A stretch of 64,000 nucleotides of DNA from Microbacterium invictum. GTDB taxonomy: Bacteria > Actinomycetota > Actinomycetes > Actinomycetales > Microbacteriaceae. The notes under the pieces were generated by a model, which saw nothing but the letters and a program-made list of their open reading frames with translations, was not told the origin of the DNA and ran no database searches. The first letter of the stretch is position 1. Every line of letters begins with the position of its first letter. The stretch lies in contig NZ_JACIFH010000001.1 of assembly GCF_014197265.1 (NCBI RefSeq), forward strand, positions 1,364,001-1,428,000, written 5' to 3'. The position numbers were made by a program, and so were the translations under genes. Shown here in pieces: positions 1-64,000 of this stretch.

Positions 1-141
1 GTACGCGTAGACGAGGGAGTGGGTGACCTGCTCCTTCGCCTTGCGGTACAGGCGCGAACGCTGTCCGCGGTAACCGGAGGCGCGCTCGAGGATGACGCGA
101 CGCTTCTTGTGGGCGTTTACTGCCCGCTTGACTCTAGCCAT
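1..141 (-). CDS. rplT: 50S ribosomal protein L20, N-terminal part (runs off the window)
   Basis: The first 47 codons of L20 are present. The start [15 protein letters not shown] and the motif [17 protein letters not shown] are typical of this 23S-rRNA-binding large-subunit assembly protein. The rest lies beyond base 1. It is the last gene of the leftward infC-rpmI-rplT operon and starts 45 bases after the rpmI stop. In other bacteria these genes are regulated together through L20 or IF-3; no L20-binding structure was identified here. Confidence 0.95.
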
Positions 142-186
142 TTCTTCTGTTTCCTAGCTTGTCTTGAACTCAGTGTGCGTCGGCGC

Positions 187-381
187 TCAGCGACCGAGGA
201 GCTTCTTGGCGACCTTCGCGTCACCGGGAGCGAGGACCTGCTCGCCGTTGAGGCGGCGCTTGCGCTTGCTGGCCTTGCCCTCGAGGTTGTGGCGCATGCC
301 GGCCTGCTGCTTCATGAGCTTGCCGCTACCGGTGGCCTTGAAGCGCTTCTTGGCACCCGAGTGGGTCTTCTGCTTCGGCAT
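187..381 (-). CDS. rpmI: 50S ribosomal protein L35
   Basis: A 64-residue, very basic protein starting [15 protein letters not shown], with the L35 core [15 protein letters not shown]. Length and sequence match bacterial L35, a structural protein of the large ribosomal subunit. It sits between infC (82 bases upstream) and rplT (45 bases downstream) on the same strand, the classical order. Nothing unusual is seen. Confidence 0.97.
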
Positions 382-463
382 TTCTCTTCCTTCGTTGTGG
401 TTCCCGCGGGGCGGGAGTCTGCGGGGCGTCTACTCGGAGGGAGCAGTCGCGGGTTCGGCACCG

Positions 464-1054
464 TCAGCGGGAGCTGTGCGGGCCCTGGCGAGCGGCTTCC
501 TTGTTCGCCGCGCGGGCGGCGTTTTGTTCCGTCTTCACCTCGGACTTGTTCTTGTGCGGTCCGATCACCATCACCATGTTGCGGCCGTCGATCGTCGGGT
601 TGGACTCGACGCTGCCGAACTCGGCGACATCCTCGGCGAACTTGCGGAGCAGGCGCACACCCTGCTCGGGCTTCTGCTGCTCGCGACCGCGGAACAGGAT
701 CATGGCCTTGACCTTGTCACCGGATTTGAGGAAGCCCTCAGCGCGCTTGCGCTTGGTCTGGTAGTCGTGGGCGTCGATCTTGAGCCGGAACCGGACCTCC
801 TTGAGGACCGTGTTCGCCTGGTTGCGTCGCGCTTCCTTGGCCTTCTGCGCTGCCTCGTACTTGAACTTCCCGTAGTCCATGATCTTGACCACGGGGGGCT
901 TCGAGTTGGGGGCAACCTCGACCAGGTCGAGCTCGGCCTCCTGGGCAAGACGCAGGGCGGCTTCGATGCGTACGACGCCGACCTGCTCTCCGTTGGGACC
1001 CACGAGGCGGACCTCGGGGACGCGGATGCGCTCATTGGTGCGGGGATCGCTGAT
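464..1054 (-). CDS. infC: Translation initiation factor IF-3, AUC start codon
   Basis: IF-3 binds the 30S subunit, prevents premature 50S joining and proofreads start codons. The N domain is residues 1-75 ([16 protein letters not shown] to [13 protein letters not shown]), then a basic linker, then the C domain ([22 protein letters not shown] to [12 protein letters not shown]) and a charged tail. I place the start at ATC (1052-1054), because a strong AGGAG lies exactly 6 bases upstream (1061-1065) and the family homology begins here. The longer reading from a GTG at 1129 adds 25 residues unlike IF-3. Rare AUU/AUC starts on infC are known to give autoregulation by IF-3; that this holds here is inference. 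196 residues. Confidence 0.93.
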
Positions 1055-1205
1055 GCGGAACTCCTCTTCGTGCGGGAACGGCCACCGGGACACAGGGCTG
1101 CATCTCGGGCGGAAGAGAGTCACGTCCACCCCGCACGATGCGCGCGCATCGGCATAAAGTGTTCTGCACCCTGGCTACCCCGGACGCATGACGGCCGGGG
1201 CGGAG

Positions 1206-1233
1206 TGCATAACCCGGTAGCCTGGAACGGCAA
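1206..1233 (-). promoter_or_regulatory. Candidate promoter of infC-rpmI-rplT
   Basis: On the minus strand TTGCCG (1228-1233) is followed after 16 bases by TATGCA (1206-1211), about 150 bases before the infC start. It resembles a vegetative promoter and is the best match I see in the gap between infC and the divergent DUF1844 gene. It is a pattern match only. Confidence 0.3.
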
Positions 1234-1310
1234 GCGCGGGTGGGATGTGATCCTCTTTCGATCCGGAGTAGAACACTCCGGTGCCCGCATAGTCTATCAG
1301 AGAGCAGCAC

Positions 1311-1706
1311 GTGGACACGATCTCCCCTTCCCCCGGTCCGGACGACGAGCGCCAGGCTCGCTGGGAAGAACAGGAGAAGGCCTCCGAGGCGGCCACACGC
1401 GACATCGCGGACGTTCCCGCGGTCGAGGTGATCACCACCACGGCCGTGCACCTGATGAGTGCGGCGGCGGTCAAGCTCGGCCTGGCCGACGATCCCGACG
1501 CGCAGATCGACCTCGACGAGGCGCGCAAGCTCATCAACGCGCTCGCGGGACTCATCACCGCGGGTGCCCCGGAGATCAGCAGTGCGCATGCCTCGCCGCT
1601 GCGCGACGGGCTGCGATCGTTGCAGCTGGCGTTCCGGGAGGCCTCGGTCATCCCCGACCCGATCGGCAAGGGGCCGGGCGAGAAGTGGACCGGGCCCGTC
1701 AACTGA
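1311..1706 (+). CDS. DUF1844 domain protein
   Basis: A 131-residue protein starting at GTG. After an acidic, proline-rich first 30 residues it carries the DUF1844 core: [19 protein letters not shown], then a helical [17 protein letters not shown] segment and a [16 protein letters not shown] helix. Small DUF1844 proteins are common next to infC in actinobacteria; their biochemical role is not established. The gene is divergent from infC across about 250 bases and convergent with the SseB-family gene. The GTG start is the only good in-frame start before the domain. Confidence 0.8.
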
Positions 1707-1738
1707 CTCCGGGTTCCGGGCTCCGAGGGCCGGGCTCC

Positions 1739-1803
1739 GGGATTGTCGTTTTCGGCCAAGAGCGGGGACCCCTGCACCCCGATTGTCCGAAAACGACAAT
1801 CCC
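1739..1803. repeat. Perfect 17-bp inverted repeat between convergent genes
   Basis: GGGATTGTCGTTTTCGG (1739-1755) recurs as its exact reverse complement at 1787-1803, with a 31-base loop. The loop also holds a third GATTGTC (1781-1787). It lies between the stops of the DUF1844 and SseB-family genes and could act as a bidirectional terminator or be a dispersed palindromic element. Confidence 0.8.
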
Positions 1804-1837
1804 TCCGCCCTCGCGGCGTCGGTGAAGCGGGCGGGGG

Positions 1838-2623
1838 TTACGGGGCGTCGCGGAGGAGTTTCACGGTCAGGGAGTCGACCAGGACGGCGATGCGGTCGTC
1901 GGCGGCCCAGCGGGCCGCAAGGCGCTGCAGCACGGCATCCAACTCCTCCTTGTCGAGTCCGTCGATCAGGTGCAGCCGCACGATGAGCTCGGGGCCGCGC
2001 AGGCGCGCGGCGGGATCGCCCGGTGCGACCGACAGGTCGAGGACGGCCAGCTCTCCCCCGATGCTCTGCTGCAGGCCGGCGAACACCTCCGGCGACTGAT
2101 CGGCCGGCTCCCACGGCTGCCCCTGGCCGATCGCCCATACGGCGGGCCGGCGCAGCACGAACTCGGTCGGCGAGCCGGGGTCGATCACGATCAGATCGGT
2201 GTCGTCGGCGGCGGCCGACAGCGCGGTGCGCACGCCGTCCGCGGGCACCGGCCGGGCGTTGGCGTCCCAGGCGGACATGGCCGCGACCGAGGTGAACACC
2301 GGCAGCACGCGCCTGCCGTCAGGGGCGGCGACGGTCACGATCGCGAGCTCCTGGGTCTTGTCGACGGTCAGTCCGGTCGGGCCGACGCCCTCGTCGCCCT
2401 TCTCCGCCACGAGCGGGATCAGCAGTCGCGCGGTCCGGTAGGCCTCGACGACGGCGACGGGGTCGCCGTCTCCGTCGCGGAACGAGAGGAGAGCCGCCAG
2501 CAGGGCTGCGTCGGCCGATCCGTCGTCGTGGGAGTGCGGGTTCGTCTCGAAGCTGCGCCCGGCCCACGGCTGGCCGGCCGAATCGCCGGGCGGCTCGCAG
2601 GAGCGGTCAGTCTCCGGCGACAT
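1838..2623 (-). CDS. SseB-family protein
   Basis: 261 residues from the ATG at 2623. The middle matches the SseB N-terminal-type domain: [60 protein letters not shown]. The C-terminal third is a second alpha/beta region. SseB domains occur in proteins of uncertain, probably protein-binding, function. I chose the ATG at 2621-2623, preceded by GAGG, because upstream codons lie deep inside priA. The gene overlaps the end of priA by 17 bases in another frame, so it is probably translationally coupled to the histidine operon, but no role in histidine synthesis is implied. Confidence 0.75.
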
Positions 2624-3353
2624 CCAGCGCCTCGGCGAGCGTGAACGCACCCGCATACAGGGCCTTGCCGACGATCGCGCCCTCGACGCCCAGCGGCACC
2701 AGTTCGCGCAGCGCGATGATGTCGTCCAGGCTCGACACGCCGCCTGAGGCGACGATCGGCTTGGCGGTGCGGCTCGTCATCTCGCGCAGCAGCTCGAGGT
2801 TCGGGCCGCGCAACGTGCCGTCCTTGGTCACATCCGTGACGACGTAGCGACGGCATCCTGCTTCTTCGAGGCGCGCGAGCACCTCCCAGAGGTCGCCGCC
2901 CTCCTTCGTCCAGCCACGGGCGGCAAGGGTCGTGCCGCGCACATCGAGTCCGACAGCGATCGCGTCGCCGAAACGCGCGATGACATCTGCCGCCCATTCC
3001 GGGTTCTCCAGCGCCGCCGTGCCGAGGTTGACGCGGCTCGCGCCGCTGTCCAGCGCCGCCTCGAGGGACTCGTCGTCGCGGATGCCGCCTGACAGCTCCA
3101 CCTGCACGCCCTTGAGGTGCTTGATGGTCCGGCGCAGGATCGCGGTGTTCTCACCGCGACCGAAGGCCGCGTCGAGGTCGACGAGATGGATCCACTTCGC
3201 GCCGCCGTTCGCCCAGTTCAGGGCCGCCTCGACGGGGTCGCCGTAGCCGGTCTCGGTGCCGGCCTCACCCTGCGTGAGACGCACGGCCTTGCCGCCCGCG
3301 ACATCGACGGCAGGCAGCAGGATCAGTTCAGGAGTCGACGCGAAATCGTTCAT
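2607..3353 (-). CDS. priA: Phosphoribosyl isomerase A (HisA; probably bifunctional HisA/TrpF)
   Basis: A 248-residue (beta-alpha)8 barrel. Half-barrel phosphate motifs are visible: [13 protein letters not shown] at the N-terminus, [44 protein letters not shown] and [10 protein letters not shown]. HisA isomerises ProFAR to PRFAR. In many actinobacteria the same enzyme, named PriA, also performs the TrpF step of tryptophan synthesis. Whether a separate trpF exists here cannot be seen. The ATG at 3353 begins the homology ([17 protein letters not shown]). It lies 50 bases downstream of hisH in the leftward hisC-hisB-hisH-priA run. Confidence 0.93.
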
Positions 3354-3403
3354 TGTTCCCCGGGGAGTGTGATCGCACGCCCAATGGCGCACAAGCCGAC
3401 AGC

Positions 3404-4054
3404 CTACTCGGACTGCGGCAGCGACTCGATCCAGTTGGCGAGCAGGCGGATGCCGGCTGCTCCCGACTTCTCCGGGTGGAACTGGGTCGCCGACAGCGGC
3501 CCGTTCTCGACGGCGGCGAGGAACGGCGTGCCGTAGTCGCACCAGGTCAGCGCCGGCGCCGCGAAGGGACGCATGGTCTCCAGCGTCCAGTGCTGCGCGC
3601 CGAACGAGTGCACGAAGTAGAACCGCTCGTCCTCTATGCCACGCAGCAGCACCGAGCCCTCGCCGGCACGCACGGTGTTCCAGCCCATGTGCGGCAGTAC
3701 CGGAGCGTCGAGTTCGGTCACTGCGCCGGGCCACTCCCCCATGCCCTCGGTGTCGACGCCGCGCTCGACGCCGTGCTCGAAGAGGATCTGCATGCCGACG
3801 CAGATGCCGAGCACGGGGCGCCCGCCCGCGAGGCGTCGCCCGATGAGCTCATCGCCGTGGCCTGCGCGCAACGCGGCCATGACCGCGCTGAACGCGCCGA
3901 CACCGGGCACCACGAGGCCGGCCGCGTCCTGGATCAGACCGCGGTCTGCGGTCAGCCGCGCGTCGGCTCCGGCGGCGGCGAGGGCCTTGACGGCGGAGTG
4001 GACGTTGCCCGACCCGTAGTCGAGGACCGCGACGATGGGCGCCGGTGCGGTCAC
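3404..4054 (-). CDS. hisH: Imidazole glycerol phosphate synthase, glutaminase subunit
   Basis: 216 residues, GTG start. A class I glutamine amidotransferase: oxyanion strand [13 protein letters not shown], nucleophile elbow GICVGMQ, and the catalytic His-Glu in TQFHPEKSG near the C-terminus. It supplies ammonia to HisF in the fifth step of histidine synthesis. The GTG overlaps the hisB stop by four bases (GTGA), so translation is probably coupled. hisF is not in this window. Confidence 0.95.
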
Positions 4055-4662
4055 AGGGCGCCCTTCGTGCTCGGGATGCCGGAGACCAGCGGGTCGAGCG
4101 CTTTGGCCTGGCGGAACGCGCGTGCGAACGCCTTGAACTCCGCTTCGGCGATGTGGTGCGGGTCGCGCCCGCCGAGCACCGTCACATGAACGGTGAGGGC
4201 TGCGTTGAAGGAGATGGCCTCGAACACGTGACGCACCAGCGACCCGGTGAAGTGACCGCCGATGAGGTGATGCTCGAATCCGGCGGGCTCGCCGGAGTGC
4301 ACGAGGTAGGGCCGCCCGCTGATGTCGACCACGGCCTGCGCGAGCGCCTCGTCGAGGGGCACCAGTGCGTCGCCGTAGCGGGAAATGCCGGATTTGTCTC
4401 CGAGGGCCTCGCGGATCGCCTGACCGAGGACGATCGAGATGTCCTCGACGGTGTGGTGCGCGTCGATGTCGGTGTCGCCCGACGCGCGGACGGTGAGATC
4501 GGTCAGCGAGTGCTTCGCGAAGGCGGTGAGCATGTGGTCGAAGAAGGGGACTGTGGTGTCGATCCGGCTCGTGCCGGTGCCGTCGAGGTCGAGTTCCAGT
4601 TCGACGGTGGACTCGCTCGTCGCTCGGCGGATGCTGGCCGTACGTGACCCGGTGCTGCTCAT
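4051..4662 (-). CDS. hisB: Imidazoleglycerol-phosphate dehydratase
   Basis: 203 residues. This Mn-dependent dehydratase makes imidazole acetol phosphate. Metal-binding repeats are seen: [36 protein letters not shown], then [21 protein letters not shown] and [18 protein letters not shown]. Length matches the monofunctional enzyme with no HisB phosphatase domain, as usual in actinobacteria. The gene lies 40 bases downstream of hisC and overlaps hisH by four bases. Confidence 0.96.
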
Positions 4663-4702
4663 GCCCCGAGTCTATCGAGGCGCGGGCGGACGGGACGAGC
4701 GG

Positions 4703-5776
4703 TCAGACCGATGCCAGCGCGTCGAGGAAGGCCGTCGTCTCCTGCTCTGTCCCGGCGCTGACACGGAGGCTGCGCGGGATGCCGACGTCACGGATCAGCA
4801 CGCCCTGGTCATACAGCGCCTGCCAGGTCGCGGCCGGGTCCTCGACCCCGGAGAACAGGACGAAGTTGCTCCAGCTCTCGTGCGGGGTGTAGCCGAGCGC
4901 CTCGACGGTCGCCGAGATGCGGTCGCGCTGCGCGACGATCTCGTCGACCATCTGCAGCATCGTCGGTGCGTGGCGCAGCGCCGCCGAAGCCGCCGCCTGC
5001 GTGAGCGCACTCAGGTGATAAGGCAGGCGCACGAGGCGCAGCGCATCGATGACCGCCGGGTCGGCGGCCAGATAGCCCACCCGCGCGCCGGCGAAGGCGA
5101 AGGCCTTGCTCATGGTGCGCGAGACCACGAGACGCTCGCGGCCGGGCAGCAGCGTCAGCGCGGAGCGCTCCTCGCGCGGCGCGAACTCCCAGTACGCCTC
5201 GTCGACGATGACGATGCCGTGGCTGGCGTCGTACACCGCCTCGATCACGTCCAGTGGCAACGGCGTACCGGTGGGATTGTTCGGGGCGCACAGGAAGACG
5301 ATGTCGGGGCGAGCACCATCGACCTGTGCCGCGGCATCCTCCGTGCTCAGGGTGTAATCGACGCCGCGTACGCCTGCCAGGAACTCGGCGCCGGTCGCCC
5401 GGGTCAGCAGCGGATACATCGAGTAGGTCGGCGCGAAGCCGAAGGCGGTGCGGCCCGGTCCGCCGAACGCCTGCAGCACATGCTGGAGGACCTCGTTCGA
5501 CCCGTTCGCCGCCCAGATCTGGTCACGGGTGAGGCTGTGTCCGAGGTAGTCCGCGAAGCCCTCACGCAGAGCGGTGAACTCGCGGTCGGGGTAACGATTG
5601 ATCTCGCCCAGCGCCTGACCGATGCCGTCCAGGATGTCATCGGCGACCTCGGGCGGCACCGGGTGGGTGTTCTCATTGACGTTGAGGGCGACCGGCAGCG
5701 GCACCTGCGGGGCGCCGTACGGTGTCAGGCCGCGGAGGTCATCACGTATCGGAAGGTCTTCCAGACGAGCAGTCAC
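4703..5776 (-). CDS. hisC: Histidinol-phosphate aminotransferase
   Basis: 357 residues, class I/II PLP-dependent aminotransferase. Seen: VALNVNENTHPVPPEV at the N-terminus, LCAPNNPTGTPL, VDEAYWEF, the PLP lysine in SRTMSKAFAFAGARVGY, and RLPYHLSALTQAAASAAL. It converts imidazole acetol phosphate to histidinol phosphate. It is the first gene of the leftward histidine run; hisG and hisD are not nearby. Confidence 0.94.
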   Translation of the reverse strand: MTARLEDLPIRDDLRGLTPYGAPQVPLPVALNVNENTHPVPPEVADDILDGIGQALGEINRYPDREFTALREGFADYLGHSLTRDQIWAANGSNEVLQHVLQAFGGPGRTAFGFAPTYSMYPLLTRATGAEFLAGVRGVDYTLSTEDAAAQVDGARPDIVFLCAPNNPTGTPLPLDVIEAVYDASHGIVIVDEAYWEFAPREERSALTLLPGRERLVVSRTMSKAFAFAGARVGYLAADPAVIDALRLVRLPYHLSALTQAAASAALRHAPTMLQMVDEIVAQRDRISATVEALGYTPHESWSNFVLFSGVEDPAATWQALYDQGVLIRDVGIPRSLRVSAGTEQETTAFLDALASV

Positions 5777-5800
5777 CCTTCCATGCTAGGCCCGCGCGGG

Positions 5801-6172
5801 TCAGCCGCCGACGGTGTACTCAGCCGGGATCGCGATGGTCTGCCCGGCGTCGATCCCGGCACCGGGCAGCGCGTTGAGCCGCATGATCGCATCGACGACG
5901 TCGCGCGGGTCGGAGGCCGGCGCCACCTGCTCGGCGATCGACCACAGCGACTCGCCGGGCATGACCGTCACCGTCGCGAAGGAGCCGGCCTCCGCGCCGG
6001 ACGCGGAGGATGCGATGGCTCCACCGCCGGAGATGACGGCGATGCTCAGGGCGACGGCGGCCGGGACCGATGCCAGGGTCGCCAGCACGCGGCGGCCACG
6101 GGTGGTGAGTCGCAGCCGCGTCTGACGTGCCGCGGGGATCCGATGGATGCCGGCGATGTCGATGGTGGTCAT
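5801..6172 (-). CDS. LysM-domain membrane protein next to lexA (probable SOS cell-division inhibitor)
   Basis: 123 residues. A basic N-terminus, one membrane segment (about 29-53) and a single extracellular LysM domain (about 65-116: VTVMPGESLWSIAEQVAP to DAGQTIAIP). The same layout and position next to lexA is seen in mycobacterial ChiZ (Rv2719c), corynebacterial DivS and Bacillus YneA, which delay division during DNA damage. The start at 6172 was preferred over the adjacent ATG at 6175 because AGGAGG is then 4 bases away. The candidate SOS box at 6260-6273 could repress both this gene and lexA. Function inferred from context. Confidence 0.75.
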   Translation of the reverse strand: MTTIDIAGIHRIPAARQTRLRLTTRGRRVLATLASVPAAVALSIAVISGGGAIASSASGAEAGSFATVTVMPGESLWSIAEQVAPASDPRDVVDAIMRLNALPGAGIDAGQTIAIPAEYTVGG

Positions 6173-6207
6173 CATTCCTCCTGTGGCGGGCCCGAGGGCC
6201 GGTGTCA

Positions 6208-6254
6208 GAGATTCGCACCCGGCGCCTCGGCCGGGAGGGTCGGGTGCGAATCTC
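6208..6254. repeat. 14-bp inverted repeat in the LysM-lexA intergenic region
   Basis: GAGATTCGCACCCG (6208-6221) and its exact reverse complement (6241-6254), 19 bases apart, lie between the divergent LysM gene and lexA, just left of the candidate SOS box. It could be an additional operator or a leader hairpin of the LysM transcript. Confidence 0.7.
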
Positions 6255-6259
6255 TATTC

Positions 6260-6273
6260 CGAATGTATCTTCG
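6260..6273. promoter_or_regulatory. Candidate SOS (LexA) box between the LysM gene and lexA
   Basis: CGAATGTATCTTCG has the outer CGAA-N6-TTCG arms of the actinobacterial LexA operator (CGAACNNNNGTTCG) with both inner positions changed. It lies 88 bases before the LysM start and 168 bases before lexA, with TAGAGT nearby. A stronger copy is found upstream of recA at 18726-18742. Confidence 0.5.
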
Positions 6274-6441
6274 AGCTGGTAGAGTGTCAAGTGGTAGCCG
6301 GATCGGAGATCGAATCGCCCGCGACACGCGGATGCTTGTCGGCCGACTCGTCCGTCACCGGATACCGTTTCGATGAGAAGAGCCCATCACCTACCTCCGA
6401 CATTCGAAGTCGGGACCGAGGGCCGCGAGAAGGAGCGGGAC

Positions 6442-7107
6442 ATGACCGACAAGCCGCAGACACGCCGGCGCAAGAGCCTCAGCGACAAGCAGGTGGCGAT
6501 CCTCGAGGTGATCCAGCGTTCGATCGCGCGCCACGGATATCCGCCGAGCATGCGCGAGATCGGCGACGCCGTCGGGCTGAAGTCGCTGTCGAGCGTCACG
6601 CACCAGCTCAACCAGCTCGAGCTGAGCGGGTACCTGCGGCGCGACCCCGGCAAGACCCGCGCGATGGAGGTCCTCATCGACCTCCCGGGGTTGAACGGGG
6701 AGAACCCCGATGACGGAGCGCCCACCGTCGGCGATGCCGCGCTGGTCCCGCTCGTGGGTCGCATCGCCGCCGGCGTGCCCATCACGGCCGAGCAGCAGGT
6801 GGAGGAGATCTTCCCGCTGCCGCGTCAGCTCGTGGGCAAGGGCGAGCTGTTCATGCTGAAGGTCAGCGGCGAGTCGATGATCGACGCCGCGATCTGCGAT
6901 GGCGACTGGGTCGTCATCCGCTCGCAGTCCACCGCCGACAACGGCGAGATCGTGGCGGCGATGCTCGACGGCGAAGCGACCGTCAAGACATTCCGTCAGC
7001 GCGACGGCCACACGTGGCTGCTGCCGCGGAACTCGGCGTTCGAGCCGATCCTCGGCGACGATGCCACCGTTCTCGGCAAGGTCGTGGCCGTACTGCGCGC
7101 GGTCTGA
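6442..7107 (+). CDS. lexA: LexA repressor
   Basis: 221 residues. N-terminal winged helix-turn-helix (14-75: [33 protein letters not shown]). C-terminal S24 peptidase domain with cleavage site Ala110-Gly111 (GRIAAGVPI), nucleophile Ser145 (VSGESMID) and general base Lys182 (ATVKTF). It represses the SOS regulon and self-cleaves on RecA filaments. The start at 6442 has AAGGAG 6 bases upstream; an in-frame ATG at 6373 would add 23 unrelated residues. Divergent from the LysM gene. Confidence 0.96.
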
Positions 7108-7199
7108 CGGCCTGCTCGGCTCACCCTCTGCGGGCGATCGCTTCCGCCAGGAGGGTGAGACCTGTGCACCGTGCCCTCCCCCTGCCGCACAATGGGCCC

Positions 7200-8585
7200 A
7201 TGAGCCAGAGCGCCGCCGCCGACGCGGACCTCACCGTCCGCCTCGCCGAACTCGAAGCTGAGAACGCGCGATTGCGCGCCGGGGCGGTCACCGACCGCGC
7301 GTTGAAGGAGCCTGCGGGCACCCGCTGGCGAGGGTTCTTCTCAGGGCTGTGCATCGTCATCGCCGCCATCCTCGTGCCGATCTCGATCGTGAGCGCGTGG
7401 GCGCGTGTTCAACTGGTCGATGAAGACGCCTTCGTCAGCACTCTCGCCCCTCTGGTCGATGATCCCGCGGTACAGGATCTCGTCATCACCGAGGCGATGG
7501 AGGCGATCAATGCGCAGGTCGACTTCGCCGAACTGACCGGCGAGGTCTTCGATGGCGTCGTCGATCTCGGCGTCGGTCCGCGCGCCGAAGCCGCCCTGCG
7601 CCTGCTCCAGCAGCCCGCCGCGGACGGCCTGCAGAACCTCGTGGGTTCAGCAGTCACCACGGTCGTCGAGTCGGACGCCTTCTCGGACGTCTGGGCGACC
7701 ACGGTGCGCGGCGTCCATCGTGCGCTCACCCTGGCATCCACCTCCGACGGCGGCGGCGTCGTCGTGATGACGTCCGACGGGGTCGGCATCCAGCTGGCAC
7801 CGATCATCGCGCAGGTCAAGCAGAACCTCGAAGAGCGCGGCGTGGGCATCGCGTCGCTCATCCCGGTCGTGGACCGGACGATCATCATCGGCTCGGGCGA
7901 GACGCTGACGACGATCCGCACGGCCTATGCGATCGCGGAGACTGCCGGCTGGTGGCTGCCTGTGATCACCCTCGCCCTGTTCGCGCTCGGCATCCTGCTG
8001 GCGCGGCGTCGCAGCGTCGGCATCCTGGGCACCGGCGTCGGACTCGCTGTCGGCGCAGGCGCGTTGGGTGCGACGCTGGGGATCGGCGGCACCGCCATGG
8101 GCATGGCGGCAGCGCAGCTCGATCTCTCACCCAGCGCGCTCGACGTGATCTACCGCCAATTGGTCGACGACATGACCCAGACCGCCTGGGTGCTCGCCCT
8201 GTTCGGAGTCTTCGTCGCCGTCCTCGGCTGGGTGATGGGACGCTCCCGCGCCGCCCGCAGCACCCGCGGAGCCGTCCATTCGCTCAACGCCTCGGCACGG
8301 GCGGGCTTGGCCGCACGCGGTCTGCGCACCGGCGGGTTCGGAACCTGGATCGGCGCGCATCGCGTGTTCGTGCGCAGCGTCATCGCGGTGCTCGCCGTGC
8401 TCTGGCTGTTCCTGCTGCGACCCCTCTCCCTGAGCGAGATCGTGCTCGTGCTCGTGGTCGCCTTCGGTGTGGCATGGGTGCTCGAGCTGCTGCAGCGCCG
8501 CGACGACGACGCGGTGGTCGCCGAGGTTCATGACGACGCGTCAGACCCGGAGGAACCCACAGTGGCGACGGGTATCCGCGCGTAG
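7200..8585 (+). CDS. Conserved integral membrane protein, function unknown
   Basis: 461 residues, start ATG 7200. After about 40 residues that include a short heptad-like helix (LTVRLAELEAENARLRAG), a first membrane span (about 48-70) is followed by a roughly 200-residue extracytoplasmic region. Five further spans follow in the C-terminal half (WWLPVITLALFALGILLA, the glycine-rich VGILGTGVGLAVGAGAL, TAWVLALFGVFVAVLGW, VFVRSVIAVLAVLWLFLL, EIVLVLVVAFGVAWVLELL), ending in an acidic tail. I do not recognise a named family with certainty. It is co-directional with lexA and the S9 peptidase. Confidence 0.8.
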   Translation: MSQSAAADADLTVRLAELEAENARLRAGAVTDRALKEPAGTRWRGFFSGLCIVIAAILVPISIVSAWARVQLVDEDAFVSTLAPLVDDPAVQDLVITEAMEAINAQVDFAELTGEVFDGVVDLGVGPRAEAALRLLQQPAADGLQNLVGSAVTTVVESDAFSDVWATTVRGVHRALTLASTSDGGGVVVMTSDGVGIQLAPIIAQVKQNLEERGVGIASLIPVVDRTIIIGSGETLTTIRTAYAIAETAGWWLPVITLALFALGILLARRRSVGILGTGVGLAVGAGALGATLGIGGTAMGMAAAQLDLSPSALDVIYRQLVDDMTQTAWVLALFGVFVAVLGWVMGRSRAARSTRGAVHSLNASARAGLAARGLRTGGFGTWIGAHRVFVRSVIAVLAVLWLFLLRPLSLSEIVLVLVVAFGVAWVLELLQRRDDDAVVAEVHDDASDPEEPTVATGIRA

Positions 8586-8610
8586 ACGCACCGCCGCGTA
8601 GCGTGGAGTC

Positions 8611-10521
8611 ATGGTCGACGCACTCCCCTACGGTTCCTGGCCCTCTCCGCTCACCGCCGACTGGGCGTCAGGCGCCTCACCGCGGTTCGAAGGCGCGGCG
8701 TTCGTCGGCGACGAGGTCTGGTGGGGTGAATCGGTGCCGTCCGAAGGCGGCCGCACGACAGTACGGCGGGGCACCGCAGACGGCCTCATCGAGGACCTCC
8801 TGCCGGCACCGGGAAATGCGCGCTCGCGGGTGCACGAGTACGGCGGCGGCGCGTGGACGGCAAGCGCCGACGGGCGGCTCTTCTTCGTCGAGAAGGAGGA
8901 TCAGCGGATCTGGATCCGGATGCCGGGAGTCGCGCCCCAGCCACTGACGTCGTCTGACGCAGACACGCGGTTCGGCGGTCTGCGGTGGCAGGCCGGGATG
9001 CTGCTCGCCGTGCGAGAGCGACACGGCACCCAACCCGTCCCACAGCGGGACATCGTGGCCGTCGCCGAGGACGGCACCGTCGTCTCGCTGGCTGCCGGGA
9101 GCGACTTCGTCGCACAGCCCGCACTGTCTCCGGACGGCCGCCATCTGGCTTGGGTCGCGTGGGACCATCCGGACATGCCGTGGGACCGCACTCAGCTGCG
9201 CGTGGGTCGTATGCAAGGCGGCGCGGTCACCGATGTCTTCACCGTGGCCGGCGGCCAGACCGCGGCCCTGCAGCCCGAGTGGGTCGGCGACGACACACTG
9301 GTCTACATCGACGATCCGAGCGACCGCTGGAATCTCTGGCGGGCACGTCTGGACACCGCATCCGGCAGCGTGAGCGCACGCGAGCCCGTCGCGCCGGCCG
9401 ATGCCGACACCGGCGGCGGGCTCTGGGTGCTGGGCCTGCGATGGTTCTCCCCGCTCGAGGAGGGCGGGTTCATCGCGGTGCGCACGCACGGCAGCGACGA
9501 GTTGATCGCGATCGGCCCCGACGGCAGGGCAACCGCGCTCGACGTGCCGCCCACCGCGCGTCTCGTCATCGAGGACTGCGACGGTGCTCGGGTGCTCGTC
9601 TCCGGCGCGGCCGTCGGCGGGACGGGTCTGTGGCTCGTCGCTCCGGGCGCACCGGCCGTGCGCATCGCCGGCGGACCCGGCGACATGGCTGCGGACTGGT
9701 ACCCCCGGGGCCGCCCGGTGACCTTCGAGGGGCCGCACGGCCCGGTGCATGCGTTCGACTATCCGCCCACGAACCCCGAGGTCACCGCCCCCGACGGCGA
9801 ACTCCCGCCGTATGTCGTGTTCGTCCACGGCGGGCCGACGTCGCATGTCGGCGGTGTCGCCGAGAGCAAGGTCGCCTTCCTCACCAGCCGTGGCATCGGC
9901 GTGCTCGATGTCAACTACGGCGGCTCGACGGGATACGGGCGTGCGTACCGCGACCGGCTCAAGGGGCAGTGGGGCGTCGTCGACGTCGACGATGTGATCG
10001 CCGCGGCGACCGCGCTGTCGGATGCCGGGGCCGCCGATCCCGCACGACTGGCGATAGCCGGGGGTTCGGCGGGCGGATGGACGGTGCTGTGCTCGCTGAC
10101 CCGATCGGACGTGTTCACAGCCGGGATCAGCCGCTACGGGGTCGCCGACCTCCGCCGGCTGGTCGCCGATACGCACGACTTCGAGGCACGCTACCTCGAC
10201 GGCCTGGTCGGAGAGCTGCCGGCGGCCGAGGCCGTGTACGTCGAGCGGTCGCCGCTGTCACGTCTCGATCGCCTGCGCACTCCTCTGCTGATCGAGCAGG
10301 GGCTCGAGGACGAAGTCGTGCCGCCGTCGCAGTCGGAGGCCGTGCGCGACGCCCTGGCGACCAACGGCGTTGCGCACGCCTACCTCGCGTTCGAGGGCGA
10401 GGGACACGGGTTCCGCCGCGCCGAGACCATCGTGCGCACCCTCGAGGCCGAGCTCGCGTTCCTCGGCCAGGTGTGGGGTTTCGCCACCCCGGGCGTGGCT
10501 CCCGTCGATCTCGACGGGTAG
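8611..10521 (+). CDS. S9-family prolyl oligopeptidase-like serine peptidase
   Basis: 636 residues, no signal peptide seen, so probably cytoplasmic. The N-terminal about 380 residues carry WD/beta-propeller-like repeats (QPALSPDGRHLAWVAWDHPDMPWD, QPEWVGDDTLVYIDD). The C-terminal alpha/beta-hydrolase domain holds the triad Ser486 in GGSAGGW, Asp567 in GLEDEVVPP and His599 in GEGHGFR, with the oxyanion motif VFVHGGPTSHVGG. Likely an acylaminoacyl-peptidase or dipeptidyl aminopeptidase acting on short peptides. It starts 25 bases after the preceding membrane-protein gene and is convergent with hflX. Confidence 0.9.
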   Translation: MVDALPYGSWPSPLTADWASGASPRFEGAAFVGDEVWWGESVPSEGGRTTVRRGTADGLIEDLLPAPGNARSRVHEYGGGAWTASADGRLFFVEKEDQRIWIRMPGVAPQPLTSSDADTRFGGLRWQAGMLLAVRERHGTQPVPQRDIVAVAEDGTVVSLAAGSDFVAQPALSPDGRHLAWVAWDHPDMPWDRTQLRVGRMQGGAVTDVFTVAGGQTAALQPEWVGDDTLVYIDDPSDRWNLWRARLDTASGSVSAREPVAPADADTGGGLWVLGLRWFSPLEEGGFIAVRTHGSDELIAIGPDGRATALDVPPTARLVIEDCDGARVLVSGAAVGGTGLWLVAPGAPAVRIAGGPGDMAADWYPRGRPVTFEGPHGPVHAFDYPPTNPEVTAPDGELPPYVVFVHGGPTSHVGGVAESKVAFLTSRGIGVLDVNYGGSTGYGRAYRDRLKGQWGVVDVDDVIAAATALSDAGAADPARLAIAGGSAGGWTVLCSLTRSDVFTAGISRYGVADLRRLVADTHDFEARYLDGLVGELPAAEAVYVERSPLSRLDRLRTPLLIEQGLEDEVVPPSQSEAVRDALATNGVAHAYLAFEGEGHGFRRAETIVRTLEAELAFLGQVWGFATPGVAPVDLDG

Positions 10522-10531
10522 CCGCGCCCGG

Positions 10532-12052
10532 TCAGCTCACCGCGTAGGGCGCCAGTTCGGCGGCGAGACGCTCGGACACGTGCGCGTGCACGGACGTCCC
10601 GTCGGCCTCGTGACTCGTCGAGACGATGAGGCCCGACTCGTGCACCGCGTTGACCAGGTCGCCCCGGTCGTAGGGCACCAGCGCGTGGACTTCGACGGCC
10701 GGCAGCGGCAGAGCGGCCTCGATCGCCGCCCGCAGCCCGTCGACGCCCTCGCCGGTCCGCGAAGACACGAAGTGCGCCGTGGGCTCGAGCCCGTGCAGGA
10801 CCAGCCGGGTGTCGTCGTCGACGAGATCGGCCTTGTTGAACACGACGATCTCGTTGGTCGACCGCGCACCGACGTCGCCCATCACATCGCGCACCGTCGC
10901 CAGCTGTGCCGCCGGATCGGGGTGCGAACCGTCCACGACGTGCACGATGACGTCGGCATCGCCGACCTCTTCGAGCGTCGAGCGGAACGCCTCGACGAGC
11001 TGGTGCGGGAGGTTGCGCACGAACCCGACCGTGTCGGTGAGTGTGAAGACGCGGCCGTCCTCGGTCTCGGCACGTCGCACCGTGGCATCCAGTGTCGCGA
11101 AGAGGGCGTTCTCGACAAGCACGCCGGCGCTGGTGAGCCGGTTGAGCAGGCTGGACTTGCCGGCGTTGGTGTACCCGGCGATCGCGACCGAGGGGATCGT
11201 GTTGCGCTTGCGCTCGGCGCGCTTGGCGTCGCGTGCCGGCTCGAAGTCGCGGATCTGCCGGCGCAGCAGCGCCATGCGCGTGCGGATGCGGCGCCGGTCG
11301 AGCTCGATCTTCGTCTCACCCGGACCGCGCGAGCCCATGCCCGCGCCGCCGGCGCCGACCTGACCACCGGCCTGCCGGCTCATCGAGTCACCCCAGCCGC
11401 GCAGGCGTGGGAGCAGGTACTCGAGCTGGGCCAGTTCGACCTGCGCCTTGCCCTCACGGCTCTTGGCGTGCTGGCTGAAGATATCGAGGATCACCGTGGT
11501 GCGATCGATGACCTTGACCTTGACGACGTCCTCCAGCGCGCGGCGCTGGCTGGGCGCGAGTTCGGTGTCGGCGATGACGGTGTCGGCGCCGACGGCGGCC
11601 ACCAGGTCGCGCAGCTCGGCGGCCTTGCCGCGGCCGATGTAGGTGGCGGGGTCGGGGTGCGGACGCCGCTGCAGCACGGCATCCAGCACGACGGCACCGG
11701 CGGTCTCGGCCAATGCGGCGAGTTCGCGCAGCGAGTTCTCGGCGTCCTCGTGCGATCCCTGCGGGTACACGCCCACCAGGACCACGTTCTCGAGCCGCAG
11801 CTGGCGGTACTCGACCTCGGTGACGTCTTCGAGCTCAGTGGAGAGCCCCGGCACGCGGCGCAGCGCGGCGCGCTCCTCACGGTCCCACTGCTCGCCGTCG
11901 GTGTCGCCGTAGGCCACGGTCGTCTCGTCTTGCAGCGCCTGCGCGGCACCGAACACGCGCACTCCCGACCGCGCTTCGGCGCGCGCCAGCACTCGGTCCA
12001 CCGGGTCGACCGGTGTCTCGTCGGTGCTGTTCGGGGTGGTGGTGTCTGTCAT
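10532..12052 (-). CDS. hflX: Ribosome-associated GTPase HflX
   Basis: 506 residues. N-terminal HflX domain with the glycine-rich loop RQAGGQVGAGGAGMGSRGPG following a coiled-coil-like region, then a GTPase domain: G1 GYTNAGKSSLLN, G3 DTVGFVRNLPH, G4 FNKADL. HflX splits stalled or heat-damaged 70S ribosomes. In mycobacteria it also affects hypoxia and macrolide tolerance. The start at 12052 was chosen because AAAGGA precedes it by 4 bases; an upstream in-frame start at 12082 adds ten unrelated residues. Confidence 0.95.
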   Translation of the reverse strand: MTDTTTPNSTDETPVDPVDRVLARAEARSGVRVFGAAQALQDETTVAYGDTDGEQWDREERAALRRVPGLSTELEDVTEVEYRQLRLENVVLVGVYPQGSHEDAENSLRELAALAETAGAVVLDAVLQRRPHPDPATYIGRGKAAELRDLVAAVGADTVIADTELAPSQRRALEDVVKVKVIDRTTVILDIFSQHAKSREGKAQVELAQLEYLLPRLRGWGDSMSRQAGGQVGAGGAGMGSRGPGETKIELDRRRIRTRMALLRRQIRDFEPARDAKRAERKRNTIPSVAIAGYTNAGKSSLLNRLTSAGVLVENALFATLDATVRRAETEDGRVFTLTDTVGFVRNLPHQLVEAFRSTLEEVGDADVIVHVVDGSHPDPAAQLATVRDVMGDVGARSTNEIVVFNKADLVDDDTRLVLHGLEPTAHFVSSRTGEGVDGLRAAIEAALPLPAVEVHALVPYDRGDLVNAVHESGLIVSTSHEADGTSVHAHVSERLAAELAPYAVS

Positions 12053-12134
12053 ATCGTCCTTTCGGGGTGGCTCTGCGGCCACCCGTGCACTCTAGCCTCC
12101 CGCGCCGGGCGGCTCCTCCGCTACGCTCTACTGC

Positions 12135-12776
12135 GTGCCGAGCGACCATTACTTCAGCGCGTCTCCATCCAGCGCCGAACATCTCCGTCGCGTCCACGTG
12201 CGTCTGGCCGGGCGTGATCTGGAGGTGACCACGGCCGGTGGGGTGTTCAGTCCCGACCATGTCGACGGCGGCACCGCGGTGCTGCTTGCCAACACGCCTT
12301 CGGCGCCGCCCGGGGGTCATCTGCTGGACCTCGGCTGCGGGTGGGGACCCATCGCCCTGTCCTTGGCGCTGGATGCCCCGCACGCCACGATCTGGGCCGT
12401 CGATGTCAACGAGCGTGCCCTCGATCTGGTGCGCCGGAACGCGGCCGAACTGGGCCTCGACAATGTCAACGCCGTCCTGCCCGACGATGTTCCCGATGAC
12501 ATCGTCTTCCGCACGATCCGCTCCAACCCGCCGATCCGCGTCGGCAAGAACGAGTTGCACGGTCTGCTCGAGCGGTGGATTCCGCGGCTCGACGAACGCA
12601 GCGACGCGTGGCTGGTGGTGCAGCGCAACCTGGGGTCCGATTCGCTGCAGCGCTGGCTGGCGGCGACCTTCGACGACGGCTACACGGTGACGCGCGTCGC
12701 GACCGGTCGTGGCTTCCGGGTGCTGCGGGTGCGGCGGCACGGCACGCCGCCCACAGCGCCGATCGACCTTCCCTGA
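12135..12776 (+). CDS. Class I SAM-dependent methyltransferase, RsmC/RlmG-like
   Basis: 213 residues, GTG start. Short N-terminal part (YFSASPSSAEHLRRVHVRLAG), then the Rossmann domain: motif I LLDLGCGWGPIAL (about 63-75), acidic motif II WAVDVNERALDL, and the catalytic loop SNPPIR at 134-139, where RsmC-type N2-guanine rRNA methyltransferases have NPP. It is shorter than two-domain RsmC but has the length of the actinobacterial single-domain form. Divergent from hflX. The substrate is probably 16S or 23S rRNA guanine (family inference). Confidence 0.85.
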   Translation: MPSDHYFSASPSSAEHLRRVHVRLAGRDLEVTTAGGVFSPDHVDGGTAVLLANTPSAPPGGHLLDLGCGWGPIALSLALDAPHATIWAVDVNERALDLVRRNAAELGLDNVNAVLPDDVPDDIVFRTIRSNPPIRVGKNELHGLLERWIPRLDERSDAWLVVQRNLGSDSLQRWLAATFDDGYTVTRVATGRGFRVLRVRRHGTPPTAPIDLP

Positions 12777-12796
12777 CGTTCAGGGGCCGGATCGGC

Positions 12797-13669
12797 TCAC
12801 GCCAGCGCGACTTCGCCTGAGAAGACGAGGGATGCCGGTCCCGACAGCAGTACGTGCTGCCCGTCCTCCCGACCGACGACCCGTACGCCGAGCCGCCCGC
12901 CCGGCACGTCGACCGTCCACCGATCGGGCGCGGCAGTGCCGGCCCAGCTGCGCACCGCCAGGGCCGCTGCCGCGACACCGGTCCCGCACGAGAGCGTCTC
13001 GCCGACGCCGCGCTCGAACACCCGCATCCGGATCATGCCGACACCGTCGTGCACGAGCGGGTCGGCGGGGACGACGAACTCGATGTTCGCGCCCGCCGGC
13101 GGCAGGGGTGCCAGGATCGGCTGGACCGTGAGGTCGACTTCTTCGAGCTCGGTCGCGCTCGAGAGGGCGACCACGACGTGGGGGTTGCCGACGTCGATGC
13201 CCAGACCCGGTCGCGGCACGTCGAGTCCGCGCGCGCGCACGACCACGTCATCTGCTTCCTCGCGCCACACGCCGAGGTCGACTTCGAGGCCGAGGTCGCT
13301 CCGCGTGAGGGTCTTGACCCCGGCACGCGTGCCGATCGGCAGGGGGCCGTCGTCCAGCGAGGCCCAGCCGGTCTCCGCAAGATACCGGGCGAAGACGCGG
13401 GTGCCGTTGCCGCACATCTCAGCGGCGGATCCGTCGGCGTTCCGGTAGTCCATGAACCACTCGACCCCGGATGCCGCGGCCTCGGCGCCGTCGGGGATCG
13501 CGCCGGCGCGGACCACCCGCAGCATGCCGTCGCCGCCGATTCCGAAGCGCCGGTCGCACAGCGCCGCGACCTGCGCGTCGCTGAGGTCGAGAGCGCCGTC
13601 GGGATCGGGGACGATCACGAAGTCATTGCCGGTGCCGTGGCCCTTTGTGAATGCGATGGTCTCCGGCAT
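12797..13669 (-). CDS. dapF: Diaminopimelate epimerase
   Basis: 290 residues. A PLP-independent epimerase converting LL- to meso-diaminopimelate for lysine and peptidoglycan. The two catalytic cysteines are Cys86 ([14 protein letters not shown]) and Cys228 ([12 protein letters not shown]); the N-terminal [14 protein letters not shown] is typical. dapA and dapB lie elsewhere in this window (25.6 and 32.2 kb). Leftward; 40 bases after the GNAT gene. Confidence 0.96.
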
Positions 13670-13709
13670 CCCCCTATTCTACGGGCGCGCCGGTGGGCCG
13701 GCCGGGTGC

Positions 13710-14132
13710 TCAGTCCGGGATGAGGCGCTTGCCGGTCGTCCAGGTCTCGAACGGCTCGTACTCGAGCGCCTCGTAGAAGCCCTGAGCGATGCCGTGCTCG
13801 GGTCGGACCATGATCTGCACCTTGGGGCAGCCCATGTCGACGAGTCGCGCCTCCGCGGTCTCCACCAGGCGGCGGGCAATGCCCTGACCACGGCGGTGCG
13901 GGTCGGATGCCAGGTAGTACAGCCATCCGCGGTGACCGTCGTAGCCGGCCATCACCGAACCGACGACGCTGCCGTCGTCGACGGCGACCAAGAACAGTTC
14001 GGGCTGGACCTTCAGCTTGCGGCTGATGTCCTGGTGCGGGTTGTTCCAGGGGCGGGTGAGCCCCGCCTCATGCCACAGCGAGACGACGGCCTCGGTATCG
14101 GGCAGTTCGAACGAACGGATCTCGACAGTCAT
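13710..14132 (-). CDS. GNAT-family acetyltransferase, YpeA-like
   Basis: 140 residues, a single GNAT domain with the acetyl-CoA loop [15 protein letters not shown] and the C-terminal pair [26 protein letters not shown]. The start [23 protein letters not shown] resembles the YpeA group, whose substrate is unknown. The ATG overlaps the miaA stop by four bases, so it is the last coupled gene of miaB-miaA-GNAT. Confidence 0.88.
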
Positions 14133-15058
14133 GCGACCGAGTCTGCCAGGGCACCGGCGTCAGCGGGAGGCCCGACCCACCGGATGTCGTCATACCGTTT
14201 GAACCACGACACCTGGCGCCGCGCGTAGCGCCGCGTGAGGGCTTGGGTCTCGGCGATGGCCTCGGCTTCGGTCTTCTCCCCTGCCAGTTGCGCGAGCGCC
14301 TGCGCGTAGCCGATCGCCCGACGGGCCGTCACCCCCGTCTCGAGGCCCTGCTGCTGCAGCCCGGCGACCTCGGTGAGCAGGCCGTCCCGCCACATGTCCA
14401 CGACCCGGGCGTCGAGCCGTGCGACCAGGTCGGGCCGGTCGAGGTGGACGCCGATGATCGTGGTGGGCTCGTGCCACAGGGTCGGCTTCTCGGGCAGAGC
14501 AGCCCCGTGCGTGGCCTCGCCCTGCAGGACGACCTCCAGCGCGCGGACGACCCGCCGGCCGTTCTGCGGGTCGATGCGTGCCGCGGTGATCGGATCGAGG
14601 TCGCGCAGGCGCGCCAGCAGCGAGCCGGGTCCATCCCGGTCGAGGTCGGCTTCGAGGCGTGCGCGCAGGCCGTCGTCGTGCGGCGGGAACCGGAAGTCGA
14701 ACAGCACGCTCGACACGTACAGCCCCGACCCGCCGACGAGGATGGCGTCGGCACCGCGCGCGAAGATCCCCTCGACGGCGATGCGGGCCGCCGGCTGGTA
14801 CACGGCGACGGTGGCCTCGTCTGCGACGTCGAGGACGTCGAACATGTGATGACGGATGCCGCGGCGCTCGGCTTCAGGCAGCTTCGCCGTGCCGATGTCC
14901 ATGCCGCGGTACAGCTGCATCGCGTCGGCGTTGACGATCTCCGCCGGCCGGCCGCGTGCAGCGAGCGCTTCGGCGAGGTCGAGCGACAGTCCGGTCTTGC
15001 CGGTGCCGGTCGCCCCGACGATCGCCCAGAGCCGCGTGGGCGCACCGGGCGAGGTCAC
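14129..15058 (-). CDS. miaA: tRNA dimethylallyltransferase
   Basis: 309 residues. P-loop [11 protein letters not shown] (15-25), DMAPP-transferase motifs [17 protein letters not shown] and [13 protein letters not shown], and the tRNA-binding [14 protein letters not shown]. It adds the isopentenyl group to A37 of tRNAs reading UNN codons, the substrate for MiaB. It overlaps miaB by four bases upstream and the GNAT gene by four bases downstream. Confidence 0.96.
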
Positions 15059-16608
15059 TCGGCGGAGGTCGGGCGCAGCGTCGGCAGACCCAGCGAGACG
15101 GCGCGTGGTGCGCCGGTGGATGCCGGTGCCGGCACACCGCAGGATTCGGCCTGCGTGCGATCCCAGGCGTCGCCGGCCCGCGTGCGGCGGATGCGCAGCG
15201 GCGAACCGTCGGGGCTGTCGGCGAGCAGGTGGAAGGGGGCGGCGTGGGTGACGACGACCGAGGCGACGTCCCCGGGACGGGGAGTCTCACTGCCGGCGGG
15301 CAGCTCGAAGTGGACGAGACGGTTGTCCTCGGCGCGGCCCGTGAGGCGATGGGTCGCGGCGTCCTTCTTGCCTTCGCCGGTGGACACGAGCACCTGCAGT
15401 TCGCGTCCTACCTGCTTCTGGTTCTCCTCCAGGCTGATGCGCTCCTGGAGTGCGATGAGCCGCTCGTAGCGTTGCTGCACGACCCCCTTGGGCACCTGGT
15501 CGGCCATGGTCGCCGCGGGCGTGCCCTCGCGAATCGAGTACTGGAACGTGAACGCGCTCGCGAAGCGTGCCTGCTCGACGACCCGCATGGTGTCTTCGAA
15601 GTCCTCGTCGGTCTCGCCGGGGAAGCCGACGATGATGTCGGTCGTGATCGCGGCGTCCGGCATCTTGGCCCGCACGCGGTCGAGGATGCCGAGGAACTTC
15701 TCGCTGCGGTACGAGCGGCGCATCGCCTTGAGGATGCGGTCGCTGCCGGACTGCAGGGGCATGTGCAGCTGCGGCATGACCGCCGGGGTCTCCGCCATCG
15801 CGTCGATGACGTCGTCGGTGAAGGCGGCCGGGTGCGGACTGGTGAACCGGATCCGCTCGAGGCCGTCGATCTCGCCGGCGGCACGCAGGAGCTTGCCGAA
15901 CGCCTGCCGGTCGCCGAATTCGACGCCGTAGCTGTTCACGTTCTGTCCGAGCAGCGTGACCTCGATCGCACCGTCGTCGACGAGCAGGCGGATCTCGTTC
16001 AGGATGTCGCCGGGGCGACGGTCCTTCTCCTTGCCGCGCAGGCTCGGCACGATGCAGAAGGTGCAGGTGTTGTTGCAGCCGACCGAGATCGACACCCAGC
16101 CGCTGTACACCGAGTCGCGCTTGGTCGGCAGCGTGGACGGGAACACGTCGAGCGACTCGAGGATCTCGAGCTCTGCCTCTTGGTTGTGCCGCGCGCGCTC
16201 GAGCAGGCTCGGGAGCGAGCCCATGTTGTGCGTGCCGAAGACGACGTCGACCCACGGGGCTTTGTCGAGGACGGCGTCCTTGTCCATCTGCGCGAGGCAT
16301 CCGCCGACAGCGATCTGCATGCCCTCGTGCTTGTCCTTGCGGCTCTTGAGGTGCCCGAGGGTGCCGTAGAGCTTGCCCGCGGCGTTGTCGCGCACGGCGC
16401 AGGTGTTGATGACCACGATGTCGGCTTCGGCGCCGGCGTCGGCGGGCACGTAGCCGGCGCTCTCCAGCGACCCGGACAGGCGCTCGGAGTCGTGAACGTT
16501 CATCTGGCAGCCGAACGTGCGCACCTCGTACGTGCGGACGCCGCCGTCAGCAGTGACAGCGGCGGGCGACGGCGCGATCAGCGTCGGGGTGGAGGATGGC
16601 GAAGACAT
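15055..16608 (-). CDS. miaB: tRNA-2-methylthio-N6-dimethylallyladenosine synthase
   Basis: 517 residues. UPF0004 domain with three cluster cysteines C34 (TFGCQMN), C70 ([10 protein letters not shown]) and C104 (GGCLAQ). Radical-SAM cluster C178-x3-C182-x2-C185 ([10 protein letters not shown]). A TRAM domain covers about residues 395-465. It methylthiolates i6A37 made by MiaA, directly downstream. The final about 50 residues after TRAM are a low-complexity tail. RecX lies 54 bases upstream in the same direction. Confidence 0.96.
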
Positions 16609-16662
16609 GATGCGACCATTCTACGAGCGCATGACCATGCCACGGCCCGGGGCTGCTGCGAC

Positions 16663-17433
16663 TCAGGTGAAGCGCACTCCCGAACGCCCACCGCCACGGC
16701 CCGTGCACGCCTCGTCGAGCGCCCGCCGTGCGGCGTCGAGCGCCTGCGCGCCGTAGCCGCGACGGGCGAGCTGGCCTGCGAGCCGGCGCAGAGCGACGTC
16801 ACGGTCGAGGTCGGTCATCGCCCGCGCCTTCTGCCGGGCGAACTCGAGCGCGCGGTCGGCGTCGTCGTCGGGCAGCTCTGCCAGCGCGGTGTCGATGACG
16901 TCTCGGCCGATGCCGCGCTGCGCGAGCGCCTGGGCGATCACCCGGCGCCCCTGCCCCTTGCGTTCGACGGCTGTGTGGATGAGCTGATCGGCGAGCTTGG
17001 CGTCGTCGAGGTACCCGTTGTGGACGAACCGGTTCAGGACAGTGTCGACCGACGACGCGTCGAGATCATGACTGCCCAGAGCCGTGCGCGCTTCGCGGAT
17101 CGACAGCGAGCGGCCGCGCAGCTTGCGCAGGAGCGCCGCCTCGGCGGCATCCATCCGTTCGCGCTCATCTTCGTCGACGTCGACTGCGGGCGGCTCGTCG
17201 TCGGCAAGCCAGCTGGTGTGCCAGCGCCCGTCGGCCGGCACGCCCGCCTCCGCGTCGTCATCGGATGCGCCGGTCCGTCGGTCGTCATCCCTCCCGCCCA
17301 CGGGCGCGCCGGCGACCGACGGCGACCGCGCAGCGCCGCGGTCGCCGAAGAGCGGGATGACCGGGGCGAGCCCGTTCTCCGGTTCGGAGACCGGCAGGGA
17401 CTCGCCCCCGTCATCGCTCATGCGTCTGCTCAT
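16663..17433 (-). CDS. recX: Regulatory protein RecX
   Basis: 256 residues. The N-terminal about 100 residues are acidic, proline-rich and not conserved. The RecX helical repeats start near LRKLRGRSLSIREARTAL and run through FVHNGYLDDAKLADQLIHTAVERKGQGRRVIAQAL and LARRGYGAQALDAARRAL. RecX caps RecA filaments and limits recombination. It is 22 bases downstream of recA, presumably co-transcribed and SOS-induced with it. A second in-frame ATG at 17421 is possible. Confidence 0.92.
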   Translation of the reverse strand: MSRRMSDDGGESLPVSEPENGLAPVIPLFGDRGAARSPSVAGAPVGGRDDDRRTGASDDDAEAGVPADGRWHTSWLADDEPPAVDVDEDERERMDAAEAALLRKLRGRSLSIREARTALGSHDLDASSVDTVLNRFVHNGYLDDAKLADQLIHTAVERKGQGRRVIAQALAQRGIGRDVIDTALAELPDDDADRALEFARQKARAMTDLDRDVALRRLAGQLARRGYGAQALDAARRALDEACTGRGGGRSGVRFT

Positions 17434-17455
17434 GAGTGACCAGTCGGCCCGCGCA

Positions 17456-18526
17456 TCACGCCGGACGGCGGGCAGTGAGTTCGTCCGAGGCCGACGTCGG
17501 GGCCTCGACCGGGGTCTCTACCGCGCGCGGAACGCCGATGCCGAGCTTCTGCTTGATCTTGGTCTCGATGTCGGCGGCGATGTCGGGATTCTTCAGCAGG
17601 AAGTTGCGGGCGTTCTCCTTGCCCTGCCCGAGCTGGTCACCGTCGTAGGTGTACCAGGCACCCGACTTCTTGACGATGGCGTGCTCGACGCCGTAGTCGA
17701 TCAGGCTGCCTTCGCGCGAGATGCCCACGCCGTACAGGATGTCGAACTCGGCCTGCTTGAACGGCGGCGCCATCTTGTTCTTCACGACCTTGACGCGGGT
17801 GCGGTTTCCGACCGCCTCGGTGCCGTCCTTGAGCGTCTCGATGCGACGGATGTCGAGGCGCACCGATGCGTAGAACTTCAGCGCCTTGCCGCCGGCGGTC
17901 GTCTCGGGCGAGCCGAAGAACACGCCGATCTTCTCGCGCAGCTGGTTGATGAAGATCATCGTGGTGTTGGTCTGGTTCAGGCCACCGGTCAGCTTGCGCA
18001 GCGCCTGCGACATGAGGCGTGCCTGCAGGCCGACGTGCGAATCGCCCATCTCGCCCTTGATCTCGGCCTCGGGAACGAGCGCGGCGACGGAGTCGATCAC
18101 GACCAGGTCGATCGCGCCGGAGCGGATCAGCATGTCGGCGATCTCGAGGGCCTGCTCGCCGGTGTCGGGTTGCGAGACGAGGAGCTGGTCGATGTCGACG
18201 CCGAGCTTCTGCGCGTAGTCGGGGTCGAGTGCGTGCTCGGCGTCGATGAACGCGGCGATGCCGCCGGCGCGCTGCGCGTTGGCGATGGCATGAAGGGTCA
18301 GTGTCGTCTTACCCGACGACTCCGGACCGTAGATCTCGACGATGCGGCCGCGCGGGAGCCCGCCGATGCCGAGGGCGGCATCGAGGGCGATGGACCCGGT
18401 CGGGATCGTCGCGACCGGGGCGCGCTCGTCACTGCCCAGTCGCATGACCGAGCCCTTTCCGAACTGCCGGTCGATCTGGGCGAGAGCCGATTCGAGGGAC
18501 TTCTCGCGCTCAGCGGGTGAGGGCAT
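17456..18526 (-). CDS. recA: Recombinase RecA
   Basis: 356 residues. Walker A GPESSGKT (67-74), Walker [16 protein letters not shown]-binding loop L1 region [19 protein letters not shown] and L2 region [21 protein letters not shown]. It forms filaments on single-stranded DNA for strand exchange and LexA cleavage. There is no sign of an intein. It follows a 311-base gap holding an SOS box about 200 bases upstream. Confidence 0.98.
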
Positions 18527-18837
18527 GGCGTGCTCCTTATTGCTCGCATTCCGTCGCCTGTAGGCTGTCGCGCTCCGCCCCGGTGGGGCGGCTGCTGCGA
18601 CAAGGCGTGTGGTGTCATCTGACGCTGATCACGGTATGCGGACCCTCCGACATCGCGTCGGCGTACCCGCACAGCCGTGGACAACTTCCGTGTGACACCG
18701 CTTGTGCAGGAGACTACGCCGCACCTCGAACGAATTTTCGATGACACGCCGAACGAGAAGGTGGTTCTTCCGCAATGTTGCCTTGCGGCATCGATGTCCG
18801 AATCGCCGGTCGCGCGACCGGGTTCACGGTCGAACCG
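18527..18837 (-). promoter_or_regulatory. recA 5' region without genes
   Basis: This stretch separates the DUF3046 gene from recA. It holds the SOS box at 18726-18742, a TAGTCT that could be a -10 about 15 bases downstream of the box on the minus strand, and roughly 190 bases of leader before the recA start. No open reading frame with coding character is seen. Confidence 0.6.
18726..18742. promoter_or_regulatory. SOS (LexA) box upstream of recA
   Basis: TCGAACGAATTTTCGAT carries CGAAC-N4-TTTCG, one inner base away from the actinobacterial consensus CGAACNNNNGTTCG. On the minus strand it overlaps the expected -35 region of a recA promoter. lexA itself is in this window. Confidence 0.8.
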
Positions 18838-19062
18838 TCAGTCGCGCGGCGGGTCCTGCAGTCCGACTCCGTGCCGGCGAGCGAGCGGAACGTCGGCCTC
18901 GACGCACAGGGCCCGCCAGATCTCCCGCGGCGGAACACCCGCACCGAGGCACTCGGCGGCGGTGCGATGCGCCAGCTGTGAGAGCGTCAGATCGGCGACG
19001 AGGGTCGCGCCGCCGGCACCGAACTCGTGCTCGACGGCGCGCTCGAACTCGCTGAGCCGCAT
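18838..19062 (-). CDS. DUF3046 domain protein
   Basis: A 74-residue protein, almost entirely the DUF3046 domain: MRLSEFERAVEHEFG, LTLSQLAHRTAAECL, REIWRALCVEADVP, RHGVG. It is a conserved neighbour of recA in actinobacteria with no known function. It begins 8 bases after clgR, so it is probably in the same transcript. Confidence 0.88.
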   Translation of the reverse strand: MRLSEFERAVEHEFGAGGATLVADLTLSQLAHRTAAECLGAGVPPREIWRALCVEADVPLARRHGVGLQDPPRD

Positions 19063-19070
19063 CTGCGACG

Positions 19071-19391
19071 TCAGCGCAGCGAGAGCTCGGGCCGGACGAA
19101 CTCGTCGTCCAGCGACGCGAGGTCGTCGGGCACCACATCGGGGATGGCGTGCAGGCCCTCGATCACCGAGATGCGATCACCCACCTCGCGCATGATGGAG
19201 GAGATGGGCACATCGAGTGCCTCTGCCACCGCGGCGAGGATCTCGCTCGATGCCTCTTTCTGACCGCGCTCGACCTCGCTCAGATAGCCGAGCGCGACAC
19301 TCGCGCGCCCCGCGACCTGACGGAGGGTGCGGCCGCGCTGCAAGCGAAGATCACGCAGCACATCACCGATCTCTTGACGTACCAGGATCAT
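19071..19391 (-). CDS. clgR: XRE-family regulator, ClgR-like
   Basis: 106 residues. A cro/C1-type helix-turn-helix spans about 5-60 (VLRDLRLQRGRTLRQVAGRASVALGYLSEVERGQKEAS), followed by the ClgR-typical EALDVPISSIMREVGDRIS. The tail is acidic and ends in hydrophobic residues (VRPELSLR). ClgR activates clp protease genes in streptomycetes, corynebacteria and mycobacteria and is itself a Clp substrate; the position between cinA and recA supports this call. Confidence 0.85.
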   Translation of the reverse strand: MILVRQEIGDVLRDLRLQRGRTLRQVAGRASVALGYLSEVERGQKEASSEILAAVAEALDVPISSIMREVGDRISVIEGLHAIPDVVPDDLASLDDEFVRPELSLR

Positions 19392-19537
19392 GTCAGGCCC
19401 CCTCCTCTACCTACTTCTTCTGTGTCTCGGGTGGACAACAGTACCTCACCTTTTGGTCACCATATCGCCCTCGCGCTGAGGAATACATGGGAATCACTGA
19501 TACGTAACAGGTTCGACACGTTGGGTATTCCGCCCTG

Positions 19538-20086
19538 TCACAGCACATCGAGGATCAGTCTCAGCGCGCGCGCCGTGGCCTCGGCGCGGATCGTCTCGCG
19601 GTCGCCGGTCAGCAGCAGTGATTCGACACGTGAGCCCAGCGGCGTCGAGACAGCGATGTGCACGGTGCCCACCGGCTGCCCGTCGGGCGAGAGCGGGCCG
19701 GCGATGCCGGTGGTGGCGATGCCGACGTCGGTCGGCACGCCCTCGTGTCCCAGCACGCGGCGGGCGCCGTCGGCCATCTGCCGCGCGACCCGCGGGTGCA
19801 CCGGGCCGTGCGCCTCGAGCAGTGCGGCATCCACCCCCAGCAGGGACTCCTTGATCTCCGTCGCATACGCGACCACACCGCCGCGTACGACCGCGGACGC
19901 ACCCGGCACGTTGATGATCGAAGCGACCACCAGTCCGCCGGTGAGCGACTCGGCGACGCCGAGCGTCCAGCCGAGCTCCTTCATCCGGGCGACCAGTCGT
20001 TCGGGATCGGAGCGGCGGCCGGGCGAGACGAGGGTGGACTCCAGTTCGTCGGGCAGGTCGTCGGCGGGGGCGGGATGCCGGTTCAT
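19538..20086 (-). CDS. cinA: CinA-family nicotinamide-nucleotide amidohydrolase
   Basis: 182 residues, only the C-terminal CinA (PncC-type) deamidase domain: GVAESLTGGLVVASIINVPGAS, VVRGGVVAYATEIKESLLGV, VGIATTGIAGP. It lacks the N-terminal COG1058 domain of full CinA, as usual in actinobacteria. The reaction is NMN to NaMN plus ammonia. The ATG overlaps the pgsA stop by four bases. A 146-base gap separates it from clgR. Confidence 0.92.
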   Translation of the reverse strand: MNRHPAPADDLPDELESTLVSPGRRSDPERLVARMKELGWTLGVAESLTGGLVVASIINVPGASAVVRGGVVAYATEIKESLLGVDAALLEAHGPVHPRVARQMADGARRVLGHEGVPTDVGIATTGIAGPLSPDGQPVGTVHIAVSTPLGSRVESLLLTGDRETIRAEATARALRLILDVL

Positions 20087-20649
20087 CGACGTGCTCCCGT
20101 ACGCGCACGGATCGCCGTGATGACGTAGTCGACACCGCTCGCGATGGTGAGAACGACGGCGATCGTCATCGCCACGGCGTTGACGATGTGGATCCAGTCC
20201 CCCACGACCGTCCACAGCGGCAGCAGCGCGAGCGAGAGCGCGACCGCCTGGGCGACCGTCTTGAGCTTGCCCATCCAGGCGGCGGCGACCACGTGGTCGG
20301 TGGCGACGATGAGCCGGTCCACGGTGACGCCGACCTCGCGCACGAGCACGACGACCGTGATCCACCACGGCAGCTCGCCGAGGATCGACAGGCAGACGAA
20401 GGCGCTGCCGGTGAGCACCTTGTCGGCGATCGGGTCGAGGAGCTTGCCGAGGTCGGTGACGATCTCGTACTTGCGGGCGAGGTACCCGTCGATGCCGTCG
20501 GTCGCGATGGCGACGATGAACAGCGCGGCGGCCCACCAGCGCAGCGCGCCGTCGGCCCCGGCATCCGCCAGCAGCAGCCAGATGAACACGGGTGCGCACA
20601 GGATGCGCACGATGGTGATCGCGTTGGGCAATTGCCTCGGGATGGCCAC
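20083..20649 (-). CDS. pgsA: CDP-diacylglycerol-glycerol-3-phosphate 3-phosphatidyltransferase
   Basis: 188 residues, CDP-alcohol phosphatidyltransferase with the full catalytic motif DGIDGYLARKYEIVTDLGKLLDPIAD and about five membrane spans. It makes phosphatidylglycerol-phosphate. It starts 19 bases downstream of ftsK. Substrate assigned from neighbourhood and family; a related alcohol acceptor cannot be excluded. Confidence 0.9.
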   Translation of the reverse strand: MAIPRQLPNAITIVRILCAPVFIWLLLADAGADGALRWWAAALFIVAIATDGIDGYLARKYEIVTDLGKLLDPIADKVLTGSAFVCLSILGELPWWITVVVLVREVGVTVDRLIVATDHVVAAAWMGKLKTVAQAVALSLALLPLWTVVGDWIHIVNAVAMTIAVVLTIASGVDYVITAIRARTGARR

Positions 20650-20668
20650 CCACCGAGCCTATCGGGCC

Positions 20669-23326
20669 TCAGTCGCGGCCCGTGAGCCCCCAGGCGTCTT
20701 CGCCGCCCTCGTCGTCGCCGTTCACGACCTCATAGCCCTCGAACTGCGACTCGACGGGGTCCGGCCCGTATCCGTCGACGGGCTCGGCGGGCGGGTCCTC
20801 GCCGCGCAGCCGCGCGAGCACGCCGGGCAGCTGCTCGGGTGTGACGAGCACATCGCGGGCCTTCGAGCCCTCGGACGGACCGACGATCTCGCGCGACTCG
20901 AGCAGGTCCATGAGGCGCCCGGCCTTGGCGAAGCCGACGCGGAGCTTGCGCTGCAGCATCGAGGTGGAGCCGAACTGCGTCGAGATGATCTGCTCGGCCG
21001 CAGCCAGCAGCAGCTCGAGGTCGTCGCCGATGTCGGCGTCGATCTCCTTCTTCTCCACGACGGCGGCGACATCGCGGCGGTACTCGGGCTCGGCCTGGCC
21101 CTTGACGTGGCTCACGACCTTCTCGATCTCGGCCTCGCTGACCCATGCACCCTGCACGCGGATCGCCTTCGAGGCCCCCATCGGCAGGAACAGCCCGTCA
21201 CCCTGGCCGATGAGGCGGTCGGCGCCGGGCTGGTCGAGGATGACGCGCGAGTCGGTGACGCTCGTGACGGCGAACGCGAGCCGCGACGGGACGTTGGCCT
21301 TGATGAGTCCGGTGACGACGTCGACAGATGGTCGCTGTGTGGCCAGGACCAGGTGGATGCCGCTGGCGCGGGCGAGCTGGGTGATGCGCACGATCGAGTC
21401 CTCGACGTCGCGCGGGGCCACCATCATGAGATCGGCGAGCTCGTCGACGACCACGAGGAGGTAGGGATAGGGCTTGAGGACGCGCTCGCTGCCGGCCGGC
21501 AGGGTGATCTCGCCCGCGCGCACGGCCTTGTTGAAGTCGTCGATGTGGCGGAACCCGAACGACGCGAGGTCGTCGTACCGCATGTCCATCTCCTTCACGA
21601 CCCACTGCAGCGCCTCGGCGGCCTTCTTGGGGTTCGTGATGATCGGCGTGATCAGGTGCGGGACGCCGGCGTAGCTGGTCAGCTCCACCCGCTTGGGGTC
21701 GATCAGCACCATGCGCACGTCACTGGGTTTCGCGCGCATCAGCAGGCTCGTGATCATCGAGTTCACGAAGCTGGACTTGCCCGAGCCGGTGGAGCCGGCC
21801 ACCAGCAGGTGGGGCATCTTGGCGAGGTTCGCGACGACATAGCCGCCGCCGACATCCTTGCCGACGCCGATCGTCATCGGGTGGGTGGATGCCGTGGACG
21901 CGGGCGAGCGGATCACGTCGCCGAGCGTGACGATCTCGCGGTCGGTGTTCGGGATCTCGACGCCGATCGCGCTCTTGCCGGGGATCGGCGCGAGGATGCG
22001 CACCTCGTTGGAGGCGACCGCGTAGGCGATGTTGTTGGTGAGCGCCGTGATGCGCTCGACCTTGGTGCCCGAGCCCAGCTCGATCTCGTACTGGGTGACC
22101 GTCGGCCCCCGTGAGAAACCGGTGACGCGGGCGTTCACGGAGAACTGCTCGAACACACCGGTGATCGCGGCGACGACCTTGTCGTTGGCCTCGGAGCGGG
22201 CCTTGTGGGGGGTGCCCTGGGCGAGCGCTCCGGTCGACGGCAGCACGTAGGGCGCCGACGGCGGGCGCCCTTCGCTCTCGCCGCCGAGGCCCGACAGCCC
22301 GGGCAGCAGCCCGTCATCGATGACCTCGGTCGCGTCGTCGCGGATGCCGGTGTCGGCCCTGCGCGCGGCCTTCTTCGCCCCGGCGACGACGGACGGGTCG
22401 ATGATCTCGGTCGGTGCGTCTGCGGCGGGGATCGGCGTCGTGACGGGGTTGTCGAACCCGCCCACGCCCGAGGCGTCGAGAAGCGCGGTGAGGTCGTCGG
22501 AGCCGAGGTGGCCGTCGTTCTCCTCTTCGCGCCCGCTCTTGTTGCGCCGCCACCAGGGCAGCGAGCCGGTGGCATCCTTCTCGTCCTCGGTGAAGGCCAC
22601 AGTGCCGGGCTCGGCGGGCTCGGGGCGCTCGGCGCCGAACATCCAGGCGTACAGGTCGCCGAGGCGACGGCCGATGCGGTTCGGCGGGGTCTTGGTGATG
22701 ATGAGCACACTCAGCCCAGTGAGCAGCCCCAGCACCGCGCCGGCGCCGATCGGCGTCAGAAAGCTGAGCGGTTCGCCGATCATCCAGCCGAACAGGCCCC
22801 CCGCCTCGCTGAGCCCCGGCAGCCCGTTCTTGGGCTGCGGACGGCCGCCGAAGACATGACAGAACCCGGCGATGGCCAGGACGAACAGCCCGAAGCCGAT
22901 GCCGATGCGACCGTTGTCGTGCACCGAAGACGGATGGCGGAACAGCCACCCGGCGAGGACCAGCAGCAGGACGGGCAGGATGAACGCGACACGCCCCAGG
23001 AGCGCACCGACGCTGAAGGCGCTGATGTTGGTGCCGACGTCGGTGCCGATGAGGAACCACTCCACGACCGCGCCGACGACGGCCAGCAGCACCAGGACGA
23101 AGGGGAACCCGTCGCGGCGCTGGTCCTTCTCGAGCGTCTCAGGCCCGAACGCGCGGAACGCACCGCCGGTGGCGTGAGCGAGGCCCATCCAGGCCCGCAC
23201 CGCCACGGGAGGCTTCTCGACGTCGTCGACGTAGCGTTTGGGCGCCGGCGCGGGCTTCTTGGCGCGCGAAGACGACCCCTTCGCGGACGCGCGGGGGCCG
23301 GTGGTCGGACTCGTGCTCCTGGCCAT
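20669..23326 (-). CDS. ftsK: DNA translocase FtsK
   Basis: 885 residues. N-terminal membrane segments lie at about 65-200, followed by an acidic linker. The motor domain has Walker [12 protein letters not shown] and Walker [16 protein letters not shown]-terminal gamma winged helix ([37 protein letters not shown]) reads polar chromosomal sequences. It pumps the chromosome terminus through the septum. The last about 35 residues are acidic. It heads the leftward ftsK-pgsA-cinA-clgR run. Confidence 0.95.
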
Positions 23327-23413
23327 TCCTCTACGGTAAGGCGCACTCCCCCGTTTTCCGCGGATCGACGCGGCTCCGGGCGAACGCCGCGGGCCGAAGG
23401 CTGCGCCGCGCTC

Positions 23414-23905
23414 TCACCGCAATCGCTTGACCATGGTGTCGCGACCGACACCGCGCTGGGTGACTGCGAATCCTTCGCTGCGGTAGAGCGTGCGCGCGAA
23501 GTTGTCGCGATCGACCGACAGGCTCAGTCGCGCGAAGCCCTGCTGACGCGCGTGCTCGCACAGTTGCCGCAACAGCGCGCGTCCGACCCCGTGGGCGCGC
23601 CAGATCGGGCGGACGCCGATGACGAGCTCGGGGACCCCGGTACCGACGTACCCGAACCCGGGGTCGCCGCGCGGCAGCAGTCGATACCAGGCGGCGCCGA
23701 TCGGATCGTCCTGCTCATCTGTCGCGACCACCCCCGCATCGCCGGGTCGCATCCACCCCGACAGGTACCGGCTGTGCGCGGGGTCCGCCAGAATCTCATG
23801 GGCGGGCTGTCCCCGACCTTCGCGCCATTGGGCGGCCGCCACGACCATCGCGCCCAGGAAGACGGCATCGGCCTGGACTGCGGGCCGGACGGCGAACGCG
23901 GTCAT
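23414..23905 (-). CDS. GNAT-family acetyltransferase
   Basis: 163 residues. The acetyl-CoA pocket lies at LVIGVRPIWRAHGVGRALLRQLCEHARQQG, with the C-terminal LSVDRDNFARTLYRSEGF typical of GNAT enzymes. Substrate unknown. It lies between rnj and ftsK with normal spacing on both sides and its own start at 23905. Confidence 0.85.
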   Translation of the reverse strand: MTAFAVRPAVQADAVFLGAMVVAAAQWREGRGQPAHEILADPAHSRYLSGWMRPGDAGVVATDEQDDPIGAAWYRLLPRGDPGFGYVGTGVPELVIGVRPIWRAHGVGRALLRQLCEHARQQGFARLSLSVDRDNFARTLYRSEGFAVTQRGVGRDTMVKRLR

Positions 23906-23950
23906 GGGCCGATGGTACGACCCCGGTGTACCGCCGGTGCGACCCGGGTG

Positions 23951-25627
23951 TTACGCCTCGATGACGAGCGGGACGATCATCGGCCGGCGGCGCAGCTGCT
24001 GGTTCACCCAGCGGCCGATCGTGCGGCGCACGACCTGCGACAGCGCGTGCGTGTCGCGCACGCCCGACTGCGCGGCCTCGGCGAGCGCGGCGGCGATCTT
24101 CGGCTTGACGGACTCGAAGACGGTGTCGTCCTCGGCGAAGCCGCGGGCGTGGATCTCGGGTCCGGTGATGATGCGGCCGGTCGCCGCGTCGACGACGACG
24201 ATGACGGAGATGAATCCCTCTTCGCCGAGGATGCGGCGGTCCTTCAGATCGGCATCCGTGATCTCTCCCACGGTCGATCCGTCGACGTACACGAAGCCGA
24301 GGTCGAGCTGGCCGGCCACCCGGGCGACGCCGTCCTTCAGGTCGACGACGGTGCCGTTCTCGCCGATGATCGTGTTCTCGGCGGGGATGCCGGTGTCCTG
24401 GGCGAGCTTGGCGTTGGCCAGCAGCATGCGGTACTCGCCGTGTACGGGCAGCACGTTGCGGGGCTTGAGGATGTTGTAGCAGTAGAGAAGCTCGCCGGCT
24501 GCGGCGTGACCCGAGACGTGGACCTTGGCGTTGCCCTTGTGCACGACGTTGGCGCCGAGCTTGGTGAGGCCGTCGATGACGCGGTAGACGGCGTTCTCGT
24601 TGCCGGGGATGAGGCTGGATGCCAGGATCACGGTGTCACCGGGACCGGGCTCGATCGCGTGATCGAGGTTCGCCATGCGGCTGAGCACGGCCATCGGCTC
24701 GCCCTGCGACCCGGTCGACATGTAGACGATCCGGTCGTCGGGCAGGTCCTTGGCCTTCTTGTAGTCGATGAGGACCCCGTCGGGCACTTTGAGGTAGCCG
24801 AGGTCTTCGGCGATGGTCATGTTGCGGACCATGCTGCGGCCGAGGAACGCGACGCGTCGGCCGTTGGCGGCGGCGGCGTCGATGACCTGCTGCACGCGGT
24901 GGACGTGGCTCGAGAAGCTCGCCACGATGACCCGGCGCGGCGCCTTGGCGATGACCTGGTCCAGGACCGGGCCGATCGCGCGCTCGAGCGGCGTGAAGCC
25001 GGGAACGTCGGCGTTGGTGGAGTCGACGAGGAACAGGTCGACGCCCTCCTCCCCCAGCCGCGCGAACGCCCGCAGGTCGGTGAGCCGGCCGTCGAGCGGC
25101 AGCTGGTCCATCTTGAAGTCGCCGGTGGCGAGGACCAGACCCGCCGGCGTGCGGATCGCGACGGCGAGCGCGTCGGGGATGGAGTGGTTCACCGCGACGA
25201 ACTCGAGGTCGAACGGACCGACCTGTTCGCCTTGTCCCTCGCTCACCGTGAGCGTGTAGGGCTTGATCCGGTGCTCTTTGAGCTTGGCCTCGACCAGCGC
25301 CAGGGTGAGCCCCGACCCGATGAGGGGAATGTCGCTCTTCAGCTTGAGCAGGTACGGGACGGCCCCGATGTGGTCTTCGTGGCCGTGCGTGAGCACGACG
25401 GCGACGATGTCGTCCAGGCGCGACTTGATGGGCTCGAAATCCGGCAGGATCAGGTCGACGCCGGGCTGGTGCTCTTCGGGGAACAGCACGCCGCAGTCGA
25501 CGATCAGCAGTTTGCCGTCGTATTCGAAGACGGTCATGTTGCGACCGACTTCACCCAGGCCGCCCAGCGGGGTGACGCGGAGCGTGCCGGCTGCGAGGAC
25601 GGGGGGCTCGGACACTTCGGAGGGCAT
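23951..25627 (-). CDS. rnj: Ribonuclease J
   Basis: 558 residues. Metallo-beta-lactamase fold with zinc motif H81-G-H83-E-D85-H86 (LTHGHEDHIGAV), beta-CASP region (RRVIVASFSSHVHRVQQ, STGSQGEPMAVLSRMA) and the SGHAAAGEL histidine. It degrades and matures RNA with 5'-exo and endonuclease activity. It starts on the last base of the dapA stop (one-base overlap), the dapA-rnj order found across actinobacteria. Confidence 0.95.
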   Translation of the reverse strand: MPSEVSEPPVLAAGTLRVTPLGGLGEVGRNMTVFEYDGKLLIVDCGVLFPEEHQPGVDLILPDFEPIKSRLDDIVAVVLTHGHEDHIGAVPYLLKLKSDIPLIGSGLTLALVEAKLKEHRIKPYTLTVSEGQGEQVGPFDLEFVAVNHSIPDALAVAIRTPAGLVLATGDFKMDQLPLDGRLTDLRAFARLGEEGVDLFLVDSTNADVPGFTPLERAIGPVLDQVIAKAPRRVIVASFSSHVHRVQQVIDAAAANGRRVAFLGRSMVRNMTIAEDLGYLKVPDGVLIDYKKAKDLPDDRIVYMSTGSQGEPMAVLSRMANLDHAIEPGPGDTVILASSLIPGNENAVYRVIDGLTKLGANVVHKGNAKVHVSGHAAAGELLYCYNILKPRNVLPVHGEYRMLLANAKLAQDTGIPAENTIIGENGTVVDLKDGVARVAGQLDLGFVYVDGSTVGEITDADLKDRRILGEEGFISVIVVVDAATGRIITGPEIHARGFAEDDTVFESVKPKIAAALAEAAQSGVRDTHALSQVVRRTIGRWVNQQLRRRPMIVPLVIEA

Positions 25628-26604
25628 CAGCGCGTCGTCCCGTGGACCTTGGGCAGCGCGCCGCCGGCGGCGGCGTTGCGGTCAGGCCGGAAGTTCGAGA
25701 AGTCGGCACCTTCGATGCCGGTGACCAGGGCGAGTTCGTCTTCGATGAGTGCTGCTTCCCATTCTTCGGGGCCGACGAGCGGCAGGCGCACGCGCGGGCT
25801 CGAGATGCGCCCCAGTCCGTGCAGGATGTATTTCGCGCTCACGGTACCGGGAACGTGTGTCATGACCGCACGAACGAGCGGCTCGAGCTGCTTGTGCGCG
25901 GCGGTGGCGGCGGCCAGGTCGCCACGGTTCACGGCATCCACGATCACCCGATAGGGGGCGGCGGTGATGTTGGCGGTGACGCCGATCAGCCCGGTGGCAC
26001 CGATCGACAGGTGCGGCAGGGCGTTGGCGTCATCACCCGAGAAGTACATGAGGTCGGTCTGGTTGAGCACCCGGCTCACCTCGCTGAAGTCGCCCTTGGC
26101 GTCTTTCACCGCGAGGATGTTCGGGTGCTTGGCCAGGCGCAGGATCGTCTCGTACTTGATCGGCACGCCGGTGCGCCCCGGGATGTCGTAGAGGATCACC
26201 GGCAGGTCCGTCGCGTCCGCCACGAGCCGGAAGTGGGTGAGGATGCCGGCCTGGGTGGGCTTGTTGTAGTACGGCGTGACGATCATGATGCCGTCGGCAC
26301 CGGCCTTCTCGCTGGCCTTGTACAGCTCGATCGCGTGGGCGGTCTCGTTGGAGCCGCCGCCGGTGATGATCTTCGCACGGCCGGCCGAGACGTCCTTGCC
26401 GACCTCGACGAGCCTGAGCTTCTCGGCGTCGGTGAGCGTCGAGGTCTCGCCCGTGGTGCCGGTGACGACGATGCCGTCGGCACCGCCAGTGATGACATCG
26501 TCCATGTGCTTCTCGACGGCGGGCCAATCGACCTCGCCGTCGGCCGTCATGGGGGTGACCAGCGCGACGAGTACCTGACCGAAGGGATTGCCGGTATGCG
26601 TCAT
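25627..26604 (-). CDS. dapA: 4-hydroxy-tetrahydrodipicolinate synthase
   Basis: 325 residues. A class I aldolase barrel condensing pyruvate with aspartate semialdehyde. Seen: GTTGETSTLTDAEKLRL, the tyrosine motif TPYYNKP, Tyr139 in VILYDIPGRTG and the Schiff-base Lys167 in ILAVKDAKGD. First committed step of lysine and diaminopimelate synthesis. The final about 20 residues form an alanine-rich tail. Confidence 0.95.
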   Translation of the reverse strand: MTHTGNPFGQVLVALVTPMTADGEVDWPAVEKHMDDVITGGADGIVVTGTTGETSTLTDAEKLRLVEVGKDVSAGRAKIITGGGSNETAHAIELYKASEKAGADGIMIVTPYYNKPTQAGILTHFRLVADATDLPVILYDIPGRTGVPIKYETILRLAKHPNILAVKDAKGDFSEVSRVLNQTDLMYFSGDDANALPHLSIGATGLIGVTANITAAPYRVIVDAVNRGDLAAATAAHKQLEPLVRAVMTHVPGTVSAKYILHGLGRISSPRVRLPLVGPEEWEAALIEDELALVTGIEGADFSNFRPDRNAAAGGALPKVHGTTR

Positions 26605-26680
26605 GGGTCAAGGCTAGCGGGTGGTGCGCTCGGCCGGTGCCGGGGGCGGACCGCCGTTGAGGGTCGGCCTCGTTCGGCCC

Positions 26681-27445
26681 TCAGCGCCCGGTCGCGGCCA
26701 GCCGGGCCGCCAGCGGCGAGGGCAGGATGCGCATCACGCCGATCAGCACCTTGAAGCGCATCGACGGGATCGAGACGGCACTGCCACGGGCGGCGTCGCG
26801 CAGCGCCTCGCGGACGACGTCCCGCGCGTCGAGCCAGAGGATCCCCGGGATGCCCTCGTGGCCGGGCGGCAGGCCCATCCGCTCGTGGAAGTTCGTGTGG
26901 GTGAATCCGGGACAGACGGCGGTCACCGTCACACCGCGGGGGCGGTAGGCGGCATTCGCCCAGCGGCTGAACGAGACGATCCACGCCTTGACGGCGCCGT
27001 ACGTGCCGCGCGGCAGGAAGGCGGCGACCGAAGCCACATTGATGATGCGCCCGCTCCCCCGCTCGAGCATGGGCTGCAGGGCCGCATGCGTCAGCCGCAT
27101 CGTGGCGCGCACGTGCAGGTCGAGGTGACGCTCCTCGTCGGCGACGTCGTTGCGCTCGAATCGCAGATCGAGCCCGAACCCGGCGTTGTTGACCAGCACC
27201 TCGATCGGGCGGTCGCGATCGGCGAGCCGGGCGGCCACGCTCTCGAGGCCCGCCGGGTCGGTGAGGTCGGCGTCCAGCACCTCGCACGACACCCGGTGCT
27301 CGCGCTCGAGGCGTGCCGCCAGTTCGGCGAGCGCGTTCCGGTCGCGCGCCACGAGCACCAGGTCGGCGCCGCGTCCGGCCAGCTGCCGGGCGAACTCCGC
27401 CCCCAATCCCGAACTGCCTCCCGTGATCAGCGCTGTCTTGGCCAT
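26681..27445 (-). CDS. Short-chain dehydrogenase/reductase
   Basis: 254 residues, classical SDR. Cofactor motif ITGGSSGLG (7-15), NNAG (86-89), catalytic Ser139, Tyr149 and Lys153 (YGAVK), and PG at 180-181. The N-terminal sequence and C-terminal ILPSPLAARLAATGR resemble the YdfG/DltE-like subgroup; the substrate is unknown. The 466 bases upstream hold no gene. Confidence 0.88.
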   Translation of the reverse strand: MAKTALITGGSSGLGAEFARQLAGRGADLVLVARDRNALAELAARLEREHRVSCEVLDADLTDPAGLESVAARLADRDRPIEVLVNNAGFGLDLRFERNDVADEERHLDLHVRATMRLTHAALQPMLERGSGRIINVASVAAFLPRGTYGAVKAWIVSFSRWANAAYRPRGVTVTAVCPGFTHTNFHERMGLPPGHEGIPGILWLDARDVVREALRDAARGSAVSIPSMRFKVLIGVMRILPSPLAARLAATGR

Positions 27446-27911
27446 GGCTCCACGCTATCGCGCGGGCCGATGCCGGGCCCGGGCGGTACGGTTCGCAGGA
27501 CTTCTGTGCCCATCCGGCCGCGACACGCCGGCGACCCGCCCGGGATCCCCAAAAAGTCCTGCGAACCGAACACCGCCCGTCGCACGGGGTCCGCCTGAGC
27601 CGGTGAGCGGCCCGCGGGTCACCAGGGCAGCGGGCCGGCGGGTAGCGAGCAGCGGCCGGCGGGTAGCGGTCAGCCGGCCGGCGGACCAGGCCAGCGGGCC
27701 AAGCGGCCGGCGGGTAGCGAGCAGCGGCCGGCGGGTAGCGACCAGCGGCCGGCGGACCAGGCCAGCGGGCCAAGCGGCCGGCGGGTAGCGACCAGCGGCC
27801 GGCGGACCAGGCCAGCGGGCCAAGCGGCCGGCGGGTAGCGGTCAGCCGGCCGGCGGACCAGGGCAGCGGGCCAGGCGCGCCGGCGGGTCAGCGGGTCAGC
27901 GGGTCAGCGGG
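27446..27911. other. Gene-free region holding an inverted repeat and a minisatellite
   Basis: No plausible gene is seen between the SDR gene and folA. The region holds the long inverted repeat at 27480-27579 and the GC-rich repeat array at 27627-27924. Long open frames here are by-products of the repeats. Confidence 0.8.
27480..27579. repeat. Long imperfect inverted repeat
   Basis: CGGGCGGT-AC-GGTTCGCAGGACTT (27480-27503) pairs with 27554-27579, whose reverse complement reads CGGGCGGT-GTTC-GGTTCGCAGGACTT. The loop is 50 bases. Layout (long arms, long GC-rich loop) resembles the element at 1739-1803, though the sequences differ. Confidence 0.75.
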
Positions 27912-27924
27912 TCAGCGGGTCAGG
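27627..27924. repeat. GC-rich minisatellite: 50-bp composite repeats, then five 8-bp repeats
   Basis: Eleven degenerate copies of a unit beginning GGCCGGCGG are arranged mostly as a 21-base form (ending GTAGCGACCAGC) alternating with a 29-base form (ending ACCAGGCCAGCGGGCCAAGC), giving a 50-base period. They are followed by five head-to-tail copies of GGGTCAGC (27885-27924; last base differs). The 8-base array runs through the folA stop codon (27912-27914). Confidence 0.9.
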
Positions 27925-28397
27925 GTGAGGAAGCGGTAGCGGATACCGGTGCGCGACGTGTGCCAGTCGCCCGCCGCTTCGATGCGCCAGCCGTCGCGCG
28001 GCGGCCCGTAGGTGTCGCCGTCGACGGCGAGGTCGAGTTCGGTCACCTCCAGCACGTCGGCGCGGTCGATCGCCTCGCGGTAGAGCTGTCCGCCGCCGAT
28101 GACCCAGGCGGTGTCCGCTTCTGCGGCCATGACCAGCGCCTCGTCGAGCGACGCGGCGCGCTCGGCTCCGGCATCCCCCCACCCGCTGTTGCGGGTCACG
28201 ACGATGTTGCGGCGTCCCGGAAGGGGGCGGAACCGGTCGGGGAAGGATTCCCAGGTGCGGCGGCCCATGATGACCGGCGCCCCCGTGGTGGCGGCCTTGA
28301 AATGCGCGAGGTCCTCGGGAACGTGCCAGGGCATGGTGCCGCCGGCGCCGATCACGCCGCCGCGGGCCTCGGCCCAGATCAGACCGATGCGGGTCAT
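27912..28397 (-). CDS. folA: Dihydrofolate reductase
   Basis: 161 residues. Seen: [31 protein letters not shown] (substrate and Met20 loop), [12 protein letters not shown] and [13 protein letters not shown]. It regenerates tetrahydrofolate after the ThyA reaction. The ATG overlaps the thyA stop by four bases. The last codons (CTG ACC CGC TGA) form the first unit of the 8-base repeat array, so the gene's end lies inside a minisatellite. Confidence 0.95.
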
Positions 28398-29200
28398 ACC
28401 GCGACGGCGCCGCGGATGGCCGGGTGGTGCTGATAGTCGTCGAGGACGAAGTCGTCGAAGCGGTAGTCGAAGATCGACGCGGGCGTGCGCGCGATGCGCA
28501 GGGCCGGGTACGGGTACGGCTCGCGGGTGAGCTGCTCGCGCACCTGCTCGAGGTGGTTGTCGTAGATGTGGCAGTCTCCGCCGGTCCAGACGAAGTCGCC
28601 GGGCTCGAGGCCGGTCTGCTGCGCGATCATCAGCGTCAGCAGGGCGTAGGAGGCGATGTTGAACGGGACGCCGAGGAACATGTCGGCGCTGCGCTGGTAG
28701 AGCTGGCAGGACAGCTTGCCGTCGGCGACGTAGAACTGGAACAGCGCGTGGCACGGCGCGAGCGCCATGTCGGGGATGTCGGCGGGGTTCCACGCCGACA
28801 CGATGAGGCGCCGTGAATCGGGCGTCGCGTGGATCTGCTCGATCAGCTGCGAGATCTGGTCGATGTGCCGGCCGTCGGGCGTCGGCCAGGAGCGCCACTG
28901 CACGCCGTACACCGGGCCGAGTTCGCCGTCGGCGTCGGCCCACTCGTCCCAGATGGTGACCCCGTTCTCGCGCAGCCAGGCGACGTTGGAGTCGCCGCGC
29001 AGGAACCACAGCAGCTCATACGCGACCGATTTGAAGTGCACGCGCTTGGTCGTGATGAGGGGGAAGCCCTGCGACAGATCGAAGCGGATCTGCCGGCCGA
29101 AGATGCTCGTCGTGCCGGTGCCGGTGCGGTCGTCTTTGTGGGTGCCGCTTGCCAGCACCTCGCGCAGCAGATCCTCGTACGGCGTGGGGATGTCGGTCAC
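28394..29200 (-). CDS. thyA: Thymidylate synthase
   Basis: 268 residues from a GTG at 29200. Catalytic Cys150 ([12 protein letters not shown]), phosphate-binding DDRTGTGT and [12 protein letters not shown], and NIASYALL with GDCHIYDNH. It methylates dUMP to dTMP using methylene-tetrahydrofolate. The longer upstream frame is not homologous. Coupled to folA. Confidence 0.96.
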
Positions 29201-29306
29201 GCGAGCCAGGTTACCGCGAACCGGGCACCCCGGCTCTGTGACACCGTGCGACATGCGAATGGACATGCGGCCCACCCACAGTCCGAGAGGGATACGCTGG
29301 TCTGCT

Positions 29307-29741
29307 GTGACCCTTGTCGATGCGCTCCTCGTTCTCACCGGGCTGCTCGCATTGACACTCGGCATCGGCGGGTACGTGCGCTGGCAGCAGAACCGGCCGC
29401 GGCCCGAGAGGCGCGGCGAGGTGGTCGAGGCGCAGCGGCTCGGGGCGGAGAGCCTCGGCGAGGCGGCCACCCTGCTGCAGTTCAGCACGGAGCTGTGCGC
29501 GCAGTGCCCCGGCGTGCATCGCACGCTCACCTCGATCGCCGACGAACGGGCGGGGGTGCTGCACTTGAATGTGGACCTCACGCACCGGCCCGACATCGCG
29601 AAGCACTTCAACGTGCTGCAGACACCGACGACCCTGATCCTCGATCGGCACGGCGTCGTGCAGACACGGTTCGGCGGCGCACCGCGACGCGACGTCGTCG
29701 AGCTCGAGCTCACTCGCGTGACCGAGCAGTCCTATGCCTGA
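29307..29741 (+). CDS. Membrane-anchored thioredoxin-like protein
   Basis: 144 residues, GTG start. One N-terminal membrane segment (about 4-25) and a thioredoxin fold with Cys64-Ala-Gln-Cys67 ([10 protein letters not shown]) and the cis-proline strand [11 protein letters not shown]. The fold probably faces the cytoplasm or periplasm depending on anchor orientation; the N-terminal acidic residues favour outside, but this is uncertain. It overlaps the DUF4395 gene by eight bases, a recurrent actinobacterial pair. Confidence 0.82.
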
Positions 29742-30309
29742 GATCGGTCGGATCGATCCCCGCGGCCCGCGCTTCGGCGCCGCGATCACGTCGGTGCTGC
29801 TGCTGGTCACCGTGTTCCTCGGGCTCACCGGACTGTCGGTGCAGCAGAGCGCCGCCTCGTTCGGTTGGTTCGCGTATCAGCCGCTGGCCAGCGAGTTCCT
29901 CTTCCCGGGCGGCGGCTGGGCGATCACGGCTGCGTCCCTCGGGGAACGGGCCGCAGACCCGGCGTTCCTCGCGCTGCTGGTCGTCGCCCTGCTGTTCCTG
30001 TGGGGTCTCATCTCGCCGCGCACCGCGCCGTGGGGCGTGCTCTACCGCAGCGTCCTGCAGCCGCGGCTGGCGCCGCCCGCCGAGCTCGAGGACCCGCGCC
30101 CGCCGCGGTTCGCGCAGGGGGTCGGCCTGTTCGTGAGCATCGTCGGGCTCACGCTCCATCTCATCGGCGTGCCGTGGGCGCTCCCGATCGCCGCGGCGGC
30201 CGCGTTCGTCGCCGCGTTCCTCAACGCCGTCTTCGGGTTCTGCCTCGGCTGTCAGATCTACCTGCTGCTGCAGCGCACCGGGCTCATCGGCCGCGCGCAG
30301 ACCGCCTGA
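29734..30309 (+). CDS. DUF4395 membrane protein
   Basis: 191 residues with about four membrane spans (18-36, 60-95, 129-150, 152-172). A conserved FGFCLGCQIYLLLQR segment at the C-terminus puts a Cys-x2-Cys pair at the end of the last span. DUF4395 proteins are of unknown function. The overlap with the thioredoxin-like gene suggests the two exchange electrons or thiols (inference). Confidence 0.85.
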   Translation: MPEIGRIDPRGPRFGAAITSVLLLVTVFLGLTGLSVQQSAASFGWFAYQPLASEFLFPGGGWAITAASLGERAADPAFLALLVVALLFLWGLISPRTAPWGVLYRSVLQPRLAPPAELEDPRPPRFAQGVGLFVSIVGLTLHLIGVPWALPIAAAAAFVAAFLNAVFGFCLGCQIYLLLQRTGLIGRAQTA

Positions 30310-30409
30310 ACCGCACCGGCTGTTCCCCTCACCGGGCGGCCCGCCTAAGCTCGAGATGAGCAGAGACTGCGGGGCGCAAGCGCTTCGCGAACCGTCGAGG
30401 AGGAGCCAG

Positions 30410-30835
30410 ATGAGCGTCACGAGCGAAGCCACCACCACCTGGAAGGGCAGTCTGTTCGAAGGATCGGGCGACGTCGCCCTGGAAAGCTCGAACCAGGGCC
30501 CGTTCGCGGTGAACTGGAAGGCGCGCAGCGAGGGCTCCACCTCGGTCACCACGCCCGAAGAGCTGATCGCCGCGGCGCACTCGTCCTGCTTCAGCATGGC
30601 CCTGTCCAACGCCCTCGCCGACAACGGCACCCCGCCCGAGAGCGTGGAGACCACGGCATCCGTCACCTTCATCCCGGGCACCGGCATCACCGGATCGCAC
30701 CTGAACGTCAACGCGACGGTGCCCGGACTCTCACCCGAGGACTTCGCCCGCCTGGCCGAAGGAGCCAAGGCCGGATGCCCGGTCTCGGCGGCGCTGAGCG
30801 GCATCGAGATCACGCTTGAGGCGACGCTTGCCTGA
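30410..30835 (+). CDS. OsmC-family peroxiredoxin
   Basis: 141 residues, ATG at 30410 preceded by GGAGGAG. Redox cysteines Cys60 (AHSSCFSMALS) and Cys123 (KAGCPVSAALSG), as in OsmC/Ohr thiol peroxidases that reduce organic hydroperoxides. The TTPEELIAAAHSSCF and SGIEITLEATL motifs favour OsmC over Ohr. The next gene overlaps its end by about 20 bases. Confidence 0.92.
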   Translation: MSVTSEATTTWKGSLFEGSGDVALESSNQGPFAVNWKARSEGSTSVTTPEELIAAAHSSCFSMALSNALADNGTPPESVETTASVTFIPGTGITGSHLNVNATVPGLSPEDFARLAEGAKAGCPVSAALSGIEITLEATLA

Positions 30836-31739
30836 AGCCCCCGCCGCCGGCCGCGTCGTCATCGCTGGCGCGTCGGGCCTCATCGGGAGCGCGCTGGCCG
30901 ATTCGCTGCGCGGCGACGGTATTCCGGTCGTCCGGCTCGTGCGTCATGCGCCCGTGAACCCCGATGAGGTCACGTGGGACCCGGCCCGCCGGCGCCTGGA
31001 CCCCGCGGTGCTTGCGGGCGCCCGCGCCGTCGTGGGGCTCAACGGCGCGAGCATCGGCCGGTTTCCGTGGACCGCGCGGTACAAGCACGAGCTGGTCTGG
31101 TCGCGCATCTCCCCCACGCAGAACATCGCGCGCGCGATGCGTGAGCTCGGCACCGACGCCCCGGTCTTCGTCTCTTCGTCGGCCGTCGGCTACTACCCCT
31201 CCGCGCCGGGCGTGTCGCTGACCGAGCAGTCTCCCCGCGGCGACACCTTCCTGGCCGACCTGTGCGGCGAGTGGGAAGGGGCGACGCGGCTCGCCGGTGA
31301 GCACGCGCGTGTCGTCCTGCTGCGCACGGCGCCGATCCTGCATCCGAAGGGCGTGCTGGCTCCCCTCATGCTGCTGACCCGGCTGGGGCTGTCGGGCCCG
31401 ATCGGCCGCGGCACGCAGGTGTGGCCGTGGATCTCGCTGGACGACGAAGTGCGCGCGATCCGGCACGTCATCGACCATGACATCGCCGGCCCGGTGAATC
31501 TCACCGCTCCCGAACGGGCGACCGCCAACGACATCGGGTTCACGCTCGCGGTGCGCATGAACCGCCCGTATCTGCTGCGCGTTCCGGAGTGGGCCCTGCC
31601 GCTCGTCCTCGGGCGCGATGCGACGCGTGCGCTGCTCACCAGCGACATGCATGTGCTGCCGGAGGTGCTCACGGCATCCGGATTCACCTTCACCCAGCCG
31701 ACGGTGATGGATGCCGTGAACGCGGTCGTCCCGGCCTGA
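30816..31739 (+). CDS. TIGR01777-family NAD-dependent epimerase
   Basis: About 305 residues, extended SDR fold. Nucleotide motif VVIAGASGLIGSALADSLR, internal VGLNGASIG, catalytic-type SSAVGYYP and C-terminal DUF1731-like LTASGFTFTQPTVMDAVNAV. The family (YfcH-like) has no firm substrate. The start is uncertain: TTG at 30816 or TTG at 30828; both overlap the osmC end, implying coupling. Confidence 0.85.
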   Translation: MRRRLPEAPAAGRVVIAGASGLIGSALADSLRGDGIPVVRLVRHAPVNPDEVTWDPARRRLDPAVLAGARAVVGLNGASIGRFPWTARYKHELVWSRISPTQNIARAMRELGTDAPVFVSSSAVGYYPSAPGVSLTEQSPRGDTFLADLCGEWEGATRLAGEHARVVLLRTAPILHPKGVLAPLMLLTRLGLSGPIGRGTQVWPWISLDDEVRAIRHVIDHDIAGPVNLTAPERATANDIGFTLAVRMNRPYLLRVPEWALPLVLGRDATRALLTSDMHVLPEVLTASGFTFTQPTVMDAVNAVVPA

Positions 31740-31740
31740 G

Positions 31741-32187
31741 TCAGCCGCGCGCTGAGCGGTCGAGGGCGATGGCCTTGCGGACGGCCTGACGTGCGCGGCT
31801 GCGGTCCCCCGCGCCGTCGTACGCGAGCCCGAGCCGGTACCAGGCGCGCCAGTCGTCGGGATGCTCTTCGACGTCGGCGCGGAACGCGGGGAACAGGGCG
31901 TCCACCGTGTCTCGGTCGGGCTTGCCGCTGGGCGAGACGGCGACCACGTCCGCCGGAAGCGCACCCTCGGACTCGAGCCGCGCACCGAGCTTCGAGGCCC
32001 GCAGGCCGAATGACACCTCGCGCCACAGCGCCCACGCGGCGATCACCGGCAGGACGATCAGCGCAACGCCCATGCCGACGCCGATCGGCTCGCCCGTTGC
32101 GACCAGCAGCACGGCGCGGTGGCCGACCAGCACGATGTACAGGGCGAGCATCGTCGCCATGATGGCGACGCCGATGCGTGCGCTCAT
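31741..32187 (-). CDS. Small membrane protein with a tetratricopeptide-like C-terminus
   Basis: 148 residues. Two N-terminal membrane segments (about 8-30 and 38-56), then a cytoplasmic part ending in a TPR-like helix pair (VEEHPDDWRAWYRLGLAYDGAGDRSRARQAVRKAIAL). Similar genes follow dapB in Microbacteriaceae; function unknown. The ATG overlaps the dapB stop by four bases. Confidence 0.78.
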   Translation of the reverse strand: MSARIGVAIMATMLALYIVLVGHRAVLLVATGEPIGVGMGVALIVLPVIAAWALWREVSFGLRASKLGARLESEGALPADVVAVSPSGKPDRDTVDALFPAFRADVEEHPDDWRAWYRLGLAYDGAGDRSRARQAVRKAIALDRSARG

Positions 32188-32996
32188 GCGCCGGTGGCGC
32201 GGGCGACCTGCCCCGGCACGTCGCCTTCGGCCACCGGTGGTGCCGCCGGGGTCCCGGGCGTGCGGATGCCGATGTCGATGAGGCTGTCGAGGCCGACCGT
32301 CACACCGCGGGTGTCGCGCGCGGCGAGAAGGGCGACGCGGATGCCGGGGGCGTAGGCGGCGGCGGGGTCGACCGTGTCGTGAACCACGGCGAGCGACTCC
32401 CCCGGCCCGGACAGGATGGTCTCCTGCCGCGCGACGACACCGGGGCGTCGCAGCGAGTGGATCTGGACGCCGGCGACCTGCTGCCCGCGGGCGCGCTGAT
32501 CGACGTGGGCGGCGGCGACGGGGCCGGCCTCGGTGCGGGCCGCGGCGATGAGTTCGGCGGTGCGGACGGCGGTGCCGCTGGGCGAGTCGACCTTGGTCTC
32601 GCGATGGGTCTCGACGATCTCGATCGACGGGAAGAACGGTGCGGCCGCCGCGGCGAGGGCACTGCCCAGCACCGAGCCGAGCGAGAAGTTCGGGATGAAC
32701 ACGGCGCCGGTGCCGGCCGCCTCCACCAGCGGACGCACGAGCGCGATGCGCTCGGCCGACCATCCCGAGGTGCCGACGAGGAGATTGATGCCCCTCTCGA
32801 TCGCGGCGCGGGCGACGTCGATCGAGACGGCGGGGGTCGACGCGTCCACGACGAGGTCGGCGCCGTCGATCTCGCTGAGGTCGCTCGCCGAGCCGAGCAC
32901 CGCGACGGTCTCGAAGTCGTCGCTGCCGTCGATCACACCCGCGATGATGGCGCCGAGCTTGCCGGTTCCGCCCACCAGTGCCACACGTGTCGTCAT
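32184..32996 (-). CDS. dapB: 4-hydroxy-tetrahydrodipicolinate reductase
   Basis: 270 residues. Nucleotide-binding VALVGGTGKLGAIIAGVI, catalytic IVETHRETKVDSPSGTA with the Lys-Asp-(Ser)-Pro-Ser-Gly-Thr core, and FIPNFSLGSVLG. It reduces HTPA in lysine and diaminopimelate synthesis. The final 25 residues after the domain are a low-complexity tail. Start ATG 32996; upstream in-frame codons are not homologous. Confidence 0.94.
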   Translation of the reverse strand: MTTRVALVGGTGKLGAIIAGVIDGSDDFETVAVLGSASDLSEIDGADLVVDASTPAVSIDVARAAIERGINLLVGTSGWSAERIALVRPLVEAAGTGAVFIPNFSLGSVLGSALAAAAAPFFPSIEIVETHRETKVDSPSGTAVRTAELIAAARTEAGPVAAAHVDQRARGQQVAGVQIHSLRRPGVVARQETILSGPGESLAVVHDTVDPAAAYAPGIRVALLAARDTRGVTVGLDSLIDIGIRTPGTPAAPPVAEGDVPGQVARATGA

Positions 32997-33063
32997 GGCA
33001 TCCAGCCTACGGTCGTTCGAGGAGCGCCCGGTGCATGCCGGCCGCGCGATTAGGCTGAAACGC

Positions 33064-33537
33064 ATGGTGAGCCTGCGTGCCGTGTCGACCGACGATCCCA
33101 CCGCCCACGAGCTGCTGGCCGAGTACTTCGCCGTCCGCGCCGAGGAGTTCCCCGGCGCCACCTACACGACGGTCTTCCCCGACCCGGCGGCGTTCGAACC
33201 GCCCGACGGGGTGTTCCTCATCGTCACCACCGACGAGGGTCGTGATGTCGGCTGCGGGGGCATCCGCCGCATCGCCGACGGTCCCGACGGCGTACGCTAC
33301 GAGGTCAAGCACCTCTACCTGCGCGCCGAGACCCGCGGGCGCGGCTGGGGCCGGACCCTGCTGGACGCGCTCGAGGAGCGCGCACGGGCGGTCGGCGCGG
33401 CCGCCGTCGTCCTCGACACGCACCACACCCTGACCGCCGCCGGCGGGCTGTACTCGCGCAACGGCTATGCCGAGATCGCACCGTACAACGCCAACCCGAA
33501 CGCGACGCGGTGGTACGGCAAGCGGCTCACGCGGTGA
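33064..33537 (+). CDS. GNAT-family acetyltransferase
   Basis: 157 residues. GNAT core with GGIRRIADGPDGVRYEVKHLYLRAETRGRGWGRTLLDALEERA and C-terminal GGLYSRNGYAEIAPYN. The last motif resembles the streptomycete-type GNAT enzymes with small-amine or peptide acceptors; acceptor unknown. Its 3' end overlaps the convergent phosphotransferase gene by 11 bases. Confidence 0.85.
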   Translation: MVSLRAVSTDDPTAHELLAEYFAVRAEEFPGATYTTVFPDPAAFEPPDGVFLIVTTDEGRDVGCGGIRRIADGPDGVRYEVKHLYLRAETRGRGWGRTLLDALEERARAVGAAAVVLDTHHTLTAAGGLYSRNGYAEIAPYNANPNATRWYGKRLTR

Positions 33538-34375
33538 GCTGGGTGCGGGCGTGCCGAGCCACGGCACGGAAGCCCGGATCGTCGGAGTCGACCGAGATGA
33601 GAGCCAGGGCTGCCGCCCAGCCGCGCGCCCGGGTCCAGTCCGACTCGTCGTAGAGGTCGGCGAGGGCGGCGCGAAATGCCGTGCGACCGGTGGCCGTGAA
33701 CGCGAGCCACGCGACGGAGAGGTCGGATGCCGGGTCTCCCGAGCACATGTCGCCGAAATCGATCAGCGCCCCGATGCGGTCGCCGTCGAAGATGACGTTG
33801 CCCGCGTGCATATCGCCGTGCAGCCAGACGTCCGGCCCGCGCCACTCGGATGCTGCCAGACCCGCCTCCCACACCGGCAGCAGCTCGGGAGCGATGGCGA
33901 GCCGTTCGCGGATGACGTCGTCGCGCTGGCGCATGGGCACGCCGCGGAACGGGTTCACGGGTGCGGTGGTCGGAGCGGGCACGTGCAGGGCACGCAGGAC
34001 ACCGGCCAGTTCGACCGCCACCGCGTCGCGCTCGTGCGGCGCGAGGTCGAGGCCACGACGGCCGGGGAACCAGGGCACCACGCTCCAGTGCCACGGGAAG
34101 TGCTCATCGGGCACGCCGAGAGCCACCGGCACGGGGATGGGCACAGCCAGTCGCGGCGCCAGCTCCGGCAGCCAGCGCTGCTCGTTCTCGATCAGATGTG
34201 CGGCGAGCTCGCGCCGCGGCAGCCGCACGGCGAGATCGTCACCGAGGCGGAACACGTCGTTGTCCCAGCCGTGCGCGACGCGCGTCAACGGTCCGCGCAA
34301 CGCGGGATGCTGGGTGGCCAGCAGCCGGTCGACATCGGCGACGGCGATGTCGAGGTCGGCGGGCGGCGGTTGCAT
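33527..34375 (-). CDS. APH-family aminoglycoside phosphotransferase-like protein
   Basis: 282 residues, protein-kinase-like fold. ATP-lobe residues FRLGDDLAVRLPRRE (Arg-Leu in place of the usual lysine strand), the Brenner motif WLHGDMHAGNVIFD with Asp188 and Asn193, and the metal-binding IDFGD with Asp206. Members phosphorylate antibiotics or many other hydroxyl compounds, so the name does not establish resistance. Convergent with the GNAT gene. Confidence 0.85.
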   Translation of the reverse strand: MQPPPADLDIAVADVDRLLATQHPALRGPLTRVAHGWDNDVFRLGDDLAVRLPRRELAAHLIENEQRWLPELAPRLAVPIPVPVALGVPDEHFPWHWSVVPWFPGRRGLDLAPHERDAVAVELAGVLRALHVPAPTTAPVNPFRGVPMRQRDDVIRERLAIAPELLPVWEAGLAASEWRGPDVWLHGDMHAGNVIFDGDRIGALIDFGDMCSGDPASDLSVAWLAFTATGRTAFRAALADLYDESDWTRARGWAAALALISVDSDDPGFRAVARHARTQLTA

Positions 34376-34401
34376 CCGAAGAGCCTACTCCCGGCGACGG
34401 A

Positions 34402-35007
34402 TCAGACCAGCGCGACCTCGGGCAAGCCGGTCCGCAGCTCCATCGGCAGATGGCCGAGGTCATTGTGTGTCACGAGCGTCCATGGCCGCCCCGCGCGCTG
34501 CGCGAGCACGGTCAGCCCGCAGTGTGCCTGGTTGATCGTCATCCACCGCCAGGCCTCGGCGCCGAGCACTTCGCGCACGAACCACGCGATGACGAAATTG
34601 TGGGTGATGAGCAGCTCATGGGCGGCGGGCTTGCGCACCAGGAACTCCGCCACGGCGTCGGCCATCTGCGCGGACCCCGCCTCGACCTCCGCTTCGGTGA
34701 CCGAGCCGAAGAACGGCTCGTACAGCGCCGGCGTCTGAGGTGTCATCCCGGTGGGGATGCAGTCGAACAGCAACGCCGTGGGCTCCGGCGTGACCGACGG
34801 CAGCCGTTCGGCGACCGCGCGAGCCGTCTCAGCCGCGCGCTCGAGCGGCGAATGCCACACCGCCGTCAGCGGCACCCCGGACAGCCGGTCCGCCAGCAGT
34901 TCGGCCTGGCGCCGACCGCGCGGAGAGAGCGGGCCATCGTCGAGACCGTGCTCCGCGTCGAGGTGCTCGCCATGGCGCACAAGATACAGATAGTGCGTCA
35001 CTGTCAC
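34402..35007 (-). CDS. Histidine phosphatase-family protein
   Basis: 201 residues. RHG motif LVRHGEH with nucleophile His12, second Arg in LSPRGRRQAELLADRL, VWHSPLERAAETA, and the late histidine in ELLITHNFVIAWFVREVLG. Probably a small-molecule or sugar phosphatase or mutase; the substrate is not evident. Leftward, 26 bases upstream of the APH-like gene. Confidence 0.87.
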   Translation of the reverse strand: MTVTHYLYLVRHGEHLDAEHGLDDGPLSPRGRRQAELLADRLSGVPLTAVWHSPLERAAETARAVAERLPSVTPEPTALLFDCIPTGMTPQTPALYEPFFGSVTEAEVEAGSAQMADAVAEFLVRKPAAHELLITHNFVIAWFVREVLGAEAWRWMTINQAHCGLTVLAQRAGRPWTLVTHNDLGHLPMELRTGLPEVALV

Positions 35008-35080
35008 TCGCTTCGTCGGGATATCGCAGGAGATTCCAGCCTACGTCACGTCTCGGACAGCGCGGCCTTGGGACGGCGTG

Positions 35081-36115
35081 TCACGCGGCGGCGCGCGCGA
35101 TCTCGGCGAGATGGACGCGACTGAGGTGCGCCCCGATGCCCTGCACGACTTCTTCGATGTGCTGCACCGCATATGCATTCATGATCGGCGCGGCGACGAT
35201 CCGCTGGGCCAGGAGCCACGCGACGGCGACGGCGGCCGTCGGAATCGACAACTCGGCGCCGATCTTGTCGAGGGCGCGCAGTGTGCGGGTGCCGCGACGG
35301 TTCATGCTCGAGGCGAGCTGGAGGCCGCGCACGGACTGGCCGACGACCGAACGGGACCGGTGCGCGCCCGACAGGTAGCCGTGCTCGAGCGCCTGCGAGG
35401 GGGTCACCGCGATGCCCTGCGCATTCGCGACGAGCCGCAGGTCTTCGTCGAACTCCTGACGGCGCAGCACGTTGTATGCCACATCGAGCACCGTGAAGCG
35501 GGGGTACCCGGCGGATGCCAGGATGCGCGCCTCGACCAACTGTGCGGCGGTGTGGCCGAACGAGCCGAGCGCGCGGACCTTGCCGGACTCGACGAGCCAT
35601 TCGGCGGTGGCGAGCGCGTCTTCGAGCGACGTGGTCGTGTCGCTCGTGGCGTCCAGATACAGGACGTCGATGTGATCGGTGCCCAGCCTGGTCAGCGATG
35701 CCTCGACCGCACGAACCAGGTTGACGGCGCCGAGGCCGGGATGCTCGGGATTGGTTCCGACCCGCACACCGACGACGACGTCGTCCCGGATGCCGCGGCT
35801 GTGCAGCCACTGGCCGATGATGTGCTCGCTGCGGCCCGACGCATACCCGTCCGAGGTGTGCACCGCGTTGCCGCCGAGGCCGCGGTAGGCGTCGAGGATC
35901 GCGTGGGCCTTGCCGAGGTCGACGTGCCAGCCGAACTCGGCACCGCCCAGGATGAGCGGAAAGGTGTTCAGTCCGCTGTCGCCGAGCGGGACGCGGAACC
36001 TGTCGCCGACCGGTCGGCCCTGCACCGGGATGGGCGAAGACGGGTGCTCACTCGAGGGCGCATCCACGACGAGACGCGGCGTCTGCGCCGGTGCGTCGCG
36101 GTCGGAGAACCCCAT
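35081..36115 (-). CDS. Aldo/keto reductase
   Basis: 344 residues from the ATG at 36115. NADPH-dependent AKR barrel: LILGGAEFGWHVD, catalytic Asp89 and Tyr91 (HTSDGYASGRSEHIIGQWL), GTDHIDVLYLDA, LGSFGHTAAQLVEA and VAVAWLLAQRIVAAPIMNA. Related to the galactose dehydrogenase/Tas branch. The first about 45 residues precede the domain. A longer start at 36160 is possible but lacks a better ribosome-binding site. Confidence 0.85.
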   Translation of the reverse strand: MGFSDRDAPAQTPRLVVDAPSSEHPSSPIPVQGRPVGDRFRVPLGDSGLNTFPLILGGAEFGWHVDLGKAHAILDAYRGLGGNAVHTSDGYASGRSEHIIGQWLHSRGIRDDVVVGVRVGTNPEHPGLGAVNLVRAVEASLTRLGTDHIDVLYLDATSDTTTSLEDALATAEWLVESGKVRALGSFGHTAAQLVEARILASAGYPRFTVLDVAYNVLRRQEFDEDLRLVANAQGIAVTPSQALEHGYLSGAHRSRSVVGQSVRGLQLASSMNRRGTRTLRALDKIGAELSIPTAAVAVAWLLAQRIVAAPIMNAYAVQHIEEVVQGIGAHLSRVHLAEIARAAA

Positions 36116-36326
36116 GGTTCGCGCCTCACGTTCCTCTCTGTGGAGAGTACGTGTGCCCACGCACCCCCCGATGCGTTACTCCGAGGCTAGGGCAGACCTC
36201 CGACAGTTCCGTTCACCACGGCACACGTCAGGTAAACATTCGATAACGCTTTCGTCGTGGGAGCGCGCCCACCGGAGGAATGTCCCCCAAACGGCGGACA
36301 GGGCCACGACTACCGACGCGAGAAAC

Positions 36327-36366
36327 ACGCACGCCCGCCCCTCCGAACGGAGAGGCGGGCGTGCGT
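36327..36366 (-). terminator. Hairpin terminator of pnp
   Basis: A 19-base arm at 36327-36345 pairs with 36348-36366 (one mismatch) around a 2-base loop, starting about 20 bases after the pnp stop. There is no long T-run, as often in actinobacteria. Confidence 0.7.
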
Positions 36367-36386
36367 CGGACTGCGATGCCGGCGGA

Positions 36387-38666
36387 TCAGCCTTCGGCAG
36401 GTGCCTCGGGGCCGGGGTTGGCCGCCGCGCGACCCTCCTGGTCGGCCGCCTCTTCGAGCACGGGCTCGAGCGAGAGCTTGCCGCGGTCGTCGATCTTGGT
36501 GATCCGGACGAGCTGCTTCTGCCCGACCGAGAGCACGTCCTCGACGTTCTCCACCCGCTTGCCGCCGGCGAGCTTGCGGACCTCGCTGATGTGCAGCAGG
36601 CCGTCCTTGCCGGGCAGCAGCGAGATGAAGGCGCCGAACGTCGCGATCTTCACGACGGTGCCCAGGAACTGCTCGCCGACCTCCGGGTTGGTGGGGTTGG
36701 CGATCGCGTTCACCTGCGCACGCGCGGCTTCGGCCGAGGGCCCGTCGACGGCGCCGATGTAGACGGTGCCGTCCTCCTCGATGGAGATCTGCGCGCCGGT
36801 CTCGTCCTGGATCGAGTTGATCGTCTTGCCCTTCGGGCCGATCAGCTCGCCGATCTTGTCGACCGGGATCTGCACGCTGATGACGCGCGGCGCGGTGGGC
36901 GCCATCTCGTCAGGAGCGTCGATCGCCGCGTTGAGGACGTTCAGGATCGTGAGACGGGCCTCCTTGGCCTGGGTCAGCGCGGCCGACAGCACCGACGACG
37001 GGATGCCGTCGAGCTTCGTGTCGAGCTGGATCGCCGTGACGAACTCGCTCGTGCCGGCAACCTTGAAGTCCATGTCGCCCAGCGCGTCTTCAGCACCGAG
37101 GATGTCGGTCAGCGCCGCGTAACGGGTCTGTCCGTCGACGGTGTCCGAGACCAGGCCCATCGCGATGCCGGCGACCGGTGCGCGCAGCGGCACACCCGCG
37201 TTCAGCAGCGAGAGGGTCGAGGCGCAGACCGAGCCCATCGAGGTCGAGCCGTTGGAGCCGAGAGCCTCGGAAACCTGACGGATCGCGTACGGGAACTCCT
37301 CGCGGGTGGGCAGCACCGGCACGAGCGCGCGCTCGGCCAGGAAGCCGTGCCCGATCTCGCGACGCTTCGGGCTGCCGACGCGGCCGGTCTCACCGGTCGA
37401 GTACGGCGGGAAGTTGTAGTGGTGCATGTAGCGCTTGTGCGTGACCGGCGACAGCGAGTCGATCTGCTGCTCCATCTTGAGCATGTTCAGCGTGGTGACA
37501 CCCAGGATCTGGGTCTCGCCGCGCTGGAAGATCGCGGAGCCGTGCACGCGCGGGATGACCTGGACCTCGGCATCCAGCGGACGGATGTCCGCCAGGCCAC
37601 GGCCGTCCATGCGGACACCCTCGGCAAGGATGCGACCGCGCACGATCGTCTTGGTGACCGACTTGTAGGCGGCGGAGAACTCGAGCGTGGCAACGGCCTG
37701 CAGCTCGCCCGACTCGACGGCGGCGAGCAGTTCGGCCTTGACGGCGTCCTTGAGCTCGTCGTCGGCGTTCTGACGCTCCTGCTTGTCGGCGATCTGGTAG
37801 ATCGGGACGAGCTTGTCGTAGGCGCGGTGCGCGACGAAGTCGTACGTCTCCTGGCTGTACGGCAGGAAGACGGGGAACTCCTTGATCTCCTTCGCGGCGG
37901 TCTTCGCGACGCTGTTCTGCGCCTCGACGAGCTGCTTGAGGAAAGGCTTGGCGGCTTCGAGTCCCTGAGCGACGACCTCTTCGCTCGGCTTGACGGCGCC
38001 GCCCTTGATGAGGTTCCAGCTGTGCTCGGTGGCCTCGGCCTCGACCATCATGATCGCGACGTCGCCGTCGGGCAGGACGCGTCCGGCGACGATGAGGTCG
38101 AAGACGGCCTCCTCGAGCTGCGCCACGGTCGGGAATGCGACCCACTGGTCTTCGTGCTGACCGTGACCGGGGATGAGCGCGAGGCGGACGCCGGCGATCG
38201 GACCGGAGAACGGCAGACCCGAGATCTGGGTCGACAGCGATGCGGCGTTGATGGCCAAGGCGTCGTAGAACTCGCCCGGCGCGATCGACAGCACGGTCAC
38301 GACGATCTGCACCTCGTTGCGCAAGCCGTCGACGAACGACGGACGCAGCGGGCGGTCGATGAGACGGCAGACGAGGATCGCCTCGGTCGAGGGGCGGCCC
38401 TCACGGCGGAAGAACGAACCGGGGATCTTTCCCGCGGCGTACGAGCGCTCTTCGACGTCGACGGTCAGCGGGAAGAAGTCGAAGCCCTCACGCGGGTGCT
38501 TTCCGGCGCTGGTGGCCGAAAGGAGCATCGTCTCCTCGTCGAGGTAGGCGGCGACGGCTCCCTGCGCCTGCTGGGCGAGGCGGCCGGTCTCGAAGCGGAT
38601 GGTGCGGGTGCCGAAGCGTCCGTTGTCGAGGACGGCTTCGGCGGCGGTGATTTCAGGACCTTCCAA
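36387..38666 (-). CDS. pnp: Polynucleotide phosphorylase, UUG start
   Basis: 759 residues. Two RNase PH-like domains ([37 protein letters not shown], then GRDGRGL-like [44 protein letters not shown]). A KH domain ([21 protein letters not shown]) and an S1 domain ([27 protein letters not shown]) end the protein. It degrades RNA 3' to 5' by phosphorolysis. The start is TTG (38664-38666) with AAGGAG 8 bases upstream, where homology begins ([11 protein letters not shown]); the upstream codons are unrelated. Confidence 0.95.
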
Positions 38667-38961
38667 GAGGTCTCTCCTTCTTTTTTTAGACTCGCACGCG
38701 CGTTTCGCGCACGAGATCGTGCGAAGGAGCAGGAACAGGCAGATATGGGCGCGCGGGCATGTCACAAGGACATGGCCGCGAGGTCCGCCTGCGCTGGTCA
38801 CCAGTCGAAGAGCACCGATCCGGATCGGATCGGGATTCCACCACAGGGGACCAGCTTCCTGCCGGCCTGCGCCATGAGCTCAGTGTGTAATTGAGCGGAT
38901 GCCGGGAGGGCAACCTTCTCAACCCTACCAGCGTGCCCCGCTCGTGCGTATCGTTGGGGGC
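38667..38961. other. Gene-free region: pnp leader and DUF5302 upstream region
   Basis: This stretch lies between divergent pnp and the DUF5302 gene. It holds a hairpin near the pnp start (38704-38725) and a smaller palindrome, CCGATCCGGATCGG, near 38815-38828. A weak TTGCCC-N18-TACACA promoter pattern for pnp is near 38890-38920. No gene is seen. Confidence 0.5.
38704..38725 (-). promoter_or_regulatory. Hairpin in the pnp leader
   Basis: The arms TTCGC..ACGA and TCGTGCGAA pair around a 2-base loop with a two-base bulge, about 40 bases upstream of the pnp start codon. Leader stem-loops mediate PNPase autoregulation in E. coli; equivalence here is inference. Confidence 0.4.
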
Positions 38962-39144
38962 ATGAGCAGTGACGACAAGCCCGCAGGCGCGGCATCCGAA
39001 GATATGAAGCGCAAGTTCCGCGAAGCGCTCGACAAGAAGAATGCGCAGCACCGGGAAGGCGAGTCTCACCTGGACGGCGACTCGGCGGTCCACGGCACCC
39101 ACGGGGCCGTGACCAAGCGGGAATTCCGCCGCAAGAGCGGCTGA
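38962..39144 (+). CDS. DUF5302 small protein
   Basis: 60 residues, highly charged: MSSDDKPAGAASEDMKRKFREALDKKNAQH, then a GDSAVHGTHGAVTKREFRRKSG tail that is typical of DUF5302. These small actinobacterial proteins have no known function. Divergent from pnp. The ATG at 38962 is the only good start. Confidence 0.8.
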   Translation: MSSDDKPAGAASEDMKRKFREALDKKNAQHREGESHLDGDSAVHGTHGAVTKREFRRKSG

Positions 39145-39177
39145 GCGCGGGAGAGGGACAGCGAGGACGGGGAACCA

Positions 39178-39354
39178 GTGAGCGAGTTCCGAGAGACGAT
39201 TCCGGACGACGAGCGCGACGTGCCGCTGGACGACGAGGTGGAGCTCGAGCTTCCGCCGCCGACGCTCGACGAGCGCGAATCGATCGAGGAGGAGCCCGAG
39301 GACGAGGAGCGGGAGTCTGCGATCGAGGCCGGCGAGGTGGACCCCGGCGACTGA
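39178..39354 (+). CDS. Small, very acidic protein of unknown function
   Basis: 58 residues from a GTG at 39178 with GGGGAA upstream: VSEFRETIPDDERDVPLDDE, then glutamate-rich sequence to EAGEVDPGD. It directly follows the DUF5302 gene (33 bases) in the same direction, suggesting co-transcription. Strong acidic bias and codon use fit a real gene, but no family is recognised. Confidence 0.6.
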   Translation: MSEFRETIPDDERDVPLDDEVELELPPPTLDERESIEEEPEDEERESAIEAGEVDPGD

Positions 39355-39422
39355 GCCCACGACGCTGAGGCCTCGATGCCGAGACGCGGTCAGGGCTGGA
39401 CTCGGGATGCGCTCTGGCAGTC

Positions 39423-40007
39423 GTGCGCGACACCGACCTGACCGGCTTCGACGGGCTCGTGCTGCCCGGTGGTGGCGATGTCGACCCGGCCCGCTACGGC
39501 GGTGACCCGGCGGCGGCGTGCTACGACGTCAACCCGGCGCAGGACGACCTGGATCTGGGGATCGTCTCGGCGGCGACGGATGCCGGCATCCCGATCCTCG
39601 GGGTCTGCCGCGGCCTGCAGGTGCTCAACGTCGCCTTCGGTGGCACCCTCGTCGAGGATCTTCCGGCTACAGCGGTGCGGCACACACCCGGCTCGGCCGG
39701 GACCGAACCGGAGTGGATGTGGCACCCCGTCGCCGTGGCGGCGGGCTCCCGGCTGCATGCCGAGGTGGGCGCGACCGAGATCGACGTCGCCTCGGGACAC
39801 CATCAGGCGATCCGCACGCTCGGCGAGGGCCTTGTGGCCAGCGCGACGGCGGCCGACGGCGTGATCGAAGCCGTCGAGCACGTGGACGCGCCGGTCCTGG
39901 CCGTGCAGTGGCACCCCGAGGCGGACGGCACTCCCGCCGTGCTGGCGGCAGCGCCGTTCGCCGTGTTCGCCGACCTGGTCCTTGCGCGCCGGGTCCGTGC
40001 CGCCTGA
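39423..40007 (+). CDS. Gamma-glutamyl-GABA hydrolase-like (peptidase C26) protein, N-terminally truncated
   Basis: 194 residues, GTG start. Class I amidotransferase fold with GFDGLVLPGGGDVDPARYG, nucleophile elbow GVCRGLQVLN, SGHHQAI and the His-Glu pair in VQWHPEAD. Typical PuuD-family proteins have about 50-60 more N-terminal residues forming the first strand and helix; here an in-frame stop (39366-39368) closes the frame upstream and no homologous sequence precedes it. So it is probably a 5'-deleted remnant, though its catalytic residues survive. Confidence 0.7.
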   Translation: MRDTDLTGFDGLVLPGGGDVDPARYGGDPAAACYDVNPAQDDLDLGIVSAATDAGIPILGVCRGLQVLNVAFGGTLVEDLPATAVRHTPGSAGTEPEWMWHPVAVAAGSRLHAEVGATEIDVASGHHQAIRTLGEGLVASATAADGVIEAVEHVDAPVLAVQWHPEADGTPAVLAAAPFAVFADLVLARRVRAA

Positions 40008-40010
40008 GGG

Positions 40011-40655
40011 CTACTCCCCCGCCAGGCCTCCGAGCAGGTGGCCGAACGAGCGGCCCTCGCCGAGGTAGTTGGCCGGGTCGAAGGGGTCTGTACCGGTCAC
40101 CGGGTCGCGCCGGGCGATCGCCTCGGCGAGCTCGCGCCCGCCACGCTCGACGCGAGCGCTGAGCGGTGCGACAGCGTCGGCGGCCGCGCCCCAGTCGCTG
40201 GATGCGGCGAACACCCCGGTCGAGACCGGTTCGGCGTGCAGGTACGTGAACAGCGGGCGGATCGCGTAGTCGATCGCCAGTGAGTGGCGGGCCGTGCCGG
40301 CGTTCGCGCCGATCAGCACCGGCATCCCGGTCAGCGCATCCGGATCGAGGATGTCGATGAACGACTTGAACAGCCCCGAATAGCTGGTCGAGAAGATCGG
40401 CGTGACCGCGATGACGGCATCGGCCGACACGACCGTGTTGATGGCCGTCTCCAGCGGCGTGGGCGCGAAGCCGGTGAGCAGGTTGTTCGTGATGTCGTGG
40501 GCGAGGTCGCGCAGCTCGATGGTATCGGTCTGCGCGTCGATGCCGCGCTCTTCGAGCTCGCGCAGCGTCGCCGCCGCGAGGCGGTCGGAGAGCATGCGGG
40601 TCGAGGACGGGTTCGACAGCCCGGCGGAGATGACGGCGACGCGGCGTGCGCTCAT
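40011..40655 (-). CDS. NAD(P)H-dependent FMN reductase, CE1759 type
   Basis: 214 residues, flavodoxin-like. N-terminal VAVISAGLSNPSSTRMLSDRLA, FMN-loop VTPIFSTSYSGLFKSFIDIL and PVLIGANAGTARHSLAIDYAIRPLF. It resembles the CE1759-type partner of a luciferase-like monooxygenase, encoded just upstream (2 bases). The reductase would supply reduced FMN to the monooxygenase. Specific substrate unknown. Confidence 0.85.
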   Translation of the reverse strand: MSARRVAVISAGLSNPSSTRMLSDRLAAATLRELEERGIDAQTDTIELRDLAHDITNNLLTGFAPTPLETAINTVVSADAVIAVTPIFSTSYSGLFKSFIDILDPDALTGMPVLIGANAGTARHSLAIDYAIRPLFTYLHAEPVSTGVFAASSDWGAAADAVAPLSARVERGGRELAEAIARRDPVTGTDPFDPANYLGEGRSFGHLLGGLAGE

Positions 40656-40657
40656 GA

Positions 40658-41887
40658 TCAGGCTCCTGTCTTCACTGCGGCGGCGCCGAAGGCCGAGCCG
40701 GCCTTGGGCGCCGTGTCCTGGTACGGGTTCGGGCCGCTGAGGTTGTCACCCCGGTTGGCGCGGGGGCGGGCCTGGCGGGGCTCGGTGTCGCCGTAGACCG
40801 CCTTCACACGGGCGGCGTGGGTGGGCCCGTCGGGGGTGTTGGCCGGACGATCCTTCGCGAACTCCTTGCGCAGCACGGGCACGACCTCGCCGCCGAGGAA
40901 GTCGATCTGCTCGAGGACGGTCTTCAGCGGCAGTCCGGCGTGGTCCATGAGGAACAGCTGGCGCTGGTAGTCGCCGAACATGTCGCGCATGCCGGCGTAG
41001 CGGTCGATGACCTGCTGCGGTGACCCGACGGTGAGCGGAGTCATCTGCGAGAAGTCCTCGAGCGTCGGGCCGTGGCCGTAGACCGGCGCGTTGTCGAAGT
41101 ACGGGCGGAACTGGGCCACGGCATCCTGCGACTTCTTCGCCATGAAGGCCTGGCCGCCCAGGCCCACGATCGCCGTCTCGGACGCGCCGTGGCCGTAGTG
41201 CTCCCACCGCTGGCGGTACAGCGCGATCAGGCGCTGGTAGTGCTCGGCCGGCCAGAAGATGTTGTTCGCGAAGAACCCGTCACCGTAGTAGGCGGCCTGC
41301 TCGGCGATCTCGGGAGTGCGGATCGAGCCGTGCCACACGAACGGCGCGACGCCGTCGAGCGGGCGCGGGGTCGAGGTGAAGCCCTGCAGGGACGTGCGGA
41401 ACTCACCGTCCCAGTCGACGACGTCCTCGGTCCACAGCTTGTGCAGCAGCGCGTAGTTCTCGATCGCGAGCGGCAGGCCCTGACGGATGTCCTTGCCGAA
41501 CCACGGGTAGACCGGACCGGTGTTGCCTCGGCCCATCATGAGGTCCATGCGGCCGCCCGAGAGATGCTGCAGCATCGCATAGTCCTCGGCGATCTTCACC
41601 GGGTCGTTCGTGGTGATCAGCGTGGTCGCCGTCGACAGGAGGAGCCGCTCGGTCTGCGCCGCGATGTACGCGAGGGTCGTCGTGGGCGAGCTCGACCAGA
41701 ACGGCGGGTTGTGGTGCTCGCCGATCGCGAAGACGTCGAGCCCGGCCTGTTCGGCATGGCGCGCCATCGTGACGGTGGCCTGGATGCGCTCCGCCTCGCT
41801 GGGCGTGTGCCCCGTCGTCGGATCCTGCGTGATGTCGCTGACGCTGAACAGCCCGAACTGGACCTGCGGTGCGGTGTTTTCGCTCAC
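40658..41887 (-). CDS. Luciferase-like flavin-dependent monooxygenase, CE1758 type
   Basis: 409 residues, LLM TIM-barrel. Seen: QFGLFSVSDITQDPTTGHTPSEAERI, FAIGEHHNPPFWSSSP, LLSTATTLITTNDPVKIAEDYA, SGGRMDLMMGRGNTGPVYPW and TVGSPQQVIDRYAG. It uses reduced FMN and oxygen; pairs with the downstream FMN reductase. An 18-bp palindrome lies 20 bases before its start (41907-41924). Confidence 0.88.
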   Translation of the reverse strand: MSENTAPQVQFGLFSVSDITQDPTTGHTPSEAERIQATVTMARHAEQAGLDVFAIGEHHNPPFWSSSPTTTLAYIAAQTERLLLSTATTLITTNDPVKIAEDYAMLQHLSGGRMDLMMGRGNTGPVYPWFGKDIRQGLPLAIENYALLHKLWTEDVVDWDGEFRTSLQGFTSTPRPLDGVAPFVWHGSIRTPEIAEQAAYYGDGFFANNIFWPAEHYQRLIALYRQRWEHYGHGASETAIVGLGGQAFMAKKSQDAVAQFRPYFDNAPVYGHGPTLEDFSQMTPLTVGSPQQVIDRYAGMRDMFGDYQRQLFLMDHAGLPLKTVLEQIDFLGGEVVPVLRKEFAKDRPANTPDGPTHAARVKAVYGDTEPRQARPRANRGDNLSGPNPYQDTAPKAGSAFGAAAVKTGA

Positions 41888-41906
41888 GGTGTGACTTCCC
41901 TGTTCC

Positions 41907-41924
41907 CGGATGCCGCGGCATCCG
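41907..41924. promoter_or_regulatory. Perfect palindrome in the leader of the monooxygenase gene
   Basis: CGGATGCCGCGGCATCCG is a perfect 18-bp palindrome 20 bases upstream of the flavin-monooxygenase start. It is one of four GGATGCC(N0-2)GGCATCC dyads in the window. It could be an operator or a leader hairpin. Confidence 0.55.
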
Positions 41925-41983
41925 ACTCTATCCAGATGAATATACCTCCTGTAACGCGTGCGCGGGACTGGTATTCCCGGCGA

Positions 41984-43147
41984 TCACCCGATCGCCGCTT
42001 CCGCCACCGTGTGCGGGGCGCGCGCGCTGCGGCCCTGGAACTCGAGAATGGCAGGATTCTGGATGACGCCGTCCCGGATCTCGATCGCACGGCTGATGGC
42101 CTCGCTCGCCGACCACGCATCGGCTCCCGCCATCACGGTCGGCACGAAGCCGAGGAGCGCTTCGCTGATCTCCCAGCTGGCCGAGTTCCACAGGTACGAG
42201 GGGCTGTGGTCGACGCCGTAGTAGTTCGTGCTGGCCCCGACCGTGAACATCGGCTCGGCGAAGCTGGTGGGTCGCGCCCACTCGAATGCCATCGCCTCGT
42301 CGCACGAGACATCGACGATCAGGCTGCCCGGGCGGAATGCGCCCAGGTCGCTCTCGCGCAGATACAGCAGCGGATGGTTCGGGTCCTGCAGGGTGCAGTT
42401 GACGATGATGTCGCTCTCGGCGAGGAACGGCGCGAGCGGCACCCGCCCGTCGTCGGTGATGACCTCGCTCGAGTAGGGCGCCTCGTCGTGATCGAACTGG
42501 ACGATCTGAGCGGCGTGGATGGGTGAGGCGACCGAGGCGGTGCGGCGATTGGTCAGCACCCGCACGTCGTGCACGCCGTGTGCGCGCAGCGCGGTCACGG
42601 CGCCGCGCGCGGTCGCCCCGAAGCCGATCACGGTGGCCGTGAGGCGCCGGCCGTAGTCGCCGGTCGAGCCGCACAGCTGCAGTGCGTGCAGAACCGAGCA
42701 GTAGCCGGCGAGCTCGTTGTTCTTGTGGAAGACATGCAGACCGAAGGCGCCGTCCGAACCCCAGTGCTGCATCGCCTCGAACGCGATCATCGTGAGGCGC
42801 TTGTCGATCGCCAGCTGGGTCAGCTCGCGATCCTGGACGAGATGCGGCCATCCCCACAGCGTCTGCCCGTCACGCAGCTCACGCACGTCGTCGGCCTGGG
42901 GCTTGGGCAGCAGGACGATGTCGGTCGCAGCGATCACCTCGCTGCGCGGGACGAGAGCGCCTACGAGCGGGCGCAGCACGTCGTCCATCACGCCGAACCG
43001 CTCGCCGTATCCGGCCTCCACCACCAGGCGCGAGCGCAGCGTGTCGGGCAGACGTTCGAAGTGACCGGGATGGATGGGCACCCGCCGTTCGTCCGGTTTG
43101 CGTGATGAGCCGATGACTCCGAGTGTCGGGGGTGCTGCGATCGTCAT
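41984..43147 (-). CDS. N5-(carboxyethyl)ornithine synthase-like / alanine dehydrogenase-family protein
   Basis: 387 residues. N-terminal AlaDh/PNT-type domain (GVIGSSRKPDERRVPIHPGH, VVEAGYGERFG) and NAD-binding domain (ATVIGFGATARGAVTALRAHG). The motifs LWGWPHLVQDRELTQLAID, MIAFEAMQHW, VFHKNNELAGYCSVLHALQLCG, IVNCTLQDPNHPLL and LIVDVSCDEAMAFEWARPTSF closely follow lactococcal CeoS, which reductively condenses pyruvate with ornithine or lysine. Exact substrate here unproven. ATG at 43147 has AGGA upstream. Confidence 0.82.
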   Translation of the reverse strand: MTIAAPPTLGVIGSSRKPDERRVPIHPGHFERLPDTLRSRLVVEAGYGERFGVMDDVLRPLVGALVPRSEVIAATDIVLLPKPQADDVRELRDGQTLWGWPHLVQDRELTQLAIDKRLTMIAFEAMQHWGSDGAFGLHVFHKNNELAGYCSVLHALQLCGSTGDYGRRLTATVIGFGATARGAVTALRAHGVHDVRVLTNRRTASVASPIHAAQIVQFDHDEAPYSSEVITDDGRVPLAPFLAESDIIVNCTLQDPNHPLLYLRESDLGAFRPGSLIVDVSCDEAMAFEWARPTSFAEPMFTVGASTNYYGVDHSPSYLWNSASWEISEALLGFVPTVMAGADAWSASEAISRAIEIRDGVIQNPAILEFQGRSARAPHTVAEAAIG

Positions 43148-43234
43148 GATCGTCCTCGCTGTACGCGGGGGCTTGGTCGACCCCGGGAGTGCCGACGCTA
43201 CAGGGGCCCGCTGGGGATCCGCCCGTCGCAGGAT

Positions 43235-44449
43235 ATGGTGGCCTACGCCGTTATGACCGAATCGACCAACGACCCCGCTGCCCCGGCATCCACTCCCCCT
43301 GCCGTCCCGCCGACAGGCCGGACGCCCCTGCCCCGCGCGAAGCGGCGAGTGCCGCTGTGGGACAACGCGCGTTTCGCGTGCATCGTCCTGGTGGTGCTCG
43401 GGCACGCGATCCAGCGACTCACCTACGATTCCCAGATCGCGCTGGGCCTGTACCTGCTGGTCTACGCGTTCCACATGCCCGCCTTCGCGCTCATCTCGGG
43501 CTATTTCTCCAAGTCCGACGCCCCCACCCGGCGCCAGATGGCCCGCATCCTCACCGACATCGTCGTGCCGTACATCATCTTCGAGGGCCTCTGGACCCTC
43601 ACGAAATGGCTCGTGGAGGGCCGCGCGAACCCGAACCTGACGCAGCCGTCCTGGACGCTGTGGTTCCTGCTGGCCCTCGCGATCTTCCGGCTCGTGCTCC
43701 GCTACCTCGCACTGCTGCGCTGGCCACTGCTGTGGACGGTCGTGATCTCGATCAGCGTGGGCTACCTGCCCAACATCGACTCGACCCTGTCACTGTCGCG
43801 CACGCTCGGCCTGCTCCCCTTCTTCACCCTGGGGTGGTGGCTGAAGCACCACGGCATCCTGGAGCGCCTCGATCTGCTGCGGCGGCGCCGCTGGTGGGTG
43901 CGCGCCCTCGCGATCGCGACGTTCGCGGTCACCGGATGGGTGTGCTGGTTCTTCGTCGAGACCTGGCAGGCGATCGACCTGCGCCTGTGGCTCTTCTACG
44001 AAGACAGCTACGCCGACCTCGCCGGCGGTGCCTGGTGGGGCGGGCTGGTGCGGCTCGCGCTCATGGCGATCGCCCTCGTGCTCAGCATCGCCTTCTTCGC
44101 CCTGATCCCACGGGGCACGCACCGCTGGACGCACTTCGGCCAGTACACGATGTACGTCTACCTGCTGCACTCCTTCGTGCTCTATCCGTTCCGCGAGTCC
44201 GGCGTCCTGCGCGACCTCGATCCGACCTGGATCTGGCTGCCGCTGGTGATCGTGGCCTCCGTGCTGATCGCCGTGGGACTGGCGACCAAGCCGGTGCGCA
44301 CGGTGTTCCGACCGCTGGTCGAGCCACGGCCCGCATGGCTGTTCGACGACCCGACACTGGCCGGGCGCGAGGGACGCCGCAGCGACCCGACCGGCTCGCG
44401 CCGGCCGCGCGAAGACCCGTCGAGGCAGGGCAAGCGGCCGCGCGCCTGA
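43235..44449 (+). CDS. Acyltransferase-3-family membrane protein (fucose 4-O-acetylase-like)
   Basis: 404 residues. After a proline-rich cytoplasmic start, the acyltransferase-3 signature RVPLWDNARFACIVLVVLGHAIQRL is followed by about ten membrane spans (YLLVYAFHMPAFALISGYF, LWFLLALAIFRLVLRYLALL, LGLLPFFTLGWWLKHHG and others) and a basic tail. Likely acetylates an exported sugar or lipid-linked glycan. Start ATG 43235 is adopted; 43253 is possible. Confidence 0.85.
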   Translation: MVAYAVMTESTNDPAAPASTPPAVPPTGRTPLPRAKRRVPLWDNARFACIVLVVLGHAIQRLTYDSQIALGLYLLVYAFHMPAFALISGYFSKSDAPTRRQMARILTDIVVPYIIFEGLWTLTKWLVEGRANPNLTQPSWTLWFLLALAIFRLVLRYLALLRWPLLWTVVISISVGYLPNIDSTLSLSRTLGLLPFFTLGWWLKHHGILERLDLLRRRRWWVRALAIATFAVTGWVCWFFVETWQAIDLRLWLFYEDSYADLAGGAWWGGLVRLALMAIALVLSIAFFALIPRGTHRWTHFGQYTMYVYLLHSFVLYPFRESGVLRDLDPTWIWLPLVIVASVLIAVGLATKPVRTVFRPLVEPRPAWLFDDPTLAGREGRRSDPTGSRRPREDPSRQGKRPRA

Positions 44450-44674
44450 CCGGGCCTCGCCCACCGGCATCCATCACCTCATTCTCACGATGTGGGTCGT
44501 GCCGACCTCAACCGCCGCAAGGACGCCGATCACGAACCCGGACATCGATCGCCCGGGGGTGAGGCGGGCGCGGCGGGCGGGGACCGCGTGTCCTCGTGCG
44601 TCCGATGTGAAATATGACGGCGGGAGGCATGAAACAAACGAGTGGATGCCGGGGCGGGCGCCTACTGTCGTGCC

Positions 44675-45691
44675 ATGACCGATGTGAACCTGCCGATCCT
44701 CGACCTCGCCCAGCTCGACGCCGGGCCCGAAGCCGCCGCCCGCTTCCGCGACGACCTGCGTGCCGCGACGCACGACGTCGGCTTCTTCTACCTGACCGGC
44801 ACAGGCGTCACCCCCGAACTCGAAGCCCGGCTGCACAAGACCGCGCGGGACTTCTTCGACCTCCCCGAGGCGGACAAGCTCGAGATCGAGAACGTGCGCA
44901 GCCCGCACTTCCGCGGCTACACGCGCATCGGCGGCGAGCTGACACAGGGCAAGGTCGACTGGCGCGAGCAGATCGACATCGGACCCGAGCGGGATGCCGT
45001 GACCGACCCCGACGCTCCGGACTTCGCCCGGCTCACCGGCCCCAACCAGTGGCCGAGCGCGCAGCCGGAGCTCCGAGAGGTGGTCGACGAGTGGCAGGAG
45101 CACCTCACCGGTGTCGCGCGCAAACTGCTGCGCGCGTGGGCGGTGGCACTGGGCGCCGAGGAGAACCACTTCGAGCAGCACTTCGGCGACCCGGCGTCGT
45201 TGCTGAAGATCGTCCGCTACCCAGGCAAGGAAGACCCGACCCCGCAGCAGGGCGTCGGCGCGCACAAGGACTCGGGCGTGCTGACCCTCCTGTGGGTCGA
45301 GCCGGGCAAGGGCGGCCTGCAGGTGCAGCGTGACGGCGAATGGGTCGATGCCCCCTCGGTCCCGGGTGCCTTCGTCGTGAACACCGGCGAGATGATGGAG
45401 TATGCGACCGGCGGCTACCTGATCGCCACGAACCACCGGGTGATCTCGCCGAAGTACCCGGACGACCGCATCTCCGCGCCGTTCTTTTTCAACCCCGCGC
45501 TCGATGCAAAGCTGCCGCTGATCGAGCTGCCGGCCGACCTGAAGGCCCAGGCCCGCGGCATCACCCAGGACCCGACGAACCCGATCCACTCGCTGTTCGG
45601 CGAGAACGCGCTCAAGTCGCGGCTGCGGGCGCACCCGGACGTCGCCGAGATCTGGCACGCCGATCTGCTGGCCGAGCGCACCGCGGGGTGA
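44675..45691 (+). CDS. 2-oxoglutarate-Fe(II) oxygenase, isopenicillin N synthase family
   Basis: 338 residues. N-terminal DIOX_N region (LPILDLAQLDAGPEAAARF, GFFYLTGTGV), then a double-stranded beta-helix with iron ligands His197-x-Asp199 (GAHKDSGVLTLLW) and His254 (ATNHRVIS), and 2OG-binding Arg265-x-Ser267. No antibiotic-cluster genes surround it, so a small-molecule or plant-compound oxidation is more likely than penicillin synthesis. Start ATG 44675. The 225 bases upstream hold nothing recognisable. Confidence 0.87.
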   Translation: MTDVNLPILDLAQLDAGPEAAARFRDDLRAATHDVGFFYLTGTGVTPELEARLHKTARDFFDLPEADKLEIENVRSPHFRGYTRIGGELTQGKVDWREQIDIGPERDAVTDPDAPDFARLTGPNQWPSAQPELREVVDEWQEHLTGVARKLLRAWAVALGAEENHFEQHFGDPASLLKIVRYPGKEDPTPQQGVGAHKDSGVLTLLWVEPGKGGLQVQRDGEWVDAPSVPGAFVVNTGEMMEYATGGYLIATNHRVISPKYPDDRISAPFFFNPALDAKLPLIELPADLKAQARGITQDPTNPIHSLFGENALKSRLRAHPDVAEIWHADLLAERTAG

Positions 45692-45817
45692 TCCGGCCCG
45701 CGGCCTGAGAGCGCGCCGCACCTCGCCGGCGTGCACAGAAGGGGCCGCCCTGCCAGAGGTCGCACTCGCCCGCAACCCCCTGGCCGACCGGCCTCCCGCG
45801 CACGTATCGTGCCCGGC

Positions 45818-46834
45818 ATGAGCGATGTCGTCGTATTCGCCCCTTCGCCCGTCCTCACCGTGACGGTCGAGGAGCATTCCGCCGGGCCAGACATCCACGT
45901 GCACGCAGGCGGGCAGGGGGTGTGGCAGGCCCGAATGCTCATGCGGCTCGGGGCATCGGTGACGATGTGCAGCGTGATCACCGGCGAGACCGGCGGCGTG
46001 GTGCGCCATCTGCTCGAGGAAGACGGCGTGACCGTCGCCGGCCCCACTCGTGAGGGCCGGGGTGCCGCATACATCCACGACCGCCGCAGCGGCGCCAGAG
46101 AGGTGGTCGTCGAAGCCGACGGCGACGCGCTCGGACGGCATGAGCTCGACGAGCTGTTCAGCGCGACACTGCGCGAGGGCGCGGAGTCGGGCCTGGTGAT
46201 CCTCAGCGGCCCGCAGGGCGACGGCGCGCTCGATGCCGACACGTACCGCCGGCTCGCCAACGATCTGAAGCAGGCCGGCGCGCGCGTCGTCGTCGACCTG
46301 GCCGGCGACCGGCTGAATGCTGCCCTCGCCGGCGGCGTCACCGTACTCAAGGTCAGCGACGAGGAGCTTCACGATGACGGCTTGCTCGACGACCCCTCAC
46401 ATCCCGCGCTGCTGCGCGCCATGCGCACCTTGCGCTCCCGCGGCGCCGACACGGTCATCGTGACGCGGGCCAGCGAGCCGCTGCTGCTGCTCGACGGCGA
46501 GGGATTCCTCGAGATCACCCCGCCGCGGCTCGAAGTGGCCGACACACGCGGTGCGGGCGATTCGCTCACCGCGGGCATCGCCGCCGGTCTCGCACGCGGT
46601 GAGTCGCCGCGCGAGGCGGTGACGATGGCCGCAGCGGCTGGCGCGCTGAACGTCACGCGTCACGGCCTCGGCACCGGCGACCCGGAGGCGATCGCCCAGC
46701 TCCGCAAGGAGGTCACCACGCGCGTGATCGATGACCAGAGCGAGAGTGACATGCCCCAGCCCGACACCGGCCGGGTGAGCCCCGATGGCCTCGCCGCGCT
46801 GGCGCAGCCCGACGACGAGGAGGCGGAGCGGTGA
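45818..46834 (+). CDS. PfkB-family carbohydrate kinase with C-terminal extension
   Basis: 338 residues. Ribokinase/PfkB fold: N-terminal VFAPSPVLTVTVEEHS and a degenerate first signature GGQGVWQARMLMRLGA (usually GGKGxNxA), then the catalytic DTRGAGDSLTAGIAAGLA with Asp248. It resembles 1-phosphofructokinases. The last about 45 residues (from VTTRVIDDQSES) extend beyond the fold. It overlaps surE by four bases, so the two are coupled. Confidence 0.82.
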   Translation: MSDVVVFAPSPVLTVTVEEHSAGPDIHVHAGGQGVWQARMLMRLGASVTMCSVITGETGGVVRHLLEEDGVTVAGPTREGRGAAYIHDRRSGAREVVVEADGDALGRHELDELFSATLREGAESGLVILSGPQGDGALDADTYRRLANDLKQAGARVVVDLAGDRLNAALAGGVTVLKVSDEELHDDGLLDDPSHPALLRAMRTLRSRGADTVIVTRASEPLLLLDGEGFLEITPPRLEVADTRGAGDSLTAGIAAGLARGESPREAVTMAAAAGALNVTRHGLGTGDPEAIAQLRKEVTTRVIDDQSESDMPQPDTGRVSPDGLAALAQPDDEEAER

Positions 46835-47622
46835 CCCGGGTTCTGGTGACCAACGACGACGGCATCGACGCCCCCGGCCTGCACGCCCTGGCACGGGCCG
46901 CCGTCGCCGCAGACCATGAGGTCATCGTCGCGGCACCCGCGCGACAGTCCAGCGGGGCGAGCGCCTCGATCGTGGCGGCCGAAGAGGATGGCCGCATCGC
47001 CGTCGAACGACGCGAACTGACCGGGCTCGACGGCGTACCGGGCTTCGCGGTACGCGGCGGGCCCGGCCTCATCGCCCTCATCGCCGCGCACGGCGCGTTC
47101 GGGGAGCCGGCCGATGTGGTGCTGTCGGGCGTGAATCACGGCGCGAACGTGGGTCGCGCGATCCTGCACTCGGGTACGGTCGGCGCCGCACTGACCGGCG
47201 GCCTCAACGGCGCGTGGGGCATCGCCATCTCACTCGACGTCGGCATGCATCCGGAGCACTTCCATTGGGATGCCGCGGCGGAAGTCGCCTTGAGCCTGCT
47301 GCCGTTTCTGGTCGAGCGACCCCGCGGCACCGTCATCAACGTCAACGTGCCCAACACGCCGGGCAGCCGCGGCATCCGCGAGGCGGGCCTCGCGCCCTTC
47401 GGCATCGTGCAGACCACGCTCAGCGAGCGCGGCGAGCACCACCTGCGCCTGGCGGTCGAAGACCTGCCGAATGTGCCCGAACCGGGGACGGATGCCGCGT
47501 ACCTCGCCGACGGATGGGTCACGGTCAGTGGGCTCGACCCCGTCTCGCACGTGCCCCTCGGCTACCCAGAGTCCCCGGCATCCACGCCGCCGGCATCCAC
47601 ATCACCGGCATCCACACAATGA
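46831..47622 (+). CDS. surE: 5'/3'-nucleotidase SurE
   Basis: 263 residues. Metal site VLVTNDDGIDAPGL (Asp9, Asp10), Ser in APARQSSGAS and Asn in SGVNHGANVG; HSGTVGAALTGGLNG completes the active site. It dephosphorylates nucleoside monophosphates and short polyphosphates. GTG start overlapping the kinase stop (GTGA). The C-terminus ends in PAST-PPAST-SPAST, encoded by three near-identical CCGGCATCCAC units, an apparent recent extension. Confidence 0.93.
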   Translation: MTRVLVTNDDGIDAPGLHALARAAVAADHEVIVAAPARQSSGASASIVAAEEDGRIAVERRELTGLDGVPGFAVRGGPGLIALIAAHGAFGEPADVVLSGVNHGANVGRAILHSGTVGAALTGGLNGAWGIAISLDVGMHPEHFHWDAAAEVALSLLPFLVERPRGTVINVNVPNTPGSRGIREAGLAPFGIVQTTLSERGEHHLRLAVEDLPNVPEPGTDAAYLADGWVTVSGLDPVSHVPLGYPESPASTPPASTSPASTQ

Positions 47623-47623
47623 C

Positions 47624-47652
47624 GAAGGCCGCCCACACCGTGGACGGCCTTC
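47624..47652. terminator. Hairpin between convergent surE and rpsO
   Basis: GAAGGCCGCCCAC (47624-47636) pairs with GTGGACGGCCTTC (47640-47652), one mismatch, 3-base loop, immediately after the surE stop and 40 bases after the rpsO stop. A bidirectional terminator is likely. Confidence 0.75.
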
Positions 47653-47692
47653 TCAAGAATGTTTCGCGCGATTGAACGCTGGCTGCGATGCC

Positions 47693-47962
47693 TTAGCGGC
47701 GGAGCCCCAGCTTCTCGATGAGCGTGCGGTAACGCACGACGTCGATGTCCTGGAGGTAGCCGAGCAGACGGCGGCGCTGACCGACGAGCAGGAACAGCCC
47801 ACGACGCGAGTGGTGGTCGTGCTTGTGCTCCTTGAGGTGCTCGGTGAGGTCCTTGATGCGCTGCGTCAGCATCGCGACCTGCACCTCGGGGGATCCGGTG
47901 TCACCGGGGTGCGTCGCGTACTCTTCGATGATCGCCTTCTTGACGTCTGCTTCCAGTGCCAT
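47693..47962 (-). CDS. rpsO: 30S ribosomal protein S15
   Basis: 89 residues: [71 protein letters not shown], the complete S15. It binds the 16S rRNA three-way junction early in 30S assembly. In many bacteria rpsO is followed directly by pnp; here pnp is about 9 kb further along the same strand, with accessory genes on both strands in between. Confidence 0.97.
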
Positions 47963-48197
47963 AGGTGATCCCCTCTCTGTTCGTTGCGCGGCGCCCGACG
48001 CCTGATGCGTGGGCTCTCTTTATCCGCGGCCGATCAAACGGCAACTGCAAGAGTCTACCAGTGTTCGCGCACCGTCATAGTCGAGTGGCGCCCCGGCGAA
48101 GAGAGCGATCGTGACCAGGGGCGTCACCGATGAAGCGGCAGCTGCGAGCAGGACCTACCGCCGGTGAAGGGCATCTGCGGCCGTGCCACCGCGGCAC

Positions 48198-49551
48198 TCA
48201 CGCAGCGGGGGTGTAGTCGAAACGTCGGCGTCCGCCGAGGCGTGGGGTGCGATGTCGGTCGACGTGCGCAGGTGGGATGAACCAGACGGTGGCGTCGGTG
48301 CCGACTCCGACGATCCGGATATCCCAGCCGTTGTCGTGGATCTGATGATGACAGGTTTCGCAGAGCAATACCCCGTTGACCAGGTCGGTGGTGCCGTGGT
48401 GTCTGGCCCACCATTTGATGTGGTGGGCTTTGGTTATTCCGACCACTGCACCACAGGCGGCGCAGCCGCCGTCGCGTTCGCAGAGTGCTCGGCGTTGCGC
48501 CTTGGTGAACAGTCGCTTCTCGCGCCCCCAGTCGAGGATCTCACTGTCCGACCCGAGCACCATCGGGATGATGCCGCCGTCGGCGGCCATCCGCCGGGCG
48601 GTGCAGATCGAAATCGGCGTGGACAGCCCGTCGATCATGGCGTGTCCGGTCCCGGCCTCAAGATCTTCCAGACTCAGCCGCACGATCACCGTCGCGCCCG
48701 CGAGGGGAATGTCGGGGGTGTCGCAGGACAGAATGTGCTCGCAGATGCGGGTGAGTGCATCGAGCTGAATCATCGCGACCGTTCGGCGTGGGGCGTCAGG
48801 GTCGCCTGAAGCATCGGCCGCTCTCTGCGCGCCGAGTTCGGCCGAAGTCATCGCCTGCAGCACCGCCACGATGGGGGGCCCCGTGCTCGGGATCAGCCTT
48901 GCCGTTGAACACGAGCGCGCCCGACGCGTCTTCGCGATACCGAAAGAACCGCTGCGCGCGCAGCTCTTCTTCGCGCGGCTCGACGCCGTCGGGATCGAGG
49001 TAGGCCTCGGCGCGGCGGATGAGCTTGCCCAGCTGATCGACCGAGAGTCCCGGCGCCTGCTCTACCAGCGTCTTCTCGGCCGCATCGAGTTCCTCGACAC
49101 CGGCGCGCAACGCGACCCTGTCGAGCAGCCCGATGATCGCGGCGGCGGCCGGCGTTCCGATCCGTCCCCGGGAGAGCGCCTCGGCCACGTGCGGATGCTT
49201 CGCGGGTGCCGTGTCACCGGTCAACAGCAGCCGCGGCGCGGTAGCCTCGCCCACCTGCACCAGCTTGAACGCCTCGCCGTTCGTGGTGCCCAGAGTGGAA
49301 GAGAGCAGGTTGTTCGCGTTGCGGAACCCGTTCTGCTTCGCGAGGCTGTCGGATCCGAGTTCGGGGCGAGACTGCCGGGCGATCTCTGCCGCCACTTTCG
49401 TCGTGGCGGCATCGAGTTGCCGGCGCGCTTGCCCGAGCAGGTTGTTGATCTCCACCAGCCTCGCCCCATCGGCGCCCTCAATGCGCTCCTCCGACCACAG
49501 CTCGCGCAACGTACCGACAGTACCGGCGAGGGGGTCAAGTGGGGAACTCAT
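48198..49551 (-). pseudogene. DUF222/HNH endonuclease gene broken by a one-base frameshift
   Basis: The ATG at 49551 opens a DUF222 protein (MSSPLDPLAGTVGTLREL to RYREDASGALVFNGKADPEHGAP). At GAGCACGGGGCCCCCC the frame then runs out at 48796. Removing one C from the C6 run (48873-48878; G6 on the plus strand) restores reading into IVAVLQAMTSAELGAQRAAD and the C-terminal HNH domain: CAACGAVVGITKAHHIKWW, NGVLLCETCHHQIHDNGW. The whole would be about 450 residues, like the 13E12-repeat family of actinobacteria. A sequencing error, true decay or slippage in the run cannot be distinguished here. Confidence 0.88.
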
Positions 49552-49729
49552 GTTCTCTATACTACCGGCGTCAATGGCATTTGTATAGAAGATTTCTTCG
49601 TTGAGTGATGAGAGTTTACAAATGTTGACCGGGCATTTCTTTTCTGACGCAAGCGTACCGGCTGCCACCGACACCCCCAGAAGGGGCCCCGGACCACGTG
49701 TCGCCCGAAGTGCGGGATAGTCTCGTACG

Positions 49730-49951
49730 GTGCAGATCACCGTCCGCGTCAAGCCCGGCAGCCGCAAGGGGCCGCTCGTGGAATCGGATGCCGGCAGTCT
49801 CACCCTCTTCGTCCGCGACCGTGCCGTCGACGGCGCAGCGAACGATGCGGTCGTGCGGCTGCTCGCCGACCATTTCGGCATCCCTCAGCGCGATGTCACG
49901 ATTCTGCGCGGGCATACCTCGCGGATCAAGCGCGTCGAGGTGGACGCGTGA
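49730..49951 (+). CDS. DUF167 (YggU-family) protein
   Basis: 73 residues from a GTG: MQITVRVKPGSRKGPLVE, DRAVDGAANDAVVRLLADHFGIPQRDVTILRGHTSRIKRVEV. Length and sequence match the small DUF167 domain of unknown function. Its stop overlaps the start of the MFS gene by four bases. Confidence 0.9.
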   Translation: MQITVRVKPGSRKGPLVESDAGSLTLFVRDRAVDGAANDAVVRLLADHFGIPQRDVTILRGHTSRIKRVEVDA

Positions 49952-51276
49952 CCGCGCCCCGTGTGCGACGTGGAGGGCTGCGGCGCGACCACTTCATCGA
50001 TCTGCGCCCGCTGACGACCAGTCCGGCGTTCGCCCGCATGTGGATCGGGTCGACCCTCGCCGGCCTCGGCGGGCAGCTGACCCTCGTGGCGATCATGCTC
50101 CACATGTACGAGCTGACGGCATCCACCTTCGCGGTGTCGATGATCGCCGTCGCCGGGCTCGTGCCCATGATCTTTGCGGGCCTGTACGGCGGCATGCTCG
50201 CCGACGCGTTCGACCGGCGCCGTGTCGCACTCCTCGCGGCGAGCGTCACCTTCGCCTCGACCGCCGTTCTCATGGTCCTCACCTGGACCGGCATGGAGTC
50301 GGTGGCGTGGCTCTACGTCATCGCGGTCGTGAACTCGTCGGCCAACTCGGTCGTGATGGCGGCGCGGCAGGCGATCGTGCCGCGGCTGATCCCGGCCGCG
50401 CTGCTGCCAGCCGCTTCGGCACTGGGCGGCATCACCATGGGCATCATGGTCTCGATCGGGCCGGCCGCCGCGGGCATCCTGGTCGCCTTCACCGGTTACG
50501 GCTGGACCTACACGATCGACCTCGTGCTGATGTCGGCGCTGTTCCTGGGCCTGTGGACGCTGCCGGCGATCAAACCCGAGGGCGAGATCGTCCGGCCCGG
50601 GCTGAAGTCGCTGGTCGACGGCTGGCAGTTCCTGCGGCGGGCGGGAAACATCCGCATGCAGTACATCCTCGATATCACCGCGATGACGTTCGGGCAGCCA
50701 CTCGCACTCTTCCCGGCGATCGGGGCGCTGCTGCTGGGCGGCGGCGCGATCACGACCGGCGTGCTGACCGCCGCGATCGCCGTCGGCGCGTTCTTTTCGA
50801 GCCTGCTGTCGGGGCCGGTGGCCCGGTACCGCTGGCACGGCCGCGGCATCGAACGGGCGATCATCGCGTACGGGGCGTCTATCGCGCTGTTCGGCCTGAT
50901 GCTGCTGCTGGCCGCGTTCGGCCTGTTCGCGCCCGAGGTCGTCGACGAGACCTCGGCCAACATCGTGATGCTCGTCGCCGCGTGCTTCGCCCTGGCAGGT
51001 TCGGGCGCCGCCGACAACATCAGCTCGATCTTCCGCAGCACCATGATGCAGTCGGCTGTCCCCGACGCGATCCGCGGGCGCCTGCAGGGCATCTTCATCG
51101 TGGTGGTCGCCGGCGGACCACGCGTGGGCGCCCTCTACGCCGGCACGCTCGCCACCTTCACGGCGCTGTGGTTCCCGCCGCTGCTGGGCGGGTTCGTCAT
51201 CATCGGCCTGGTCCTGTTCCTGGTGCGACTGAGCCCGCGGTTCCGCGCGTACGACGCCGAGCACCCCGTGCCCTGA
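49948..51276 (+). CDS. MFS transporter, EntS-like
   Basis: 442 residues, about 12 hydrophobic spans. The loop GGMLADAFDRRRVAL between spans 2 and 3 is the conserved MFS motif, and the DNISSIFRSTMMQSAVPDAIRGRLQGIF stretch is typical of the enterobactin-exporter-like DHA3 group. The substrate is unknown and no siderophore genes are adjacent. GTG start overlapping the DUF167 stop. Confidence 0.87.
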   Translation: MTAPRVRRGGLRRDHFIDLRPLTTSPAFARMWIGSTLAGLGGQLTLVAIMLHMYELTASTFAVSMIAVAGLVPMIFAGLYGGMLADAFDRRRVALLAASVTFASTAVLMVLTWTGMESVAWLYVIAVVNSSANSVVMAARQAIVPRLIPAALLPAASALGGITMGIMVSIGPAAAGILVAFTGYGWTYTIDLVLMSALFLGLWTLPAIKPEGEIVRPGLKSLVDGWQFLRRAGNIRMQYILDITAMTFGQPLALFPAIGALLLGGGAITTGVLTAAIAVGAFFSSLLSGPVARYRWHGRGIERAIIAYGASIALFGLMLLLAAFGLFAPEVVDETSANIVMLVAACFALAGSGAADNISSIFRSTMMQSAVPDAIRGRLQGIFIVVVAGGPRVGALYAGTLATFTALWFPPLLGGFVIIGLVLFLVRLSPRFRAYDAEHPVP

Positions 51277-51364
51277 GGCAGGGTTCCGGCCGCATATCTG
51301 CGGAATTCGGACGTCACATCCCGGGACGCGCCGCGGCGTCGCAGGCCGGAGCTAGAGTCGCCGA

Positions 51365-52306
51365 GTGAGCATCACACCCACCCCTGTGGCCGCCGCCACA
51401 GCCGCACGCGCCGCCAGCGTGACGATCCTCGTGCAGTTCGTGTTCACGGGCATCATCTGGGGCTCGAGCTTTCTGTTCATGAAGGTCGCGCTCGAAGGAA
51501 TTTCCCCGGCCCAGGTCGTCCTGGCACGCCTGGTGCTCGGCGGCCTGACCCTCGGGCTGTTCGTGCTGCTGCGGCGGGAACGCCTCCCCCGCCGTCGCGT
51601 CGTCTGGGCGCACATGACGGTGCTGGCCTGCTCGTTCTGCGTCATCCCGTTCCTGCTGTTCTCGTGGGCGCAGCAGCATGTCACGTCAGGACTCGCCAGC
51701 ATCTACAACGCCACGACGCCGATCATGACGGCGATCATGGCGTGGCTCGTCTTCCGGGTCGAGAAGCTCAACGCGGTGCAGATCACCGGCATCCTCGTCG
51801 GCATCTCGGGCGTCATGGTCATCATCGCGCCGTGGCAGGGCCTCGACTTCAGTCAGAGCCTCGTCGCGCAGTTCACGATTCTCGGGGCCACCGCCTGCTA
51901 CGGCTTCAGCCTCGCGTACATGCGGCGCTTCGCGTCGAACACCGGCATGTCGGCGCTGACCTTCTCGTTCTTGAACATCGGTATCGCCGCGGTGATCATG
52001 GTCGCGCTCGCGCCGCTGATCGCCACCACTCCGGTGCGGCTCGACCCGTGGATCATCGGCAGTCTGCTGCTGCTCGGCTGCCTCGGCACCGGCGTCGCGT
52101 ACATCTGGAACCAGAACGTGCTGCGCGCTTGGGGCCCCACCCGCGCCTCGACGGTGACCTACATCACCCCGGTGGTCGGCGTGATCCTCGGCGTCATCGT
52201 CCTCGGCGAGCACCTGTCGTGGAACGAGCCGGCCGGTGCCGTGCTGGTGTTCCTCGGCATCCTCCTCGCCCAAGACCGTCTGCGGCGACGCGCTCGCACC
52301 GCGTGA
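51365..52306 (+). CDS. EamA/DMT-family transporter
   Basis: 313 residues with about ten membrane spans in two EamA repeats (first: FVFTGIIWGSSFLFMKVALEGISPAQVVLARL; second: CYGFSLAYMRRFASNTGMSALTFSF). GTG start. Family members export amino acids or other metabolites; substrate unknown. Convergent with the ABC permease gene, separated by only 8 bases. Confidence 0.87.
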   Translation: MSITPTPVAAATAARAASVTILVQFVFTGIIWGSSFLFMKVALEGISPAQVVLARLVLGGLTLGLFVLLRRERLPRRRVVWAHMTVLACSFCVIPFLLFSWAQQHVTSGLASIYNATTPIMTAIMAWLVFRVEKLNAVQITGILVGISGVMVIIAPWQGLDFSQSLVAQFTILGATACYGFSLAYMRRFASNTGMSALTFSFLNIGIAAVIMVALAPLIATTPVRLDPWIIGSLLLLGCLGTGVAYIWNQNVLRAWGPTRASTVTYITPVVGVILGVIVLGEHLSWNEPAGAVLVFLGILLAQDRLRRRARTA

Positions 52307-52314
52307 CGATCGCG

Positions 52315-53433
52315 CTACGGCACCCGGAGCTCACGGATGGGTTCGCGGCGGCTGGCGACGAGGGCGGGCACGAGCGCGGCGATGGTCGCGGTGGCGATGG
52401 CGAGCACGCCGATGGCGAGCAAGAACACTCCCCCGGGTAAGGGGTCGCCGGTGGCGATGAGCACCCCGGCACCAACCGCAGCACCCAGCACTGTCCCGCC
52501 GACCGCGAGGATCGCAGTCTGGGTGAGGAGCAGCCCGACGATCAGCCCGCGGGTGGCGCCGAGGGCGCGGCGGCGGCCGAAGTCTTTGCGGCGCATCATG
52601 ACCAGGCCGTAGAGGATGATCGCGACGAGGGTGCCGGTGATGGCGAGCATGACGAGCACCAGGCCGCGTGAGAAGGTGCCGAGCTGCCCCTTCACGAGAG
52701 CGCGCAGCTCGGCGAGCGCTTCACTGGTCTGCACGGTGACCTTCGTGGGGTCATCGGCGGCGAGTACCGACAGTACGGCGTCGGACACGGGGGCGACCAG
52801 GTCGGGGCGTTCGGCGATCACAACGAGGATGTTGACGGTCTCTGCACCGGTCGCTTCGGGCTGCGGTACGAGCACGACCGGCTCGAACCCGGTGAGGAAG
52901 TCGGGGGTGTCGATGGTACCGGCGACGCCGTAATCGGCGCCGGTGGTGAAGGTGATCCCGCCGGCCACGTCGGGCAGGCCGAGCTGGTCGAGGGCGAGCG
53001 GCGACGCGTACGCGAGCCCGCCGGGCACCGGTGAGTCGATGGGGATACCGAGCCGGTCGAGCCCGGTGCCGTACGCGTAGCGGACCGGAACCCGGGTGCC
53101 GTCGGGGATGAGCGTATTGGTGGCATCCATCGCCAGCGAGAACGCGGCAGTCCATTCGATGCCCTCGACCCCGGCGATCCGGTCGAGCACGTCGCTGGTG
53201 ATCCCGGCGCCGTCCTCGGCACGCACCGTTATCGAACGAGTGCCGGCCGAGTCGATCGACGACAGCACGCTCTGCTCGGCGGCAACCGTGCGGCCGGTGG
53301 TGAGCATGACGGTGACGATCATCCCCGCCACCATCAGCATCGTGAGCACGGATGCCACAGGCTGCGACCGCGCCGACGCGAACGCCTCCGCGATGATGCC
53401 CGCCGCGCGCCCCGCCGCTGAACCGCCGCTCAT
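52315..53433 (-). CDS. ABC transporter permease, FtsX/MacB type
   Basis: 372 residues. First span at about 27-47 (VASVLTMLMVAGMIVTVMLTTG), a roughly 190-residue extracytoplasmic domain, then three C-terminal spans with the FtsX motif (GLVMMRRKDFGRRRALGATRGLIVGLLLTQTAIL). Its ATG overlaps the ATPase stop by four bases. With the ATPase and adaptor it forms a MacAB-like triad, which typically moves peptides or lipoproteins out of the membrane, or transmits force, rather than importing substrate. Confidence 0.87.
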   Translation of the reverse strand: MSGGSAAGRAAGIIAEAFASARSQPVASVLTMLMVAGMIVTVMLTTGRTVAAEQSVLSSIDSAGTRSITVRAEDGAGITSDVLDRIAGVEGIEWTAAFSLAMDATNTLIPDGTRVPVRYAYGTGLDRLGIPIDSPVPGGLAYASPLALDQLGLPDVAGGITFTTGADYGVAGTIDTPDFLTGFEPVVLVPQPEATGAETVNILVVIAERPDLVAPVSDAVLSVLAADDPTKVTVQTSEALAELRALVKGQLGTFSRGLVLVMLAITGTLVAIILYGLVMMRRKDFGRRRALGATRGLIVGLLLTQTAILAVGGTVLGAAVGAGVLIATGDPLPGGVFLLAIGVLAIATATIAALVPALVASRREPIRELRVP

Positions 53434-54080
53434 AGTCGGATGTCCTCGTCGCAGGCGGCGGCCACCTCGGGCGAGTGGGTCACGACGATCACGGCGGCGC
53501 CGCCGGCCGCGTGCTCGCGCAGCGCGTCGACGACCAGATCACTCGTGACCGGGTCGAGGTTGCCGGTCGGTTCGTCGGCCAGAAGCACCCGCGGCGCGTT
53601 CAGCAGGGCGCGGCACAGCGCGATCCGCTGCGCCTGCCCGCCCGACACCTGACCGGGTTTGCGCAGCGGCGGCACGTCCACCCCGAACCTCTCCAGCAGA
53701 CCGAGCGCGTCCGCGCGGGCGTCGCGGCGCGACTGCCCCCGGTACAGGGCAGTCTCGGTGACGTTGTCGAGCACGGTGCGGGTCTGGTCGAGCGCGGCGT
53801 CTTGGAACACGAAGCCGAACCGGTCGGCCCGCAGCCGTGCCCGTGCAGCATCCGGCATCCGCGTCGCATCCATCCCGTCCACGGCGATGTGCCCCTGCCC
53901 CGGGTGCAGCATGAGCCCCAGCAAGTACAGCAGGGTCGACTTGCCCCGGCCCGACGGACCGGTCAGCGCGGTCATCGACCCGGCCCGGAACGACGCCGAC
54001 CACCCGTCGAGCACCCGCACGCCGGGCACGTATTCGAACCCGACGTCCCGGGCCTGCAGCACCGGCGCCTCGGTGGTCAT
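53430..54080 (-). CDS. ABC transporter ATP-binding protein, MacB/LolD type
   Basis: 216 residues. Walker A GPSGRGKST (41-49), Q-loop Gln93 (FVFQDAAL), signature VSGGQAQRIALCRALL (145-160), Walker B VLLADEPTGNLD (165-176), switch His202. The short form and the Q-loop context fit MacB/LolD/FtsE-type exporters. ATG overlaps the adaptor stop by four bases. Confidence 0.93.
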   Translation of the reverse strand: MTTEAPVLQARDVGFEYVPGVRVLDGWSASFRAGSMTALTGPSGRGKSTLLYLLGLMLHPGQGHIAVDGMDATRMPDAARARLRADRFGFVFQDAALDQTRTVLDNVTETALYRGQSRRDARADALGLLERFGVDVPPLRKPGQVSGGQAQRIALCRALLNAPRVLLADEPTGNLDPVTSDLVVDALREHAAGGAAVIVVTHSPEVAAACDEDIRL

Positions 54081-55195
54081 GATGTGGTTCCGGATGCCGG
54101 AACTCGCACCCGCGTGCCGTCCGCGACCCCGTCGACCACACTCATGCCGCGTGCCGACGCGGTCATCGTCACCGGTATCCGCTCGCCGTCTTCGTCGATC
54201 ACCGCGATCTGCCCGTCACCGCCGGTCACCAGCGCCGCCGACGGCACCACCAGCCCCGCGACCGTCTCGACCGTCACGATGCGCGAGGGCAGAGGCGCCT
54301 GCCCGGTCACCGGGATCTGCCCGCACTCGTCACCGCAGATCACACTGTCATCGACGCCGGAGAGCGAGACGATCACCGTGCCGGACTGCTCATCGCGACG
54401 CTGGTCGACGACGAACCCGATCCACTCGCCACCCTCGGGCGACGCGATTTCGACCCGCGTGCCCGGCGGCATCATGCCCGCCTGTGAGTCGGTCACCGGC
54501 ACCGTGAACGACGGCGACGCCGGCAGTCCCCGCAGCACCGCCTCGCCACCGCTGACCGACGCGCCACGCGAGATCACCTCGGTGTCGAGCGACACCCGGG
54601 TCGGCAACGTGGGCACGAAGATCACGTCGCCGACGCCGACCGTACCGGTCTGCTCGACTCCGAGCGACTTCTGCCATGCTCGTACCGCGGCCGTCGTGCT
54701 CCACATCGCGCGGCCGTCGATATCGCCCGAATAGAAGCCGAGGGCGTCGAGCATTCGCTGCAGCTGCGCGACGTCATCGCCGCGCACGCCCGACTCGATC
54801 GGTCGGTACGCCGGAACGTCACCCTGAGCGACGACCACCGGCCGCTCGTCGACGCGGTACAGCACCGACCCCTGCTGCACCTCGTCGCCCGCAGCCACCA
54901 CGACCTCGGTCACCGTGCCCGTGGCCTTGTTGGCACCCACGGGCACCGGCGCCCACTCGGCCACCGTGTTCAGGTTGATGCTCGACCCCACCTCACCGGG
55001 TGCCACCGCGACGTAGGTGAACTCGGTCGCCTCGAGCGGGTCTTCAGCGGGCGTCAGCACCGTGGCCGCGGCCCACCCGACACCGGCGCCGAGCCCGACC
55101 AGCACGAGCCCACCCACCAGCCACCCCACCCAACGCGCACCCCGTCGAGACGTCGAAGAACCCTCAGTCGTCGGCAATGCCCGCTCCTCGTCCAT
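54077..55195 (-). CDS. MacA-like adaptor with a peptidoglycan-binding domain
   Basis: 372 residues. One N-terminal membrane segment (about 22-46), a split lipoyl/barrel-sandwich region (TGTVTEVVVAAGDEVQQGSVLYRVDERPV), and an inserted PG_binding_1 domain (about 130-185: RPIESGVRGDDVAQLQRMLDALGFYSGDIDG, AVRAWQKSLGV). Beta-barrel and membrane-proximal regions follow, ending VPASGTTS. In actinobacteria such adaptors join a MacB-type permease to the wall. An in-frame GTG lies two codons upstream (55201). Confidence 0.82.
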   Translation of the reverse strand: MDEERALPTTEGSSTSRRGARWVGWLVGGLVLVGLGAGVGWAAATVLTPAEDPLEATEFTYVAVAPGEVGSSINLNTVAEWAPVPVGANKATGTVTEVVVAAGDEVQQGSVLYRVDERPVVVAQGDVPAYRPIESGVRGDDVAQLQRMLDALGFYSGDIDGRAMWSTTAAVRAWQKSLGVEQTGTVGVGDVIFVPTLPTRVSLDTEVISRGASVSGGEAVLRGLPASPSFTVPVTDSQAGMMPPGTRVEIASPEGGEWIGFVVDQRRDEQSGTVIVSLSGVDDSVICGDECGQIPVTGQAPLPSRIVTVETVAGLVVPSAALVTGGDGQIAVIDEDGERIPVTMTASARGMSVVDGVADGTRVRVPASGTTS

Positions 55196-55255
55196 CGTCA
55201 CAATACTGGCGCGAACTTGCGCCCCTACCTGGATGCGTTAGCCCGCCGTTAGGTT

Positions 55256-55855
55256 TCACCCGTTCTGGCCGAACGTCTCGAATGGATCGGCGCACGTCAG
55301 TCGGAGCTCGCTATCGTAGGACAACCCCGCCGCGTCGGAGGTGTCGTAGACGTCACCGCGAACCAGCATGTCGTCCTCATACTGCTGGTAGCTCGGCAAC
55401 TCGGGCGCATCCACACCGTGCTCGATCAAGCACTCCCGGTACCGCACCTGCGCGTCGTACTCGATTCGAGCCAGTTCAGGCGTCCACTCCATCGACTGCG
55501 GCACGTTCGGCGCCCCCTTCGCGGCGCATTCCTCGATATCCCGAACGTATACGTCGTGCTGAGCCTCTGTGGATCCCCCGCGTATGGAGTCGCCGTCGAG
55601 TGCAACGTCCCAGCCGAGTTCTTGCAGGCAAGCAGCGCTCCATACCAGGATCTCGCGCGAGCTGACCTTCCCGTCAGCATTGGTGTCGGCGGGCTGTCTC
55701 GCATCCGGGTCGGCAGACGCGGTAGGTTCCTCCGGCCCGGGCGCGGTCGCGTCCGGGCCGGAGGAGGTGCCCACCTCAGTCGCAGCGTGCGCACAGCCGC
55801 TCAAGGTGCTGAGCGAGGCCGCGACAGCGAGAGCCAGGAGCAGTCGCCGTGTCAC
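55256..55855 (-). CDS. Lipoprotein B: four-cysteine lipoprotein with an EF-hand loop
   Basis: 199 residues, GTG start. Lipobox LSGC with Cys21, a Pro/Thr/Ala-rich linker (22-55), a canonical EF-hand loop Asp57-Thr-Asn-Ala-Asp-Gly-Lys-Val-Ser-Ser-Arg-Glu68, then a domain with Cys77, 110, 142 and 188 around CLQELGWDV, RDIEECAAKG, RYRECLIEHGVDAPELPSYQQY and LTCADPFETFGQ. A clear paralogue of lipoprotein A at 58.3-59.0 kb. The GTG overlaps the stop of the small secreted protein by four bases, so translation is coupled. No named family recognised. Confidence 0.75.
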   Translation of the reverse strand: MTRRLLLALAVAASLSTLSGCAHAATEVGTSSGPDATAPGPEEPTASADPDARQPADTNADGKVSSREILVWSAACLQELGWDVALDGDSIRGGSTEAQHDVYVRDIEECAAKGAPNVPQSMEWTPELARIEYDAQVRYRECLIEHGVDAPELPSYQQYEDDMLVRGDVYDTSDAAGLSYDSELRLTCADPFETFGQNG

Positions 55856-56181
55856 GTGATCTTGGGCCCGCAGGTGCCGCGAGCAGTGTCGGACGTGTGC
55901 GGTGTGTACGCGCTCCACGAGCCGGCGCTCGCGTTGTTGCCCCGCGTCGAGTTCTTGTACCCACCCCCATAGAACGGGCGACTGTCAGCACTCGTATAGG
56001 TGTGGAGCGTGACGGTCGTGGTCGTCCAACCCGCGTTCAGACGCGTCTGAATCCCGTAGCCCTGAGACGAGCTACAGGATTGGTACCCACTTGCAGTGAC
56101 TGCTGCGGCGGGACTACTCATGGTGACCACGAGCGCAATCGCGGCGATCGCCCCGCCAATCCCAAGGTGCTTCTTGCGCAT
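55852..56181 (-). CDS. Small secreted two-cysteine protein
   Basis: 109 residues from the ATG at 56181 (GGAG 6 bases upstream). Signal peptide: basic start MRKKHLGIGG, hydrophobic core to about residue 22, and signal-peptidase site near SPAAA-V (27/28). The mature part is about 82 residues, rich in Ser, Thr, Gly, Tyr and Asn, with only two cysteines (Cys36, Cys104), which could form one disulfide bracketing the chain. No homologous family is recognised; a secreted bacteriocin-like or wall-associated peptide is possible. It has its own promoter-like element. Confidence 0.72.
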   Translation of the reverse strand: MRKKHLGIGGAIAAIALVVTMSSPAAAVTASGYQSCSSSQGYGIQTRLNAGWTTTTVTLHTYTSADSRPFYGGGYKNSTRGNNASAGSWSAYTPHTSDTARGTCGPKIT

Positions 56182-56243
56182 CCGATACTCCATTGTTTCG
56201 ATGTGTTGCTCCAGCCCATCTGGCGCCGGAGTTGTCTCCTACC

Positions 56244-56273
56244 TATATACGTTCAGTCGCGCCGATTCCTGAC
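56244..56273 (-). promoter_or_regulatory. Candidate ECF-sigma promoter P3 (small secreted protein)
   Basis: GTCAGGAATC (56264-56273), 14 bases, then TATATA (56244-56249), 63 bases upstream of the start codon. Same elements and spacing as P1 and P2. Its upstream edge overlaps the palindrome at 56271-56283. Confidence 0.65.
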
Positions 56274-56283
56274 CAAATTGGTC
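56271..56283. promoter_or_regulatory. 13-bp palindrome overlapping promoter P3
   Basis: GACCAAATTGGTC is a perfect odd-centred palindrome that shares three bases with the -35 part of P3. It is absent from P1 and P2, so it may be an operator for a second regulator of the secreted-protein transcript. Confidence 0.5.
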
Positions 56284-56306
56284 GCCACAGCTCCGGATCC
56301 GCGCCG

Positions 56307-56771
56307 CTAGAGGCATCGCACGTTCGTCACCGTTCCGTAGACGTTGACGTAGTTGCCTGCGCCCGCAGTGGCCAGGACCGTGGTGGCGTTGCGAGCCTGG
56401 ACCGAGTTCACAGAGCGGGCGCCCGCGACTGACAGGACGTTGGGGAGCGCCGCAGTCGAATGGACCGCGCACGTCGCCCAGGTCAATCGCGTTCCCGTCT
56501 CGTTGTGCCCGCCAAAGGCGCAGATGAGCCCGGTGGGGCACTTGGACGACAGCCCACGCGCAGCGACGGACGAAACGGTCAACTCCATTCCAAGGTGCGG
56601 CCACACGACTGTCGCCTCGTCGACCACGATGCCACCCGGTTCGTGGGCCAGTGCGTACGCGATCGCGGGATCAACGCTGGCAGCAGCGGCTGATGTCGTC
56701 GAAGCACCGATAATGATCGCGGCACCCGCGACGACGGAGAAGAGGCGTGAGCGAAACCACGGTCTGATCAT
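56307..56771 (-). CDS. Secreted peptidase-inhibitor I36-like protein
   Basis: 154 residues, ATG at 56771. Signal peptide with hydrophobic core 11-28 and an AAAAS cleavage region. Then the actinobacterial pattern ALAHEPGGIVVDEATVVWPHLGM and an I36/crystallin-like core CPTGLICAFGGHNETGTRLTWATC (Cys78, 84, 101) with GARSVNSVQARN and a last Cys153. I36 proteins include streptomycete metalloprotease inhibitors; many homologues are uncharacterised. The start overlaps the anti-sigma-like gene's stop by four bases. Confidence 0.72.
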   Translation of the reverse strand: MIRPWFRSRLFSVVAGAAIIIGASTTSAAAASVDPAIAYALAHEPGGIVVDEATVVWPHLGMELTVSSVAARGLSSKCPTGLICAFGGHNETGTRLTWATCAVHSTAALPNVLSVAGARSVNSVQARNATTVLATAGAGNYVNVYGTVTNVRCL

Positions 56772-57781
56772 TCGGTCTCCCAAAGGGTATATGCGGTGAC
56801 GGAGCCGGCGGGCAGCCGGTCCAACGGAGCGAGACGGACATCTTCCGTGCCGACGATCCGCCCGGTCTCCCCAGAGACAAGCAGGAGGTGGCGAAAGTCA
56901 GGGTTGAGAGTCGAGTCGGCTCCGAGAACGATCACTGGGCGCCCGCCTCGATCCGTGGCTTCGCCGACGAATTCAAGGCCGGAAGCAGCGCGCAACATGT
57001 CCAGCAGGTGGTGATGCTGAGCATCGGTCATCGTCCACGAATGGAATAATCCGTCAATACCGATCATCAGCGCGGAAGCAGACGGCCTCTCGGGCACGCC
57101 GAACGCAGTGAGCACGGCGCGCATGTCGTCGTAAGACTCGCCGGGATCGTCATCGACCGGTGGCGGGTCGAACCCGCCGGGGCCGTGTGTCACATCGTGG
57201 AGGACTGTGCCGGGTTCTGGCGCCGCGAGCTGTCCTTCTGGCGGTGTCGACCCGTCGGCGAGATACGGCACTCCGGCGACCACGAGCATGCGGCCGGATC
57301 CGTCATACTCCCAGGCGAAAGTCGTGACCTCCGGAGCGATCGTCGCCGTCCGGGTACCGTCGGCGGCCTCGTCGAGATGGAGATACCAGCCCACCGCGTG
57401 CGTGCGACGTTCAATCGCAGCCGGCCCGCTGGTCGCTGTGAGGCGACGTTGCGCCATATCGATCACCTCGTCCACCCCGATCGCCAGCGGCGATACCTGC
57501 AGCGGTGCGGGCGTCAATGCCACGGCCCGTGACGGCGCCACCCATGGCCATACGAGGACGAATGCCACCAGTATGACTGCGGCTGTGAGGAGGACCTGCG
57601 CGGTGGGGGCGCGCCTCGTCGACGACACCAGAGAGTGCGACCCCGTGGCCATGATCCTGTCTCGCAGCGCGATCTCGTCGGCAGTCAGCGGGCGATCTAC
57701 CCGTTGACCGCGCAGCGGATCGAGCGAGGCGATCATCGCGTCCAGTTCGTCGTCATCGACTCGATGCTGATCGAACGTCAT
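56768..57781 (-). CDS. Membrane anti-sigma-like protein (CU044_5270-like)
   Basis: 337 residues. About 58 N-terminal cytoplasmic residues (HRVDDDELDAMIASLDPLRGQ), one membrane span (about 61-83), then about 250 extracytoplasmic residues with HAVGWYLHLDEAADG, TTFAWEYDGSGRMLVVAG and FEFVGE-like strands. This layout is that of the CU044_5270-type proteins encoded next to actinobacterial ECF sigma factors. It overlaps the sigma-factor gene by 29 bases. Role as sigma antagonist and envelope sensor is inferred from context. Confidence 0.72.
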   Translation of the reverse strand: MTFDQHRVDDDELDAMIASLDPLRGQRVDRPLTADEIALRDRIMATGSHSLVSSTRRAPTAQVLLTAAVILVAFVLVWPWVAPSRAVALTPAPLQVSPLAIGVDEVIDMAQRRLTATSGPAAIERRTHAVGWYLHLDEAADGTRTATIAPEVTTFAWEYDGSGRMLVVAGVPYLADGSTPPEGQLAAPEPGTVLHDVTHGPGGFDPPPVDDDPGESYDDMRAVLTAFGVPERPSASALMIGIDGLFHSWTMTDAQHHHLLDMLRAASGLEFVGEATDRGGRPVIVLGADSTLNPDFRHLLLVSGETGRIVGTEDVRLAPLDRLPAGSVTAYTLWETE

Positions 57782-58283
57782 ACTCCACCCCCCCGGAATG
57801 CGGCTCGTCGCTGGCAGTCGGCCACACTTCGCGCAACGCAGCGCGTGCGCGACTCGCCCGTTTCCATACCGCTGGCTCGGAGCATCCGAGCACAACCGCG
57901 GCGTCAGCCGCCGACATCTCATCCCAGATGATCAGTTGAAGAACCACCCGGTGTACCTCCGCGAGTCTGTCCCACGCTACGTCGAGATCCCTCAGGAGTG
58001 GATCGGCATCGTCTGCCACGTTCACCACGGCGTGGTCACGCAGGGCAGCGCGCTCACGTTCACCCTCACGCGCTGCACGGTTGATTGCGAACCCCGCAGC
58101 GCGAACGAGCCAACCGACGGGGTTCGGGTGATCTGCCGGGAGTTTTTCCCACGCGAGTTGGAACGCCTCCGAGCAGATGTCCTCGGCTCGCTGGTCATCG
58201 CCGACACGCCGGCGCGCGTATCGCCACACCGGTCGCCACGCATGTTCGTACAGCGCAGCGAACTCGTCGCGGGTCAGCGTCAT
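57753..58283 (-). CDS. ECF-type RNA polymerase sigma factor
   Basis: 176 residues. Region 2 at about 8-48 (FAALYEHAWRPVWRYARRRVGDDQRAEDICSEAFQLAWEKL) and region 4 at about 100-152 (DVAWDRLAEVHRVVLQLIIWDEMSAADAAVVLGCSEPAVWKRASRARAAL); no regions 1 or 3. AAGGA lies 6 bases before the ATG. It probably recognises the shared element P1-P3, including P2 at its own promoter (autoregulation). The anti-sigma-like gene overlaps its 3' end. Confidence 0.9.
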   Translation of the reverse strand: MTLTRDEFAALYEHAWRPVWRYARRRVGDDQRAEDICSEAFQLAWEKLPADHPNPVGWLVRAAGFAINRAAREGERERAALRDHAVVNVADDADPLLRDLDVAWDRLAEVHRVVLQLIIWDEMSAADAAVVLGCSEPAVWKRASRARAALREVWPTASDEPHSGGVEYDVRSASSR

Positions 58284-58972
58284 CGTGGTCCTTGTGCCGG
58301 GACCGCCATGGCCCCCTCACCATGTATATGTCGGATTCGGCAGAATCCTGACATCTGCGGCTCGAACGATTTCAGATCGGTACACCGAGCATCGCTCCTC
58401 GAGTCAGTTGTCTCCCCAGGTGTCCATCGGATCTGGGCAGGAGCGACGCACGATCGGATCATCGACATGGGTGTCGCCGCGATTGGCGCCAGTCCGTACA
58501 GGTCGATGGCTTCTGCCCGTTCGAAGAGAGCGTCGCTGAACACTTGATAGGTCGGCAACTCCGGAGGAATGAGTCCGAGTTCAACCAGGCACGCGCGAAG
58601 TCCTTGCTGCGCCGCATACTCGCTCTCGGCCAACGCCGGGGTGATGGGCGCGGCCTGCGTCGTCCCTACGCCGGCGGCCTCCGCACATTCAGCGTCATCT
58701 GCACGATAAACCTCGAGCTGCTCGGGCGGCGTCTCGACGCTGAACCCGCCGTTACCCACGTACTCGACATCCCAGCCGCGCTGCGCGAGACACTCACCCA
58801 CCGCGCGAGCCACCTCGTCGGGAGTGCGGGGCGTCATCTCTGCCCCGGGTGCCATCGAGGCTGCGGCTGACGCAGACTCCCGCGAAGCGCCAGGTGCCGG
58901 GGAACCAGCGGCACACCCGCCAACCGCGAGAATCGCGGCCAGAACCCCTCCTGCCGCAAGACGCCTGCTCAC
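58280..58972 (-). CDS. Lipoprotein A: paralogue of lipoprotein B, frameshifted near its 3' end
   Basis: 230 residues as it stands, GTG start. Lipobox VGGC with Cys20, Ala/Ser/Pro-rich linker, then CLAQRGWDVEYVG (Cys61), RADDAECAEAAG (Cys96), RACLVELGLIPPELPTYQ (Cys128), matching lipoprotein B step by step. After about residue 160 the match ends. In the -1/+2 frame the DNA reads SCPDPMDTWGDN-stop (58404), which matches LTCADPFETFGQNG of lipoprotein B. The real product was therefore probably about 189 residues; the present frame runs through promoter P2. No EF-hand is present here. Confidence 0.7.
   Translation of the reverse strand: MSRRLAAGGVLAAILAVGGCAAGSPAPGASRESASAAASMAPGAEMTPRTPDEVARAVGECLAQRGWDVEYVGNGGFSVETPPEQLEVYRADDAECAEAAGVGTTQAAPITPALAESEYAAQQGLRACLVELGLIPPELPTYQVFSDALFERAEAIDLYGLAPIAATPMSMIRSCVAPAQIRWTPGETTDSRSDARCTDLKSFEPQMSGFCRIRHIHGEGAMAVPAQGPR
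58323..58352 (-). promoter_or_regulatory. Candidate ECF-sigma promoter P2 (sigma factor gene)
   Basis: GTCAGGATTC (58343-58352), 14 bases ending CGACA, then TATACA (58323-58328), 40 bases upstream of the sigma start. The spacer and -35 also form an imperfect dyad (58329-58353). It lies inside the present lipoprotein A frame but after that gene's probable ancestral stop. Confidence 0.65.
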
Positions 58973-58975
58973 ACT

Positions 58976-59005
58976 TCTTTATGTCGAAACACGGAGAAAC
59001 CTGAC
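58976..59005 (-). promoter_or_regulatory. Candidate ECF-sigma promoter P1 (lipoprotein A)
   Basis: GTCAGGTTTC (58996-59005), 14 bases ending CGACA, then TAAAGA (58976-58981). The GTG start of lipoprotein A is only three bases further on, which suggests a leaderless transcript. Confidence 0.65.
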
Positions 59006-59043
59006 CTGATGAGTGCCCGACCATTGAATCAAGAGCGCACACA

Positions 59044-59083
59044 CGCAAGCGGGGTGGATGCCGTGGCATCCACCCCGCTTGCG
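59044..59083 (-). terminator. Perfect 19-bp hairpin terminator of the YceI gene
   Basis: The arm at 59044-59062 (CGCAAGCGGGGTGGATGCC) pairs perfectly with 59065-59083 around a 2-base centre, starting 12 bases after the YceI stop. The core GTGGATGCC-GT-GGCATCCAC is shared with the hairpin at 59783-59832. Confidence 0.85.
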
Positions 59084-59094
59084 AAGTCGAACGA

Positions 59095-59661
59095 TCAGGC
59101 CTGCAGTGAGCCCTGCAGGTCGAGCGTGATGGTCACGTCCTTGCCGACCAGGACACCGCCGGTCTCGAGCGCGGCGTTCCAGGTGAGGCCGAAGTCCTCG
59201 CGGTTGATGACCGTCTTCGCGGTCGCGCCGGCCTTGTAGTTGCCCCACGGGTCGGTGCCGAAGCCGCCGAACTCGAGCTCGAAAGTTACCGGCTTGGTGA
59301 CGCCGTGGATGGTGAGGTCACCGTCGACGAGGAAGTCGTCGCCGGCGACGCGCACGCCGGTCGAGACGAAGTCGATCGTCGGGTAGGTCTCGATGTCGAA
59401 GAAGTCGCCCGAGCGCAGGTGGGTGTCGCGGCCCTCGTCCTTGGTGTTGATCGACGCGGCGTCGGCGCTGGCGGTGACCTGCACCTCGAGCGGGTTGGCG
59501 GGGGCGACGATTGTGGCGCTGCTCACGCTGAAGGAGCCGCGCACCTTCGAGATCATCATGTGGCGGACGCTGAACGAGATCTCGCTGTGCGCGGGGTCGA
59601 GCACCCAGGTGCCTGCCTTGTAGCCGGGGATTTCGATGGCGGTGGTCGTGGTGTCGGTCAT
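59095..59661 (-). CDS. YceI-family protein
   Basis: 188 residues without a signal peptide. Lipocalin-like YceI domain: YKAGTWVLDPAHSEISFSVRHMMISKVRGSF, DGDLTIHGVTKPVTFELEFGG, ktVINREDFGLTWN. YceI proteins bind polyprenoid or other lipids. Here the protein appears cytoplasmic, as in other Microbacteriaceae. Single-gene transcript with its own hairpin terminator. Confidence 0.9.
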   Translation of the reverse strand: MTDTTTTAIEIPGYKAGTWVLDPAHSEISFSVRHMMISKVRGSFSVSSATIVAPANPLEVQVTASADAASINTKDEGRDTHLRSGDFFDIETYPTIDFVSTGVRVAGDDFLVDGDLTIHGVTKPVTFELEFGGFGTDPWGNYKAGATAKTVINREDFGLTWNAALETGGVLVGKDVTITLDLQGSLQA

Positions 59662-59782
59662 GAGGGGTGGCCTTTCGGTCAGGGAGTCGGTCTGCGAAGG
59701 TTCAACGCGTCCGCGCGATATCTATTCCAGAGAATGTAAAAAAGTTCTGGGGCTTGTTGAAGACCTGACCGGACGCCCGGAC

Positions 59783-59832
59783 CGAACGTGACAGGGGGTG
59801 GATGCCGTGGCATCCACCCCCTGTCACGTTCG
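59783..59832 (-). terminator. Perfect 24-bp hairpin terminator of the FKBP gene
   Basis: The arms 59783-59806 and 59809-59832 are exact reverse complements with a 2-base centre, 8 bases after the FKBP stop. The central core is identical to that of the terminator at 59044-59083. Confidence 0.85.
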
Positions 59833-59839
59833 AAGTCTG

Positions 59840-60208
59840 TCAGCCGACCTGCTCGAGGTCGATCACGAAGACGAGCGTCTTGCCGCCGAGGAAGTGACCG
59901 CCGGCGGGGCCATATGCCAGGTGCGGCGGGATGACCAGCTCACGGCGCCCGCCGACCTTCATGCCCGGGATGCCGTCCTGCCAGCCCTGGATGAGGCCTC
60001 GGAGCGGGAATTGGATGGTCTCGCCACGGCTCCACGAGGAGTCGAACTCTTCGCCGGTGTCGTACTCGACGCCGAGGTAGTGGACGGTCACGGTGTCGCC
60101 GGGCTTCGCCTCGGTGCCGTCGCCCACGATGATGTCGCGGATGACGAGCTCGGCGGGGGCGGCGCCTTCGGGCGCGTCGATCTCGGGCTTGGTGCGGTCG
60201 GTGCTCAT
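59840..60208 (-). CDS. FKBP-type peptidyl-prolyl isomerase
   Basis: 122 residues, single FKBP domain: VTVHYLGVEYDTGEEFDSSW, RGETIQFPLRGLIQGWQDGIPGMKVGGRRELVIPPHLAYG, LVFVIDLEQV. It has no signal peptide, so it is cytoplasmic. The usual hydrophobic pocket residues are present. It catalyses proline cis-trans isomerisation in protein folding. ATG at 60208 begins the domain. Confidence 0.93.
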   Translation of the reverse strand: MSTDRTKPEIDAPEGAAPAELVIRDIIVGDGTEAKPGDTVTVHYLGVEYDTGEEFDSSWSRGETIQFPLRGLIQGWQDGIPGMKVGGRRELVIPPHLAYGPAGGHFLGGKTLVFVIDLEQVG

Positions 60209-60289
60209 ACATCCATCCAAGCACGCCCGCCGCCGCCGTGGGACCTCTTGACACCGTCGAAGCGCCGCGGTGACAATGGGGGCAGACCA

Positions 60290-60340
60290 ACTCAGCGCTC
60301 GGGAGACACGCCGGCATCGCCGCGGCACCGAGCGCTGAGT
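60290..60340. repeat. 13-bp inverted repeat downstream of the PrsW gene
   Basis: ACTCAGCGCTCGG (60290-60302) and its exact reverse complement (60328-60340), 25-base loop, lie 20 bases beyond the PrsW-like gene's stop. Probable terminator of that gene. Confidence 0.55.
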
Positions 60341-60360
60341 CTTGTTGTGGGCGGCCCCGC

Positions 60361-61518
60361 TCAGCGCGCCATCAGCTGTGCACGCGCCGCCGTGGCACGG
60401 GCGAGGTACACCCGCTCGTCGTCCGCGGCCTGCAGGTCGCGACCCGACAGGGCGCGCTGGCGAGCGGCGGCCAGCGACGTCGCCTCGGCGATGAACCGCC
60501 GCATGAGCCCCGACCGGTCGCCGGGCAGGCTGCGCGCCCACGTCATGCCCTGACGGCGGCCGCGAGGCGTCGCGAGCATCTGCACCTCGGTCGGGGTGAA
60601 CCAGCCGGCGACGGCGTACTCCCCCAGCCGATCGCGCGTGAGCCGCGCCTCTTCACGACGCAGCAGGATGATGCCGACGATGAAGCAGATGAACAGGGGC
60701 ACCTGAAGGGTGAAGTACAGCAGGAAGAAGTCGGCGAACATCGCCGAGCCGTTCCAGAACGCGTGCAGGATCGTTGCGCCGGCGATGCCCGCCAGCCAGT
60801 ATCCCCCGGCCGTCCGGCCTTGCCGCACCGCACGGCCGAGCAGGAACCCCGTGACGGCTGTGAACATGGCGTGCGCGAACGGCGACATGATCCCGCGCAT
60901 GAAGAAGGTCATCGTGACGTCGGTCACGCCGCCCTCGATGAGGCTCGTGGCGAAGTAGAGGATGTTCTCGGTGAACGCGAACCCGGCGCCCACGAGCGCG
61001 CCGTAGACGACGCCGTCGACAGGTCCGTCGAACGCGCGACGGCCGATCACGAGAATCAGGAGCACGCCGAGACCCTTCGCCAGCTCTTCGACCAGCGGCG
61101 CCTGGATGACCGTCGAGAACGTCTCGCGCACCGGCGACGCGTCGACGCCGATGGCGAGGGTTATCAGCGCGTCGACCAGCAGCGCGAGCGCGACGGCGGC
61201 GATCGCTCCCCAGGCGACGGCGAAGACCGTCAGCGACCGCGGTTCGGGTTCCCACCGGTCGACCAGCCGTACCGTCAGCAGCACGCCGGTGAGCGGGATC
61301 AGGGCCAGCACCATGCCGATGACCGACGCGGCGGTCCCGAGGAAGGTCAGCAGGTAGGCGGCGAGCGCGATGAGCAGGACGATGAGGATGCCGAAGCCCC
61401 ACAGCGGCGCCGACCGCCCCTTGCGGGCTGGAACCGGCAGCGGCGGCGCGACCGGCGCCGGTGAGATCGGCGCCCCCGCACCGTGCTCGGGCTGCGCGAG
61501 AGGCGACGGGTAGATCAT
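60361..61518 (-). CDS. PrsW-family intramembrane metalloprotease
   Basis: 385 residues. A proline-rich N-terminus, about eight membrane spans and a cytoplasmic tail of about 90 residues. CPBP/PrsW-type active-site residues: Glu144-Glu145-x2-Lys148 (PLVEELAKGLG), FAFTENILYFA and the histidine in PFAHAMFTAVTG. PrsW cleaves anti-sigma factors in Bacillus. It is 2 kb from the ECF module in the accessory block, but there is no evidence of a link. Confidence 0.88.
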   Translation of the reverse strand: MIYPSPLAQPEHGAGAPISPAPVAPPLPVPARKGRSAPLWGFGILIVLLIALAAYLLTFLGTAASVIGMVLALIPLTGVLLTVRLVDRWEPEPRSLTVFAVAWGAIAAVALALLVDALITLAIGVDASPVRETFSTVIQAPLVEELAKGLGVLLILVIGRRAFDGPVDGVVYGALVGAGFAFTENILYFATSLIEGGVTDVTMTFFMRGIMSPFAHAMFTAVTGFLLGRAVRQGRTAGGYWLAGIAGATILHAFWNGSAMFADFFLLYFTLQVPLFICFIVGIILLRREEARLTRDRLGEYAVAGWFTPTEVQMLATPRGRRQGMTWARSLPGDRSGLMRRFIAEATSLAAARQRALSGRDLQAADDERVYLARATAARAQLMAR

Positions 61519-61583
61519 GCGGTTCAGCCTATGGTTACCATCAGCGCCAGCCCGCGCGCGTGCGCGACCGGTAGCCTGGAACG

Positions 61584-62468
61584 ATGCGCTTCGCCCACGT
61601 CATCGCCGCCGGAGCCACCCCCGAAATGAGCGTCTCGCGGCTCGCGGTCATCCAGGATGACCGCGCCCTGCCGGTCGCCGGACTGTTCGAAGGTGCGCCT
61701 TCGCGGCTGCAGTCCCTGATCGAGGGCGGCGACCCGCTGCTGGCCCGCGTGCGTGAGGCCGCGGCGGCCGCGGACGTGGCCTCGTGGCATCCACTTGACG
61801 CGTTCTCCTTTGCCTCGGCCGTCCAGACGCCGCCGGTGATCCTCGCAGTCGGCCTGAACTATGCCGCGCACTCCAGCGAGCTGGGGCTGAAGGCCGACAA
61901 GGCGCCGACCGTGTTCGTGCTGTGGCCGAACTCGCTCACCGCGCACGATGCCACGACCACGTGGCCGCGGACTCTGAGCGAATCGGTGGATTACGAGGCT
62001 GAGCTCGGCGTCATCATCGGCGCTCCCGCGCGTGACGTCACCGAGGAGAACGCCCTCGACCACGTGTGGGGCTACACGGTCGTCAACGACATCACCGCCC
62101 GCGACATCCAGTTCTCCGAAGCGCAGTGGTCGCGCTGCAAGTCGTTCGACGGGTTCACCCCGACCGGCCCGTTCGTGGTCACCGCGGATGAGATCGCCGA
62201 TCCCCAGGATCTGCACATCTGGGCGATCGTGGACGGCCAGACCGTGCAGGACGCGAACACGGGGCAGATGATCCGCTCGGTCGCGACGCTCGTCGCGCAC
62301 CTGTCGCAGTCGGCGACGCTGCTGCCGGGCACGCTGATCTCCACCGGCAGCCCGGGCGGAGCCGGCTACTCGCGCGACCCGCAGATCTTCCTGCGCGACC
62401 GCTCGACCGTGACGGTCGGGATCGACGGCATCGGTCAGCTGACGACGCATTGCCGTATCGACGGCTGA
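61584..62468 (+). CDS. Fumarylacetoacetate hydrolase-family protein
   Basis: 294 residues. FAH C-terminal domain with PPVILAVGLNYAAHSSELGL, metal-binding SVDYEAELGVIIGAPARDV, WGYTVVNDITARDIQ, FDGFTPTGPFVVTADEI and ISTGSPGGAGYSRDP. Members hydrolyse or decarboxylate beta-dicarbonyl compounds in aromatic or sugar catabolism; the substrate is not evident. A hairpin follows its stop near 62475-62511. Confidence 0.9.
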   Translation: MRFAHVIAAGATPEMSVSRLAVIQDDRALPVAGLFEGAPSRLQSLIEGGDPLLARVREAAAAADVASWHPLDAFSFASAVQTPPVILAVGLNYAAHSSELGLKADKAPTVFVLWPNSLTAHDATTTWPRTLSESVDYEAELGVIIGAPARDVTEENALDHVWGYTVVNDITARDIQFSEAQWSRCKSFDGFTPTGPFVVTADEIADPQDLHIWAIVDGQTVQDANTGQMIRSVATLVAHLSQSATLLPGTLISTGSPGGAGYSRDPQIFLRDRSTVTVGIDGIGQLTTHCRIDG

Positions 62469-62474
62469 AAAGCG

Positions 62475-62511
62475 GAACGGCGGCGGATGCCGGAGCACCC
62501 ACCGCCGCTCG
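62475..62511. terminator. Imperfect GC-rich hairpin between convergent genes
   Basis: An arm at 62475-62486 (GAACGGCGGCGG) pairs with 62500-62511 with two mismatches, between the FAH-family and DUF4190 gene stops. A bidirectional terminator is plausible. Confidence 0.4.
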
Positions 62512-62523
62512 ATGAGGTTCGGA

Positions 62524-63045
62524 TCAGCGTCCGGCCTGGTTCAGCACCTCTTCGCACGACAGCTGCTGGCCCCACACCTCGATGTAGCCGGTGCCGCCGT
62601 TCGCGATGCACGCCTCGACCTGCGAGTTGATGTCACCGACGGCGCTGGCGAAAAGGGTGAAGACCACAATGCCGACGATCACGCCGAGCACGATCAGCAC
62701 CGAACTCACGATGATCGCGGCGAGCGCCATGCCGTTCTTCTGACCGGCCTTCTTGCTCTGGACGAGCGCGACGATGCCGAGGATCAGACCGACCAGCTGC
62801 AGGCCGATGGGAACGATCGCGAGGATGAGCGCCACGATGCCCATCGTCTTGCCGGGGTTGACCGGCTGCGGCGCGCCGTAACCCTCGGTCGGATAGGCAG
62901 GCGCCGCATACGCGGGAGCCGCACCGGGCTGCTCGGGGGCCGAAGCGCCGTAAGCCGGCGCCTGATACGAGGCCGGGTCGCCTGCGGGGGGCTGGTATGC
63001 GGGCGGCTGGTCGCCGGACGGCGTGGGGTTCTGGGGGTCGGTCAT
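62524..63045 (-). CDS. DUF4190-containing small membrane protein
   Basis: 173 residues from the ATG at 63045 (AGGAGG 4 bases upstream). Pro/Ala/Tyr-rich cytoplasmic half (QPPAYQPPAGDPASYQAPAYG), then two membrane spans in the DUF4190 pattern (MGIVALILAIVPIGLQLVGLILGIVAL, KNGMALAAIIVSSVLIVLGVIVGIVVF) and a short tail with two cysteines. Function unknown. Leftward between convergent FAH and divergent aspartase genes. Confidence 0.85.
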   Translation of the reverse strand: MTDPQNPTPSGDQPPAYQPPAGDPASYQAPAYGASAPEQPGAAPAYAAPAYPTEGYGAPQPVNPGKTMGIVALILAIVPIGLQLVGLILGIVALVQSKKAGQKNGMALAAIIVSSVLIVLGVIVGIVVFTLFASAVGDINSQVEACIANGGTGYIEVWGQQLSCEEVLNQAGR

Positions 63046-63129
63046 GAGGCCTCCTAAGTCGTGCACGGGTGATCCCGGCAGTGCGAAACTAGCCGATCAT
63101 GCGGTTGCGGCGCAGTATGCGCGCCGCAA

Positions 63130-64000
63130 TCAGCTCTCGACGACGTTCTCGGCGGGCTGAACGATGGGGATCGCCTGGGTGATCGCCTCGAGGCCCGACA
63201 GACGCGCAGGCGAGAGCTGCTTGTCGACCTCTTCGCGGCTCATGAGTCCCGCCTCGACGACGAGGTCGCCGACGTTGCGGTGCGTCAGCAGCGCGGTCTT
63301 GGCCAGTGCCGCCGAGGCGGCGTAGCCGAGGAACGGGGTCAATGCCGTGACGACGCCGACCGACGAGCCGACCATCGCGCCCAGCCGCTCGCGGTTCGCG
63401 GTGATGCCGTCGACGCAGTTGACGCGCAGGGTCCTCATGCCGCGCCGCATCCAGGTGATCGACTGGAAGATGGAGTGGGCGATGACCGGCTCGAACGCGT
63501 TCAACTGAAGCTGGCCGGCCTCGACGGCCATCGTCACCGTCATGTCGGCGCCGACGACGGCGAACGCCACCTGGTTGACGACCTCGGGGATGACGGGATT
63601 CACCTTGCCGGGCATGATGCTGGAGCCCGCCTGCTGCGCCGGCAGGTTGATCTCGCCGAACCCTGCCTGAGGCCCGCTGGAGAGCAGCCGCAGGTCGTTG
63701 CATATCTTGGAGAGCTTGATCGCGTTGCGCTTGAGCGACGATGAGAACGACATGAACGATCCGGTGTCGCTGGTGGCTTCGACGAGGTCATCGGCGGTGG
63801 CGAGGTCGAGCCCGGTGATCTCGCGCAGATGGTGAAGCACGCGAGGGGCATACGCGGCGTGGGTGGTGATGCCGGTGCCGATGGCGGTGGCGCCCATGTT
63901 GATCTCGTACAGGAGGTACGCGTTCTCGGTGAGCCGCTGGTGGTCGTAGCCGAGAGTCGTCGCGAACCCGTGGAACTCCTGCCCGAGGGTCATCGGCACG
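63130..64000 (-). CDS. aspA: Aspartate ammonia-lyase, C-terminal part (runs off the window)
   Basis: The last 290 residues of an aspartase/fumarase-superfamily enzyme. Seen: MTLGQEFHGFATTLG, LYEINMGATAIGTGIT and the signature AGSSIMPGKVNPVIPEVVNQV with SSPE-like EAGQLQLNAFEPVIAHSIF. PMTLGQEF and INMGATAIGTG favour aspartase over fumarase (TPLTLGQEF). It converts aspartate to fumarate and ammonia. The N-terminal half lies beyond the window. Confidence 0.88.
   Translation of the reverse strand, partial: VPMTLGQEFHGFATTLGYDHQRLTENAYLLYEINMGATAIGTGITTHAAYAPRVLHHLREITGLDLATADDLVEATSDTGSFMSFSSSLKRNAIKLSKICNDLRLLSSGPQAGFGEINLPAQQAGSSIMPGKVNPVIPEVVNQVAFAVVGADMTVTMAVEAGQLQLNAFEPVIAHSIFQSITWMRRGMRTLRVNCVDGITANRERLGAMVGSSVGVVTALTPFLGYAASAALAKTALLTHRNVGDLVVEAGLMSREEVDKQLSPARLSGLEAITQAIPIVQPAENVVES

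What the first reader, a model, noticed from the sequence alone, without database searches (positions are those of the whole stretch)
56244..59005. Three identical-spacing promoter elements define a regulon for the ECF sigma factor
Seen directly: GTCAGGTTTC (58996-59005), GTCAGGATTC (58343-58352) and GTCAGGAATC (56264-56273), each followed after exactly 14 bases by TAAAGA, TATACA or TATATA. They lie upstream of lipoprotein A, the sigma factor and the small secreted protein. In the first two the spacer also ends CGACA. ECF sigma factors usually autoregulate and control a few linked targets (established), so these are probably its promoters (inference). I found no fourth copy upstream of the ABC triad.
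Basis: partly seen in the sequence, partly recalled or inferred. Interest (0 to 1): 0.85.

Follow-up and report, generated by a model that had tools for sequence, protein, structure and literature searches.

The report
Self-regulating sigma factor's three promoters
Three matching DNA signals beside a regulatory gene in a Microbacterium-type bacterium are very probably the promoters through which that regulator switches on itself and a neighbouring set of secreted and lipid-anchored proteins; the arrangement is of a known kind, though this regulator's promoter code and targets were not found described in the papers searched.

Summary
The reading as promoters of the ECF sigma factor is strongly supported by comparison. 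All 12 close sigma matches in 366 genus genomes carry GTCAGGAW just upstream. The -35 letter follows the sigma's recognition helix: W-K-R-x-S-R (20 of 20 rows) with GTCAGG, W-T-R-L-N-R (11 rows) with GTAAGG (10) or GTGAGG (1). Seven of seven strong lipoprotein-gene copies in genomes with this sigma have the site ahead of them or of their operon (one is weak, with a longer spacer); three of three copies in two genomes without a close sigma match lack it.

Refinements: the -10 core is CATATA, CATAAA or CGTATA, 16 nt after GTCAGG. A third, weaker block GGTGAG lies near the expected start. Lipoprotein A should have a leaderless mRNA from GTG 58972. The ABC triad needs no fourth copy, as it can be transcribed from site 3. 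The putative anti-sigma may carry an RseB/LolA-like domain (weak fold match). A bacteriocin/immunity role for the targets is a guess. There are no transcript data.

The parts
58976..59005 (-). site 1, promoter of lipoprotein A: -35 GTCAGG 59005-59000, -10 CATAAA 58983-58978
58323..58352 (-). site 2, promoter of the sigma operon: GATGTCAGGAT, -10 CATATA 58330-58325, then GGTGAG at 58321-58316
   Evidence: counterpart upstream of all 12 close sigma matches
56244..56273 (-). site 3, promoter of the small secreted protein operon: -10 CGTATA 56251-56246
   Evidence: same position in G122, G216, G217
58280..58972 (-). lipoprotein A (lipA), GTG start 58972; predicted leaderless; C-terminus appears frameshifted against its homologues
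57753..58283 (-). ECF sigma factor, 176 aa
   Evidence: PF04542 and PF08281 above their cut-offs
56768..57781 (-). putative membrane anti-sigma factor, 337 aa, overlapping the sigma gene by 29 nt; the part after about residue 90 is perhaps RseB/LolA-like
   Evidence: NF038083 at 32.5 bits, cut-off 100; model and fold comparison; membrane span inferred from the sequence, no predictor run
56307..56771 (-). secreted protein, weakly like peptidase inhibitor family I36, third gene of the sigma operon
   Evidence: PF03995 at 17.1 bits, cut-off 21.1; start
55852..56181 (-). small secreted protein (109 aa from ATG 56181), no family match above a cut-off
55256..55855 (-). lipoprotein B (lipB), paralogue of lipA, GTG start overlapping the previous stop codon
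54077..55201 (-). adaptor with a peptidoglycan-binding domain and a biotinyl-lipoyl-like stretch (the latter below cut-off)
   Evidence: PF01471, PF13533
53430..54080 (-). ABC ATPase; TIGR03608 and FtsE models tie at 155.5 bits, both below cut-off
52315..53433 (-). FtsX-like permease
   Evidence: PF02687

Best explanation
The three sites are promoters read by the ECF sigma factor encoded at 57753-58283. The -35 element is (GA)TGTCAGGAW, read by sigma region 4; the -10 core is C(A/G)T-A-(T/A)-A, 16 nt after GTCAGG. The sigma factor activates its own operon (sigma, putative anti-sigma, I36-like protein), the operon of the small secreted protein with lipoprotein B and the ABC triad, and lipoprotein A. 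It is presumably held at the membrane by the co-encoded membrane protein until an extracytoplasmic signal releases it (inferred). The regulon appears local. Lipoprotein A should be translated from a leaderless mRNA.
For: Rarity and clustering. GTCAGGAW upstream of all 12 sigma matches with E < 1e-30 in the genus: 11 at 66 to 188 nt before the matched region and the second G122 copy; on a tree of 56 sigma factors those 11 form one clade (support 99/99), two of them with identical sigma sequence. A scan of 366 genomes for TGTCAGGA-N15-CATNW gave 63 hits (reversed control 5); 36 are near-identical copies of one sequence, and 10 of the other 27 lie directly upstream of a sigma match; the pattern missed 3 of the 12 close ones (G191, G216, G217). 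Covariation: W-K-R-x-S-R helix with GTCAGG in 20 of 20 rows (18 of the 56-row set, 2 of another genus; 4 of the 18 were found only on looking up to 1.5 kb upstream), W-T-R-L-N-R with GTAAGG in 10 of 11. Targets: 7 of 7 strong lipB-type places in genomes with the sigma, 0 of 3 in two genomes whose best sigma matches are only 4.5e-11 and 1.1e-6. Geometry as reported for ECF41, TGTCACA-n16-CGTC (passages of PMC3426412).
Against: No transcript, start-site or binding data. The -10 varies between subclades (CATATA, CATTTC, AACCTT, CACAGC). One G122 site has a 17-nt spacer and scores 11.3 to 12.0, within the range of shuffled sequence, whose best score in 20 shuffles was 16.3. GTCAGGA occurs with other helices in L016, L018 and L049, and GTAAGG with other helices in L019 and L051. 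17 of the 27 non-redundant hits were not examined. Only 3 lipoprotein places make up the natural control. The anti-sigma assignment rests on position, architecture and a sub-threshold model match.
Confidence: 0.87

Rival explanations
1. The repeats are an operator for another regulator (repressor or activator) lying over ordinary housekeeping promoters whose -10 boxes are the TATA-like parts.
For: TATACA and TATATA resemble a housekeeping -10; some relatives hold inverted pairs of the element (L063, L067, L069), as an operator might; a third block GGTGAG sits near the expected start site.
Against: The element and its letter follow the sigma factor's tree and recognition helix; the -10 is not TATA-like in sister groups; in the three inverted pairs each half scores as an outward-facing promoter and their distances differ; Pfam and NCBIfam named no other DNA-binding protein among the nine cluster proteins scanned, though a regulator encoded elsewhere is not excluded.
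Confidence: 0.07
2. The sites are promoters of a different, paralogous ECF sigma factor of the same genome.
For: Two further sigma matches at E <= 0.001 exist in this genome, and cross-recognition among ECFs is known (recalled).
Against: The element stands before this sigma's orthologues, and is absent before the same lipoprotein genes in G266 and G354, which have no close match to it; 27 of 56 sigma rows had neither GTCAGGAW nor GTAAGGWT in the 250 nt upstream, four of which are explained by an upstream gene.
Confidence: 0.05
3. Chance repeats.
For: Short elements in a GC-rich genome.
Against: None in 100 shuffles; three of four genome hits fall in 2.8 kb; counterparts in relatives.
Confidence: 0.005

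Closest known systems
ECF41 sigma factors and their promoter TGTCACA-n16-CGTC (PMC3426412, passages seen)
   Same: -35 beginning TGTCA, 16-nt spacer, -10 of the C-G-T type, targets next to the sigma gene.
   Different: TGTCAGG in place of TGTCACA; the window's sigma is 176 aa without the large C-terminal extension; targets are lipoproteins and a small secreted protein.
MibX/MibW and PspX, cluster-situated ECF regulators of lantibiotics in actinomycetes (PMC6001450, passages seen)
   Same: An ECF sigma beside genes for an exported product and a transporter, with a membrane anti-sigma (MibW).
   Different: No lantibiotic enzymes were named here by Pfam or NCBIfam; the secreted product is a 109-aa protein of unknown function.
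RseA/RseB-RpoE and MucA/MucB-AlgU envelope-stress systems (PMC8103513 passages; PMC7400510 search listing only)
   Same: Extracytoplasmic control of an ECF; the closest solved folds to the membrane protein's outer part are RseB and MucB (weak).
   Different: Here the sensor-like domain would be fused to the membrane anti-sigma in one protein; the match is weak and no protease cascade was examined.
Lactococcin 972-type bacteriocin export ABC (TIGR03608)
   Same: Top NCBIfam model for the ATPase, tied with FtsE.
   Different: 155.5 bits against a cut-off of 254.85; the small secreted protein matches no bacteriocin model.

Membership tests
ECF sigma factor | sigma regions 2 and 4 as the only sigma domains | tested here: met
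   PF04542 35.1 bits (cut-off 24) at 11-75 and PF08281 36.4 bits (cut-off 25.7) at 100-150 of 176 aa; no other sigma region reported above its cut-off
ECF sigma factor | co-encoded membrane anti-sigma factor | tested here: inconclusive
   Overlapping 337-aa downstream gene with a low-confidence helix at 63-76; NF038083 at 32.5 of 100 bits; no binding test
ECF sigma factor | positive autoregulation from a bipartite promoter | tested here: inconclusive
   Conserved, covarying element before all 12 close matches; no transcription data
ECF41 | large C-terminal extension | tested here: not met
   The protein ends 26 residues after the region 4 match
ECF41 | -35 TGTCACA | tested here: not met
   TGTCAGG or GGTCAGG in the clade
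ECF-controlled lantibiotic cluster (MibX/PspX type) | lantibiotic modification enzymes in the cluster | tested here: not met
   None named by Pfam or NCBIfam among the nine cluster proteins
Lactococcin 972-type system | ABC ATPase above the TIGR03608 cut-off and a lactococcin 972 family peptide | tested here: not met
   155.5 of 254.85 bits; small secreted protein matches no model above cut-off
RseB/LolA superfamily (outer part of the putative anti-sigma) | fold of RseB, MucB, LolA, LprG | tested here: inconclusive

The most novel reading that the evidence does not exclude
A one-protein fusion of an anti-sigma factor with an RseB/LolA-like extracytoplasmic sensor controls, through an ECF clade with its own promoter code (TGTCAGGAW-N14-CRTATA plus a third block GGTGAG at the start site), a repeated set of small-secreted-protein plus lipoprotein pairs that act as a bacteriocin-like toxin and its lipoprotein immunity, exported or guarded by the ABC triad; the cell senses the exported protein and amplifies its own operons.
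Probability: 0.2. Interest if true: 0.7.

Novelty: new member of a known kind. Interest (0 to 1): 0.48.

Why it matters
Here promoter, recognition helix and target genes of an ECF sigma factor can be read together across genomes, giving a testable code: the third base of the -35 (C or A) against K-R-x-S or T-R-x-N in region 4. The targets are unnamed secreted and lipid-anchored proteins that occur as pairs, three in one genome, so the regulon is a handle on what they do.

Tried and rejected
Rejected: chance; a housekeeping promoter plus operator, as less likely; membership in ECF41 (no C-terminal extension, different -35); a lantibiotic cluster (no such enzymes named). The first 60 or so residues of the putative anti-sigma modelled poorly (most under pLDDT 50), so no anti-sigma domain could be shown. 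The model of the small secreted protein was useless (mean pLDDT 39.4). A tblastn search of the plasmid collection with the small secreted protein gave no match; a protein search found only 4 relatives, the window's own protein among them. Paper searches: ECF sigma factor with CU044_5270 (0 papers); with Microbacterium (9 papers, none naming this system in the title or the abstract start shown); TGTCAGG with ECF (51 papers, the 10 listed unrelated by title). They found no description of this promoter, which is no proof of absence. The family-wide search (398 genomes, 4 with a match at E <= 1e-20) added one other genus, G477, with two paralogues.

Rows dropped and limits. The tree used 56 loci, without the second G122 copy, G252 and G477. 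In one search, 25 lipoprotein places were listed; the counts of 7 and 3 use the 10 with E at most 3.1e-14; the 15 weaker rows had no site scoring over 12. Searches scored at most 9 or 8 candidates a genome; for G266 and G354 every candidate was scored. G354 is a fragmented assembly (about 1100 contigs). In the two-mismatch search the own genome had 4 hits with 1 in the reversed control; G266 and G354 each had only a copy of the widely shared sequence. The 36 near-identical hits were set apart by their letters only; that locus was not examined. The frame of the G252 sigma match departs from the family within region 4, so its helix was not counted.

Full report
Observation. The three elements exist as described, on the minus strand (sequence). 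In the genome (G000, one contig, 3,580,260 bases) the looser GTCAGG-N18-TANANA gave 4 matches, three of them here, and 0 for the reversed control. A two-mismatch search for TGTCAGGA-N15-CATATA gave 4 matches in G000 (reversed control 1): sites 2 and 3, one at 758226 that belongs to a widely shared sequence, and one at 1951033; site 1 has three mismatches and is not in that list. So the regulon, judged by sequence, is local.

Cluster. All the genes named run on the minus strand. Site 1 precedes lipoprotein A (58972-58280). Site 2 precedes the sigma gene (58283-57753), an overlapping 337-aa protein (57781-56768) and an I36-like secreted protein (56771-56307, overlapping by ATGA). Site 3 precedes the small secreted protein (56181-55852), lipoprotein B (start GTG 55855, overlapping the stop codon) and, after 54 nt, the adaptor, ATPase and FtsX-like permease, which overlap one another. 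That would explain why no fourth site precedes the ABC triad: it can be transcribed from site 3.

Relatives of the sigma factor. Of 366 genomes of the genus, 104 have a match at E <= 1e-12; 12 matches (own included, two in G122) have E < 1e-30. The genus is Microbacterium, inferred from named records whose contig lengths equal those of G216, G217 and G010. Fifteen regions were fetched. Upstream of all 12 stands GTCAGGAW, mostly as GATGTCAGGAT, followed 14 nt later by CAT or CGT. Information content over 17 sites peaks at TGTCAGGAT and at C-A/G-T 22-24 nt from the first G. The sites in relatives were taken for GTCAGG or GTAAGG alone, except the L061 small-protein site, which a pattern with the -10 found; the three window sites also came with their -10.

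Genus-wide test. TGTCAGGA-N15-CATNW gave 63 hits in 58 of 366 genomes; the reversed control gave 5. Thirty-six hits are near-identical copies of one sequence. Of the other 27, ten lie directly upstream of a sigma match listed: G000, G010, G086, G122 (two), G248, G252, G338, G343, G368. G252 had not been chosen beforehand; its sigma reading frame departs from the family within region 4. The pattern missed three close ones (G191, G216, G217), and the other 17 hits were not examined.

Covariation. On a tree of 56 sigma factors, 11 rows with the site form one clade (99/99), and a separate clade of 11 (100/99) has GTAAGG in 10 rows and GTGAGG in one. Region 4 reads W-K-R-x-S-R in the first and W-T-R-L-N-R in the second. 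A further group with W-K-R-x-S-R (L044, L046, L050, L053, L054, L058, L059) lies outside the first clade. Three of these have GTCAGG within 100 nt upstream; in the other four an upstream gene ends about 10-20 nt (L046, L050, L053) or under 100 nt (L058) before the sigma gene, and GATGTCAGGAT stands 1.1-1.2 kb upstream, near the beginning of that gene's frame; that look was made after the first count. Two paralogues in another genus (G477) with W-K-R-L-S-R have GATGTCAGGAT 86 and 92 nt upstream of the match. In all, 20 of 20 rows with that helix have GTCAGG. The converse is not strict: L016, L018 and L049 have GTCAGGA with other helices, and L019 and L051 have GTAAGG with other helices.

Targets. 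A matrix built without the locus under test found the element before small secreted protein genes in G122 (29.5 and 28.0, and 11.3 for a third with a 17-nt spacer) and before the one in G216 and G217 (26.4 in L061; L062 was scored with L061's identical sites still in the matrix) (genes). Shuffled window sequence reached 16.3 at best in 20 one-strand shuffles, so the third G122 site rests on its position, not its score. Lipoprotein B has ten strong places in the genus: own genome 2, G122 3, G216 1, G217 1, G354 2, G266 1. The first seven have the site ahead of them or of their operon; the last three have none. With every candidate scored, the best sigma matches of G266 and G354 are 4.5e-11 and 1.1e-6, neither with the helix, and a two-mismatch motif search finds in each only a copy of the shared sequence. 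G266 still has the order FtsX-like gene, small secreted protein, lipoprotein, so the target module exists without the sigma and then lacks the site. This natural control is small.

Lipoprotein A. Its -10 ends at 58978, and the only in-frame ATG, GTG or TTG before the lipobox is GTG 58972, so a transcript from site 1 would start at or next to the start codon: a leaderless mRNA, common in actinobacteria (recalled). The end of the gene appears frameshifted: the C-terminal pattern of its relatives (C, then D-P, then T-W-G or T-F-G) lies in another frame ending at 58404, whereas the open frame runs on over site 2 to 58280.

Precedent. MibX/MibW and PspX control lantibiotic clusters in actinomycetes, with the product or its precursor triggering release of the sigma factor (passages of PMC6001450). 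The paired small secreted protein and lipoprotein, three pairs in G122, suggest a toxin and immunity pair by analogy; nothing here tests that.

Noticed in passing
58280-58480: Lipoprotein A appears frameshifted near its 3' end: the C-terminal pattern of its homologues lies in another frame ending at 58404, and the open frame runs on across the sigma promoter to overlap the sigma start codon.
   Followed up: partly
58321-58316 and sites in related loci: A third conserved block, GGTGAG, near the expected transcription start in 17 of 31 sites; function unknown.
   Followed up: partly
L063 9421, L067 9904, L069 9289: Second, outward-facing copies of the element upstream of the sigma gene (scores 21.3, 27.3, 24.0), suggesting divergent sigma-dependent promoters; the genes they face were not identified.
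   Followed up: partly
L007-L010, L047, L048, L052, L055-L057, L060: In the GTAAGG sister clade an inverted copy (A/T)TCCTTAC stands 42-43 nt upstream of the -35 in 11 of 11 loci, so a conserved divergent promoter is likely there.
   Followed up: no
L064 6501-7457, 12712-13699, 13875-14932: Three copies of the small secreted protein plus lipoprotein pair around one sigma locus in G122, on both strands.
   Followed up: partly
56307-56771: I36-inhibitor-like secreted protein as third gene of the sigma operon; relatives of it follow the sigma and anti-sigma genes in L061-L064, L073 and L074.
   Followed up: no
L168: The G252 sigma match, which has the promoter element upstream, leaves the family's reading frame within region 4.
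   Followed up: no
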